Positions 1 to 64,000 of a stretch of DNA of 64,000 nucleotides are shown piece after piece. Position 1 is the stretch's first letter. Every line of letters begins with the position of its first letter. Location: contig NW_002476417.1 of NCBI RefSeq assembly GCF_000189635.1, positions 186,001-250,000 of the forward strand, read 5' to 3'. The DNA is from Tetrahymena thermophila SB210. Taxonomy: Eukaryota; Ciliophora; Oligohymenophorea; Hymenostomatida; Tetrahymenidae. The position numbers and the translations under genes were made by a program. The notes under the pieces are model-generated. The model searched no databases and was not told the DNA's origin. It saw only the letters and a program-made list of their open reading frames with translations.

Positions 1-1184
1 TTCATGCAGAACGACTCATCAGCAGACATCAAAGCTATTACTTTACCTGAACCTTAGACTATCTTTGCTCCCTGAGGCACAACATTTTGTGATTTTAAAT
101 AATTAGATGGATAATTGCAAAAAGTACTCAAAACTTTAGGAAGTTTTTCTTCAAAAACGGCAGAAATGTCTGCCTTCATAATCAATCCTCTATCAATAGT
201 AAGCACTCTTGAATCAACTGGAACTAGTGAGTTCTATTAGAGGACAATAATATCTCCTGCGACAACACTTGATGTTTATATACTTACCTATTGGCCTTCT
301 CTAATGACTGTGCAATATGAAGGAATGTATTTTTGTTTTACACTTTGTAACTTCTCTTGTTGCAGTTCATCAAATGACTTTCTTTTATTTAAAATAGCTA
401 TCCAAACCAAAAAAAGAGCAAGCAAAATTTAGGATGGATCACTTTAATAGTATGCAAAGGAGAAAAAGAAGATTATTGCTGATAGAATTATAACAAATTT
501 AAATTAAAGAAGAAGATTAATTACAACTTCATACCTTTAATTTAATACCTTTTCTAAATTAATTTAAGTTTTAGAATGCTAATTACTAAATTAACTTCTA
601 TTTTAAACGATTTGGTTGCTTGAAAGACCTCTTTCTCCATCAAATTTGAAATATTGTTGGAGATTCTTCAAAGTCATCGCATGGTAAGGATAGTAGAAAT
701 TTTGAGAGTTAGTTTAATTTTCTAAATAAAATGGAAACGTTTAATTTGCTTAAATATCACTTTTAGAAGCATTTGATTCTTAACACGTTTTTTCGTTTGA
801 TTAGCTCGCTACAGGAAAAACTTTTTTGCCACTAGGTTTTTTGTTGTTAATTGGAGGAAATTAATCTTTATCTCTGCAAAGTTATTGCTTTTCATCATCA
901 ATTAAATTATTCTGAGATTAATAGCGATTGGTAATATCAAGCTACTATTTTCTTTGTTATTGTTATTAGTTAATCATCATGAAATTATTTGAGAACACAT
1001 TATTCTAGCTATCATGCTCTTGATCTTTTATTAACTATTGATTAGATAGAAATGCTTCGTGCGGAGCAGTCTTTGCATTGAATGATCCTTTTTCAGAAGA
1101 GATATGAACCATGTTATCTCCATTCATAACAGGAACATGAGTTAATTACATGTTAATAAATGGCCTATCAAATGAATCTTCCAT
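1..1184 (-). CDS. P-type ATPase alpha subunit, Na+/K+-ATPase (P2C)-like, N-terminal part
   Basis: Partial: about 394 codons from ATG 1184, running off the left edge. No intron is needed. Residues 1 to about 150 are Q/N/S-rich. Then comes a cation-ATPase N-domain with GERGLSSNQ, where animal pumps have a similar DLSRGLT stretch. A membrane hairpin follows (VIILSAIIFFFSF, ILLALFLVWIAIL), then the actuator domain: TVIREGQQVSI, VVAGDIIVLQ, PVDSRVLTID and NVVPQGAKIVQGSGK align one to one with Na+/K+-ATPase alpha. By family the protein would use ATP to move monovalent cations across the plasma membrane. The actuator motif TGES is not present; the aligned segment reads AVFEEKLP, keeping a Glu but losing the Gly. 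The phosphorylation motif DKTGT lies outside the window, so catalytic competence cannot be judged. Shares a 638-bp divergent spacer with the next gene. Confidence 0.88.
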
Positions 1185-1822
1185 CTCTATTTGCTTTTGA
1201 GTGTTTTATTTTTTGAAAATAAACAGATATATTTTTTAATAAATTAATTATAAATAATTGTAACATTCTTTCTTTATAAAGGCTCAAGTTTGAACAGATA
1301 TTTTATTAATCTATCAAACTTCAGGTTTTTTTAGGTTTAGTTAGAGATGATAAGTATTACAAATTAAAGACTAAAACAATCTAAACAATCAATAATTTTT
1401 AAAAAAGTTTATATTTTTTTTAATTAAAAGACTCAACAGCTTACTAAAATCATAAAACAATCAATCAATCATCATTAAGCTAGAAATAGTGCTTTTATAT
1501 TACAAATAGTATAATGTTTTCAATTTAAAAAAATCTGGTGTAATTGATTATATTCTTTAAATAATGTGTAGTGACATAGTGAATAGTTATTTTTATTGGA
1601 TAAAAGTATACTATTTTTATTCAATCCTAAAATTACAAAATATAAAATATCCAAAATTTACATATTTGAATGAATCATCAAAGCAAAAGTCTAATTTTTT
1701 AGTGTATTGTTTTTATTTATTTTAATGTAATGTAAATAATATCTTTAAATGAATGTATTTTGTTAATTATTATCAAACGCTTTACAAAATCTTAATTTTT
1801 ATTGATAATACCACTATAATAA
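1185..1822. other. Divergent intergenic spacer
   Basis: AT-rich spacer between the ATPase (-) and PPCDC (+) starts; it must carry both promoters. I see no ORF, RNA gene or convincing motif in it. Confidence 0.6.
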
Positions 1823-2676
1823 ATGGATTCTCTTAATAACAAAATTTTAAACAAGAGGGAGCACAAAAAGAATCTTTTGATAGGAATAAGTGGTTCTGTT
1901 GCTACAATAAAGATTGCAGAATTGGTAGAAAACTTATCTAAAGCTAATTTGTTTGATATCCGAATAGTTACAACTGAAAAAGCGATGACTTTTTTAGATA
2001 ATCATCTTTAAGAGAAATTGAGTAACGTCTAAATCTTTACAGATAAAGATGAATGGGGATAGTGGAAAAAGAAAGGCGATCCCGTTTTACACATTGATTT
2101 AAGAAAGTGGGCAGATATTTTCTTAATTGCACCTCTTTCTGCTAATACTCTCTCAAAAATAGCAACTGGAGCCTGCGATAACTTATTAGTAACTTTGCTT
2201 TTTATATTAAATTTTTGGTGATATTTTTATTCTTAAAATGTAGACTTGCGTTGCTAGAGCTTGGGACTTTGATCTAAAGTAAGATAGAACTTTTGATTTA
2301 GCTGATTAAAAGTCTCTGAGGCTGCTAAAAAAACCTTTTATAGTGGCTCCAGCTATGAATACATTTATGTATCAAGTAATGAATTTAGTATTAATATAAT
2401 TAACCTTTTTTTGATTAGTAGAAATATTATCAACTAAGCCATTTTAATTTTAAAGCACCCGATTACAGAAAAATAGATTAATTAACTGAAAGAATGGAAT
2501 ATAATTGTATTGCCTACAGTTGAGAAAATTCTAGTTTGTGGAGACAAAGGTATTTTATATCTTTCGGTCAATGTATTTAAACAAAAACATATAAAAAAGG
2601 ACTGGGAGCAATGGCAGAAGTATTAACAATATGTGACTCAATAAAAATTATTAAGTAGTAATTAGATCAAAACTGA
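1823..2676 (+). CDS. PPCDC: Phosphopantothenoylcysteine decarboxylase
   Basis: Complete; join(1823..2188,2244..2375,2456..2549,2600..2676), 222 aa, stop TGA 2674-2676. It decarboxylates 4'-phosphopantothenoylcysteine to 4'-phosphopantetheine with FMN, the third step from pantothenate to coenzyme A. Visible HFCD-flavoprotein landmarks: GISGSVATIK near residue 21, the catalytic His in VLHIDLRKWAD (H90), APLSANTLSK, the CDNLLTCVARAWD strand that spans intron 1, PAMNT (158-162) and the active-site Cys in LVCGDKGLGAM (C194). Length matches the eukaryotic enzyme. All four exons join in phase. Intron 2 ends at an AAAG acceptor; the earlier TAG in it would break the HPIT motif. In-frame TAA/TAG codons read as Gln. 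Cytosolic, no targeting signal seen. Confidence 0.95.
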
Positions 2677-3935
2677 TTGATCTTTTAAAAACAATAACGA
2701 AAAGTAAAAAAAAAAAAATCAAATTTATTTAAATTTTATTGCCCAACTTTTTTAGTAATCTGTAAGTTTAAATAAAAAAATATATTAAAATCACTTCAGT
2801 AATAATGAAAAAAAGCGATAAAATGTAAAAATAAAAATTTTTTTTGCCAAATCAGACTATTTAATTTATTGCTCAATTTAAGCTTGTTTAAAACTTATTT
2901 GTTGAATAAATTAAAATAACTAAATAAATATCATTAAGGGTTTTTTGTAAAATAAACATATTTTATTTTCAAGTAATAGTAAAACTAAATCATATATTTT
3001 CATCTCAATTAGAGCATCTAAATAAATTAACTAATTGTTATAATCAGTTGATCTCTATTTTTTTTTTGTTTTATTTTTAAATTTTTAAAATAGATTATAT
3101 TGATTGATTGACAATATTTTATTAAAAATATTTTTGATTGTTGATAAAAAATAAATTTATAATTGTTAAGTAAATTTTTTACTTTTGAGAATTTGGTTTA
3201 AAAATGTAATCTCATTTAGATGATAGAAATTAGCTTTAAATATTGTTTATTTGTTTAAATACCTTTTATTTTTGATAAACAATAAACTAAAAAATTTGAT
3301 TTTAATTGCATTAAATATAAAAATATTACTCATAGATCAAGTAAAAATAGGATAGTACATTCATTGTCCTAAATATTTTGTAGTTTATATTTATAAAAGT
3401 CTTTATTAATTTTATAATTAATTTATAAATATTTTTGATGTATTCTAATTTTAGAAAATTAAAAATATTTTATAAATAAGAATTAATTATAAACAAATAA
3501 TTCATTTTTTTATAATAGATAATATCAAAATTAATATTAAGGATAAATCATGCAAATTTCATGGGGAAAAAGATTTATATATTCTAATTTTATGTATAAT
3601 ATTGATTGTTTTCTAGTATTTTATGAATTTACATAATCATTCATTCATACATTAAATTAATTTGCTTTTTTGCTTTCACCAAAACAGCTAATTGTAAAGA
3701 TTAACAAAAATACAATCATTTAATTACTACAAAATTAAATTATAATTAAAAGAAGAATATTTAGATATTTTTATCCTAGAATTAGCATTAGAAGGAAATT
3801 ATTTTCTGCTATAAATAAAATATATAATAGCTTAGCAAATAAATTATGAGCAAAGTTACATTTATGTAATAAATATAAGAGATTAGCATCAATTACACTA
3901 ACAACCATAGTGGTGTAATGTAATAAAATATAGAA
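2677..3935. other. Intergenic, nothing recognised
   Basis: About 1.26 kb of very AT-rich sequence with poly-A/T runs; no supported gene, repeat array or RNA. Confidence 0.6.
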
Positions 3936-5506
3936 ATGAATTTGCCGCAGGAATTGTTTCTTAGGATATTGTGCTTAGAAAATAAACTTGAGAAAAGATA
4001 TACTATTTAGCATATTGATAACCTTATTGTACTTTATTCTCAACTTGTTGAACACTATAATATGAAACAAGATCCAATCTATATTTATTTCTTGGAAAAA
4101 ATAAAAAATTATCTCTCCAAAACCAATTCCTTAAAACTCTACTTTAAAGGAGCTGAAAAAGAAATAGATGAAAAAAATAACACATGGCTAGAAGAAACTG
4201 ACGATTCTATTCTTATTTCAGACGAAGAAAAATCACCAAATAAAGTATTAAGAGACACTTCTTCTCAAAATTTTTAACTTACTCAATAAGCTTCGAACAT
4301 GATGAGAAGAGATTCTTTTGATAATTTAATAGAGCAAAAGAGATAATAACTTCGTAAAAGCATTTCTTTTATAAACTATTAGCAGGCAAAGAAAACTCTT
4401 TTACAGGTAATTCATTAATTAGTTCAATGTTTTAAAATTATTTTATGTAAGCTAGATATAAAAGCAAAGAACAGCAAATTATAGTATTTAATTTGATTTT
4501 CTATTAAAATTTATTTCATCTTTAAATAGGAAGAGATATATGATTTAGAAAGAAAAAGAAATGAACGTAATCTTAAACTAAATGTATTTAAAGAAGTATT
4601 CTTAAATTAGGACAATAAGAATAACGAAGTGAAAGAAATAATAAAAAACTATGAGGAACTATCAAAAGAAAAGGATAATATTGTAAAAAGTGATATTGAT
4701 TAATAAATGAACACTATCCAAGAAAGAATCAAAATAAAAAGTAAGTAGCTTGTTAATTAATTAATTAATTTATCAATTCTATCTATATTAATAAATAAAA
4801 ACTACCTCCAAAATATCAACAAATAAATTTAAAATTTATTTTTTTATCTCCAAAAAATAGGAAATAATTAATTTAAAAAGAGTCTTACCATCGAGCTAAA
4901 TACGCCTAGGAGCAATAGGGATCATAAAGATGAATCTAACCCAAAACTCTCTTATGCTCCTCCAAGTTCCTCTAAAAATGAATAAAAATCTGGTAATTAA
5001 ATATTTTAATAATAAAGCTTTGCTTAACTCTATAAAATTTATTAATAGAATTGAATCATATTTACCCATCTCCAAGTTCAAAATCTGAAAATAAAATATC
5101 AATAAACCAATTATCTCCTCATAGCTAAGAAGATTATATAAACGTGTTTAATAGTAGCTTAACCAATGGTTAAGCAGATAATACACCAAATAAAAAAGCC
5201 AAGTTAAACATCAAAAATTTTCATTAGAAATTAGGAATTTAAAAGACTGATCCTTAACAATATGAGCAAAAGTATTGTGATTAAAATTCCAATTCCCCAG
5301 ATGGATTATAAAATAATGCATATTAAAGTTCTGATGAAGACGTAGATCTTTAGTCAAGTAATGCATAAAATAAAAATAAAACCCATTAAGATGAGTATCA
5401 TTAACCAAGTATAATCAAAGAGGCATTTAGTCAAGAATAGAGTTTTCACAGAGAATCAGTTTCTCCTAGCAAATATATGAAAGATTTTGGTTACGATAAC
5501 GAATGA
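3936..5506 (+). CDS. Hypothetical Q/S/N-rich protein
   Basis: Model join(3936..4406,4530..4740,4861..4992,5049..5506), 423 aa, TGA 5504-5506. I do not recognise the family. The N-terminal third (from MNLPQELFLRILCLENKLEK) looks folded, with alternating hydrophobic helices. The middle (exon 2) is charged and probably coiled-coil (KEIIKNYEELSKEKDN). The C-terminal half is low complexity with many Ser-Pro pairs (SPSSKSE, SVSPSK), so it could be phosphorylated. Intron 3 (4993-5048, 56 nt) was inferred because exon 3 runs into an in-frame TGA at 5052 while a clearly coding frame resumes after the TAG at 5046-5048; all exon phases then close. No membrane segment or signal peptide. Confidence 0.72.
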
Positions 5507-6331
5507 TTTTTGAAAAAGTTTTGATTACATTACACATCTATCTCTTATATAAATTTCACCAAACTTCAAGATAATTTTATTTTGTAATTAAGTTCTAGAA
5601 AAAATATAATAAAATGAGCAAGTGTATTAAAAAATTTTAATTAAAAAAATAGCAAATTATTAATTTTTAAGTAAATAAGAAATATTAAACTCATTCTTAT
5701 ATTTTAATAACAACATTTTTTCTTATTGCTAATGTATTTATCTATCTATTTATTATATTTTGTACAATTAATATTCAATCAAAATAATAGTAAAATTTAC
5801 TAAATAAAATATAAATAATGAAATCTTTTTCAACATTATTTAGTATATACTAAATTTTAAATAAAAAATGCATTTATTTGCTAATAAAACAAAATACTTT
5901 GGTTATTTATTTTTCTTTTAGTTTTAATGAAAAACAGGTAAAAAATTTTTTATTGATTAAAAATATTACTTTTTGACCAAAAGAAAGTTTAACCAAAAAA
6001 ATAAAAAACACATAAAAATTATTGAAGTTATACAGTCGAAAATATGCACTTACTGAGAAACAGCTAAATTAACATACCCTTCAAGGGCTATCTAAGCTAA
6101 TAACTTGTTAAAATACTTATTAAGAAACTCTATTTTAACATAATTAGCACTTCTCTGAAGTATGATTTACTATTATTTTAACATGAACATTTTTTTATTT
6201 CAAATATTTTTTTAATAATTTTTAAAATAATAAATATTGAAAAATAAAATATTTTTAATTTTCATAAAAAAATACTAAAAAAAAGCTTATACCTACCACA
6301 ATAATAATTCAATTATTGAGAGGAAATAGAG
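5507..6331. other. Intergenic with a Tc1-like terminal motif
   Basis: AT-rich spacer. The only distinct signal is the stretch TTATACAGTCG at about 6028-6038, which resembles the outer end of Tc1/mariner terminal inverted repeats and lies about 300 bp upstream of the transposase remnant. No matching inverted copy was recognised. Confidence 0.35.
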
Positions 6332-6622
6332 ATGACTCCTGTTATTAAAACATATTTTTAATTGAATTTCTCAAATGACATAGAAATTATTTTGCAAAAA
6401 TAAGATTTCTCTAATATTTACATATAAAAATATTTGTGGTTAAGAAAAGGTTTATCAAAAACTTCCCCTTCTTCCCCATGTCTCAAAAGATACAATAAAT
6501 TTTTAAAAGATAATTAAATCGAATATATCAATAATAGTCCATATTCACCTGATATTAATGCGATTGAATTTACATGGTCATTAATAAAAAGGCATTTTAA
6601 TAAAAAATTAACCAGTCATTGA
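6332..6622 (+). mobile_element. Tc1/mariner-type transposase remnant
   Basis: A 96-codon reading frame, ATG 6332 to TGA 6620-6622. Its C-terminal part reads NNSPYSPDINAIEFTWSLIK, the hallmark Tc1/mariner/IS630 block (consensus PPYSPDLNPIE.W..LK) that holds the second and third acidic residues region of the DDE/D catalytic core. It is preceded by a short segment (WLRKGLSKTS) like the helix-turn-helix-to-catalytic linker, so the first catalytic Asp and most of the core are missing: an internal deletion. A full transposase is about 340 residues, so this is a dead fragment unless domesticated. It is followed by an AAAT simple repeat. Such elements are normally removed from the ciliate macronucleus, so retention is notable. 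Confidence 0.7.
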
Positions 6623-6624
6623 AA

Positions 6625-6653
6625 AATAAATAAATAAATAAATAAATAAATAA
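6625..6653. repeat. (AAAT)n simple repeat
   Basis: About seven tandem AAAT units directly after the transposase remnant. Confidence 0.85.
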
Positions 6654-7667
6654 GCAAATAAAATTAAGTGAATATGTACTAAGAGTTTAGGACAATTTAT
6701 TACATAATAATTTATTTAAAATGCAATTAATCATGTAAGTAATGAAATGAAATAGGTTATTGATAATGATGGATCATACTGATTGAACAATATTATTAAT
6801 TTTTTTACTCAAAAATATCTTAATTAGAATTGTAGTATTTTATGTATGTTTATTTGTTTTAAATTGAATATTTTAAACAAATTTCTAAAATTTTTCAAAA
6901 TTAATGATAATAAATTTGATCAAAAATCAGTAATTTTTTACTACTTTTTCAATAAAATTTTATAGCAAGGAAATATCATACCCTTAAGTTTTTTATCTAT
7001 TCCCTAGTAATTTGATACAGTAGATTAAGAATATAACACTAGTTTTATTACGAGTTTTGGTTTCCATTATTCTTGAAAGTATACACTATAGTTAACAAAT
7101 TATTTTAAATAATTTTAGTATAAAAATTAATTAATTCAAAATTCACTTATTAATTCACTCTTATATGTAATTCGAAATAATTTATTACAAAAAATTAAAT
7201 AATACCTATTTTTTTGTCTCAAATTTGAAAGGGAATAGGTGCTAATAATGATAAATTATAGCATATTTGATTTATTAAATTTATTTATTATAATAATTTG
7301 ATAAAAAGACCATAAAAATAGCTTAAGATAGTTAAAAAAAATTTGAATTTAATGTTGCTTCTTTAAGCTTTCTTAAAGCTATTTAAATTTAATCTGCTTT
7401 ATAAGATAGGTAAATATTAATAAAATTTTTAGTTATTCATCTTATGAATAGCTTGTTTATTTAAAAAAATATGAGCTGAACTTTATTATCCTACATAGTT
7501 CATTTAAAATAAATATCAATCAATATAGTTCAATGTATAAATTAACTAAAAATATAATTAAAATAATTTAAATTTACAATATTGTTAATTTCAAATGTAA
7601 GTTTACTTACTAATTTAATGAATTATTTATTTATTTTTTATTGTCTTTAAAACTTTTATTTCTATTA
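6654..7667. other. Intergenic, nothing recognised
   Basis: About 1 kb of AT-rich sequence between the transposase remnant and the 3' end of the cNMP-binding gene. No supported gene. Confidence 0.55.
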
Positions 7668-10600
7668 TCAAGAATTTAAGAAAAAATTCTTTTTGACTTT
7701 TTTTGATGGAGCAATTTTCTAGAAATGGTAAACAGAATCTTGAATTTTTGGAGAGTTATTTGAATAAAAATTTTAAATGGAAAAGAAATTTTAACTGCTT
7801 TTGGTAGTTTATTGCTTAAAGGAAATATCTTCTTAAAAATTTGATGAATCTTTGCTTTTCGTAAAAGTTTTTGATGGGTTATAATTAGTTTAAATTGCCA
7901 ATGAATTTCCTTTCTATTTAATTTGCTTTTCTTTAATTCTTTAACTTATAGGTTTTCTCAATGTCAATGTAGAGCTAATAACATAATTAGAATCATCTGC
8001 CTTACCAGTTTATTGGTTGACAGAAAAGTTAATATTTGTTAATTGATGTATATTCTTTTCTTAAGAAGATTAAATTTTTAAATTAACCTGGCTTTGCTTT
8101 TCTTAAGTTTTTTGAGATAATCTTTCAGTTTAAAAAGTTTTGAAATCAAAGTTCTAATATACTTTGCTGCTTTAAGTTTTATTGTTGGGAGTTATAAATT
8201 GCTATGATTTAAATTAATTATATTTATGTTTTGAATCTGATATTTAATTTTAAAAGGTTTTCTATAGCAATTTATTATTATTTGGAGGTTACTTTTAGCT
8301 TGATATACTCAATTTTTTGACAAATCCTGCTTCAGGTTTAATTGACAAATCTTGAAATAACTCTACATTACTAATTGTACTTTTATCAATAATGTCTACT
8401 ATTTTTGTTGTTATATTACTTTTATCTTACTTACTAGAGCATTAATCGCTAAAGTTTATCTTAGGTGATTAAAAAAAGCTATTTTTTAATTCTGAACTAG
8501 TTTAGTTAAAATTCGAAAAGATTGAATCTTATCTATATCTTTCAAAAGATTACTATTCAGTATGAATAATTTGTTTCTATTATGATTTTTGTTGCTTGAT
8601 AAAAAGCAAAATAGAATCTATCGGGCTCTATATTTTGTGTGATTTTTTATTTTTAGTTTATTAAAAAGAGCTATTTTCTTCAAAGATGGAATTATTTTCT
8701 TTAATTGAATCCTACATAGTTGAAAAATTTAATTTGTTATCTTCAGTTTAATTTTGATCTTAGCTCGTTTAATGTGATTGGTTTGGTTAAATTTGTTTTA
8801 AATCTTTATTAATTGTGAGATTTAAGCTATTCTAATTAAGATTCTTATTTACAATCTTGCTGTTGTTTTAATTTTATTTTTAATAAATATATTTATCTTT
8901 CTCCAGTTTGAAATCAAATAATTTTTTTTAAAGAATATCAGGTTAGGATTTTAGAATTTTCAAAAATTTTTTTTTAAAGCTCAAAATATTATTTATATTT
9001 GAACAAATTTTAGCAGGAGACGAATCAATTAACTCTTTAAGTTGTTCTGCTTAGTAGTCAAGTTAATCAAATTTTTGATTTTCACTGTTGATAGATTGCT
9101 AATTAGCTTTACTATAACAAACTCGGTTGTTAATCTTTTCTAAAAATTGTTATTTTTTAATTTTATTTTATTCTTTTTACTCTATTTATTAACTCTTTAA
9201 ATCACCCACATATCCTTAAAAAGAAATTTTGCACATATCATGGCGTTGTGAATTACTTTCTTTACCTAAGTTTTTTTTCTCTGAGAATTTATCTTACTGA
9301 TGAAAAGCTGTTTAACTTTGCTCAAAGTTAGCTTTTGGGGATATTTAATTATAAGATTAGTTCTAAATTCCTTTGAACTAATTAATACTTGATTAGTTTT
9401 TATTTTAGGAATTAGGATTTATATTTTTATTTATTTGCGATGAATCTAAGCTTATATTTTTTTCTGACAAATCTAATTAATTGAGTTATCTATATCTATT
9501 GTTGCTGAAAAATTAGCTATCATTTTATCCTAGTAACATTGCTTGTGTTTATGGTCTTTACATTTTTGAGATATCCAATATATTTTTCAGTTTTTAGTGA
9601 TTTGCCCCTTAATTTTCTTTAACTCTTTAAATTTCATTTAAATTATTTGGAGTTAAATCTGTACCTTGGTAGTTTTGAATTTTATTTCCGCTCGAATATT
9701 TTTCATTTTAGTTTCCACTTTAAAAACTCTTAAATGAATTTCTATTCTTAATATTTAACATTTAATTTGAATCAAGCTATTATTTAAATTCTAGTTTTTC
9801 TTTTTAATTTCTTATTTAAGGAAAAGCTTACTTTTCATATATTTCATCTTGCTGCTATCTATTTTAAGCAATAGGAGTTACTGGTAAGCTACTTAATAAT
9901 TATTAACTTTTATCCTTTGCAAAATCTTTATTTTCTATAATCATTTCTAATTTATTGTTGTTGTTGTTATTATTAGATTCAAAGCTAGAATTGAATTGGG
10001 ATATAGACATAGTGTTATTGAAGAAAATACTTTGCTTTTTATTCATTTTCTAAGTAGAATTTAGATTTTACTCTTTTGTTTATGTCTAAAAAGCTTCTTC
10101 ATTAGTAGTAGTGCTTTCTCTACGTTCTAGAGAGTTTGACTTTGATTTGATAAATTTAAATTGTTGTTGATCTAAAATGTTTAACAAAAATTCACTCTTT
10201 CTTTTATCAGATTTCTTTTCCTACTCCAATAGTTAATGGACCTTGTCATTTAGCTTCTTTTCATGAAACTTTTTAAACTTTTGGAAAGATTTTGAATTCA
10301 AAGATGATTCCATCAAGTCAGAATTTTTAATATCTGAAGATTCAAAAGAAGCTGAATCTTTTAAAGATTCATTTTAAATGTTCCCATTCTACTAAGATTC
10401 TTTTTAAGGATTATTGTAAATGTTTCCATTCTACTAAGCTTCTTTTTAAGGATTATTGTAAATGTAATATGATAGATGGGTATTTTATTGTTTTATTTAT
10501 GTTTAATGATTTAAATCATTTTATAAAACAAGCTACTTGGGTGTTTTATTTTATTCATTAGACTTTAGTTATTCTTATTAAATATTTTTTTATTCCCCAG

Positions 10601-13600
10601 AGTCACTCATCTATTTAAATATATTTTTAATTTCTTTAAAATAAATTTATTTTTAATCAAAAATTTATTTACATTTTCTTTTATATTTTTAGGAGATGTT
10701 TAGTTTTTATACAGTGTGCTCTATAATTATTTAGCCTAACTAAAATTTGAAATCTAGAATTACTTACTTGAGTTGCAAGGACTTTGCTAAGGAGATCTAG
10801 GATAAAACGAATTACTAAAACTTTTATCTTGGTTACCTATAAAAGAGTCATTTTATTTCTTTTATTGCAAATACTGGCTTTCAGATTTTTTCAATTTTTG
10901 TTTTTTTGTTTTTCTTCCACTTTAGTAGCTGAAAATGTCATTTGAGGCATTTTCTGCAAGTTAACTTAAATGTTTTATTTGTGTAATTCTATTATTTTAC
11001 CAATTATTAATAACTTAATTAGCCTGTTTCATTTCATCTAATCCATTCCAAGCGTTTAAGTGATAAATCAATATCTTTAAATTAAGATCATTTAAAATAA
11101 AATATTTTAAAAAATATAAAAATAAATAATTACACTTTTTGGAACTTAGTATAAAGTTCCTTTTAGAGATGTACAAGTAGCTTTGGTTTATCTAGTTTAT
11201 TAATTTTAGAATATTTCGTATTATCCAAAATATTGATTAGCTTATAGAATCACAATAGGGATTCTCTTTATATCTGTTTTTTACTGTTTAAGTTTTTAAG
11301 ACCAATTCAATAATGATACCTCTTCATCATCTTTATTCATCTTCTTCTGATTTTTATAAGAATTTTATACTTATCCAGTATTGTTGACTTAGTGGATATT
11401 TTCTTATTTGGATATTTCGAATTCTCCATTAATTATAAAGTAAAAGTTATCTGAGATATCACCTTTTGATAAAAAATTAAAATGACCTCGAAAATTGATA
11501 AATTTTTAAAGTTTTTATTAAAAATTAAATAGTATTTGTTAATTACCTTCTTTATAAATTATTTGCCCTTTACTATATTCGGTTTTTTTCATATCATGTG
11601 TGATAGAAAGTAGCTTCGATTTTGGTATTTTTTCTATAAAAGAAAACTGTTACAAGAAATTAAGTTATGTCTATATCATAGAATTTTAGTAAGCTCCTAT
11701 AATTTTATCAAAGCCTTACTTTGAAAGAGTAAGGCAATAGGTCTTTTCAGCACAAAGCATCGTGGCAGTTCTATTAAAAATAATAGAAATATTTAAAGAG
11801 ATAAGTTAAATTAGTCTTAAATTAAAAATTGAATTTTTATTTAATAATTAGAAATATTCAGTATAAATAAATAAATATTTAGAATATTTAAAAATGTAAA
11901 ATATTATTTAAAAATGTAATCAATTACCTTCTTTGCTTTGTTAGAAGGGCTATTTCACCAAAGCACTCACCAGGTTAAAAGGTTTTATACAAAACCATAT
12001 TAGGGTAAAATATGCTTACGTATTCTTTACCTTCTAGAAAAGCAGCATTTATGAGGAGTCTCTTCTCATAATCTAAACCTCCAAACAGCAAACTAACTTT
12101 TTTTATATTGCTCTCTATATCTTTTACCAATTGCTAAATTTTGGTTTTATTTTAATTGCTTGTTTTTTAGAAAATAGAAAAAAATAAACTTATGAAAGAA
12201 TTGTGGATTTATTTATTTATTTGCTTACTTTACAAAACAGCGAATAAAAAAGCTGCAATTATATAAACTAACAACTCTATCATTTTCAGATTGATCTTTT
12301 TCTTCTTAAGTTTTATTTTGATAACCTTGCTAAATTTGATTCATATAATTCACATACAAACTATTATCTATTTCAACTTTTTAACCCATTTATGGCAGTA
12401 AAAGATGTACGCTTCCTATTTTTTAATTTATAATAAGCAAGTAATTGATAAATAAATATTTAAAGCATTACCTTACACAATGATATAATATTTATATCCA
12501 AATTCACCTATTTATTTTATGATAAATATTTAAAAATCTCCAATTTTTTAATTAAAATTATTTAAATACCAAGATGAAATATACATTAATGCTTCTCAAA
12601 TGATTCTATGTTTAGATTATCAAACAGTGTGTCGTTTGTATTTTAATTTTTAAAGATGATATCTTTTTAAGTTTCAAAAACTCCTAATTTTTCAATAACC
12701 TTCTTAATTAGATTTTTTTCTTTTGGAGTTTTATTTGTTTTTCTCATGAAATCTTTAACAAACTTTTTTTTATTTTATTGAAAATAATTTAGTCAAACTA
12801 TCTATGGTTAAAAATATTAGTTTATTTATACTTTCTACACTCCCAGGTGGTTGAGAGATGGGTTTTCTAACTAGAATACATTTGCATTTATCTCTTGCTA
12901 AATCCTCATTTGATTATAGAATTTATCGTTATTTTCTATTGTTTTAATTAGAGCTCTTCGCCTTATTCCTAAAAGTAAGTCTATTTTATCATCAGATTAG
13001 GCAAGGGAATTTTTTTAGCTATAAAGATCTATGCATTTTTCAGACTTTTCTCTTGTGACATACTTTTGCTGCTCCATAAAAGGCATATAAGACAAGCTAT
13101 ACTCAATTGATTATTTACGTAATTTTTGACTATTTTTCTTTCCCTATTGACTCAGCAATGAAAATTTATGCTAAATCTGATTTTATGGTTAATTGTTATC
13201 ATTATGTGAAGTCATTACTGAATTCTTTTATTATGAAAAACTAATTTTTTATTAGGAATTAAATAGGCTTAATCTCTTTTTCTTGTCTTAAGCTGTGTTT
13301 GATTTTGTATCTAAATTAGCAACGTTTGAATACTTTTTATCAGAAAAAAAATTCTCGATGCTTGAGTTCATTTAATACCTATTATTAATTGATTTTTCAC
13401 TATTCTTTGTGGTATTTAAGTTTTTACTACTCATCTTTAGATTAAACTAAATCTAGTCTATTTTTTCTTCAATAATTTTAATGCTATCATCTTCTGAGCT
13501 TGAAGAGTCATCATCATTTTCAATACTTTCTTCGTTACTGCTGCTGCTATTCATACTTTAAGGATTAGATATATTGCTACTTAAACTGATACTTCTACTT

Positions 13601-14138
13601 TGATCCCTAATTTCTAATATTAGATCATTCTCGTTTTTATCTTCTTATTTTAACTTAGTGTTAACGCCCTAATGCTAAAAATTTTCAGAAATTTACTCTA
13701 AATTTTATTCTTCCTTTTTAGATTGCTCAAAATAACTTTTTTATAATTAATTTTCATTCTAATCAGTATGCTCAGCAAAACTAGTAGGTTTTTCATCATT
13801 TTTTAAAGCATCATTCATTTTTTCTTTAAACTACTTAGTTATTTAGATTTTTAATTCATTTTATTGATTATTTCTCTTAAGATCTATTTCCTACTAATTT
13901 ATTTCTTTCTAACCTTCATTGAATTCATTCTTTTAACATATTTATTTTAAAAATGGTTTATTTTAAAACTATTATATATATTTACTATTTAAGAAAACTC
14001 TGAACGTGCTTCAATTTAAGGTGTTTATGTTCCTAATCTATATTGCGTATTATGAAGGGGGACTGACATTCTCTCTTGAATTTACTCATTAATATTAATT
14101 TCTAATCCTTCTACTTCTTAATGGTTGCTTATATTCAT
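7668..14138 (-). CDS. Large protein with two cyclic-nucleotide-binding domains
   Basis: Model, 5' to 3' on the minus strand: 14138-13986, 13929-12832, 12762-12570, 12507-12472, 12415-12229, 12158-11928, 11770-11547, 11462-11134, 11074-10673, 10610-7668; 1931 aa, all phases close. Residues 1 to about 420 are acidic and Ser-rich. First CNBD about 480-680: its phosphate-binding cassette GECFGEIALLTKQRRTAT (619-636) keeps the Glu and Arg needed to bind cNMP, and a long insertion splits its beta-roll. Second CNBD about 690-830: GDISDNFYFIINGEFEI, but the cassette reads YFGQYEIFQNQQTRQT, without the Glu, so binding is doubtful. The last exon (980 codons, no intron) is Q/N/S/K-rich with a 14-residue tandem repeat near its start. 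No kinase, channel or membrane segment is visible, so a cNMP-responsive scaffold is the safest inference. An ATG at 10610 could start a separate gene, but the 62-nt intron 10611-10672 joins the frames exactly. Confidence 0.82.
10380..10470 (-). repeat. Two tandem 42-bp coding repeats
   Basis: Inside the last exon of the cNMP-binding gene, a 42-bp unit occurs twice back to back with a partial third copy; on the minus strand it encodes GNIYNNPQKEAQQN then GNIYNNPQKESQQN. Confidence 0.8.
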
Positions 14139-14523
14139 TTATTATATTTTTTAATTAGATGTATTAATTAATTTATAAATTGCAAGTAGAACAAATTATT
14201 TTCGAAGAAATTTTAATTAATTTTCAGAAAAAATAGAATCGAAATAACTAAAAATAAATAATAATAAATATAAGTGAATAAAAAATAACATTTTGCCTAC
14301 TTTAGTAATTTATTGTATAAATAAAAAGATAATTAGCTACTTTATTAGAATAATCAAGCTTAAATTTTAATTTTGTTTCATAAAAAAATAGATAAAGGTT
14401 GACAATATTTAACAAATAGAAATAAACTTGTAAGTAACAAAAGTAGTAATTAATTGAAATTATCATTATAGTTTTTTTTTTAATATCACACAATTAAACA
14501 AATATTAAAATTATTATAATAAG
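14139..14523. other. Divergent intergenic spacer
   Basis: Short AT-rich spacer between the starts of the cNMP-binding gene (-) and the first RING-CH gene (+). Nothing else seen. Confidence 0.6.
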
Positions 14524-15814
14524 ATGAATAAAATTGAGCCTATTGAGGAAGATAATCTTTAAATACCAAAAAAATTACATGATGTAAATTTGAACAAAAA
14601 TAATACTGAAAGGTGCAGAAACTAAAGCAGTGACTTTTTTTTAAATTCTGAAATAAATAACCATGGTAAAACTATATTTCATTTATATATAAAACTAAAT
14701 ACTCTGAATCATATAATAAAAGAGAAAGTTCAACAAAATGAACACAGAGACATAGAGAGTCCAAAAAATGATGTTTAATATAATGAATCGCATTATTAGT
14801 ACCTAAATCAAAACGAAAATCCTCAAAAATCTAACAAAAGTCACTCTATTGCTCCTTCTAAAAATTAATAATAATGTAGAATATGTCTTTCATACGTTTA
14901 AGATGAAGAGGCTAAGCATTTAGGTTAACTTTTATCTATTTGTGATTGTAAAGGTTCAATTTAGTATGTGCATTATTTGTGTTAAAAAGACTTGTTAGAA
15001 GCTAAAAATGGGAAAACAATAAAAATGATAGTTTATCAAGCAGAAAGACTGAGAAATGAGCCTTCAAGATAAATAATATAGTAAAAAAAGATAGAAAGAT
15101 ATAGAGGAATAAAATTTCATAAATGTGATTTGTGTGGATACAATTATGAAGTGGAATGGAAATCTTCTCTAAAGCTTAGACCTCTTTCACATATGAAAAC
15201 AAAAAAGAAATGCTACCTATATGCTTTTTGTGTACTATTGGTTTCATTCCTGTTACTATTATTTGGTTTAATTTACATTTCTCTGTAATATTAATAGATA
15301 TTTAAATAATATTATTTAATTGAATATTTTACGTTTGATTTTTTTGATATCTTAATAACTATTCTTAGCTCTGAAATTGAAGTCTTCTTATTTACAATTT
15401 ACAATATATTGTAATTCATTCTTTCAATTTTTCATTGATATCTAACAAAAAAAAATAATTAAATAATTCACCTACTCTCTAATTAATTAAGTATTTATTT
15501 TTAATGTTCAATCAAAACAGCAAAATAAATATAGATAGAATAAAATCATTCACTTAAAATACACATTTAAAGCATTTTAATTTACTCATTAAATACAATT
15601 TTTTGGAAAAATAATAAATTTTTTTTATAATAATTATAGGATAGACTACAATAATTATTCTAAAGTTTCTGAAACCATTTTCACCTTCTTAGGATACATG
15701 CTTATTATTTTTGCTATTATTTCTAATACTATTATCTTGCTTGTAGTAAGTTTTAGGCTATTTTTAGTAAGAACCTATTTTGTAAAATCTATTTAAAAGC
15801 AGAGAGTAAAATGA
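14524..15814 (+). CDS. RING-CH (MARCH-like) membrane E3 ligase, copy 1
   Basis: join(14524..15410,15640..15814), 353 aa, TGA 15812-15814. The RING-CH finger has the C4HC3 order: C118-x2-C121, then CDCKGSIQYVHYLC (Cys-x-Cys, His seven residues on, Cys three after it), and finally CDLC. The loop before the last pair is about 48 residues, longer than the usual 11-25. Two membrane hairpins follow: one ending AFCVLLVSFLLLLFGLIYI, one in the second exon (LGYMLIIFAIISNTIILLVV). By family it would pass ubiquitin from an E2 to membrane proteins from the cytosolic face. The 120-residue N-terminus is low complexity. Two paralogues follow at 16856 and 23898, sharing the finger-plus-two-hairpin layout but little sequence outside the finger. 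Confidence 0.85.
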
Positions 15815-16855
15815 TTAAATAAATATATATATATATATATTTCCAATTTAAAAAAAACAAACAAAAATTAAATACAAAATATTCAAAAAAAAAAAATTTT
15901 TATTTATTTATTAATCCACCTTATAATTATATAAATTTATATTATTGTAAAAAGATACTTACTATTCAATGAAATAAATTAACTATCTAATAAATTTATT
16001 ATTAAAATTATAATTATCTGTTATAAAAGCTTATAACTTACACAAATAATAATTTATCTTTTAAGAAATTTCCTTTTTAAAAATAATAAATTTATTTTTT
16101 AATCCAAATTCTCTTGAACCTATCAATTTATTAATAAAATGAAAATTTGAAAAAATTTATCTTGTTTGGCTTATTTGTGCTTAAATAAATATTTTAGATT
16201 TAACAATTGTGTAGAGTAACCTTAGATTAGTTGAATAATGAGTATTCATTAACATATTAATTAACTCCTTTAGCATTTTTATATCATATAGATTTAAAAA
16301 AAGGTAGATATATTTTATCTTTATATTAATATATTTATTATAAATTAACTAAGAAAGTATTGATAGTTTGATTTATCTAGATAATATTTTTTTGTTTTAC
16401 TTTTTGCATTTACAGATTATATTTATTTCTAGTAAATTATGATTTTTAATTTATTCGTTTAACATTTTTAGGAGTATTTTATTCATGCTTTAATTTAAAT
16501 TTCAGTAAGTAATTAACAGAAATTTTCTGAATATTTTCAACTAGTTTAATGGACTAAAAATATGTTTAAATATTTATATATAAAGAAAAATAAATGATTA
16601 ATTAGTCAAAAGATAATTAAATTTTTCTAAAAAGAAATAGATAAAAAAAATAAATAGATAGATAGTTCTATTCCTTTGTCAGGTTAAACCAAAAATTGCA
16701 TTTAATTTACTGAAAATCTCGCTAATATTGTAAAATCGGAAAGTAATAAAAATCATTTGAAATTAGTTAAAAGTAATTTATATCCTACAAATAGATGAAT
16801 GATTTTAGAATTATAATTATTAAAAATAAAAATAAATATCTACAAATAATTTTAA
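15815..16855. other. Intergenic, nothing recognised
   Basis: AT-rich spacer with an (AT)n run at about 15823-15841 and poly-A runs; no gene seen. Confidence 0.6.
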
Positions 16856-17530
16856 ATGGAATCACCAAAATAAACTTTAGAAATATCAAAGTAATAATAA
16901 TGCTAGGATCTTGAATCACAAAAAGCATGCAGAATTTGCTTGAATGAGGAAACAAGTTAAGATAAATTTATAGATTATTGTTAATGTAAAGGAACTATAA
17001 AATATGTTCATGAATTATGCCTTAAAACTTATGTGATGTCTAAAATTTCAGACTAGTAAGCTAATTTAAAAGATGTTGTTAAAAATAAATAATATTGCGA
17101 TATATGTAAAGCTGAGTTTTAAGTGAGTTGGAAAAATTCATATCAGCTCATTAACTGGAAAAAATTACTATAAAATGAAACAGCAACATTATTAGTTATA
17201 ATTGCAGGATTTTTGATTATGATAGGCTCTATAATTGTTATGACAAGTACAAGAGAGTAATTTAATTATTTTTAATCTTTTAGTTTTTAATTAATAAAAA
17301 ATTTATTAAATAGTAAAGTAGAATAGATAACAAATGATGAGATCAAAAATATTGTTTCAGTTGTTATTATCATCTTGTGTTGTGTTTCTATTTTATTTCT
17401 TTTATCATGCTAGACCTACATTATTTATAAATATTTAATAATAAAATCAATTAAAATAAATAAAATTGCAAAAATAGAGCAAAATAATGAGTAAAATAGA
17501 CATGTAAATCATTAAGCTAACAAGCAGTGA
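16856..17530 (+). CDS. RING-CH (MARCH-like) membrane E3 ligase, copy 2
   Basis: Single exon, 224 aa, TGA 17528-17530. Compact RING-CH finger near the N-terminus: C25, C28, C42, C44, H52, C55, C81, C84, i.e. CRIC, CQCKGTIKYVHELC and CDIC, exactly the family spacing. Two transmembrane segments follow, TLLVIIAGFLIMIGSIIVM and NIVSVVIIILCCVSILFLLS, about 55 residues apart, then a basic, Q/N-rich tail. Likely a membrane-bound ubiquitin ligase; its substrate is unknown. The finger is about half identical to copy 3 at 23898 (shared KYVH/KYIH and CLKTY), much closer than to copy 1. It converges on the first Rictor gene. Confidence 0.87.
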
Positions 17531-18265
17531 ATCAAAATATTTATTCATCAAACTTACATTAATAAAATTTAAATTAAATATATTATAGTACTAATTTATA
17601 TTTATTTATATATTTACAATCTTTTAATTATTTTATTCTACACAATTAACTTTTATATTTTAAAATATTTTTTTATTTAACTTATTTATTTATTTATTTT
17701 GAGTTATTTACTTTTTAATTTGGTGTTACTGCCGATATATTATTAATCATTATTGCAGTGCGACTTTGAAAAGAATTTATTTTTTTATTTTGATTAATGC
17801 CACAAATTTTCAGTCATTTTTTATTAATTTTTAAATATCTACATAATAAGTTTCTTTATTCTTTGATATATAAGAAATATGAGATAATTTATCTTCATAA
17901 CTTTAAGTGTTTATTGATTTTACCTTTTAATCATATAAATTAAAATACCAAAGTTGTTCATTGTTCCTAATCTATAAATATACTTTCTTATAAAATAAAA
18001 GGCAAATATATAATAAATAATAAAGTTTATTTGCTTATTTTTTTAATTATTTAGCTTGATAACTATCAAAATAAAAATATTATTTAATTTATTTTTTAAA
18101 ATGTTTTTTAAATTTATTTATAAAATCATATATGTAATTTTGCTATTTAAATAATAAAAAAACTGGTAATTATGATTAAGTTAATTTAATGAAAATATAG
18201 TATTAATAAAGTTAATTACATAAAATACGTTATTAAAATAAATGTCTTAAATTACTATTATTAAA
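17531..18265. other. Convergent intergenic spacer
   Basis: AT-rich 3'-3' spacer. The last ~60 bp (from 18203) belong to the duplicated Rictor block. Nothing else seen. Confidence 0.6.
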
Positions 18266-21200
18266 TCAAACAATAGGTTTTATTAAGATTGGATTAGTAT
18301 CCAATTTTAAAAATATCTCTTCAGATGAGAAAAGCCTATCGAAAAAGCTGAGAATAAATTTTCTGTTTTCATGCTTAAATTTATAAAAGTCAAGCATTAA
18401 GATTACATTAAAGAACACATTTTTATCTTCAAAAATAGTTGGATTTTTTTTGGCTATTTTTTTGATTTCTGAACTGGCGTTTTTGTAAGTCAAAGCATTG
18501 CTCATCAGAGCAACATTTTCTAATAACTTATTCTCATCTTCTCCCATTTAGAATCCTTTTTAATAAGCAGTGAGTTTATCCCAAAACTCGTTTTGGTTAG
18601 GCCAGTAAGTTCTTTAACCTTCTTTGTGTATATTTCTGATATAGAAGAATTGTCTCATATTGTTTGGCATTGTAATCCATCCTTAATTAAAAAGTTAATT
18701 ATTGATTTATCAATTAAATAATTAAATGAAGTTACCTAAATTTGAGTTCCAGTGAGAAATCCACTCTTGCTTTTCTAGCTCAATTCTTCCCTATTCTGTA
18801 TTTGCTATCATGTTTAAGATGTAAAGACAAGTTCCTCTAAGAGATAGTATTTCACTTTATTCTGCAAGTGGAACTAGGTGGTCTATTAACTTCATGTCTT
18901 TTACTTTTTTAATACCTTCTTTGCAGTAGCAAATATTTCCAATAGCCCATAAAGATGCTCTTTTATTCATGATACATTCTTTTGGGTTTTTTATGCTTTC
19001 AAAGCAATTTTCTATGATTTTATTTTCCATAAGCATCTTTTAACCTTGTTTTGTTTTGACTAGTTCCCCATAGAAATGTAAAGGAATCTTTTCCTAGTTT
19101 GAACGATTGTTCTCTCCCATTTTCATAAACAAACGTATTTATCTTAACTTAATAGTATTTTGATTCTCATCCTAATCAAATATTAAGTTAATACCTCCTT
19201 TATTAATAATTATTTGTTTATTTTAGAATTAAGGGAATTAACTTTTATCATTAAAGTCAAATTTTATGTGAGTCACATATGGTTCAGCCTAATCATTGCA
19301 TTATTTATCTAAATAATTCTGTTTGAAAAAATATTTTTAATTAATAGGATAATATTAATCTTTTATTTACCTTTCCAACTTAAAGACTGAAGTTAATTTA
19401 GAATTTATAGTCAATTGGAATTTTGTATTTTTCTGGGTGGAGATATGCAGAATATGGGTCAGGAGCTCCAACAAGTATGAATTAGTTAACATTTTATTGC
19501 CCTTAGTATTCGATCTATACCATAAATTGCACAGTGTCCTTATAATCTGCTGTATTGAAATCTATAGTCATAATCCAAGGCATACGATGGATGAAACCAA
19601 GAGTAAGGAATGAATTCTAAGGGTTATTTAGGATATCAGGGAATCTGTAAACATTTGGTTCGTCATAGTCCTAAACATAGTTTAATGCTTTTAACAAGCA
19701 TGTTTCGATTTTGTTGACATAATCTAAATTCTACTGCTCCTTCCATCTTTACATTTATTCTTCTACCCAATTTTATTGCTCACTCATCTTAGATAAATAT
19801 TCGAACCCTAAATCACTACTCAAAAGGGTCATCAAAAATTAATCTCCTTCCTTACCAAGATCTTATAAGCAGGGCTGCTTCTTCAAAAACTCCATTAAAT
19901 ATTATTTTTCTTATGTAACTTCTTTGGCCACACTAAGAGCCTTCATTCTGATATCTTCATTCTAGTTTATATCAAGCTTTTGGACTATTAGCTCTATTCC
20001 CCACTTCGAAAAATCTGTTCAAAAATTTTCGTTTTTATAAATATTATAAAAAAGTATAAAAATATTTTTTTAAAAATTTTAAATTATACAGCTTTAAAAT
20101 ATTTTAAAAAGAATAAGTAATTTATTTACCTATAAATTCACTTCTGTTTAAAAGCCTAAGAAGTTCTAAACAAGATTTTTAAAGGTTAATAGAACCTTTT
20201 TCTAGACAGAACTGAAGGAATTCTCTAGAGTTATTTTCTTTTCCATAATCAAGACAATATAAAATGAGATTTAAGATATGATCTCTTTTGCCCTTATCAA
20301 TAGTAACATAGTTTTTAAGAGTATCCCAAATTTTTGCTTCTTCTAATAATTTTTGACCTTATTTCATTTAGGAGAATAAACCAATCCAACTGATGTATTC
20401 TCTGATCATTTTTTCATTAAATTCAGAAGGTTTCAGAAGCTGTGTTGCTTCGTGCTTCATATCATTACTATAATCACTAACTAAGATGTGATAAAGTTCT
20501 CCCATGAAACTTCTGCTAATACAAATTAGCTCACTTGGAGGAGTAGTTAAAATGTAGGCGCCTTAATTTTTAAATAAAAAAGTTAATTTTATTACATCTT
20601 AAGAATTAAATATAATATTTTATTACCTTCTTATCCAATTTTTAATAAATTTTATATGAGCAAGTAACCAACCTTAGCCTAAACAAAGTTACTTTCCTTC
20701 CATTCCAAAGAAATGAATTGCTTTTAGTGAGGATGGAAATATGGAAGAAGCTTTTTAAGGAAACGATTTTTAAGATCACTGAATTTGCTTTAGAAATAGG
20801 TTTATACTATTTCTAAAATAGAATTCCAATTCCACTACTTACTGTCTTTTTAAATATTTGTATCAGATAAAAGCTTATCAAAATTAAGGTCATCAGATTC
20901 TGTTTCATTTTAAAATTTAATCTTCCCTATTGTTTGTTTATTGATTCTATGAGATGGAAGTCCAAGCTTTAATAATTTTATTTAAACATTTTTATCTCTT
21001 AAGAAATAATTATAAAATAAAAAGGTTTCTTTTTTGTAATATTCTATTTTACCTAAGTTGATAGATAAAAGTTTTCACACTAATACATAAATTTCGAATG
21101 AACAGTCTTTTTGTTTTTTTTGTTACTGTCAAAAACATAATTACCCATGATGCTCACTATATTGCTAGACCAAGCCTTTAAGTCTGTTAATTGTTCATTG

Positions 21201-22826
21201 CATTAATTAGCAGCAGAAATTAAGAAATCAGTGTACTTAGAGCAGTTTGGAAGTAAATTAAACATTAAAGTTGTTAATTGCTTAAGCTATTCTTAAGCTC
21301 TTAGTGATTTTTTTTCATCTTCTAAGCCACTAAGCTCTACTAAAACACTAAATAAATCACAATCGAGGAGTAATTAAATTAAAATCATCAAATAGTAATT
21401 TAAGAAGTGCTAAACTGTTAAAGTCTTTCCTAAGCATTCCTTTCCTCCTAAAGCCAAAAGCTCTCCTAAGATATCATAAATAGCATTCCTAATTTTCTCA
21501 TGAATAGGTTGTCTGAGGGCCTAAACTAAAGACTTCATGGCTATGCGCTAATTACCTTTTTATATTAAATCATTATATTTTAATAATATACTATTTAAAT
21601 TGAATAAATAATAGTCAATTCTTAAATTATTCTCACAACATTAAATCATTTAATTTTTTAATTAAGATAAAAATTACCTAAATAAATCAGACCTTTCCAT
21701 GTTTTTAATATAGTTATGAGAGCTTTTTTAGCAAGCTAAAGTTATTTGTCAAATGCTTCTATTTCCTTTTTATATTCATCATCTGATTATTATTTTGGTT
21801 TCGTTTTTGGAGGGCAATCGATATCAGTAAAAACACCAAATATCTTTGGGAAATCCAGATAAACTCTAATTAAATTTCTATATTCAGGATCATTCAATAA
21901 AAAGAGCAAAGATTAAACGATTGCATCTGATTAAGATTCAAGATTTGGATCTATTATACAGTCAATTAGTAATTTAATACCACCAGACCAAGCACATTAT
22001 TATGGGTTTCCCATGGCAAGTTTTCTTACGATTTCAATAGATGCACTTTTATATTACTCATCAGTACTTTCTGCAAATGCGACTAAAGAATTGGCTAAAA
22101 GTTTAGGGAATGTCTTGGGAGCAATTTCTATCCATCTCTTAATAAATTTTAAAGCTTGATCGATTTCTTACTGCTAACTTTATTAATTTGATTAATTACG
22201 AGGATCAGGTTTTATTTCTCTTTCAAGAGTTCGAGCAATAAATATGGGTATATTGTATTGTATATACTGCAAAGCAAACTTTTCTGATTCAAATATCAAT
22301 CGAAAGAATTTAATAGTGTTCTATCTTAAAAGAGGACGAGTTTCTATCATAAATTAACGAATGACATTAATGATGCTTCCTTCCTCGTTATAAAAACTCT
22401 TTAGCTTAGATGATTTCATTTCACTTAATTTCTTTACTTTATTTACTAATTCCTGAAGTAAATATGCCTTATTTTCATTGTAAAGCTGTGTTCCTTTATT
22501 CTTTGCAAAGAAACGAATCAACCTAAGAGCATCTTAAACTAAGTCCTACTCTGTAAGAGGTTTTTGCTATTTTTTATCATTGGGTTATCCGCTATCTTGA
22601 ATGTGACTCATTTTAATCTTGTAAAACCAAAATAATATTTATAATCAATAATTAATTAGATTTTTACGATTAAAGCATAAATTAAATTCCTTAATATTTT
22701 ATTAAGCTTATGATTGATTTAATATTTCATATCATTAGTATATTGACATGATCTCTATTTGATTAATAACAATAATATTTATTTAATTAGACAAATTTTG
22801 ATAAGATATATTTAAAAGTAAAAGGA
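18203..22826. repeat. Segmental duplication, copy A (Rictor block)
   Basis: About 4.6 kb nearly collinear with 24802-29413. Homology begins about 60 bp beyond the Rictor stop codon and ends about 215 bp upstream of its ATG, then fades into unrelated AT-rich sequence. Confidence 0.88.
18266..22611 (-). CDS. RICTOR: Rictor (TORC2 scaffold subunit), copy A
   Basis: Minus-strand exons 22611-21678, 21555-21053, 20966-20627, 20561-20130, 20014-19371, 19318-18736, 18681-18266; 1283 aa, phases close, TGA 18266-18268. Rictor is the defining HEAT-repeat scaffold of TOR complex 2, which phosphorylates AGC kinases. Recognisable Rictor blocks: the N-terminal domain with ALKFIKRWIEI, LLANSLVAFAE and RKLAMGNPQQ; the middle domain with GQKLLEEAKIWDTLKNY and LNLILYCLDYGKENNSREF; the PLHFYGELVKTKQGQKML block; and the Rictor V domain ASLWAIGNICYCKEGI then SLRGTCLYILNMIANTEQG. 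It lacks the long Ser-rich C-terminal region of animal Rictor, as in other protists. Its neighbour 24874-29197 is a tandem paralogue. Confidence 0.93.
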
Positions 22827-23897
22827 TTCATATCAAAAAAACAATTTCTTAATTCTGCCATATAAAATAAAATAATTTAAATAAATAATCCAAAAAAAAA
22901 TTATTTAAAATAAAAAAGTATTTTTCACCAATTAAAACAATTAAAATAATTTTTATTCTAAAAATTGAGAAAACAATTGTTAAATCAACAAATATAAAAT
23001 TTAGTAAAAGTAATGAATGAACATAATAAATATTTATATTTATTTAACTTTATTTAACAAAAATTATTCTAAAAGCATTATATCAGTTAATATTAATTTA
23101 TAATAATCTTTTTATTTTAATGATAAAAATATAATTTCAATTTTTTTAATATTATTTAGATTTATTTTAATTTGATATTGCTGATAAAACATTAAAAAGT
23201 GTTAGCTCTTACTAATAAAAAATCTATATGAAAATATTTTAATTTAAATAAAACTATTTAAAAATAAATTAGGTCAATTTTAGTTAGAATGTAAAAATAT
23301 AAGAAAGATTTTTATTTACATGCTTTGCTATTAATTTCATAAAGATTTTACTGTTTTAATTATATTTAAGCAAATACAAAATTAAAAATCCTTACTCAAA
23401 AAAAATATCAGAAATTTAATACTAACTTATAATTTATGTTTTAATTTTTAAATACCATTAATTCTTTATAAAAATTTTAAAATTCAAAATAAAATACAAA
23501 TTTAAACTGAAAATGGAAGTCATCAGAAAAATCCTTTTTGCTATTTTAAATTCTTAATAAAAAAAAATTTATTTACATTTTTTTTGATTGAGTGAATGTA
23601 TTTTTATATTGTGATTTTATTAAAGTGAATAGAATTATAAATTATGTATCTATATTTCAAGTAAATTAATCAGCGTGAAATAATTAAAAAATTAGATAGA
23701 AAGATTATAATATTAAATGCTTTTGAATGAATGATTCTTATTCATTCTTTAAGAAATATATAACACAAACTAATTTATGAATTTATTTTTTAATTAAATT
23801 TTAAATGCAGAATCGTATGTAAAAACACACTTTTCAAACCAATTTTTTAATAGATTTACTATAAAGTTGAGTTTTATAATTAATTCTAAAAGTAAAT
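22612..23897. other. Divergent intergenic spacer
   Basis: First ~215 bp are duplicated Rictor upstream sequence (shared with 29198-29413), a candidate conserved promoter. The rest is AT-rich with no gene seen. Confidence 0.6.
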
Positions 23898-24504
23898 ATG
23901 AAAGCTGTATCACAAAATATTGAAGAGGATTAGTAGTAAAAAATATGTAGAATTTGCTTTTGTGAAGGATCTCTATTTAATAAATTTATTTATCCTTGCA
24001 ATTGTAAAGGCTCTGTAAAATACATTCATGAAAATTGCCTTAAAACTTACTTAATCTCTAAAAATCCTCAATAATAAAATTCTATTATGAGAAAATCAAC
24101 AAATAAATAAAAGTGTGATCTGTGCAAAATTGAATTTTAAGTTTAATGGAATAGAAAATATCAAATAAAAACTTGCTATGAAATATTTCAAAGCGAAAAA
24201 TTAGCTTTATTTTTTTTACTATGCGCTCTTGCTCTTTTAGGTATCACTATTTATATCTTAGTTAAAGTTAGATCGTAATAAATTAATTTAGCACATTTTT
24301 ATTTGTCTTTTAAAATATTTTGTTTATAAAAGAGATCTTGAAGATAAAGTAGAAGGAGTAGCCAAAGACGTGGTATCAATTATGTTTCTTATTTTATGTA
24401 TATTCTCATTTATTTTTGTATTTACTTGCTCTTCATATCTCATATTAAAGAGCTTTTTCAAAAGATAAATATCAATATCTTAAATAAAAAAACTATAATA
24501 ATGA
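23898..24504 (+). CDS. RING-CH (MARCH-like) membrane E3 ligase, copy 3
   Basis: join(23898..24274,24333..24504), 182 aa, TGA 24502-24504. C4HC3 finger: C17, C20, C34, C36, H44, C47, C73, C76 (CRIC, CNCKGSVKYIHENC, CDLC). Two transmembrane segments, LALFFLLCALALLGITIYIL and SIMFLILCIFSFIFVFTC. A 58-nt intron falls right after the first segment, so the loop between the two segments is much shorter than in copy 2, which has no intron. Likely role is ubiquitin transfer at a membrane. With the convergent Rictor gene it forms the second RING-CH/Rictor pair of the locus. Confidence 0.86.
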
Positions 24505-24873
24505 AATTAATTAGTAATTAATTGTTTACTTGATTGAAAACAAACACATTTTAAAATATTATTTAAATACAAAAAAATATTTATTTTATATTCTATGTAA
24601 TAAGTTACACATTTTAACTTTTTATAATCAAATCTTTAAAATATTCTAAAAAAAAAAATAATTTATAGATACTTTTGTTGATTTAAATTGCCTGTTTAAG
24701 TTTTATTTAAATATAAGGACGTATTATTTTTTAATATGGAAGATGAAAATTTTATTTTTATATTTTCTTTAAATTTTTGTTAATCTAATCAAAAAATATT
24801 TTTAATAAAGTTAATTACATAAAATACATAAAATACAGTATTGAAATAAATGTTTTAAATTACTTTTAATAAA
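24505..24873. other. Convergent intergenic spacer
   Basis: AT-rich; the last ~70 bp (from 24802) match the sequence just beyond the stop of Rictor copy A. Nothing else seen. Confidence 0.6.
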
Positions 24874-27800
24874 TCAAGCAATAGGTTTTATTAAGATTGG
24901 ATTAGTATCCAATTTAAAAAAGATCTCTTCAGATGAGAAGATCTTATCGAACATACTGAGAATAAATTTTCTGCTTTCATGATTAAATTTATAAAAATCA
25001 AGCATTAAGATTACATTAAAGAATACATTTTTATCTTCAAAAATCTTTGGATTTTTCTTAGCTATTTTTTTAATATCCCAAATAGCCTTTCTGTAAGTGA
25101 AACCATTACTCAGCAGAGCAACATTTTATAATAATATATTCTCATCTTCTCCTATTTATAATTCTTTTTGGTGAGCATTGAATTTATCCCAATACTCATT
25201 TTAGTCAGGCCAGTAAGTTCTTTAACCTTCATTGTGTATATTTCTAATATTGAAGAATTATCTCATATTATTCGGCATTGTAATCCATCCTTAATTTAAA
25301 AAAATAAATTATAAATATATATATATAAAAATATTTATTTTATAATTAAATGAAGTTACCTAAATTTTAATTCCAGTGAGAAATCCACTCTTACTTTTCT
25401 AGCTCAATTCTTCCTTATTCTGTATTTGCTATCATGTTTAAGATGTAAAGACAAGTTCCTCTAAGAGATAATATTTCACTTTATTCTGCAAATGTAACTA
25501 GGTGGTCTATTAACTTCATATTTTTCATTTTTTTAATACCTTCTTTGCAGTAGCAAATATTTCCAATAACCCATAAAGATGCTCTTTTATTCATGATATT
25601 TTCTTTTGGGTTTTTTATGCTTTCAAAGCAGTTTTCTATTATTTTATTTTCCAGAAGCATCTTTTAGCCTTGTTTTGTTTTAACTAATTCCCCATAGAAA
25701 TGTAAAGGAATTTTTTGCTAGTTTAAACGATTGTTCTCTCCCATTTTCATAAACAAACGTATTTATCTTAACTTAATAGTATTTTGATTCTCATCTTAAT
25801 CAAATATTAAGTTAATACCTCCTTTATTAATAATTATTTGTTTATTTTAGAATTTAGAGAATTGACTTTTATCTTTAAAGTCAAATTTTAAGTGAGTCAC
25901 ACATGGTTCAGCCTGGTAATTGCATTATTTATCTAAATAATTCTAAACAAAATTTTTTTTTTAACTATTAGAATAATTATAATCTTTCATTTACCTTTCC
26001 AACTTGAAGACTGAAGTTAATTTAAAATTTATCGTCAATTGGAATTTTGTATTTTTCTGGATGGAGATATGTAGAGTATGGGTCAGGAGTTCCAACAAGT
26101 ATGAATTAGTTAATATTTTCTTACCCTTAGTATTCAATCTATACCATAAATTGGATAGTGTCTTTACAATCAGCTGTATTGAAACCTATTATCATAATCC
26201 AAGGCATACGATGGATGAAACCAAGAGTAAGGAGTGAGTTCTAAGGGTTATTTAAGATATCAGGGAATCTGTAAACATTTGGTTCTTCATAGTCTTAAAT
26301 ATAGTCTAAGGCATTCAATAAACATATTTCTATTTTGTTAACATAATCTAAATTCAACTACTCCCTCCATCTTTACATTTACTCTTCTACCCAATTTTAT
26401 TGCTCACTCATTTTAGATAAATATTCAAACCCTATATCGCTACTCAAAAGAGTCATCAAAAATGAATCTCCTTCCTCACCAAGATCTTATAAACAGGGCT
26501 GTTTCTTCAAAAACTCCATAAGGTATTATTTTTCTTATATAACTTCTTTGGCCACACTAAGAGCCTTCATTCTGATATCTTCATTCTAGTTTATATCAAG
26601 TTTTTGGGCTATAAGCTCTATTCCCCACTTCTAAAAATCTAAAAAAAATTGATTGGTTTTAAAAAAATTATAATATCTACAGCTTTAAAATTTAAAAAAA
26701 TAAGTAAGTAACTTACCTATAAATTCACTTCTGTTTAAAAGACTAAGAAGTTCTAAACATGATTTTTAAAGGTTAATAGAACCTTTTTCTAAACAGAACT
26801 GAAGGAATTCTCTAGATTTATTTTCTTTTCCATAATCAAGACAATATAAAATGATATTTAAGATATGATCTCTTTTCCCTTTATCTTTAGTAACATAATT
26901 TTTGAGAGTATCCCAAATTTTTGCTTCTTCTAATAGTTTTTGACCTTATTTAATTTTGGAGAATAGACCAATCCAACTGATGTATTCTCTGATCATTTTC
27001 TCATTAAATTCAGAAGGTTTCAGAAGCTATGTTGCTTCATGCTTTATATCATAGTTGTAATCGCTAACTAAGATATGATATAGTTCTCCCATAAAGCTTC
27101 TGCTAATGCAAATTAGCTCGCTTGGAGGAGTGGTTAAAATATAGGCGCCTTAATTTTTAAATAGCACAAAGTTTATTTTATTTCATAAGAAGAAATAAAT
27201 ATAATATTTTATTACCTTCTTATCCAATTTTTAATAAATTTTATATGAGCAAGTAACCAACCTTGGCCTAAATAAAGTTACTTTCCTTCCATTCCAAAGA
27301 AATGAATTGCTTTTAGTGAGGATGGAAATATGGAAGAAGCTTTTTAAGTAATCTATTTTTAAGATCACTGAATTTGCTTTAGAAATAGGTTTATACTATT
27401 TCTAAAATAGAATTCCAATTCCACTACTAACTGTCTTTTTAAATATTTGTATCAGATAAAAGCTTATCAAAATTTAGGTCATCAGATTCTGTTTCGTTTT
27501 AAAATTTAATTTTCCCCATGGTTTGTTTGTTGATCCTATGAGATGGAAGCCCTAGCTTTAAATAATTTTTTTAATTAATTTAAAAAAAATATTTTTATGT
27601 TAAAAAAAATTATCAGATAAATGTGTTTCTTTTTTGTAATATTCTATTTTACCTAAGTTGTTAGATAAAATTTTTCACACAAATACATGAATTTCGAATG
27701 AACAGTCTTTTTGTTTTTTTTGTTGCTATCAAAAACATAATTGCCCATGATACTCAGTATATTGCTAGAACAAGCCTTTAAATCTGTTAACTGTTCGTTG

Positions 27801-29413
27801 CATTAATTAGCAGCAGAAATTAAGAAATCAGTGTACTTAGAGCAGTTTGGAAGTAAATTAAACATTAAAGTTGTTAATTACTTAAGCAATTCTTAAGCTC
27901 TTAGTGATTTTTTTTCATCTTCTAAGCCACTAAGCTCTATTAAAAGACTAAATAAATCGCAATCGAGGAGTAATTAAATTAAAATCATCAAATAGTAATT
28001 TAAGAAGTGCTAAACTGTTAAAGAATTTCCTTAGCATTCTTTTCCTCCTAAAGCCAAAAGCTCTCCTAAGATATCATAAATAGCATTCCTAATTTTCTCA
28101 TGAATAGGGTGTCTGAGGGCCTAAACTAAAGACTTCATGGCTATGCGCTAATTACCTTTTTACATTCAAATATTACATTTTAATTATATCATTTTTAAGT
28201 TAAATAAATAATAATTTAATATACAATTAATTCTTATATTATTCTAACAATATTAAAACATTTAATTTTAAATATGACAAAAATTACCTAAATAAATGAG
28301 ACCCTTCCATGTTTTTAATATAGTAATGAGAGCTTTTTTAGCAAGCTAAAGTTTTCTGTCAAATGCTTCTATTTCCTTTTTATATTCTTCATCTAATTAT
28401 TGTCTTGGTTTTGTTTTTGTAGGACAATCAATATCAGTAAAAATACCAAATATCTTTGAGAAATCTAGATAAGCTCTAATTAAATTTCTATATTCAGGGT
28501 CATTCAATAAAAAGAGTAAAGATTAAATAATAGCATCTGATTAAGATTCAAGATTTGGGTCTATTATACTGTCAGTTAGTAACTTAATACCACCAGACCA
28601 AGCACATTATTATGGGTTTCCCATGGCAAGTTTTCTTACGATTTCAATAGATACACTTTTATATTACTCATCAGCACCTTCTGCAAAAGCGACTAAAGAA
28701 TTGGCTAATAGTTTAGGGAATGTTTTGGGAGAAATTTCTATCCATCTCTTAATAAATTTTAAAGCTTGATCGATTTCCTGCTGCTAACTTTATTAGTTTG
28801 AGTAATTACGACTATCAGGATTTATTTCTCTTTCAAGAGTTCGAGCAATAAATATGGGTATATTATATTGAATATACTGCAAAGCAAATTTTTCAGATAC
28901 AAATATCAAGCGAAACAATTTGATTGTGTTCTATCTTAAATGAGGGCGTATTTCTATCATAAATTATCGAATGATATTAATGATGCTTCCTTCCTCGTTG
29001 TAAAAACTGTTTAGCTAAGATGATTACATTTCACTTAATTTCTTTACTGTATTTACTAATTCCTGGAGTAAATATGCCTTATTTTCATTGTAAACCTGTG
29101 TTCCTTTATTTTATGCAAAGAAAAGAATCAACCTAAGAGCTTCTTAAACTAATTCCTACTCTGTAAGATGTTATCTTCTCTCTTGAATATTACTCATTTT
29201 AATCTTGCAAAACAAAAATACTATTTATAATAAATTATTAATAAGATTTTTACTATTAAATAATCAATTAAATTCCTTAATATTCTATTAAACTTATGAT
29301 TTATTTAATATTTAATATCATTAATATATATAAAATGATCTCTATTGAGTAATAACAGTAATATTTATTTAATCTGATAAATTTTGGTAAGATATATTTA
29401 AAAAGTAAAAAGG
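24802..29413. repeat. Segmental duplication, copy B (Rictor block)
   Basis: Second copy of the 4.6-kb block at 18203-22826, same orientation, about 6.6 kb away. Exons are highly similar; introns and flanks differ more in length and sequence. Confidence 0.88.
24874..29197 (-). CDS. RICTOR: Rictor (TORC2 scaffold subunit), copy B
   Basis: Minus-strand exons 29197-28288, 28155-27653, 27555-27216, 27148-26717, 26638-25995, 25942-25360, 25289-24874; 1275 aa, TGA 24874-24876. Same domain order as copy A. Exons 2-7 are identical in length to copy A (503, 340, 432, 644, 583, 416 nt); exon 1 is 24 nt shorter because eight residues near the N-terminus are missing. All reading frames are intact and most differences I read are silent or conservative, so both copies look functional. 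Introns differ (132, 97, 67, 78, 52, 70 nt against 122, 86, 65, 115, 52, 54). Two Rictors could give two TORC2 assemblies; this is inference. Confidence 0.93.
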
Positions 29414-29561
29414 AGTATTAAAAACTATTTTATCATTTAAATAAATAATTAAAAAAATATTTATTGTAAAAAAGTATTCTTTTATAATTATTTTTTTTTA
29501 ATTTATAATTTTTACTATTTTAATTTTTTTTAAATATAAAAAATAAATAAAATATTTATAT
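29198..29561. other. Intergenic spacer
   Basis: Upstream of Rictor B and downstream of delta-tubulin. The first ~215 bp are shared with the upstream region of Rictor A. Confidence 0.6.
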
Positions 29562-31363
29562 TCATTTTAAGTTAGAGTAATTATCATATATATTATCGAG
29601 AGTAAGTAATGCTTCTTCAAAATCAGCCTTTTCCATTCCATATTAATAATATGAGTGAAGATAAGCACTTGCTTTAAATTTAGAATAAGCAGTTTCATTT
29701 ATATTTTAAATAACATTTGCAATTGTTGATCTATTGGCTACTGTTAGCATCATTTTATTATCACAAGAATCTTTGAGCTTATATTCAATAAATTCATAGT
29801 TAAAGCAATCAGGATTCCATTTGACAGGGTTAAATGTTTAATGCATTTTTTTGTCTATTGATTTTAAAGCAGACTCATTACCCTTGATTGACTATATTTT
29901 TTTAAAAGAACAAATTAAGCCTAATTAAAGAAAGATTTAAACTAAAATGCTTACTTTGGTTACATCAAAACTTCTAAAAATTGTCTGAACAGACAGCGAT
30001 ACATCTTTGATTTGTTCTTTATTTCCTTTTAACAAATTCTCTATTTCATTTACTTCTGACTCCTTTGTCGAAATATTCTAAGTAATAAAGTTATCTTCTA
30101 TATTTACTTAGCTCAAAACGCTGTCAATAACTTTTTCCCAATGGCAATCAGGTCCTGTACTTAATGTCTTATTGAAATAGTAAGGAGTCGAAAATACTTC
30201 TACAAACTAAATTAAAAAAAATTTAAATTATTTTCAAAAATATTAATAAACCTTTATTTACTTTAAAATCATCCATAGGTGCTGCATCCAGTAAAATATC
30301 AAAATAAAATCTATCAAAATTAGAATAATCGTTCAGCTTAAGTAAGTTAAATAAATTAGAAGCAATATATTAGTTTATGTTAGTTAAATCTATAGCCTTT
30401 TCAACAGAAGAACTTTGTTTAAAAAGAAGGTTTTAGTTATTTATTTATTTTTAAATAAAATTAAAAAATTGTACCTTCTTGCAAGATTAAGATAGGAGTT
30501 GACTTTATCGTTTTAGAAATAAATAATGCAATCTGAATATTTTTATAGGTGTGCAAGAGACAAAGCACAATTATAATGCTGTAAAGTTGTTTCACCTGAT
30601 TTATGAGGGAAAACAACTGTATTTATTATTTAAATATCAGAAAATAAATCTCTAAATTCTTCAATCAATCGACTTCCAAGTCCACTTCCTGTTCCTCCGC
30701 CTAAACTACTAATCATATGTATTCCCATGCAATAATCGATTTTTTCAATTTCCTTTCTCATGATATCAATTAAATTTTCTAAAATTTAAGTATTTTCCTT
30801 AAGCATTTACTAAGAAGGAATTATCTATTAAATAACAATAGGTGAATTTTTATAAAAATATATATTTTCAATAATTCTTTTTTAAGTCTATTAATTTAGT
30901 TTAAATTATACATGGCTTAAAGAATTATGAGTATTACTTCTTGGTTATTTCCTTTTAGACCTATTTGCAACAAATCTGAATTATTGTTTAATGATGCAGT
31001 ATTTTAGCTTAATTGATATGGCTAACTTTCAGTGAATTTATTAAATGTTAAAGGTTTATTATTCTTTTTTACTTAGTTTTATAGTTTTTATTCATCCATA
31101 TACCCTAAGCTCCAGTTATTTCCTCTTCCATGTTGAAAAAAGAGTACATTTTTAGGATCGATATTATAATATTTTTTTCTATTTTCTATTAAAGGCTTTA
31201 TAATCTTAGGTTCTGTGTCAATATGAATTGAATGAAAAGTATTTTAATCTGAATTCTTCAAATAAGTGTCTTCATAATTATGTGAAGTACTTTCGAAATA
31301 GTCAATTAGTTATAATCCGATTTAGTTTCCACATTAACCTATATCTATTAATAGAGAACCCAT
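29562..31363 (-). CDS. TUBD1: Delta-tubulin
   Basis: Minus-strand exons 31363-30938, 30887-30475, 30412-30262, 30206-29955, 29891-29562; 523 aa, TGA 29562-29564. Tubulin landmarks: IGQCGNQIG near the N-terminus, HGRGNNWSLGY, and the GTP-binding glycine loop SLGGGTGSGLGSRL. Delta-type features are PHKSGETTLQHYNCALSLAHL and the C-terminal block AYLHSYYQYGMEKADFEEAL, which matches human delta-tubulin AYIHQYTKFGIEEEDF better than alpha or beta; the acidic alpha/beta tail is absent. Delta-tubulin is needed to build or keep the C tubule of basal-body triplets. It is about 70 residues longer than the human protein, mostly in a Q/N-rich insertion after residue 90. Intron 4 (29892-29954) is 63 nt and free of TGA, so it could also be read through; I treat it as an intron because it has a canonical donor and acceptor. 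Confidence 0.88.
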
Positions 31364-31924
31364 ATTAATCAATTGATAAATTAAAAATTTTATCTAATTT
31401 TAACTAATTTAAAAATTTATAAAAATTGAAATCTTTAAAGCTACTAAATCACTCTTTTTTTTTTGTAGGTAGAATATCTATCTATATTAAAAAACATTTT
31501 AAATCAAAAATAATAATTACAAAATATTATTTATTAAAACGTCAAATTATAAAAAATTTCATATTAAAGATATAAAATTAAAAAAAAATAGTTATCACCT
31601 TTTATTTTAAAATAGAACAATTAAACATAAGAAGTTGAAAATTAATAAATGAATTAATTTCAAAATTTACTATTGTTAAACAAATAAGAATTTTTTTTTT
31701 CAGTTTAAAAATATAAAATTTTTAGACAAAATAATCCATCAGTCAGTCAGTAAGTCACTAACATTGAATTTTACAAATTTTGATGACTTTAATTATAATT
31801 CAATATTTGCTAAGAATAATATTAAAATGTTTGAATTAGAAAAACGATTTTTATCTACCAAAATGTAAAATAAAAATTTCTTCAAATAATTAAAAATACA
31901 GATAGAATTTAAATTAATTTCATT
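31364..31924. other. Intergenic, nothing recognised
   Basis: AT-rich spacer between delta-tubulin start and the CDPK stop. Confidence 0.6.
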
Positions 31925-33889
<1,965 letters not shown>

Positions 33890-34798
33890 TTAATTATTTG
33901 TTCTAATTAGATTTATAGAAATTTCTTTGATATTATTGATGATAAAAATAAATAATCTAAAATTTATAATATTCACCAATAATAACTTTAAAGCAATTAT
34001 ACTTAAAAATTAATAAATTTATTCATTTATTTTTAAAAGTTTATAAAATGATAAATTTTTTTAAGTATAATTATCTGCAAGAAGGTAAATGAAATAAAAC
34101 TTACTTACTTAGATATATTTTTAAAATAAGTTTAAATTTAAAGATAATTGTTTATTTAAATCATAAAGTTATTTTTAAAGCAAATCTATATAGCTTGTGA
34201 AAAAATACTTAATATGTATGTACGATTAGCATTTATTCCTCAGATTCATTAAATAAATTTGAATTTAAATTAAAACTTTTTAAAAATAAATGTTTATTTT
34301 TTTAAAAAATTTAAAGATCAAATTAGATTATCAAAATGAATGATTTATATAATCAATAGAATTTTTATTTTTATACAAAAAAGATGTTTCAATCCTAAAT
34401 ACTTCTTATATTGAAAAAAGCAAGTAAATCATAAAAGACAGTGGTCAGCTAGATAGCTAGCAAGCAATTCTAAAAAACACACCCAAAATTAAAAAAAGAA
34501 TAGAACGAGCGGGAAACAGAAAAATAACAAATGAAATAAACAAAAATAAATTTAGCGTAATAAATTTTGAGTTAGTATATCTATCTATTGATATATTCTT
34601 ATTTATTATATTTTATTTATTTATTATTTTATTTTATCTCTGTTTATATTATTTCTATTTATTTCTTCTTATTTCATTAGTTTGTTTGTTTTATTGCTTT
34701 TTTTTTATTGCTTCTTTATTTTTTATTTTGCTTCTAATTTTGCTTTTATTTTTTAGTACTTTTTTGCTTAGTTTTCATATTCTTAATTAAAATTATTT
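33890..34798. other. Intergenic, simple-sequence T-rich tract
   Basis: AT-rich spacer upstream of the CDPK. Between about 34560 and 34790 it is made of degenerate TTTA/TTATT repeats on the plus strand. No gene seen. Confidence 0.55.
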
Positions 34799-35209
34799 TC
34801 ACATCACACATCTCGCGTTTTAAAATTATTTAAAATTATTAAAATTCATTAAAATTTAAAATTATTATTTTTAAAAACTTGTTTGAATCTCTTCTCTCTC
34901 TCTCTTAGTTTTAGAATCTCTTTATAAAGCGCGGGATCTCTCTTTACCCGACCCACCTTTTTTGTAGAGGATTACATAAAAATCATTGTTAGTGTGCTTG
35001 AAGTGAGCTACTATATTGTAGCAGAATTAAGGTTAAAAACTTGCACTACTAATGTGATCTTAGATGTATTTGGGCTCTACAAGATGGGATTTCTTCTAAA
35101 TAAAAATAAAATCCTCATTCAGTTTCATGATAGGATGTCCTACTTCGATTAAATTCATAATAGCTTTATCACTTTGTAAGTAATAATCGATTGCCTCTGC
35201 TTCTTCATC
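34799..35209 (-). other. Possible coding fragment or decayed gene
   Basis: A TGA-free frame of 137 codons bounded by TGA at 35210-35212 and 34799-34801. Its first ~85 codons look coding (DEEAEAIDYYLQSDKAIMNL, VGHPIMKLNEDFIFIQKK, CYNIVAHFKHTNNDFYVILY), with more GC and varied amino acids than its surroundings; the rest dissolves into a GA-repeat and AT-rich sequence. No good start is seen: the first in-frame ATG is internal. I do not recognise it. It may be an exon whose partners I missed, or a pseudogene. Confidence 0.35.
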
Positions 35210-35720
35210 TCATCTTCTACTTTAGTCATAAGCTGAATTTGATATTTTGAAATGCAGGATGTATCTAGAAAAACCTAGTACATTCAAAGTGAATTCCTAA
35301 AAGGATCGAGTTTAAAGGTAATTCATTTAACTGTCATTACAAAAATCATCAATCTTAAGACTAATATCAGCAAAGATGAATAATAAAAAACTTTAAGGGA
35401 GTGGTTAGTTAGCTGCATGTTGGAGAGTTAACTAAATTTAAAAACTTTTAAAATGAAGAAGACAATAGAGCTACTATGAATTTGGTGTCTTTTTAAACAT
35501 TCGACCAAGCAACGAAACGATTAGCGGACTTATTTTTATTTCAAAATATTAAGATTTTTTATCTCTTTAATATTTATTTATCAATTTATTAATTAAATTA
35601 TTTATTTATTTATTTAAGATTTCTCTTTTTCTTATTTTTTCAAATTTCAAATTTCCCTCTAATTTTTATTTAATAATTAAAATTATCATTATATTTTTGC
35701 TCATGATAATATTAATCACC
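35210..35720. other. Spacer with weak ORF fragments
   Basis: Contains a plus-strand TGA-free frame from 35379 (including NEEDNRATMNLVSFQTFDQ) that resembles coding sequence but has no clear start, stop or family. Otherwise nothing seen before the tRNA. Confidence 0.35.
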
Positions 35721-35792
35721 GGTTCTATAGTATAGCGGTTAGTACTGGGGACTCTAAATCCCTTGACCTGGGTTCGAATCCCAGTAGGACCT
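35721..35792 (+). tRNA. trnQ-CUA: tRNA-Gln with CUA anticodon (decodes UAG)
   Basis: 72-nt cloverleaf: acceptor GGTTCTA pairing with TAGGACC, D-stem GTAT/GTAC, anticodon stem GGGGA/TCCCT with loop CTCTAAA (U33, anticodon CTA), T-arm CTGGG-TTCGAAT-CCCAG, discriminator T. No intron, CCA not encoded. It reads UAG; in ciliates with this code it is charged with glutamine, consistent with all the in-frame TAG codons here. The internal A and B boxes for Pol III are intact. Confidence 0.96.
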
Positions 35793-35796
35793 TTTT
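35792..35796 (+). terminator. RNA polymerase III T-run terminator
   Basis: Five T residues directly after the acceptor stem of the tRNA. Confidence 0.75.
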
Positions 35797-36445
35797 ATTT
35801 GTTAATTTTTCTAAATAAAAAATATTAAATAAAAATTATTGAAGTTGTTTAAAGGTTATTTAATGTCTTAAAATAAATTATTGATAAAATTATTTCAGAA
35901 AGCAAAAATTACATACTAAGCACAAGATATATATATATATAAATAAAATAGAAGTTAATAAAATTTAAAATTAAAAAAATCACACAAATAGTTATTTTAG
36001 TTTAATAGATAAAAAATTTAGTTTTTTTAATTGAGATAAAAAGGTTAAATAATCTAATTAGTTAATATTTATAAGAAGATATTTGGCAATAATAAATTTC
36101 TTGATAAATAAATTAATTTTATTTACTTAATGAATAATTAATTTAAAAAATTAAAAAAATCCTTGTCGATGCATTAATTTTTAAAATAAATAAATACATC
36201 GTTCTGAAAAAATATTGAAATTAATTAATTTTTATTTCTTTAGAGATAGTCTTATAAAAAATAAATTTATTCTAAACAGAAATAATATTAAAATTTACAA
36301 AAAGAAAAAAAATATTAAAAAAAAATCACTTTTCCAAAAATAAATAAGAAAGCTCTTAATTAATTTTAGCAAAAATAAAATATTTATTATTCATTTAATA
36401 AAAAAAGTAAATAAAAAAAACATAAATTATTCAATTAAGCAAATA
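35797..36445. other. Intergenic, nothing recognised
   Basis: AT-rich spacer between the tRNA and the 3' end of the propeller/cadherin-like gene; includes an (AT)n run near 35930. Confidence 0.6.
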
Positions 36446-39400
36446 TCATTCTTCATATTGTGAATGCTTCTTTTAATGTATGTTGCTCATATTGTTATTG
36501 ATTTCTAAGGCTGATTAATCATTAATATTTAATTGATCTTAGGTTATATCGTGGTCCAATTTCTCAGGTTTATACTTTGAAATGCTTTCGTCTGCGAGCT
36601 TTTAGACATTAGTCTCATCCAAATTTGTTGTATTTTCGTTTTTATTCTGCATAAGTTAATCACGCCTAGTAGATGCTTAGTCATCAGGGCGGTAAGAGTT
36701 AAAGTCAACTATATTAGTCATACTTACCTATTCTGATTTTTCTCTTTAAGATTTAGTCTAATTATTAAAAAAGATTATTGAAAAAATTAATTAATTATAT
36801 AAATCATTATTTAATTTACAATTATTTCGCTAGATTATTACTTTTAGTTTTCAAGAAAACGTTAAGAAGTTTATTTGTTAGTAATTTTAAATTAACTATA
36901 AATCATATTTTCTTTTCTATCTTCCTTATAATCAGTTTAATCGATTGCTTTTGACTTAAAAAGAGAATCATCTAAAGAATTGATTTCATAAAGATCTTTT
37001 TAATTTATTTATTAATCTTTGATTTCTTCTGGATCAACTTCATCAGCTATTTTAAGCTAAAATTGTTGCACAATATATTCATTTTCATTATAGACACGTA
37101 TTAAAAGGTCATCAATATCGTGATTGGCCGGTATTCCTTCAAGTATAATGACTCCATTTCTCATTTCGAAATTCATCCAGCTTGGTAAACTTTTATTTTT
37201 TTACAGGCATAGCTTGACATATTAAATTCCCAACAATTTTCTTATCCACATGATATAAGATTCCTTAATAAGTCTTTTGTATAAAATTTTAAATTACTTC
37301 ATGAAATTAAATTAATTTTATAGTGAAAACATATTTTTAATTATATATTTGAAGAGTGTAATTAAAATTTTATAAAATCTTACTAGAAGGCTTCTACAGA
37401 GTGGATTTCATGAAATTAAAGATGAATAGACTCGCCAACACATGGATATAAGAAAAATGGATCATAATCAACTAATCCGTAGCAATCAGCTATCAACATA
37501 TTTTTAATTAGATGTATATTTATTCTAAAATTTCTAACATAGCCTAGATTTTAAGCCTTATCTGTTATAATGCCCAAATCAAAAAACACCTATTTATTTA
37601 TTTATAAAATGAATAATTAAAATGTTATAATCCATACATTTTTAATACCTCTTTTATCATCTCATCCTTCAAAACTACTTTTGGGAATGGAAGAAGCTGC
37701 ATGTTTTTATTTTACCTCTTCTCATGAATAACTTAAACGTATGCTTTATACCAATCATTTTTTGTATAGGAAAATGTTTCTATAGCATAGTCTTTCATAT
37801 ATCGGTAGGCTGCATTTGTTTTTTCATCTATAGTAAGGAAATATCTGGATACAATTGCTTTAAAGCAAATATAAAATCTACTATCTCTATCTTTGTATTC
37901 TTTAATTTCATCTTTTACAGAATACTGCTTATTTTCAATTTTATATTTTATATCCATAGAAACGCATTCTCTGAATATTTTTCCATACCTTATAGAGCCA
38001 TCATCATTCATGTATAGTCTTTAATACTTTGAAAAAAATCAATTAAAGTAAATAATAAAATTAGTTGAATTTATTAAATTAAACATATAAAATAAATGTT
38101 TTTATTTTACCATATGAGGAATAATCATCCTATTCTTAGTATGAATGATTGAAGTATATGGTGTAACATCAATTTTAGGATTTCTTAAAAGTTTTTATCT
38201 TTTAACTTTTCTTAGATTGTTTATTGCTTATGATTTTGTGATATCTTACTCTTCAAATTTTATGGATTCTTAACTTTCTATCTTAAAAAACTTTTTTTCA
38301 TTTTAATCGTTTCTGGAAGGAATTTGATTATTATTTGATAATCTATTTGCGTTTTCTCTGAATATCTAAAATATTAATCTAGCCTTTAGAAGATCGTTTC
38401 CAACAACAGTAAACGTTTTTATAAAATATTTATTAACTAAAGCTATTTCTGGGGAGTAAGTTGTTTACTTTTTTAAAATCACATTAAAGATTTGATATTT
38501 ATATTAAAAAACTCCAAGAATAGCTATTACTGGACCGAAAACTTAAACCAAAAGATTAAAAACGTATACGAAAGGAAGACCATTCATGATTATATAAAAA
38601 TCTTAGTATGTATAGGTATATCCATCAGTAGCATTCACTCTTAAGTAAAATGTCTATCCATATTGTGAAGTAGTTGCGGAACCATAAAATTTGATTGTAT
38701 TTTTATCAAACTACAACCAAAAATCACTAGGTAGTGGAATATAAGAACCTCCTTTCTATAAGAAAGCAGAATATTACAATGTAACTGTGGATGCACACTA
38801 AAAGCTAGATGATGAAAACTAAAAATTCAATGCAGTAGCTATGTCTAATATACTTCCGGGAAACCAATTATTAATTTAGGATTATAAAGTTTCACCTATC
38901 AAATAATAAATAAAATTATTTATAAATATATAAATCTTAAAAATTAAAAAACATTTATTTAATTTTTATTGATAAATAAATAAGTTCATATCTAATTAGC
39001 TCACTATTTACTATCTCAGCTATCATATTAATGTGTTTTATACATAATTCATATCAATGGTGGAATTAGAGGGGAAAATTTTATGATAAAAACGATGAGT
39101 TTTATAAAATATAAGAATTTAATTTTTTTTCAAAAGTTTTGTAAAATTATCAAAAAAAGATGTTAAATATTTAATCTATAAAATCTTTTATTTTTGAGCT
39201 TTTGGAATCTAATTATATAAGATTAATTTTAACTAATTCTTAATCAAATTTTTGCAAAATATTTTGGATAATTATATTTTCTGAATAAAATTTTGGTTTT
39301 CAATTTTCAATTTAAATTTGAAAAGGTGTGAATATATATCAGTTTATCTGCTAATAAATAACTGGTAATCAGTGATAAAATAGATATTTTTTTTTATGAA

Positions 39401-42400
39401 AAATAAATTTGCCAATAAATTTTTTATAGAAATCCTTGAATCCTTGGTCCTCATTTTTTTTTTGCAAAAACAGGCCTACAAAGAGGAAGGATCTTTTGAA
39501 AAAAATTTTGGTTATTAATTATAATAAGTCTAACAAACTGTTTAAAGTTTATTAATTATTTTTTAGTGTTTAAAGTAAGGTATTTTTTAATTATTTTTAT
39601 GGTTATATTGAGGTTGTGAAGTAATTATTAATTATTTTACCTATCTATACGGTCTCCATCGTATGGATAAAAGATATATCCTTTGAATTTAATGTTTTCT
39701 AATAATCATAATTGGTTCCATCTTAAAGAGTGACCTAAACATTTATATCATTATTTAAATCTATTCTTGATATAAATATTCCAAATTAAAGAGCTCTATT
39801 AATATTCTCAATAGAACCTTCTAGCTTAATTTATTCAAGTTTCTCTGTTGTTGAAGTAATGACACCACCATATGATAAGGAAACAAATTTTCCTTAAGCA
39901 GAGTCAATTAAAAAGTAAATAGTTATGGTACTTGATTGAGAGGTGATGTAATCAGATGAGCTTTAAAAATTTATTTTAAGAGAAGACTCTATGTAAAATA
40001 CTACAGGATTCTGATAAAAGCTACGGGCGAGTGTTAATTTGATTTGCTATTACAATTTATCTGTTACAGTCAATCCACTAATAATGAATTAAAAATCACT
40101 TTCAGGATCAAATAAAGTTGTTATATATCCATTATTATCAATATATTAAATTTATCTAAGATATTTATATATTATCATACTCTGATCTGCTGTTGTAGTA
40201 GCATTAGTTTGGTTGTAGATGAAATCAGTTGATGAAATTTACTTGAGTGTTTGTATTATTACAGTATTTAAGCTTTTCTAAATGTTACCAGAGCCTAGAG
40301 CCTCTTTTACTATAGACATTGTTAGAATTTATGAACTGCTTGAATATGTCATCCAGTAGGGAATTTGTTTTATCTCGTAATTATCCACGTAAAGAATCTA
40401 ATTTATTTTGATATTCTTTTCTGGATAAAGAATCAAGAACGTAAACTGAATAGTTTATCCTATCTTTATTTTTAAATGAAATTTAATTCTCATAAAGTTT
40501 TAAATTAAGCACTTACTAAAAGACTTTGAGATTTTGGGAGAGGAGTTAAAACTGTCTAGCCAGAATTTTGTCCTGTAACTAAGTCTATTTCTGTGTGTAT
40601 ATACAAATTTGTTTTAATTGGCAACACTCTAAATCCAGCATTTGTAAGAATCATTATATAGTTTTCCTAGCTGTCTGTGCATCCATTGTATGCAATCTCT
40701 TTATTTGGATTATATTTACTTATAACATAAGGTGTGCTTTTATTTGAAGAATCTATTAAAGCCGCATAGCCTGCATCTGTAGTTAATGCAACTAAATAAT
40801 TATCGTTTTGTAATCTAACAATACCTTCCTCCCAGCCTTCTAATTGAACCTAGCCTACAATATGAATATTTGGTAGATTCTAAATGTCAACTATTGTTAC
40901 TCCATTAATACCATCTTTGAGATAGACGTAGTTTAAATCGTTTGATAAAGCAATTCCTTCACCACCATTTGTTTGTAAATAACCTCTAAGAACAAGTGTA
41001 TTTGGATCTGTTAATTCTAGGACACACATTCCATAATTTCTTATAGCTCCTAATATGTATTTATTATCTTTAAAATTTTAAAATAAGTATATAGCCTATT
41101 TTTCTATTTTTAAATTCAAAAATACCTTTTATAACTACATCTTTCACGGTTCCTGTCATAAAACTTTCAAGAGGCCATGTGAATATTATTTTTAAGTTTT
41201 TTATATCTGTTGTATCTGTTATAAAGATACCATCTCCACCATTAGCACAAATAAAACGTGTCATATCTTTAGTAAATACACAACCATCTGTGTCATTAGA
41301 TTCCGTTTTAGTTATTTAAGTAATTAGTTTTGGTTTTGTCTTATCAGTGATATCAAAAACTTATTTTTTTGAAAATTTAGAGATAAACATTTATAATAAA
41401 TTAATTAATTAATTAATTCATAAATAAATAAATAACTCATTTACCTTCTAATGTATATTAATTTGTTGATATTCCCAATATCATCAAGGTTTCATCTTCA
41501 TTGATCCACATAAAATCAGTCTGGTCTGTTGGATTATACATTATGTATGCTAAAATTTACATATTGTAAGGGTCATCGCCATAAGTCATAATATAAACTC
41601 CTCCGTCATCAAAAACTCCATAAAAATATGTATCATTTTTACCAATTATGCACTTCCAGTAGTAAAGTGTTTTACTGTTCAAATTATAAATATATTTATA
41701 AAATAGGTAAAATAAATTAATAAAAGATAGTTTCATTTTTGTAAATTAATTTGCTTGTTGGATGTTTTAGAAAAATTATAATCATTTTATTCAAACTAAA
41801 ATTAAAGAAATTGTTTTTCTAAAATTACGATGGTGAATACATAAATGATTGAAATCCATTATAAAGGTTAGGATATTAATCATTTAAGTTTAGGACTGAC
41901 TAGCCATAAACTATAATGCTAATTGAGTTTGCAAAAAAAATATTTTGTTCATTGTTGACTAGCAAAATGGTAAATGCATGACCCACAGCAGGTATATCAG
42001 AATAGTAAGCTGGATTATTCTTGTCAGAGATATCAATTATTTTAATGCCAAGACCTCTTTAACCAACAAGTAGATAATTATTATTTGAAGTAATAGCCAA
42101 TGAGTTTACAGACTCTACCTAAAAAGGCCAATAAGATATAAACTAATTGCCTAGCTCTTATTAAATTAAAATGAGAATTTTGATAATTATAAGCTTTGAG
42201 AATCTTACATAAAGGATAGGCACTGGGATCTGAATTGAAAACGAAACCAAGATTAATATAAAACAGGCCATAAAAGAAATCTGCTACATAAGCAATCCTA
42301 TATAAATTAAAGCCAAAAAAGTAATTAAAATAGAAGAACCTTAATAAGATAAATTATTGAATAATTAAATTTTTTAAATTATTTATTTATTTATTTATTT

Positions 42401-43383
42401 TTAATTAATTAATTCTTTATAAGTTAAATAATAAAGTGGCTTCAATAATGAAAATAAATAATCTAAATTCCAAATTAAAAAAATAAATTAAAATATATTT
42501 CTTACTGATAATCATTAGTAAATTTAACATCCATCACATCCCACGCAGGTGTGCCAACTGCAATGCTTTTTAATTAGTAATTTCCTTATGAATTCGTAAC
42601 TTGAATAACATTTAACCCTATTTAATTTTTATAAGTGTTTTTTTTATTTGAAAAATTATTAATGACAAAGAAATTAACTAAATTATTGACTAAAAATTAC
42701 CGCTTGTGCTATCTGCAAGAAGGAGATATTTGTTATCTAAAGTCGCGTAAAGTTATCTTACTCTATTAGAAGCAGTGTTAAATTTAGTTAAAAAGACAAT
42801 ATTATTTTTATTCAAAATATTGTAAGCACAGATTTAACCTGGCATACCATATCCAAAAGCTATAGTTTCAGTTTGGTCTAAACTTACATCCATGATTACT
42901 CCTGATTAGAATGAGGCTTATGATAAAAGAGTAAGATTTTTATTTGAATACTTGAAGACTGAAAATTTATTTTAATATCCCATCATTACATATTCACCAT
43001 CTGAAGTAACATCTAAACCAGTTATGGTTTGATTATTCAAGTTAATTTAGCTAACTACATTAAAATAGAGATATAAAATTAATAAAACTATTTTAAAACA
43101 TAAATTTAATGCTAAAATTATATTTACTTATCTGATATGTTTTTGAATCTAAAACTGATACTCCCAATGATCCTGTTGCTGCAAAAACTAGACTAGCATT
43201 TTAAGCATAGGCAAGCTTAGCTGAATAACCACCTTAGCTACGAAGGTCATACTGCTACAAGGAAGAAGGAGAAAAGACTAATTGAGGATAGTTTGCAGCT
43301 TTAAGAAACTTAATATTTATCCATAAAATAGCGATTCCTAAAAATAATTTTGAAGAGAGTGTACTAAAAAAAGAAATATTCAT
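36446..43383 (-). CDS. Type I membrane protein with LVIVD propeller and cadherin-like segments
   Basis: 14 minus-strand exons: 43383-43128, 43054-42701, 42617-42506, 42297-42209, 42156-41829, 41674-41445, 41359-41126, 41067-40517, 40463-39641, 38895-38111, 38026-37649, 37589-37384, 37273-36820, 36757-36446; 1703 aa, all phases close. Signal peptide at 1 to about 30 (LFLGIAILWINIKFLKA). Residues about 40-720 are LVIVD-type repeats forming a beta-propeller (ATGSLGVSVLDS, VGQRGLGIKIIDISD, CANGGDGIFITDTTDI, DGINGVTIVDIQNLPN). A second extracellular part ends in a cadherin-like segment (DFWLQFDKNTIKFYGSATTS, FYLRVNATDGYTYTY). One transmembrane helix at about 1098-1122, then a cytoplasmic region with another cadherin-like segment (LPSWMNFEMRNGVIILEGIP) and a Q/N-rich tail. 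Probably a surface adhesion or recognition protein; the ligand is unknown. Intron 9 is unusually long (745 nt). Confidence 0.85.
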
Positions 43384-44059
43384 TTTTGCTCTAGTAAATT
43401 GTTTTTACTAAACTTCTACTTTTTTAATTATTAAGTTTTTGTTAAATTTCTTTTTAATTATTATAAAAACAAAAAAAAAAGCAGAGAGATTTAAAAAATA
43501 TAAAACTCACTTAATGAAATTATGAGTAGAACATAGATAAAATAAGGATTTTTAAAATTTTTAATTAATCAGTTAAATAAGTTAAATAAGAATTTTATAA
43601 GTATAATTATTTCTTCTTTTTTTTAGTTAAATAAATTTATTTTTATGGGTTTTTAGTTAGTTTTTTATATTTTCTCTTATTTTTACTAATCAAATTCATT
43701 TAACATTTCTAATTTTTTTTTATTAATTTTTTTATATTTTCTTGTATTTTCACTAAACTAGCTCATTTAACAAACATTTCTAATTTTTTTGTTTATTAAA
43801 TTTCTAATTACAGGTTGGTAATTTTTTGTGTAAAATAAAAAATTAAAATAGTTGAAAATATATCAAACATAAATATTTTTAAATATTTTTTTTTTGAGCG
43901 AATAGAGCAGAAATTTACCTTACACATTTTTTTTTTTTCAACATCAATATTTTAAATACAAAAATTTTTGTTTTTTCTCTAAATATCTTATACGAATAAG
44001 AATAAGTATATTTTAAATTCCTAAAAAACACAAAAATATATAAAAAGCTAAGCATTTTA
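43384..44059. other. Divergent intergenic spacer
   Basis: AT-rich, with long T runs; promoters of the flanking divergent genes must lie here. Nothing else seen. Confidence 0.6.
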
Positions 44060-45333
44060 ATGAGCTAAAAAGTGAATATTATTTTTTTATCAAATAAAAA
44101 TGATAAAGTATTTCAAATATAAACTAGCATAAAGAAAGTGTTTCAATTAGTGAAAATTTTGACATAGAAAGCGAAGAAATAAAGGTAGATCAAGACGAAA
44201 TAGAACGAAAATAATCAATTTCATAATAAAGCAATCCTGCATAATAATTAGACTCACAAAACACCTTAACCACAATTAAAGAAGAATATAATTAGTAATT
44301 TAACCATATTGTTGAAGAAATAAAGCAAGAGTTTTGGGAATTATAAGTGCTTCATAATGTGAAAAAAAGAAAGTTGTATATTAATGATAAAGGCTTGTAT
44401 AAGTAATTGATTATTTTTAAAAATTAACACCATTTAAGATTGAAAAAAAGTTAAAAAATGCGGAATTGAAAGTCTTGTCATAAATATCATTAATTTATTT
44501 GTTTATCTTTTAGGGGAGTATAAATGAAGTCCTCGGAGTTCAAAGAGTTAGTTTAAATGATTGTTCCTTTAGGAAACTACTTTAATTATATTGAATTAGA
44601 TTTCAAGTAAAACATTCATTTTCAAAAAAATTAAACCTAACAAATTATTAATTAAGAGATAATATTAATTTAAATGACGACTCTATGTGCTAATTTTCAA
44701 GTCTGCTAGAATTAAATAAAAGTATTAAGCACTTAGAAATAAACTTTAAGTAAAAATTCCTATTTAAGTTAATATATATACCTATATGCATATTAATTAA
44801 CTTTTTGAAATGAAGGAATAACAAAGTATTCACTGAGTAGACTTTCACCAATTTAATAATAGCTCTGGAAAATTGCACTGAAATTGAAACTCTTGTTCTG
44901 TTGTTCACGTAAATATATAAATAAATATCCTTCATTTTTATAAATTTTAATAACTTTAATTTAAAAATCAGAGAAAATGAAAAATTTAGTGAAAACAATT
45001 TGCAAAGATTAGGATAAATGTTAAAAAAATTAATAAGACTTGTTAATCTAGAATTAGAGTTTGGGTAATTTTAAATGAAATAAGACACATTTTTAATTGG
45101 TTATATTTTTATTATAATAGGTATGGCTCATTAAGTGAATAAAAGAGATAACAATTTTGCAAGATTCTTCAAAAGGAAAAGCCTATCCCAAACTTAAAAT
45201 TTAAATTTGGGTAAAATTTAATTTTCATTCAATAATAATGTAATAAACAAAAACTAAATTAAATTAAATAATAAGGTTTTTCCAGGTAAATTCATATTAA
45301 GAGCTCCTTAAAAAAGAATGTAGCATATTTTGA
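44060..45333 (+). CDS. Small repeat protein, one LRR-like unit per exon
   Basis: Model join(44060..44071,44128..44402,44514..44606,44657..44749,44816..44908,44972..45064,45121..45210,45276..45333), 268 aa, TGA 45331-45333. Exons 3-6 are each exactly 93 nt and exon 7 is 90 nt, all bounded by phase-2 introns, and each encodes one 30-31-residue unit with a shared pattern: a variable start, a Leu-rich helix, then a strand such as YIELDF, HLEINF, TLVLLF, NLELEF or NLKFKF. This resembles leucine-rich repeat units of ciliate proteins, but I am not certain of the class. The N-terminal exon is acidic and Q-rich. No enzyme domain is visible. The 12-nt first exon and its GTGAAT donor are the weakest part of the model; without them the second exon has no ATG. 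Confidence 0.68.
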
Positions 45334-46863
45334 AAACCAAATATGTTTAATAAATAATAATAAATTTTAATTTTATTTTAGTTAGATTTTATAATAAATT
45401 CTTAAGTTATGTGTATGTATTTTGTGTGAGTAGCTTTTATATTTCACAAGCATTTATATTGTTTTTTAATTTCATATTTTCGAAGCGATCCTTCCATCTA
45501 TTCTATTAATTTATTTTTAATTGTATTTTTTTTATTTTTGATTTTTAAATATCTAAAAACAAACAAAATATTAGATCATCGTATCTATATTCCAAAAAAA
45601 TTAATAATATTATTCTGTTCATTAATAATATTAATTACAAACTTCAACGATATAAATACAATTGCTTACATCAAATTTAATGATTATTTTTGAGGAGTTG
45701 CAAGTAGAGAGAAAAAATTAATGTTATGTCTGTCTTCTCAAAAGAAAATAAACAAATTTAAATTTATTCATATTTTTATATTCTATTTCATTCACAATAA
45801 AGTATTAAGGAAAGAAACAAATTAAAATCATTTTTACTATCAGTTTAAGTATTCAATTTTATTATACTCATAATATGTGAAAATACTGATTTTGTTGCAT
45901 TCAAAATTACTTTTGCTTTCCTGGATACCATTGATAGGATAACTACTGGAAAAATTTTGAAAAGTTTCTTAGTAGGCTCGAAAATATAAATTAGTATTTA
46001 AATAAATTAATAATATTATGAAATATGCATAAATAAGATGATGTAATTCAATGATTATTTAAATTAACTATGAATACTACTGGAAAGAATGATGCTTACA
46101 TCCTTCAATAGATATTAAGCTTTTTTTAAACACTCAAAAGTGTGTAAATTTATATAGTAAGGATTTTCAAAATTAAACAAAGTAAAATTTAATAGTCAGA
46201 AATTGTCATATTTATTTTTGCTAATAAAAAAGTAAAGAGAAATTTAATATGGGGAAGTTTTTTTTTCATTCTTAATAATAATTTGAGAAACAAAAAGGCT
46301 GATTAAAAATATTATAAAAAACATTAATAATAATTAAAGTGTAAATAAATCTTTGTAGTTTGCACTACATAAGTTAAAATTAAAAATATTATTTACACCT
46401 TTATATGTGGCTCTAATTCAAATCAAATACAAATAGGATTTTGGTTTAAAGACACTTGAAATATACTAAATATTTTCAATACTCTCTCTCATTACATTTC
46501 TTAAGAAATTTATGCATGTTTAAAAGATATTTAAAAGCAATTATAACTAGAAAATGTAAACTAATATAAATGATGTAATTTAATTTCAATTGAATCATTC
46601 ATTCCTTTATGATAGTATTTTTTTTAATCTTTTTTACATCATTTTTATAACATCTCAATTTCATTTTTAACTGCCCCCCGAAACTTCTTTCAAATATTAA
46701 TTATCAATCAGAAAAATAGGCAACAAATCAATTATTAAGCAGATACCGTTTAAAAGCATCAAAAAGATTTGATCTTCCCTAAACCTATAATTAATTAAAT
46801 TATAATTTTTAATAATAACAAAAAAAAGAAAGAAACATTGTAAATTTATAAAATAAATATAGG
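45334..46863. other. Intergenic, nothing firmly recognised
   Basis: 1.5 kb AT-rich. A short possibly coding stretch around 45890-45990 (plus strand) has no start, stop or family match, so it is not called. Confidence 0.5.
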
Positions 46864-49800
46864 ATGTTTTGTAGAAATTTGTGCAAGTTAGGCATAGTAG
46901 CTACCATAGTGTTGTCACTGCTTCTAGTCTATCTATAGATACCTAGATATCAAGGTATCAAAATACCTATTTATATCATTTTTATTTAATCTTTGAAATA
47001 TACTATTTTATACTTTCATTCATCATCATCAACAACAATAATCAACTGATCTAATTGTTTCTACATCTACAAAATTTAATATTTTTTTATGATAGACACA
47101 TTATATTGAACAAACATTAATTTAAAATAGGTACTATTGAAATCACTAGAAATGGTTATAATAATATTACTATTAAGAGAGATGAGTACGGTATCCCTTC
47201 CATATAATCTGAAACTTATGCAGATGTTGCATATGGCTTAGGATATGCTCACGCTTAAGATAGACTTTGGTCAATTTAATTCAAACGTAGATGCTCTCAA
47301 GGTAGAATCTCTGAAATTGCTGGTGAAGAGACTCTCCGTTCCGATATCCTTTTTAGAGAACTTAAGCTAGACAGAAGCGCCTAGAAGAAATATCAAAATG
47401 CATCTCCTCATATTAAAAAAATTCTTTAAGCATATGCTGACGGTATAAACGATTATGTAAATAGCCTACCAGCTTTACCTTTAGAATTCTAGATTATGTT
47501 TGATGACTTCGAGCCCTATCTTCCTCATCACTCCTATTCTCTCATTAACTTAATGTCCTTCTTTTTGACTCTAGATATGGTATACGAGCCTTTTAGGTAA
47601 AATCTTAAATTAATTGTTTGTTATTCTTTCTACTTACAGCAGATTAATTTATAATTAAATTAAAGCCAATAACGAGATATACTCATTATTTTTTATAAAG
47701 ATATCTTTATGATGCATAAAAATTTTATTTAATGTTAGTTAGTACGTTTCGTGCTTGATCAAAAAGCATTCAATTTGTATAATTACACTTTCTTAATTAA
47801 ATTTTTTTGTAAAATTGATGTGACAAGCCTAATAAGCATTTTATAGTAAAATCGTGTATTACTTTGAGTAATTTATATAATCAAATTTACAGCATGCACA
47901 GAATAAAATACCAAATTTTTTGAATTAATTAAATAGTCTGTCTGAAATAATTACAAGTTTGTTTTTTTAGAAAAGGACTTACATTTTTTATTATCAAACA
48001 AAAAATATATAGATAATTACTTTTAGAGAAGTATGGTGAAGAATTAGCATTAAAATTAATGGGCTCTAGGGAAGAATTCAATTTTGAAATGACACACATC
48101 ATGAGTGATGAAGACTTAATGAAATCAGGAATATTTGAAAATCGTACCGAACATGCTATCCCTAAAGATAGCAATGTTGAATTCAGCAAGGAATATTTAA
48201 AAAGAGTTATTTAAGATGACATAGTAAATATGCTTGAAGGTGTTGCTAAGGGCATCAAAGGTAGCAACTCTTGGGTTGTTCATGGAAATCACACTGCTTC
48301 TGGTAAACCTCTTCTTGCTAATGACCCTCACTTGGAAACCATGATACCCTCCATTTGGTATCAGTCTGAATTAGTATGGAAAACCAATGGTAAGACTCAC
48401 CGTGCTATGGGTGCTACTCTTCCAGGTATCCCTTTTATGATGATTGGTAGAACTGAATATGCTTCTTGGGGAATCACTAATGATATCATTGATAATTCTG
48501 ATTACTATATTGAAAAAATATAAAACAATACCTACTTTTACAATAACGAATGGCATCCTTTGAAGGAAAGTCCCGAATCAATTAAGGTGAATAAACAAAT
48601 TATTATAGAAATCTTCTAAATTATTTTATTAAAATTAATTAGGTTAGATTAGGATAGACATTCAACTTTACTCTCTAAGAAACCCATCACGGTCCAATCA
48701 TTAAAGGTCTCTTCCATTTAATGGATGTCAAAAACTATCAATATATGGACTACCCTGTTTCTTTAAGTTGGACTGCTCTTATCGAAAACGATACTTGCAT
48801 GGAAGGTCTTTATGATTTACATCATGCAGGATCAATTTAATAAATTGAAGATTCTTTCTACACTATTACTTCCCCTAGTCTTAATTTGATTTATGCTACT
48901 ACAGATAATCATATAGGCTATTATGCTTAAGGAAGATTACCTAAAAAGCCTATACCAGGAAGCAACCATTTCTAAGATGGTACTAATCCTAAGAATGACT
49001 GGTTAGGGTAACTTTTAAATTATTCAATAAAACTTAGCTTAAAAATAAATTATTTAAAATAGATATTACTCAAAAGAGCATTAACCAAGAATTGTAGATC
49101 CTTCCAAGGGATTTATTGTAACAGCCAATAACAAGATAGCTTCTGACAATTTAATTCACAATGTCAATAGAGCTCAAAACTCTATTCCAAGAGCTCGTAG
49201 AATTACTGATCTTCTTAAGTAAGGTATTAAGGAAGGTAAAAAATTCACTCCTTAGGATTTCTTGCTGATGTAAAAAGATGTTTATGATGTATATGCTTCT
49301 TTTGTAGTAACTCCTGTACTCCAAATCTTCCTCTTACGTGGTGAAAAATATCTTTCACAAGAAAAATTCAGTAAATACAGAGACTTACTCGAAAATTTGT
49401 ATAAATGGGACTTTAAAATGACTAAAGAAAGCATCGGAGCAACAATTTATATTTCTTGGGAACATTATTTCTTTAGAACTTACTTACATGAAGTTTCTGA
49501 TAAGTAATAAATCATTTAATTAAATATACAAAAATAATCAAGATGAATTTCGAGCTCAAACTATTTTTTTATATACAGCGAAGACTTAAGAATCATCCTT
49601 AACATGAGTTACATGTTTGATCATTTCTTTATGTTTGAAACTAAAAAAATGAGCTAATTAGTTAGGGATAAAACAAAAGAATACAAAAAGTCATATTGTA
49701 TTATAAAAGATATTAACCCAGAAGGAGATTGCATTTAAAATTTAGTTTTAGCTTTCGATTAAGCATTCTAACATTTAACTGAAAAGTATGGAGAAGACAT

Positions 49801-50209
49801 CAATAAGTGGCAATGGGGATTAGTCCATCGTCATAGATTCGACCATAAGCCCTTTTCTTAAACTCCTCTCAAGTATTTCTTTGAAAGAGAATATATAGGT
49901 GAAGGTAATAGAAGAACCATTAATGTTGGTGGTGTCAACCATTTACCTGATAAATGGGATAGTTGGTATTCTGCAAATTACAGATAGGTAATCGATATGA
50001 GTGAAAAGAATGACAGTTACTTTGTTTTAGACACAGGTATCAGTGAAAATATTTTTAGCTAGCATTACGATGATTAAATGAAGCTCCATTAAATTGGAAA
50101 GGCCATTCCTATGAAGTTTGCTAACTAAAAAGATAACAAAAATTTAAAAACTTTGAACATCACTTTTAAGAAAAGCAATCAGAAAAATAATTCTAAAAAA
50201 GATCTTTGA
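46864..50209 (+). CDS. Penicillin acylase family (peptidase S45) Ntn hydrolase
   Basis: join(46864..46954,47131..47596,48013..48586,48643..49007,49063..49503,49579..50209), 855 aa, TGA 50207-50209; phases close. N-terminal hydrophobic segment (LGIVATIVLSLLLVYL) is a signal peptide or anchor, so the enzyme is probably secreted or membrane-bound. Family marks: EYGIPSI-like REDxxGxP block, GLGYAHAQDRLW, and the autocatalytic site GSNSW, where Ser270 would become the N-terminal nucleophile after self-cleavage. After it come GKPLLANDPHLE, IPFMMIGRTEYASWGITN and ETHHGPI. S45 enzymes hydrolyse amide bonds of small acylated molecules (penicillins, acyl-homoserine lactones, others); the substrate here is unknown. 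The 416-nt second intron (47597-48012) is long for this window, and intron 3 uses a GTGAAT donor. Confidence 0.92.
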
Positions 50210-51282
50210 ATGAATATAATTTATTTTTTAAGCTATTTAATAAATAATCTATCAAATTTACTTGTTCATATTTAAAATAGTGTCAATCAATATCTTAAAT
50301 TTTTATTTGTACCTTGCAAGTAAAATGTTATTTGAATCATAAATAAAAACAAATAATTTTATGGAAAATTTTTAGTTATTAAAAAACTTTTAATCCTTTT
50401 AAGCCATTTATTTCTAGTTTTATAAAATATAAAAAATAATTAATAAATGCTATAAATTTATAATTAATTTAACAATATAAATTCATTAAATTTTATCAAA
50501 ATAAAATATTTGAAATAAATTCAATTAATTAATTGATTTAATTTTTAAAGATGAAATTAAAAAAGATAATTTCAATAAAAATCTTTTATTTTAATTTTTT
50601 TAAATAATAAATTAATTCTTAATTCAATAAATAAATAATTAGGATAATTTACTGAAATAAATATATTTTAAAAGCAATTAACGAACTTATTTTTTAATTT
50701 TATCAAAATAAAGTATTTTATAAAATACAACCTTTTTTCCTTAAATCTTACAAAAAAATTATATTTAACATTAAAACTCAAGACATTATTAAATATTAAT
50801 ATTACATTTGCAAATTATTTATTAGAAAAAGTATTGGCAAAAAAGGAATTTAAAATAAAATTGATTAAATGTGCTGAAATAAAATATAATTTTTATGCTA
50901 TTACACTTATTATTTCATAAATTGTTTTATGAAAGATTTTAAAATGTCTTCAAAATTTAAAATAAGTTAAATAAAATAATTAATGGTTATTTATCACTTA
51001 AAAACTCTCTTGAAGTAGCTAAAAAAACAAAAATACTATTTCTTATTAATTGAAATATTTTAAAATTAAAATGTAGGCTTTATTTTAAAATGAAGAAATA
51101 CTTAATAATATGTTTTTTTTTAATTGATTTGATTTAATATAAATTAATTTATAAATTTATAAATTTTCTCATTAAAATAGACTAAAATTAATATTTCTTT
51201 CATTTTTACTAACTTAATAAAAGAATTTAGTTTTTTTATTCATGGAACAAAATAAGCCAAAGTTTATTTCAATAGATCGTTT
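50210..51282. other. Convergent intergenic, nothing recognised
   Basis: AT-rich 3'-3' spacer of about 1.07 kb; no gene seen. Confidence 0.6.
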
Positions 51283-51984
51283 TCACATTTGTTAAGCCTA
51301 GGCATACACTTTTTCCTCATCACCAATTGATTTAAAATGAGGCTTGTCACCAGTAACCTTAATTATATAAACGTCAACAACTTCATTATTGATTGCTAAG
51401 TTTTAGAATTTCTAAATCAAAGTTCCTTCAGCAGAAGCGAAGAATTTGTTTTAATATTCAGATTAAAGAGGACCATCCTTAGTAAATAAAGCTTCCAATA
51501 CATAATTTGAAGCAACTGCAGACCACTGACCCATCATCATAGTGACATGAGGACAATTATTTGCAATTAATACATCCTTAGGGAATACAGGTCCGCAAAT
51601 AATTCTTTCGGGAACATAAACGAAGGTAAAAGATTCAAGCAAAACTTCTTTACCAGGTTAAAACTGTTAGTAGTAAGGAGTTTAAGTTTAAGCAACATCA
51701 CCTCCAATATAGAGGACAGTAGTATGCCATGAATCAGGATATTACCATGGTGATTAAATTTCTCCTTTTAATTTGTTAAAATCATTATTTATGATATCAG
51801 CATCATCAGGGAATGCACTTAAGAGCTAATAGAAGGATTGGTCAATAAATTAAAAGACTTAATCATGAGCCTACTTTTCTTCAGCAACTATTGCTAAGTA
51901 TAAAGGTAACTCATCATTGCGAGTAGCGTTAACCATAGAATTCATAGCTAAAGTAATTAGCAAAATAATGGAAATATATTTCAT
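51283..51984 (-). CDS. Secreted 2H-phosphoesterase-like protein
   Basis: Single exon, 233 aa, ATG 51982-51984, TGA 51283-51285. Clear signal peptide (KYISIILLITLAMNSMVNA). The mature part has two His-x-Thr motifs, SWHTTVLYIGG (H87, T89) and CPHVTMMMGQW (H146, T148), 59 residues apart, each followed by a hydrophobic strand. This is the signature of the 2H phosphoesterase fold (tRNA-ligase CPDase, LigT), and the second motif and following SNYVLEALF resemble the C-terminal CPDase-like domain of plant tRNA ligases. If active it would open 2',3'-cyclic phosphates or a related bond; being secreted, a vacuolar or extracellular RNA-related role is possible. Both are inference. It contains two Cys (C130, C144), which could pair. 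Confidence 0.7.
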
Positions 51985-53268
51985 TAATAGTGAGAATAAT
52001 AGATATTATTTTGGCTATTTAATAATAATAATAATATTAATAATAAAAATAGCCAATTGTATATATTTGAATTAGGAATACTATCACTAATTAGACTAAA
52101 CTAATAATAATTTTTGTGATTAAAAAAGCTATGCATTTAAGATTTCAATATGAAAAGTAGTAACTAATATTCTCGAATTATTCTATGGCTGAAAATGGAT
52201 TTGCTTTACATATTTTGAATATTATAACAGTTCTTTATAAGCATTTGTAATAAAAAAAAATATACTATCTTCTAAGACCAATATATAATATATAAATATA
52301 TAATGAATATATCAAATATTTGTTTTAGTAACTAGAATTATTTTCTATTAGAAAATAAGAACACAAATAAATATGCTTAGTTTTAAAATTAATATTCTCT
52401 TTTCATTATGGTCATCATATTTATTTTCTAGAAATTTTTTTTTATTTAACTATAGAAATAAGAATTTAAAAACCAAAATAGATAAATTTTTTTTCTTTTT
52501 TTTATTGTATTTCATAATTTAAGCATATAAAAATAAATTAGATATGCAATTTTTAAAAAATTAACATTTTTTATTGAAATCTCTAAAATCTTTTTTTTAT
52601 TAAAAATTTTTAGTAATAATGAATTTTAATTAAAACCAAATTTAAATAAAATAATTTTCAATTTATAAATTTATTAAATTGATTACTTAAAAAATGAGTT
52701 TCGAATAAAGTCTTTAATGATTTAAAGCTTTTAATTTCTAGTAACCTCTATATAATTAAAATCTTTTCTTTTTATTTTAATAATTTTATGTAGCACTTAT
52801 TTATTTCAAGTTTTCAATTAAAATTCCATTTTCTCATCTGATATTATGCTTTTGTCTTTAAAAGTTTCATTTTAATTTAAATTCATTGAGTGATGGATGG
52901 ATGGATAATCAATCTTTTTCTTTCAATTTTTAAAAATATTAATAATATTTGGTTTCAAGGGAAATATTTACCTTTATACAAAAGAATAATTGTGTGGATT
53001 TTCTAATTTTAATTAAAAAAAGAGATTTGATTATTGTTGATTACATTTTTGAGGAAACTTTTCTTAATTAATCTGAATTGTTTGATGAATCTGATTTATT
53101 TTTAGGATATTAGAATAGAGATTTCTGCTTCATGCCAACGTTGTAAATTTAGGTTAGGAATAAATCCCATACTTATTATTGTAATTAAAGAATATAAATT
53201 ACTTCATCGGACCTTAATAAATATTTTCAAATAAAAATATAAAAAGTAAAAAATTTAAACAAAAAATA
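51985..53268. other. Divergent intergenic, nothing recognised
   Basis: About 1.28 kb AT-rich spacer with promoters of both neighbours implied. No gene seen. Confidence 0.6.
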
Positions 53269-54141
53269 ATGAAAAGATAGCTTGGAACATTCCCTTTTTG
53301 GGTATTGCCTGTGATAGCAATGCTAGTTTCTGCATTTGGAATATTAGCTTCTTACACTATTGCTGTCAAATTAGGTCATGTTAATCCTTTCCCTAACACA
53401 GATATTACCCATGCTGCCATCAAGTACCCTGAATACATTATTTTCCGTGCTTTTCTAATGGTGGGTGCAATACTAATAGCTATTGTGATGTTAATTGTTT
53501 CATGGTGGTTCTAGCTTCAAGCTGAAAAAGCTAATGTCACTCCAAGTGGACTTAATTTTATAGGCAAGGGTGGTGTTTCAGCTGGTTTCTTATTATGCCT
53601 TTCTACAGCATCGATTAGTGATGGTGGAGATATGGACTGGATTCCTCATATTATTGGTGCAACTGGTTTCTTTATCACCATAGTTTTCGTTATTGGTGTA
53701 TGTACTGAAAATTATGTCAAAATTTACAAAGCTAATCCCAGATTCATTCCATTCTACAGTTTTGTAATTAAAATAATACTTCAAGCTATTATTTTAATAT
53801 TTGTCGGACTATACCTATATGCATAAATTGGTAAAAATGCTCCCGATTGGCTTGGTAATGCTGTAGAGTGGATTCTTACTCTTTTAGTAATTCTATATAT
53901 TGGTACATTTGCAATAGATTTGAGTAATGTAGAGGGGCTCGTTTCTTATGACCATGATGAAGCTAATTAGACAGAAGATATGCAAAACAAAGAAACAAGC
54001 TCATCGGAATGTAAATGTGTGTCATAAAACAAAGAGGACAAATAAATATAACTTAGAAATACTTAAGACTCAGAAGGAGAATTTTATGTTGAAATGCCGA
54101 GTTATTAAAATATAAATCAACCCTTAAATCAAAAGATTTGA
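53269..54141 (+). CDS. Frag1/DRAM/Sfk1-family six-helix membrane protein
   Basis: Single exon, 290 aa, ATG 53269, TGA 54139-54141. Six predicted membrane segments: WVLPVIAMLVSAFGILASYT, FLMVGAILIAIVMLIVSWW, GGVSAGFLLCLSTAS, IIGATGFFITIVFVIGV, FVIKIILQAIILIFVGLYLY and WILTLLVILYIGTFAIDL. The first loop holds NTDITHAAIKYPEYIIFRAF, the family's characteristic position for D-x-G/T-x-x-x-P-E, and DWIPHIIGATGFF marks the fourth helix. Members include DRAM autophagy modulators, TMEM150/Sfk1 (phosphoinositide regulation at the plasma membrane) and PGAP2/Frag1 (GPI remodelling); which of these applies cannot be told. The cytosolic C-terminal tail of about 60 residues is acidic and Q/N/S-rich with a CKC pair. 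Confidence 0.82.
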
Positions 54142-56333
54142 ATGAAAAAAACTCCAATCTTATTTAATGAAGGAAGTATAATAAATGGAAAACAATTAAC
54201 TAACAAGTATGGAATAAATATATTTAAAAAAATACTTTTCGAACGTGTGATTCTTAATTGTAATTATATTTTATATTAAAACAAGTAAGAAATTCTTTTA
54301 CCCACAATTTTTTCAAAACAAAAGTTACGTCATTTAGAATAATAATTAATTAAATTACACTTATAATTTAGCTCAATATTTATAATTGAAAACTTTGTTT
54401 TATGAATTTTTTCACTATATCTAAAAATAAAAAAATCGCACAAGAATTAAATTAAAAGAATATGTAATCAAATCCCTCTTCTAATACACCTAATTTACTT
54501 TCAACAGTGTTAGGTTATTATTTAGTTGCATTTTTTGTTAGAAAATAGAAAATAGTAATTGAATAGATACATTTAATTCAAATAAATTTGAAAATATCTG
54601 ATAAATTTACTATCTTCTAATATTCAATTCTAATCAATTAGATTTGTATCAAAATTTCTAATTAAAAAATTATTAAATCCACAAAATCTTTAAATCCAAC
54701 TTTATTTTTCTTCATCAAACAAAGGATAATTTTTATTTAATGTAATCTAAAAGTCTGAAATGAATATTTCTTTTATATTGATAAGAAAGATTTGCTAAAA
54801 AAATCAAAATTAGCTTCATGAAAAAAAAAAAATTTGTGTTATTCAAAAATGTTGTACGAAATTGAGAATAATAGCAATATTCAAGAATTAAACTCAATTT
54901 TTGAATACTAAAAAGTTTTGCTCAGAAATACCCTAGTAAGCTTAACCGGGGATTTATTAAAATTGTTGTTTTTCTTAGTTTTAAAATTACAAATATTGAA
55001 TGAATATTAATTAACAAGCATCGATGAGTTTTCCTAAAGTGGAAATAATTGATGATTTATTTCTTTCTTTCTATTCTAAAAATTTAAAAATCTATTAATC
55101 ATTTTGAAATTTACATTAAAAAACAAATATCTTTTTTAGAGTTAGAATCTTTTTCCACAGAAAGCTATGAACTCTGTATAAATAAGCTTTATTTATATAA
55201 ATTTTAGGAAATATGAAATATCTTTAGTTTTTTTCTATTTTTGAACATACGAGCCGACAGACATAAAGAAAAACACCAAATTTAATTCATAGAGAAAAGA
55301 AATATATATGGATTTATATAAAAATAATTTATTTATTTGCAATGAAGATATATTCTATTTTTCCTAAAATTAATAACAAATTTAATTTTATTATTTTAAA
55401 TAATTTTTTAATTAGCAATTTTAAATTTAATAAATAAATATATCTATTATTTTTGTTTATTTAAACATATCTTTAATTTATTTATTGAAAATATAAACAA
55501 AGCACAAACATATTTTACTTTAAAGAGAAAAAGCATGATTACAAATAGATATTTAATTATTTTTAAGATTTAACCAATTTATTAATTAAAATTAATATGA
55601 ATTTTAATATTATTATCATTATTTATTATAATTAGGCGTTTAAAGTATGTTGTAATTTCAGTTTTATCTAGCATTTCTTTTATTGTATTTTATTTATTGA
55701 AACAAGACTATAATCAATAATCAATAAACATATTTTAAATTTAGAGATAAAACGCATAATTAGAAGATAGAAGCAATTTATTAATTAAAATCAAATAAGC
55801 TTTGATTTATTTAAAATAATTTATATTAAGTATTTAAAATATTACAGCTAAATCTAACTATAATAGCTTTTAATTTAAATATATTTTTTGTTATGCTTTA
55901 TATATAGTAGCAAGGCTCAAACAAACAAGACCTATTTCACTTTACATAGGAAAAGCATATAAGAAGATATCAATAAGAAGAAATTTAATATCAAATAAAT
56001 AAAATATTAATTATATCATTCTTGTGAATATAAACATATTTTAAATAGTGTTTTATTTATCGCAACAAATCCCCATCATAAAAAAAAGTATGAGACAGAC
56101 AGACAATAAAATAAAGAAAAAATAAATAAAAAAATTTAACTCTCAAAAGAAAAAATATGGATTTATAAAGAAGATATTGATTATATGGATATAAACTATT
56201 TATTTATTAATTAATTAAAATTCTTATGAATCTTAATGTTATTATTTATTGCCTTTTAAAATAATTTTTTATCATATTATAACTAAATCTATTTATTTAT
56301 TATATTTATTATTATTTATATTGAAATTAATTT
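54142..56333. other. Long convergent spacer with degenerate repeats
   Basis: 2.2 kb of AT-rich sequence. The first kilobase shows nothing. The second half (about 55280-56230) carries the diverged repeats listed separately. Confidence 0.55.
55280..56230. repeat. Degenerate tandem-like repeats, ~200-230 bp period
   Basis: A purine-rich motif of the type AGAGAAAAAGCAT followed by a GAAGATAT/AATTTATTAATTAAAAT stretch recurs at about 55290, 55523, 55742, 55946 and 56142, i.e. every ~195-235 bp. Copies are diverged and were matched by eye only. Confidence 0.4.
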
Positions 56334-59300
56334 TCATAATTAAGATTTATTTAAATTTTATAGATCAACGACAATGTTTTCTTAACTCAATCCCTTTCCT
56401 AATTTTCCATTTATTGTTGCATCTAAAATTTAGCTTTATTAAATTCTATTTCTAGAATATCTTTTATGTTACATAATATGCTTTTAACTTTAATCCAAAA
56501 TTATATTAGATAGTGTTTAAGTAGCTTATTTACTTTCGAGATTGCTTTGTAAGTTATTATTTGATGAAACTCCATTTTCTTCTCCTTCACTCAAAAAAGA
56601 TTCATTTAGTCGAGATAAACTTTGTTAAGAAGACTGTCTTGGCTATTAGCTTATTCTTCTCTTTAAAGTATTGCTAAATACTAGAGATGAGTTACTCTCC
56701 ACTCCTCCTTTCTTTTATGGAGAAGGAGTTTTAGTTTGAATGCTTTTTTTATCATTATTTTAGCCATCCTATAATTATTCAATAAATCTCTCAGCATTTT
56801 TCATAATATCATCATTTTCTAAGGGATTCTAAAACATAGTTTAAGCACGGTGCAAAGAATATTTTGCATACTTGTTAGTCACTTGGCTCCTATTTAAATT
56901 ATTATTATTATCATTTTCAATTTAGATTTCTCCTTAGCTATTATGCTTAGCCCTTCTCTCTGGGGATTCTAAATTAAGATTTATTTCATTTTTGTACTGA
57001 ATAGGTTTAGGTTACTATTTATTCTTGACGAGGTTTTGATATTATTAAATATTCATATTTCTGATCAGAGGAGAATCTTAAATGGCTGAATTTCCTTCAA
57101 AAGTACCTCCCTTTCCTGGACCAAATATATCATATACATTTTTGTAATTTTCTAGCTCCAGTTACAAGTATTTAACAATTTCGTTTGCATGTAAAACTTT
57201 AATTTCAGCCTCAGAGAGACACTTTTTATAGTTTTCTATTTCTTTTAAAAGTAGCTTGATTTAACGAATATCGTCTGGTCTACTTGGACGTTCATTGAAC
57301 AATCTTTCAAGCTCTCTATATTCTCCTCTCAACTCTTCTGATTTAATTTTGTGAGCTTTAATTAGCTCTTCAAAGTCCTTCTTCATTTTTTCTACAAACT
57401 CAAGATGCTCTCTAAGTTAATCGTTGAGCAAACTATCCAACTTTTCTTTTAATCTTTTCTATAAAAAATAAATGAATTAAATATATTTTAAGGCTTTAAT
57501 TTAGTTACTTCTCTATCTTCATAATTTTTAATAATTTATTATTTTTCTTATTCCAGCTTCTCTATTTCTCTTTGATGCATTCTCTAAAACTCCTAATATT
57601 CCTATTTGAGTTTTCTGTATTTCTCTTCTAATTCTCTAATTCTAGCTTCTAAGTCAGATATTTTTTATTTGAGGTTAATAATTTCGTTTTTAAGATTCTA
57701 AATATCTTATTTAAGAGAGGAAATTTCCATTTCATATTTTTACTTCATATCTTCCATTTGCTAAAGTAGCTATTGATATTTTTGTTCCATTTATTATAAT
57801 AGCTGTTGGTATTTTAATCTTTCCTATTCCATTTAGTTCATTAGATTTTTAATCTTTCTTTCATACTCGTCTATTGTTTTTTGTAATTTAATTTCCCATT
57901 CTTAGTTCAATTTTTTAATCTAATCTTCATACATGTTCTTCAATCTATCAAGCTATATTAATTAAACAATAAAAAAATAAATATTTGCATTTATTTATTT
58001 TATCTATATTAGCATTAATTTTATTGAAACTTAAAAATAATTTTAAATACCTCCTATTAATGTTTCTACTTTAAATCATCAATCACTCCTCTGGCATTAT
58101 TTTCTAATTAAGCCTTTAATTTTCGGATTTGCTCTTCGTAATAGTTTCTTAATTCATCTAATTACCTTTGATGTTCTTTTTTCATAGAATCTATAGTTTT
58201 TCTGTGTTGATCTTCCAGCTCCTAAATTTTCTTATTCTTTAATTATTCCATTTCTTTGTATTTTGATTACCAATTTTATTCAAGCTGCTGAATGTGATGT
58301 TAAAATTTGTCATTCATTTCTTTAAAAAGTCTATCTTTTTCTTCAATTATTCTTTACATTTCTGAATTTAGCTTATCTTCCAAGTCTTTGAGTTATTTAA
58401 CTCTAAGTCTTTCCAATTCATCTAAATCATTAATTCTTCTCCTTTCAGCTGCTTTTAAAAGATCTTCATAATACTTCGTCAATTCAGATATTTTTCTGTT
58501 CATCATATCCTCAAGATCTTTATATCTGGTTGACCACTCTTTGTTATCCCCATCCAATTTTGATTTAAGAATAGCATTTTCCTCTTCTAATTATTTAACC
58601 CTTTATCTTAATTCTTCTATTATTTGATTCTTTTCTGAACTCAATGATTTAAGTGCATCTTCTAATTCCTTTCTTAAATTTCTTAATAAATTTTCATAAT
58701 GGTCTGTTAGCTCATTAACTCTATTACGGAGTTCTTATTCCCTTGCAAATATCTCATCATCCAATTTTTTCTACCAATAATCTTCTCTGTCTCTAAGTTG
58801 CTGCTCTAATTCTGATATCCTTTTGCTTAGCTTTGAAATTTCTAATTACTTTTCCTCTTTTAACTTTATGTAATCTTCATTTTATTTTTTGACCGTATCT
58901 CTTAAAATATTATTTTCATCAACGAGTCTATCCCTCTAATATATTTAAAAATATTATTATAATTAAACTATTAATATCAAATATGTTTAAATTTATATCC
59001 TTAAAATAATTTTATTTAATATAAAATGCTTAAATATCCTATATAATTTTTAAAATTATTTATTCAAATTAATTATTTAAAAATTTTAATCAAATTTTAA
59101 TAAAACTTAAATTTATATTGATTTGAACACTATTATAAGGTAAATAAATTTAAATTTTTTATTCACTGATAAATATATAAATAGATAAATAATAAATAGT
59201 TTTACTTCTTTTTCTAGTTCTTGTTGGTATTTCTTTAATGCAACCATTTCAGCAGAAAGATTATCTATTTTAGATTTTAAATTGTCAATTTCTCTCAAAG

Positions 59301-60896
59301 CCTAACTAAGTCTAGCGTTTAAATATTCTATTTCACTACTAGAAGTCTTTCTAAGATTTTCTAGTTGCTCCTTTAAATCTTGAATTAAAATATTTTTCTA
59401 TCTTAGTTCTTCTTAAAGCAATTTAATTCTAGTTTCATAATCTGCAATTAAAAGAGCAATTTTATTTTCATAAGAATCTTTCAAATTTTAAATTTGCATT
59501 TCATACTTTTCAATTAAATCTTTTTTTTCTTTAGAATGTTTTTCTTTTATATTTACAATAATTTGTTCCAAGCCTTCTATTTACTTTTTGTATTCGTTAT
59601 CCATTTTTTTGTATTTTTCTTACCATTCAACTAATTGAGAATTTAATAATTTTATTTCATTGTTTTTTTATTCTATTAGCTTTTCTTTCAAAATCTTCTC
59701 GTTTTCTAAATCATGCTATAATCTTGTTATCACATTTTACTAATTTTTTATAGTGTCAGATAACCCATTTACAACTGCTTAGTGCTCTAAATTTATTTTC
59801 TCTATTTCAATAGCATGCATCCTTTTAACTTCAGATAAAGTGTTTTCCAAATCTTTTACTTTTTATTCTAAACTCCTTTTATCTTCTTTCAAAGTCTTTA
59901 CAGTGGTATCAAGACACCCTAAATCTTCTTTTATGCAGAAATAAATAGCTTCGAGATCTCCAATTTTTTTAACAATTTCTCTACTTTCTCCTTTATCATT
60001 AAAATCTCTCACTAAGCCAGAATAATCTTTTGTTCTTTCTTAGATTTAAAAAAGAAATTGAATTATAAAAATATAAATATATATTCCTTGTTTTTAAGCA
60101 TACCTCTAATAAGTTCGTTTACTTCTATAAGCTAATCTTTTAACTGTGAGTTTTCAACAAACAATGGATGAGCTTGTGATTCAAAATATCTTGCATTACT
60201 CTCTAGTAGTTTTATTTTTTTCTCCACAAATAAGTTTTCTTGCTGATCATATAAAAAAAATTTAGGTAATCTAATATATGTAATATTAATATATAAAGTA
60301 ATCATGAATAGCAAAAAAAGCAGGCAAATATGCTATTTTTAAAATGTTTTTCATGCTTTTTATTTGGATATCTTAAATTAAAATAAACTGAGTGAATTTA
60401 CTGAATTATTTAGCAGTTGCTCATTTTCAAATTTCTTTTGGTTTTATATAAATTTCTAAGCAAGATCTGATTTATTTTTTTAATGATAATACTATCCTGA
60501 AGAAGAATTAGAATTTTAATATTTATTCATGCTGCCATTTAAATAATTATAAGAAGTTATAGCGTTATTTTAATTAGTTTCGTTTCCCAAAGTTTGCTAT
60601 GTGTTTGAAAGCTAATTTAATTCAAGGTTATTAGAAACTTAGGAATTTCCATTATATATGTAAGGCAAAGAAGGAGTAAATGAATTATTATTATTCACAA
60701 TGTTTTAAACATTTTTTTATTCTAAGTATTGTTGTAAATTTCCTCCTGCATTAAATGAAGAAGATCCATTTTTAGTACTCTGATTCTTACTAGTAATAAT
60801 TTCTAGTTAACTAACTAATTTTGTGCTACCTCTGAAATTGTTAGAAGCTTCATGCGAAGAGCTACTTCTATTTTTCTGCTAGCTAATTGAGGACAT
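56334..60896 (-). CDS. Long coiled-coil protein
   Basis: Minus-strand exons 60896-60402, 60242-60104, 60038-59206, 58935-58051, 57952-57509, 57458-56334; 1306 aa, phases close, TGA 56334-56336. Residues 1-165 are N/S/Q-rich. From about 180 to 1000 the protein is one long coiled coil with heptads rich in E, K, L and Q (KTLKEDKRSLEQKVKDLE, LKEQLENLRKTSSSEIEYL, RKISELTKYYEDLLKAAERR); a Q-rich duplicated 13-residue unit reading QQLLQQMEQKYQ lies in exon 5. The last 300 residues are disordered, with RPSRPDDIRQIKLLLKEIE near their start. I do not recognise a named family; such proteins in ciliates are often basal-body or cortical cytoskeleton components, but that is inference. Confidence 0.85.
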
Positions 60897-62586
60897 ATCT
60901 TGAAGTAATGAAACCAATATTAAGAAATGGTAATAATTTTTATATTCTAAATACTAAAATGTTATTTATATTCAATAAAATTAAGCTTTAAATATTAGGA
61001 ATAGTAAGCAAGGAGAGCTAATTTAGCTATATTAAATAACGTAAAGTTAAATATTAGTTACAGCTACCTTATTAATTACTTAAACTTTAATTGATTTAAT
61101 AAGAAAAATTATCTCTTTTAAATAAGAAGATATTAAAATATATCCTGCTGGCTAATAAATTGATTTAGATTGTATTTTTTGTTTGCTTTTTATGTTTCTT
61201 TGTTTATTTATTTCATACTAAATTTTAAAGAAAAACAATAACTAATTTTTTTTAGTGACTTTAACGAATAACAACCATTAAAAATTATCAGTATAATATT
61301 AACTCACGCCAATCAAAATACTTTAAATCACCACCAACAATTAATTACCTTTGCTTTAATAAATTATTAAACTTTAATTTTAATATTCTTTATTAAATTA
61401 AAAACTCTTTTAATTTATTAAGTTATTTAAAAGCTTTTAAAATAATTCTTGTTCAATAAAATTAAATTTCAATCTTAAAATAATTACTTAATATTAAATT
61501 TGTTGCTTTGTATTTTAATATCTAATACTCGTATTTTATTATCAAAATATTTTAAAAATTGTTTAATATTTATTTTATTATTCATAAATATAAAAATAAA
61601 TTTTTTACAAATATTATTAAATTATTTTAATTAAAATTTTACATGTAAATGCACTAAAAGTATGATTAAAATTTAACCAATAAGTAATTAAAATAAATAC
61701 AGTATTAACTTAAATTTTTAAATCTATTTCTTTTCTTGATTTGGTTGAGAATATATATGATTTGAGTAAAAACAAATTAATTTATTTTTTTTTTCAAATT
61801 AATGATTTTATACAAATTTCAATCTAAAATAGAAAAAGTCTTATTTCTTGTAATTTTTTTAAGATAAATAAAGAACATAGTTATGATTTAAAATGAGAGA
61901 TGATAAAGAAATTAATTATATAAATATAAATAAATTGATTGATTGATCTGATCTATCTATATAAATTTTTGTTTTTAAATTAAGGTTTTATAATAAGCTC
62001 AATCGTAAGTATGTAGAGGTAGAAAAAGGAATTGATGAAGATTAAAAGTTTTTATTAGGCATATTTGATCATAATTAATATATAGAAATGCTATTAGAAA
62101 TGAAATTCCTAATAAAAATCAATCAATAATAATCTTAATTAAAAAAGAAGTTAATTAATTAATTAAGTTAAAATTTAATAAGAATTCAAGACTTATCTTA
62201 AATAGCTTGCACAAAATAAGATAAAAAGCAATATTAAATAAACATAGAGATTACAAATAAAATAGGGTGCATACATAATACATTTTTTAACTTTTCTCTT
62301 GAAAATTATTAGGTAGAAACCTCTAACTAAACATTTAGATAACCAAGCATTTGACAAAAAAATAGCAGTAATTTATTTGCAGTATTTTTTATTTCAATTA
62401 TCAAAATAGTGAGAGAGACTTTTAGATCCTCTCTCATTATAATTAATTCAATGTATCATCACTTAAAAGGGAGTAATTGACTTCAAAGTTAAACAAAAAA
62501 TAGTTGTTTAATAAATTGATTTAAATACATTTTAAGCAAAGTATGAATAGTCTGATAGCTTATATTTATTTTAAATATAAAATAGA
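60897..62586. other. Divergent intergenic, nothing recognised
   Basis: 1.7 kb AT-rich spacer between two divergent genes. No supported gene. Confidence 0.6.
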
Positions 62587-63771
62587 ATGATTTAGCAAAT
62601 CCCTTTGGATAAATTTTGTGAGAATCTTGAGACTCGCAACTTAATTTGGATTTCAAGCGATGGTAAACGAAGTGCAACAGAAATGTTTCACCAAAAAATT
62701 CTAAAATAGTATACCCAAATTGAGAAAATGTCCTCATCTGAAAACGAATACTTAGATGCATTAAAAAACATTAACAAATACATGCACATCAATCATTAGC
62801 CAGAGTCTCTTCTAAGGCTGCATATGTTTTCTAGCGACTTGATAGTTTCTACAAGTCATCAAAAATAATATAAATTACTGTTCCTCGTAGATTACTTTAA
62901 CACAGATTTAAAAGCATATTTGGAAAAAAGGAAGGAAGAAAAGAATTTTTTTAGTTTGAGAGACCTGTTCAATTGCTATAATCAAATAGCTGAGAGTGTT
63001 CTCGTGTCATACGAGATTAAAGAATAAGAAAGAAGTCTAGAAATATCAAGAGTTAACATTAATAATTTTGTATTAAATGTTATATACTAAGGAATATTCC
63101 CTACTTTAAAGTTCATTCATATCCCATTTTTAGCAATTAAAGATGAGGAATAGCTTACTACTCAAGAATATATCCGCTAATAGCAGTAATAGCAAAAGGT
63201 GATGAATCATTTATCTAAATTCAAGCAAACCCATACAAAATAGTATAGTTTATCACCTCAGCATTCTTATAATGGATCTAGTGCAAACGGAGGTTAAAAT
63301 TTTGCAAACTATACATCAAGTATAAATAACTCATTAAACGGAAGCAATGTAAATACCACAAATACTACTATAACAAGTAACAGTAGCTAATTTAGCGGCA
63401 AAAGAGGTTCTCTATTAAATAGTCTTCATTAAGTGTCATCTAGCCACACTCCTGTGCATTCTAGGAATCATATAGGATCCTAAAGGACTGGATATCACTA
63501 AAATAAAGCTAACAATGAAGATGACAAATCTACTATGTAAAAATTATACGAATTTATTTGCAATTAAAGTACAATAATTTTGAAACTGAAGATCCTTTTT
63601 TTAAAATAAATACATTAAAAAATAAAAAAAGTAGCTCCAAAGCAATATAAAAATATTAAGTTTAAAAGCAAATTAATGGAATAAAAATAAATATAAAGTG
63701 ATTTAAAAATTTAAAAAAAAAAAAAATATTGTTTTAATTAATAGCAAACAAAGCATATATTAAAAATATGA
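62587..63771 (+). CDS. Hypothetical protein, Q/N/S-rich C-terminus
   Basis: Open frame of 394 codons from ATG 62587 to TGA 63769-63771. The first ~210 residues look folded (FCENLETRNLIWISSDGK, LHMFSSDLIVST, YKLLFLVDYFNTDLKAYLEK, FVLNVIYQGIFPTLKFIHIP). The alternating strands and a helix of type DLKAYLEKRKEEKNFFSLRDL loosely recall the N-lobe to hinge part of diverged ciliate kinases, but no glycine loop, HRD or DFG is seen, so I do not call it one. Then comes a Q run (RQQQQQQK) and an N/S/T-rich region. The true C-terminus is uncertain: past about 63540 the frame becomes A-rich, and another frame there (NNFETEDPFFKINTLKNKK) looks more coding, so a splice or shift near 63540-63590 is likely. 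Confidence 0.6.
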
Positions 63772-64000
63772 CAATATTTTATTAATTTTTAAGAATGAAT
63801 AACTATTTGTTCATATTTAAAGAAAAAAATATCGTTTTTTTTATTTGATTAAAATAAAATTCCAATTTAATTTCTTGAAAATAAAAAACAATTAATTTTT
63901 TATTTTTTATTAAAATTTATATAATAAATTTAATTTTAGGAGCAAAAATATTTTAAATTTTTTTACATTTTCTGAATTGATTTTAAATTATCATAATTAA
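63772..64000. other. AT-rich right edge
   Basis: No gene seen in the last 229 bases, unless exons of the preceding gene continue here. Confidence 0.5.

Follow-up and report, generated by a model that had tools for sequence, protein, structure and literature searches.

The window analysed here, a stretch of 64,000 nucleotides of Tetrahymena thermophila SB210 DNA, holds two Rictor genes in tandem on the minus strand. Rictor copy A (18266..22611) encodes 1283 amino acids in seven exons (22611-21678, 21555-21053, 20966-20627, 20561-20130, 20014-19371, 19318-18736 and 18681-18266), and Rictor copy B (24874..29197), also of seven exons (29197-28288, 28155-27653, 27555-27216, 27148-26717, 26638-25995, 25942-25360 and 25289-24874), encodes 1275. 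Both genes were modelled from the genomic sequence alone and translated with code 6, the code of this assembly (101.0 Mb, 445 contigs), in whose genes TAA and TAG are read through. The assembly also carries a ribosomal L3 exon that aligns with PDB chain 4v8p_BB over 204 residues and differs from it only at the first aligned residue, on the exon edge, and a TERT frame identical to chain 6d6v_A over the exonic part of the alignment, with mismatches at its two ends and in 21 residues that we interpret as an intron. Both PDB entries come from T. thermophila, and the genome is accordingly that of T. thermophila or of a very close relative. Neither Rictor model has internal stops, and every modelled intron in both copies has GT-AG boundaries. 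Exons 2 to 7 are identical in length between the copies (503, 340, 432, 644, 583 and 416 nt), an equality that is only partly independent because we placed the junctions by eye while consulting the A/B alignment. Exon 1 is 934 nt long in copy A and 910 nt in copy B, and this net difference of eight residues is the whole difference in length between the proteins. An earlier account of the same DNA, which we call the sequence-only reading, had proposed two intact tandem Rictor genes of these lengths with matching intron positions and six of seven exons equal to the nucleotide, and the gene models and Pfam domains agree with it on each point.

The domains RICTOR_N, RICTOR_M, RasGEF_N_2 and RICTOR_V are found in exon order in both copies, all above the curated Pfam cut-off, with bit scores of 119.3, 83.3, 92.0 and 86.4 in copy A and 119.7, 77.2, 84.8 and 82.6 in copy B. 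Copy B scores lower than copy A for three of the four, by 3.8-7.2 bits, which counts against two functional copies. For exon 1 and exons 4-5 of copy B and for exon 6 of copy A, the best PDB match is to chains named Rapamycin-insensitive companion of mTOR, and exon 6 of copy A also matches a PDB chain named Target of rapamycin complex 2 subunit TSC11. Rictor/Avo3/TSC11 is the scaffold of TORC2, in which it binds TOR and Lst8 and is accompanied by Sin1, and TOR complexes are involved in growth control. By tblastn, exon 1 of copy B has no relatives among 118 pattern-matching stretches of prokaryote contigs, nor among 24 such stretches of viral contigs.

Copies A and B are the sole Rictor genes found in the 101-Mb assembly by three six-frame searches, each of which returned two matches, both within the window: RICTOR_N (E<=0.001), RICTOR_V (E<=1) and the exon-1 protein of copy A (E<=1). 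Comparing all frames of at least 100 amino acids in the window against each other (E<=1e-8, pairs inside 18.0-29.5 kb excluded) revealed no further tandem pairs; the same comparison returned two rows, one an extra row for Rictor A and B and the other for two of the RING-CH genes described below (RC2 and RC3). Elsewhere in the window there is a tRNA with anticodon CTA at 35721-35792 (+), which ARAGORN labels tRNA-Pyl and which is presumably a UAG-reading tRNA-Gln, given that TAG encodes Gln here. By eye we also saw tubulin-like but divergent frames that carry the motif GGGTGSG at ~29560-31370 (-).

Each Rictor gene faces a convergent RING-CH gene, as the sequence-only reading had described: RC2 (16856..17530, plus strand; 205 amino acids; RINGv 2.5e-12) faces copy A, and RC3 (23898..24504, plus strand; 182 amino acids; RINGv 2.7e-12) faces copy B. 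That reading named two RING-CH genes, and both are present, but the set is not complete at two, because a third, RC1 (14524..15814, plus strand; 311 amino acids; RINGv 9.8e-07), lies in the same window. Each of the three models has a single phase-2 intron, at a corresponding place in all three, with splice sites picked by eye. In MARCH-like RING-CH membrane proteins, two membrane spans follow the RINGv domain. RINGv is above the cut-off in RC1, RC2 and RC3, and two hydrophobic stretches that we picked out by eye in the translations are candidates for such spans. Amino-acid identity is 36.3% between RC2 and RC3, with a saturated dS of 4.5, and RC1 shares 28.0% with RC2 and 27.0% with RC3. The genome has at least 27 RINGv matches, and the best match elsewhere in it to the exon-1 protein of RC3 is RC2, at 81.7 bits (next 47.4). 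On these sequence comparisons, RC1, RC2 and RC3 read as an old tandem family. A possible second tandem RING-CH cluster was noted on contig C59 (162788-168559), where three RINGv matches lie within 6 kb on one strand.

The two Rictor copies are far more alike. Over 1275 aligned codons the proteins are 89.7% identical and the nucleotides 92.5%, with 130 codons showing silent and 131 showing amino-acid differences. A Goldman-Yang fit adapted to code 6 gave dN 0.047, dS 0.229 and omega 0.206 (95% CI 0.157-0.258 with F3x4 and 0.148-0.258 with F61), and omega of 1 was rejected (LRT 126.6). The pooled introns are 79.0% identical (357 of 452 aligned positions, with 86 gap columns; shuffled control mean 58.4%), so the earlier observation that coding sequence is better conserved than introns is borne out. 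The Jukes-Cantor distance of the introns, 0.247, is close to the dS of the coding sequence. These values also bear on whether the tandem could be an assembly artefact, either misplaced alleles or an error. The similarity of the copies is the only thing that speaks for this; the dS of 0.23, the 21% of intron positions that differ, and the different sequence, including RC3, that separates the copies inside a single contig of at least 250 kb make it very unlikely.

Another possibility is that one Rictor copy is a decaying or silent duplicate whose frame is merely still intact. If one branch were unconstrained, the pairwise omega would be expected to be ~0.5 or more, given equal silent change on both branches. 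Since omega of 0.5 is rejected (LRT 41.1 with F3x4 and 44.3 with F61), constraint seems to have acted on both copies during most of the time since they separated, in keeping with the earlier view that both are under selection and neither is a fresh pseudogene. In addition, there is no stop or frameshift in either copy, GT-AG is retained at all modelled junctions, and the four domains score well in both. On the other hand, the level of omega and the places where the proteins differ could point to decay. In the parts of Xiong et al. 2019 (PMC6564038) that we draw on here, the medians of omega in Tetrahymena are 0.03-0.07 for gene categories III-X and 0.25-0.30 for the young categories I-II. The Rictor value of 0.21 is well above the former and near the latter, so that one copy may be drifting, and because it exceeds the medians of the conserved categories, constraint has probably been relaxed on one copy or on both. 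By exon, omega is lowest in exon 3 (0.049) and highest in exon 6 (0.331); dN peaks in exon 7 (0.099). Amino-acid differences are over-dispersed in 40-codon windows (p 0.008), with 11 in the first window, 12 in the thirtieth and 1-8 in the other 29 of 31, so that nonsynonymous changes are concentrated in exon 7 and towards the N-terminus. Silencing of one copy, if very recent, could still fit these values. Overall, we regard decay of either copy as unlikely.

The extent of the duplicated segment was examined with blastn (word 7, filter off), which aligns 18180..22823 in copy A with 24779..29410 in copy B. Clear homology thus covers ~4.6 kb, comprising the Rictor gene, ~210 bp upstream and ~90 bp downstream, with the RING-CH genes outside it. 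The upstream flank match, of 214 columns and ending at 22823/29410, is 86.9% identical (185/213), or 87.9% by blastn. The downstream match, ending at 18180/24779, is 80.0% identical over 95 blastn columns and 88.4% (76/86) over ~90 bp. The upstream edge is blurred by AT-rich matches. One of these, approximately 22872-22925 against 29432-29481 (54 columns, 79.6%, E 1.4e-9), is roughly collinear and may extend the block slightly upstream; we give it little weight because non-collinear AT-rich matches in the same flank comparison, with the low-complexity filter off, reach E values down to 6e-8.

That the RING-CH genes are far more diverged than the Rictor genes had been pointed out before, and the dS values of 4.5 (saturated) and 0.23 agree. 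The sequence-only reading offered two explanations: that each Rictor and its RING-CH partner are not one duplication unit, or that the Rictor genes were homogenised by gene conversion. We find that the first fits best, because clear homology stops near Rictor, because RC2 and RC3 have a saturated dS and no clear shared flanks, and because there is no recent conversion tract. At its longest, a run of identical silent codons reaches 44, with 42.6 expected (p 0.39). Joint duplication of Rictor and RING-CH in the same event is accordingly unsupported. From the sequence comparison, Rictor seems to have been duplicated in a separate event, later than that of the RING-CH genes, unless conversion subsequently overwrote the whole block.

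In a version of the second explanation, the RING-CH and Rictor genes were duplicated together long ago, and the Rictor genes were later homogenised by conversion while the RING-CH genes diverged. Joint duplication would leave the order RC2, Rictor A, RC3, Rictor B, which is the order observed, and would suit the finding that the best match of RC3 in the genome is RC2. Along Rictor, the silent differences are also over-dispersed (variance/mean 1.29, 1.66 and 1.57, with p 0.008, 0.003 and 0.014, for windows of 20, 40 and 60 codons), which leaves room for older or whole-gene conversion. Against this history, clear similarity ends close to the Rictor gene, no recent tract is seen, and the introns, with their 86 gap columns, have diverged about as much as the silent sites. 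We therefore think it rather unlikely, with the qualification that a single conversion of the entire block and a fresh duplication cannot be told apart. This account is one of history alone and is compatible with both Rictor copies being functional.

The TOR kinase also appears in tandem in this genome. A search for the FRB domain gave two matches, both on contig C214 and 9.6 kb apart, and they belong to two tandem stretches at ~53400-72800 (loci L011-L013, minus strand), each with FRB, PI3/PI4-kinase and FATC domains. Compared by exons and frames rather than as full gene models, these stretches share 57-65% identity across three exons, where dS is saturated, and 38-68% across matching minus-strand frames. 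Because the TOR exons are far more diverged than Rictor and their dS is saturated, the TOR tandem duplication looks much older than that of Rictor. Raptor_N, CRIM and SIN1_PH had no match in the genome at E<=1 and none in any of 14 control genomes either, so that absence of these domains is unproven by this search. A partial search of the literature, which is no proof of novelty, yielded no description of a Rictor or a TOR gene pair in Tetrahymena. Ciliates are described as lacking Raptor in the portions of two studies that we consulted (PMC5745459, PMC12467227). In the available part of the second, a 2025 survey, every ciliate examined has Rictor, and SIN1 was found, among ciliates, in Paramecium only; by its own account, the selection made in that survey could not establish multiple copies in one organism (PMC12467227).

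The two Rictor genes have the same orientation and the same intron positions, both frames are open, and omega is well below 1. Two functional Rictor in-paralogues probably arose in this Tetrahymena lineage by tandem copying of a segment of ~4.6 kb beside an existing RING-CH set. One Rictor gene with its close flanks would have been copied next to itself, at a time when the tandem RING-CH set was already in place. Each protein would then serve as scaffold in a Rictor-type TOR complex, and the two would be partly redundant, as in a dosage effect. Drift would be concentrated in the first ~45 residues and the last exon, and two complexes might differ there in partners or regulation. The sequences most likely represent an in-paralogue pair of the ordinary tandem kind, with partial redundancy, each member a putative Rictor scaffold that drifts at both ends of the protein. 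The sequence-only reading went on to suggest two TORC2 variants, perhaps differentially expressed; two functionally different forms of TORC2 would be an inference from the presence of two genes.

According to the sections of PMC6564038 used here, strictly tandem genes make up 7-14% of the most conserved gene category in ten Tetrahymena species. As tandem duplication is common in Tetrahymena, the Rictor event would be ordinary, and the interest lies in the pathway affected and the coincidence with the TOR pair rather than in the duplication itself. With two Rictor and two TOR genes, this ciliate, a laboratory model, allows the splitting of Rictor-type complexes into distinct forms to be tested. 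If the copies are merely redundant, single-Rictor knockouts in Tetrahymena must reckon with the other copy.

Compared with Rictor/Avo3/TSC11, both Tetrahymena copies have the same four domains, and they differ in being two tandem genes in one genome. At 1275-1283 amino acids they are shorter than the Rictor chain 6zwm_E (1708 amino acids), and no Sin1 CRIM or PH domain was found alongside them in this genome, in a search that had no positive control. Unlike the tandem duplicates in the portion of PMC6564038 cited above, the two Rictor genes have an unrelated gene between them and would therefore fall outside the strictly tandem class of that study. A further parallel is with the paralogous TOR kinases that occur in pairs in fungi and other eukaryotes, in which, as far as the consulted part of PMC2997006 goes, a component of the TOR complex is duplicated and the copies may divide labour; in Tetrahymena both the scaffold Rictor and TOR are duplicated, each in tandem. 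The two TOR proteins of S. cerevisiae are divided between TORC1 and TORC2; for ciliates, by contrast, the passages of PMC5745459 and PMC12467227 that we rely on report that Raptor is missing. The duplicated Rictor and TOR genes might conceivably build two separate Rictor-based complexes and so re-create the TORC1/TORC2 division of labour after the reported loss of Raptor, and with it of the classical TORC1, a prospect that we hold to be distinctly improbable.
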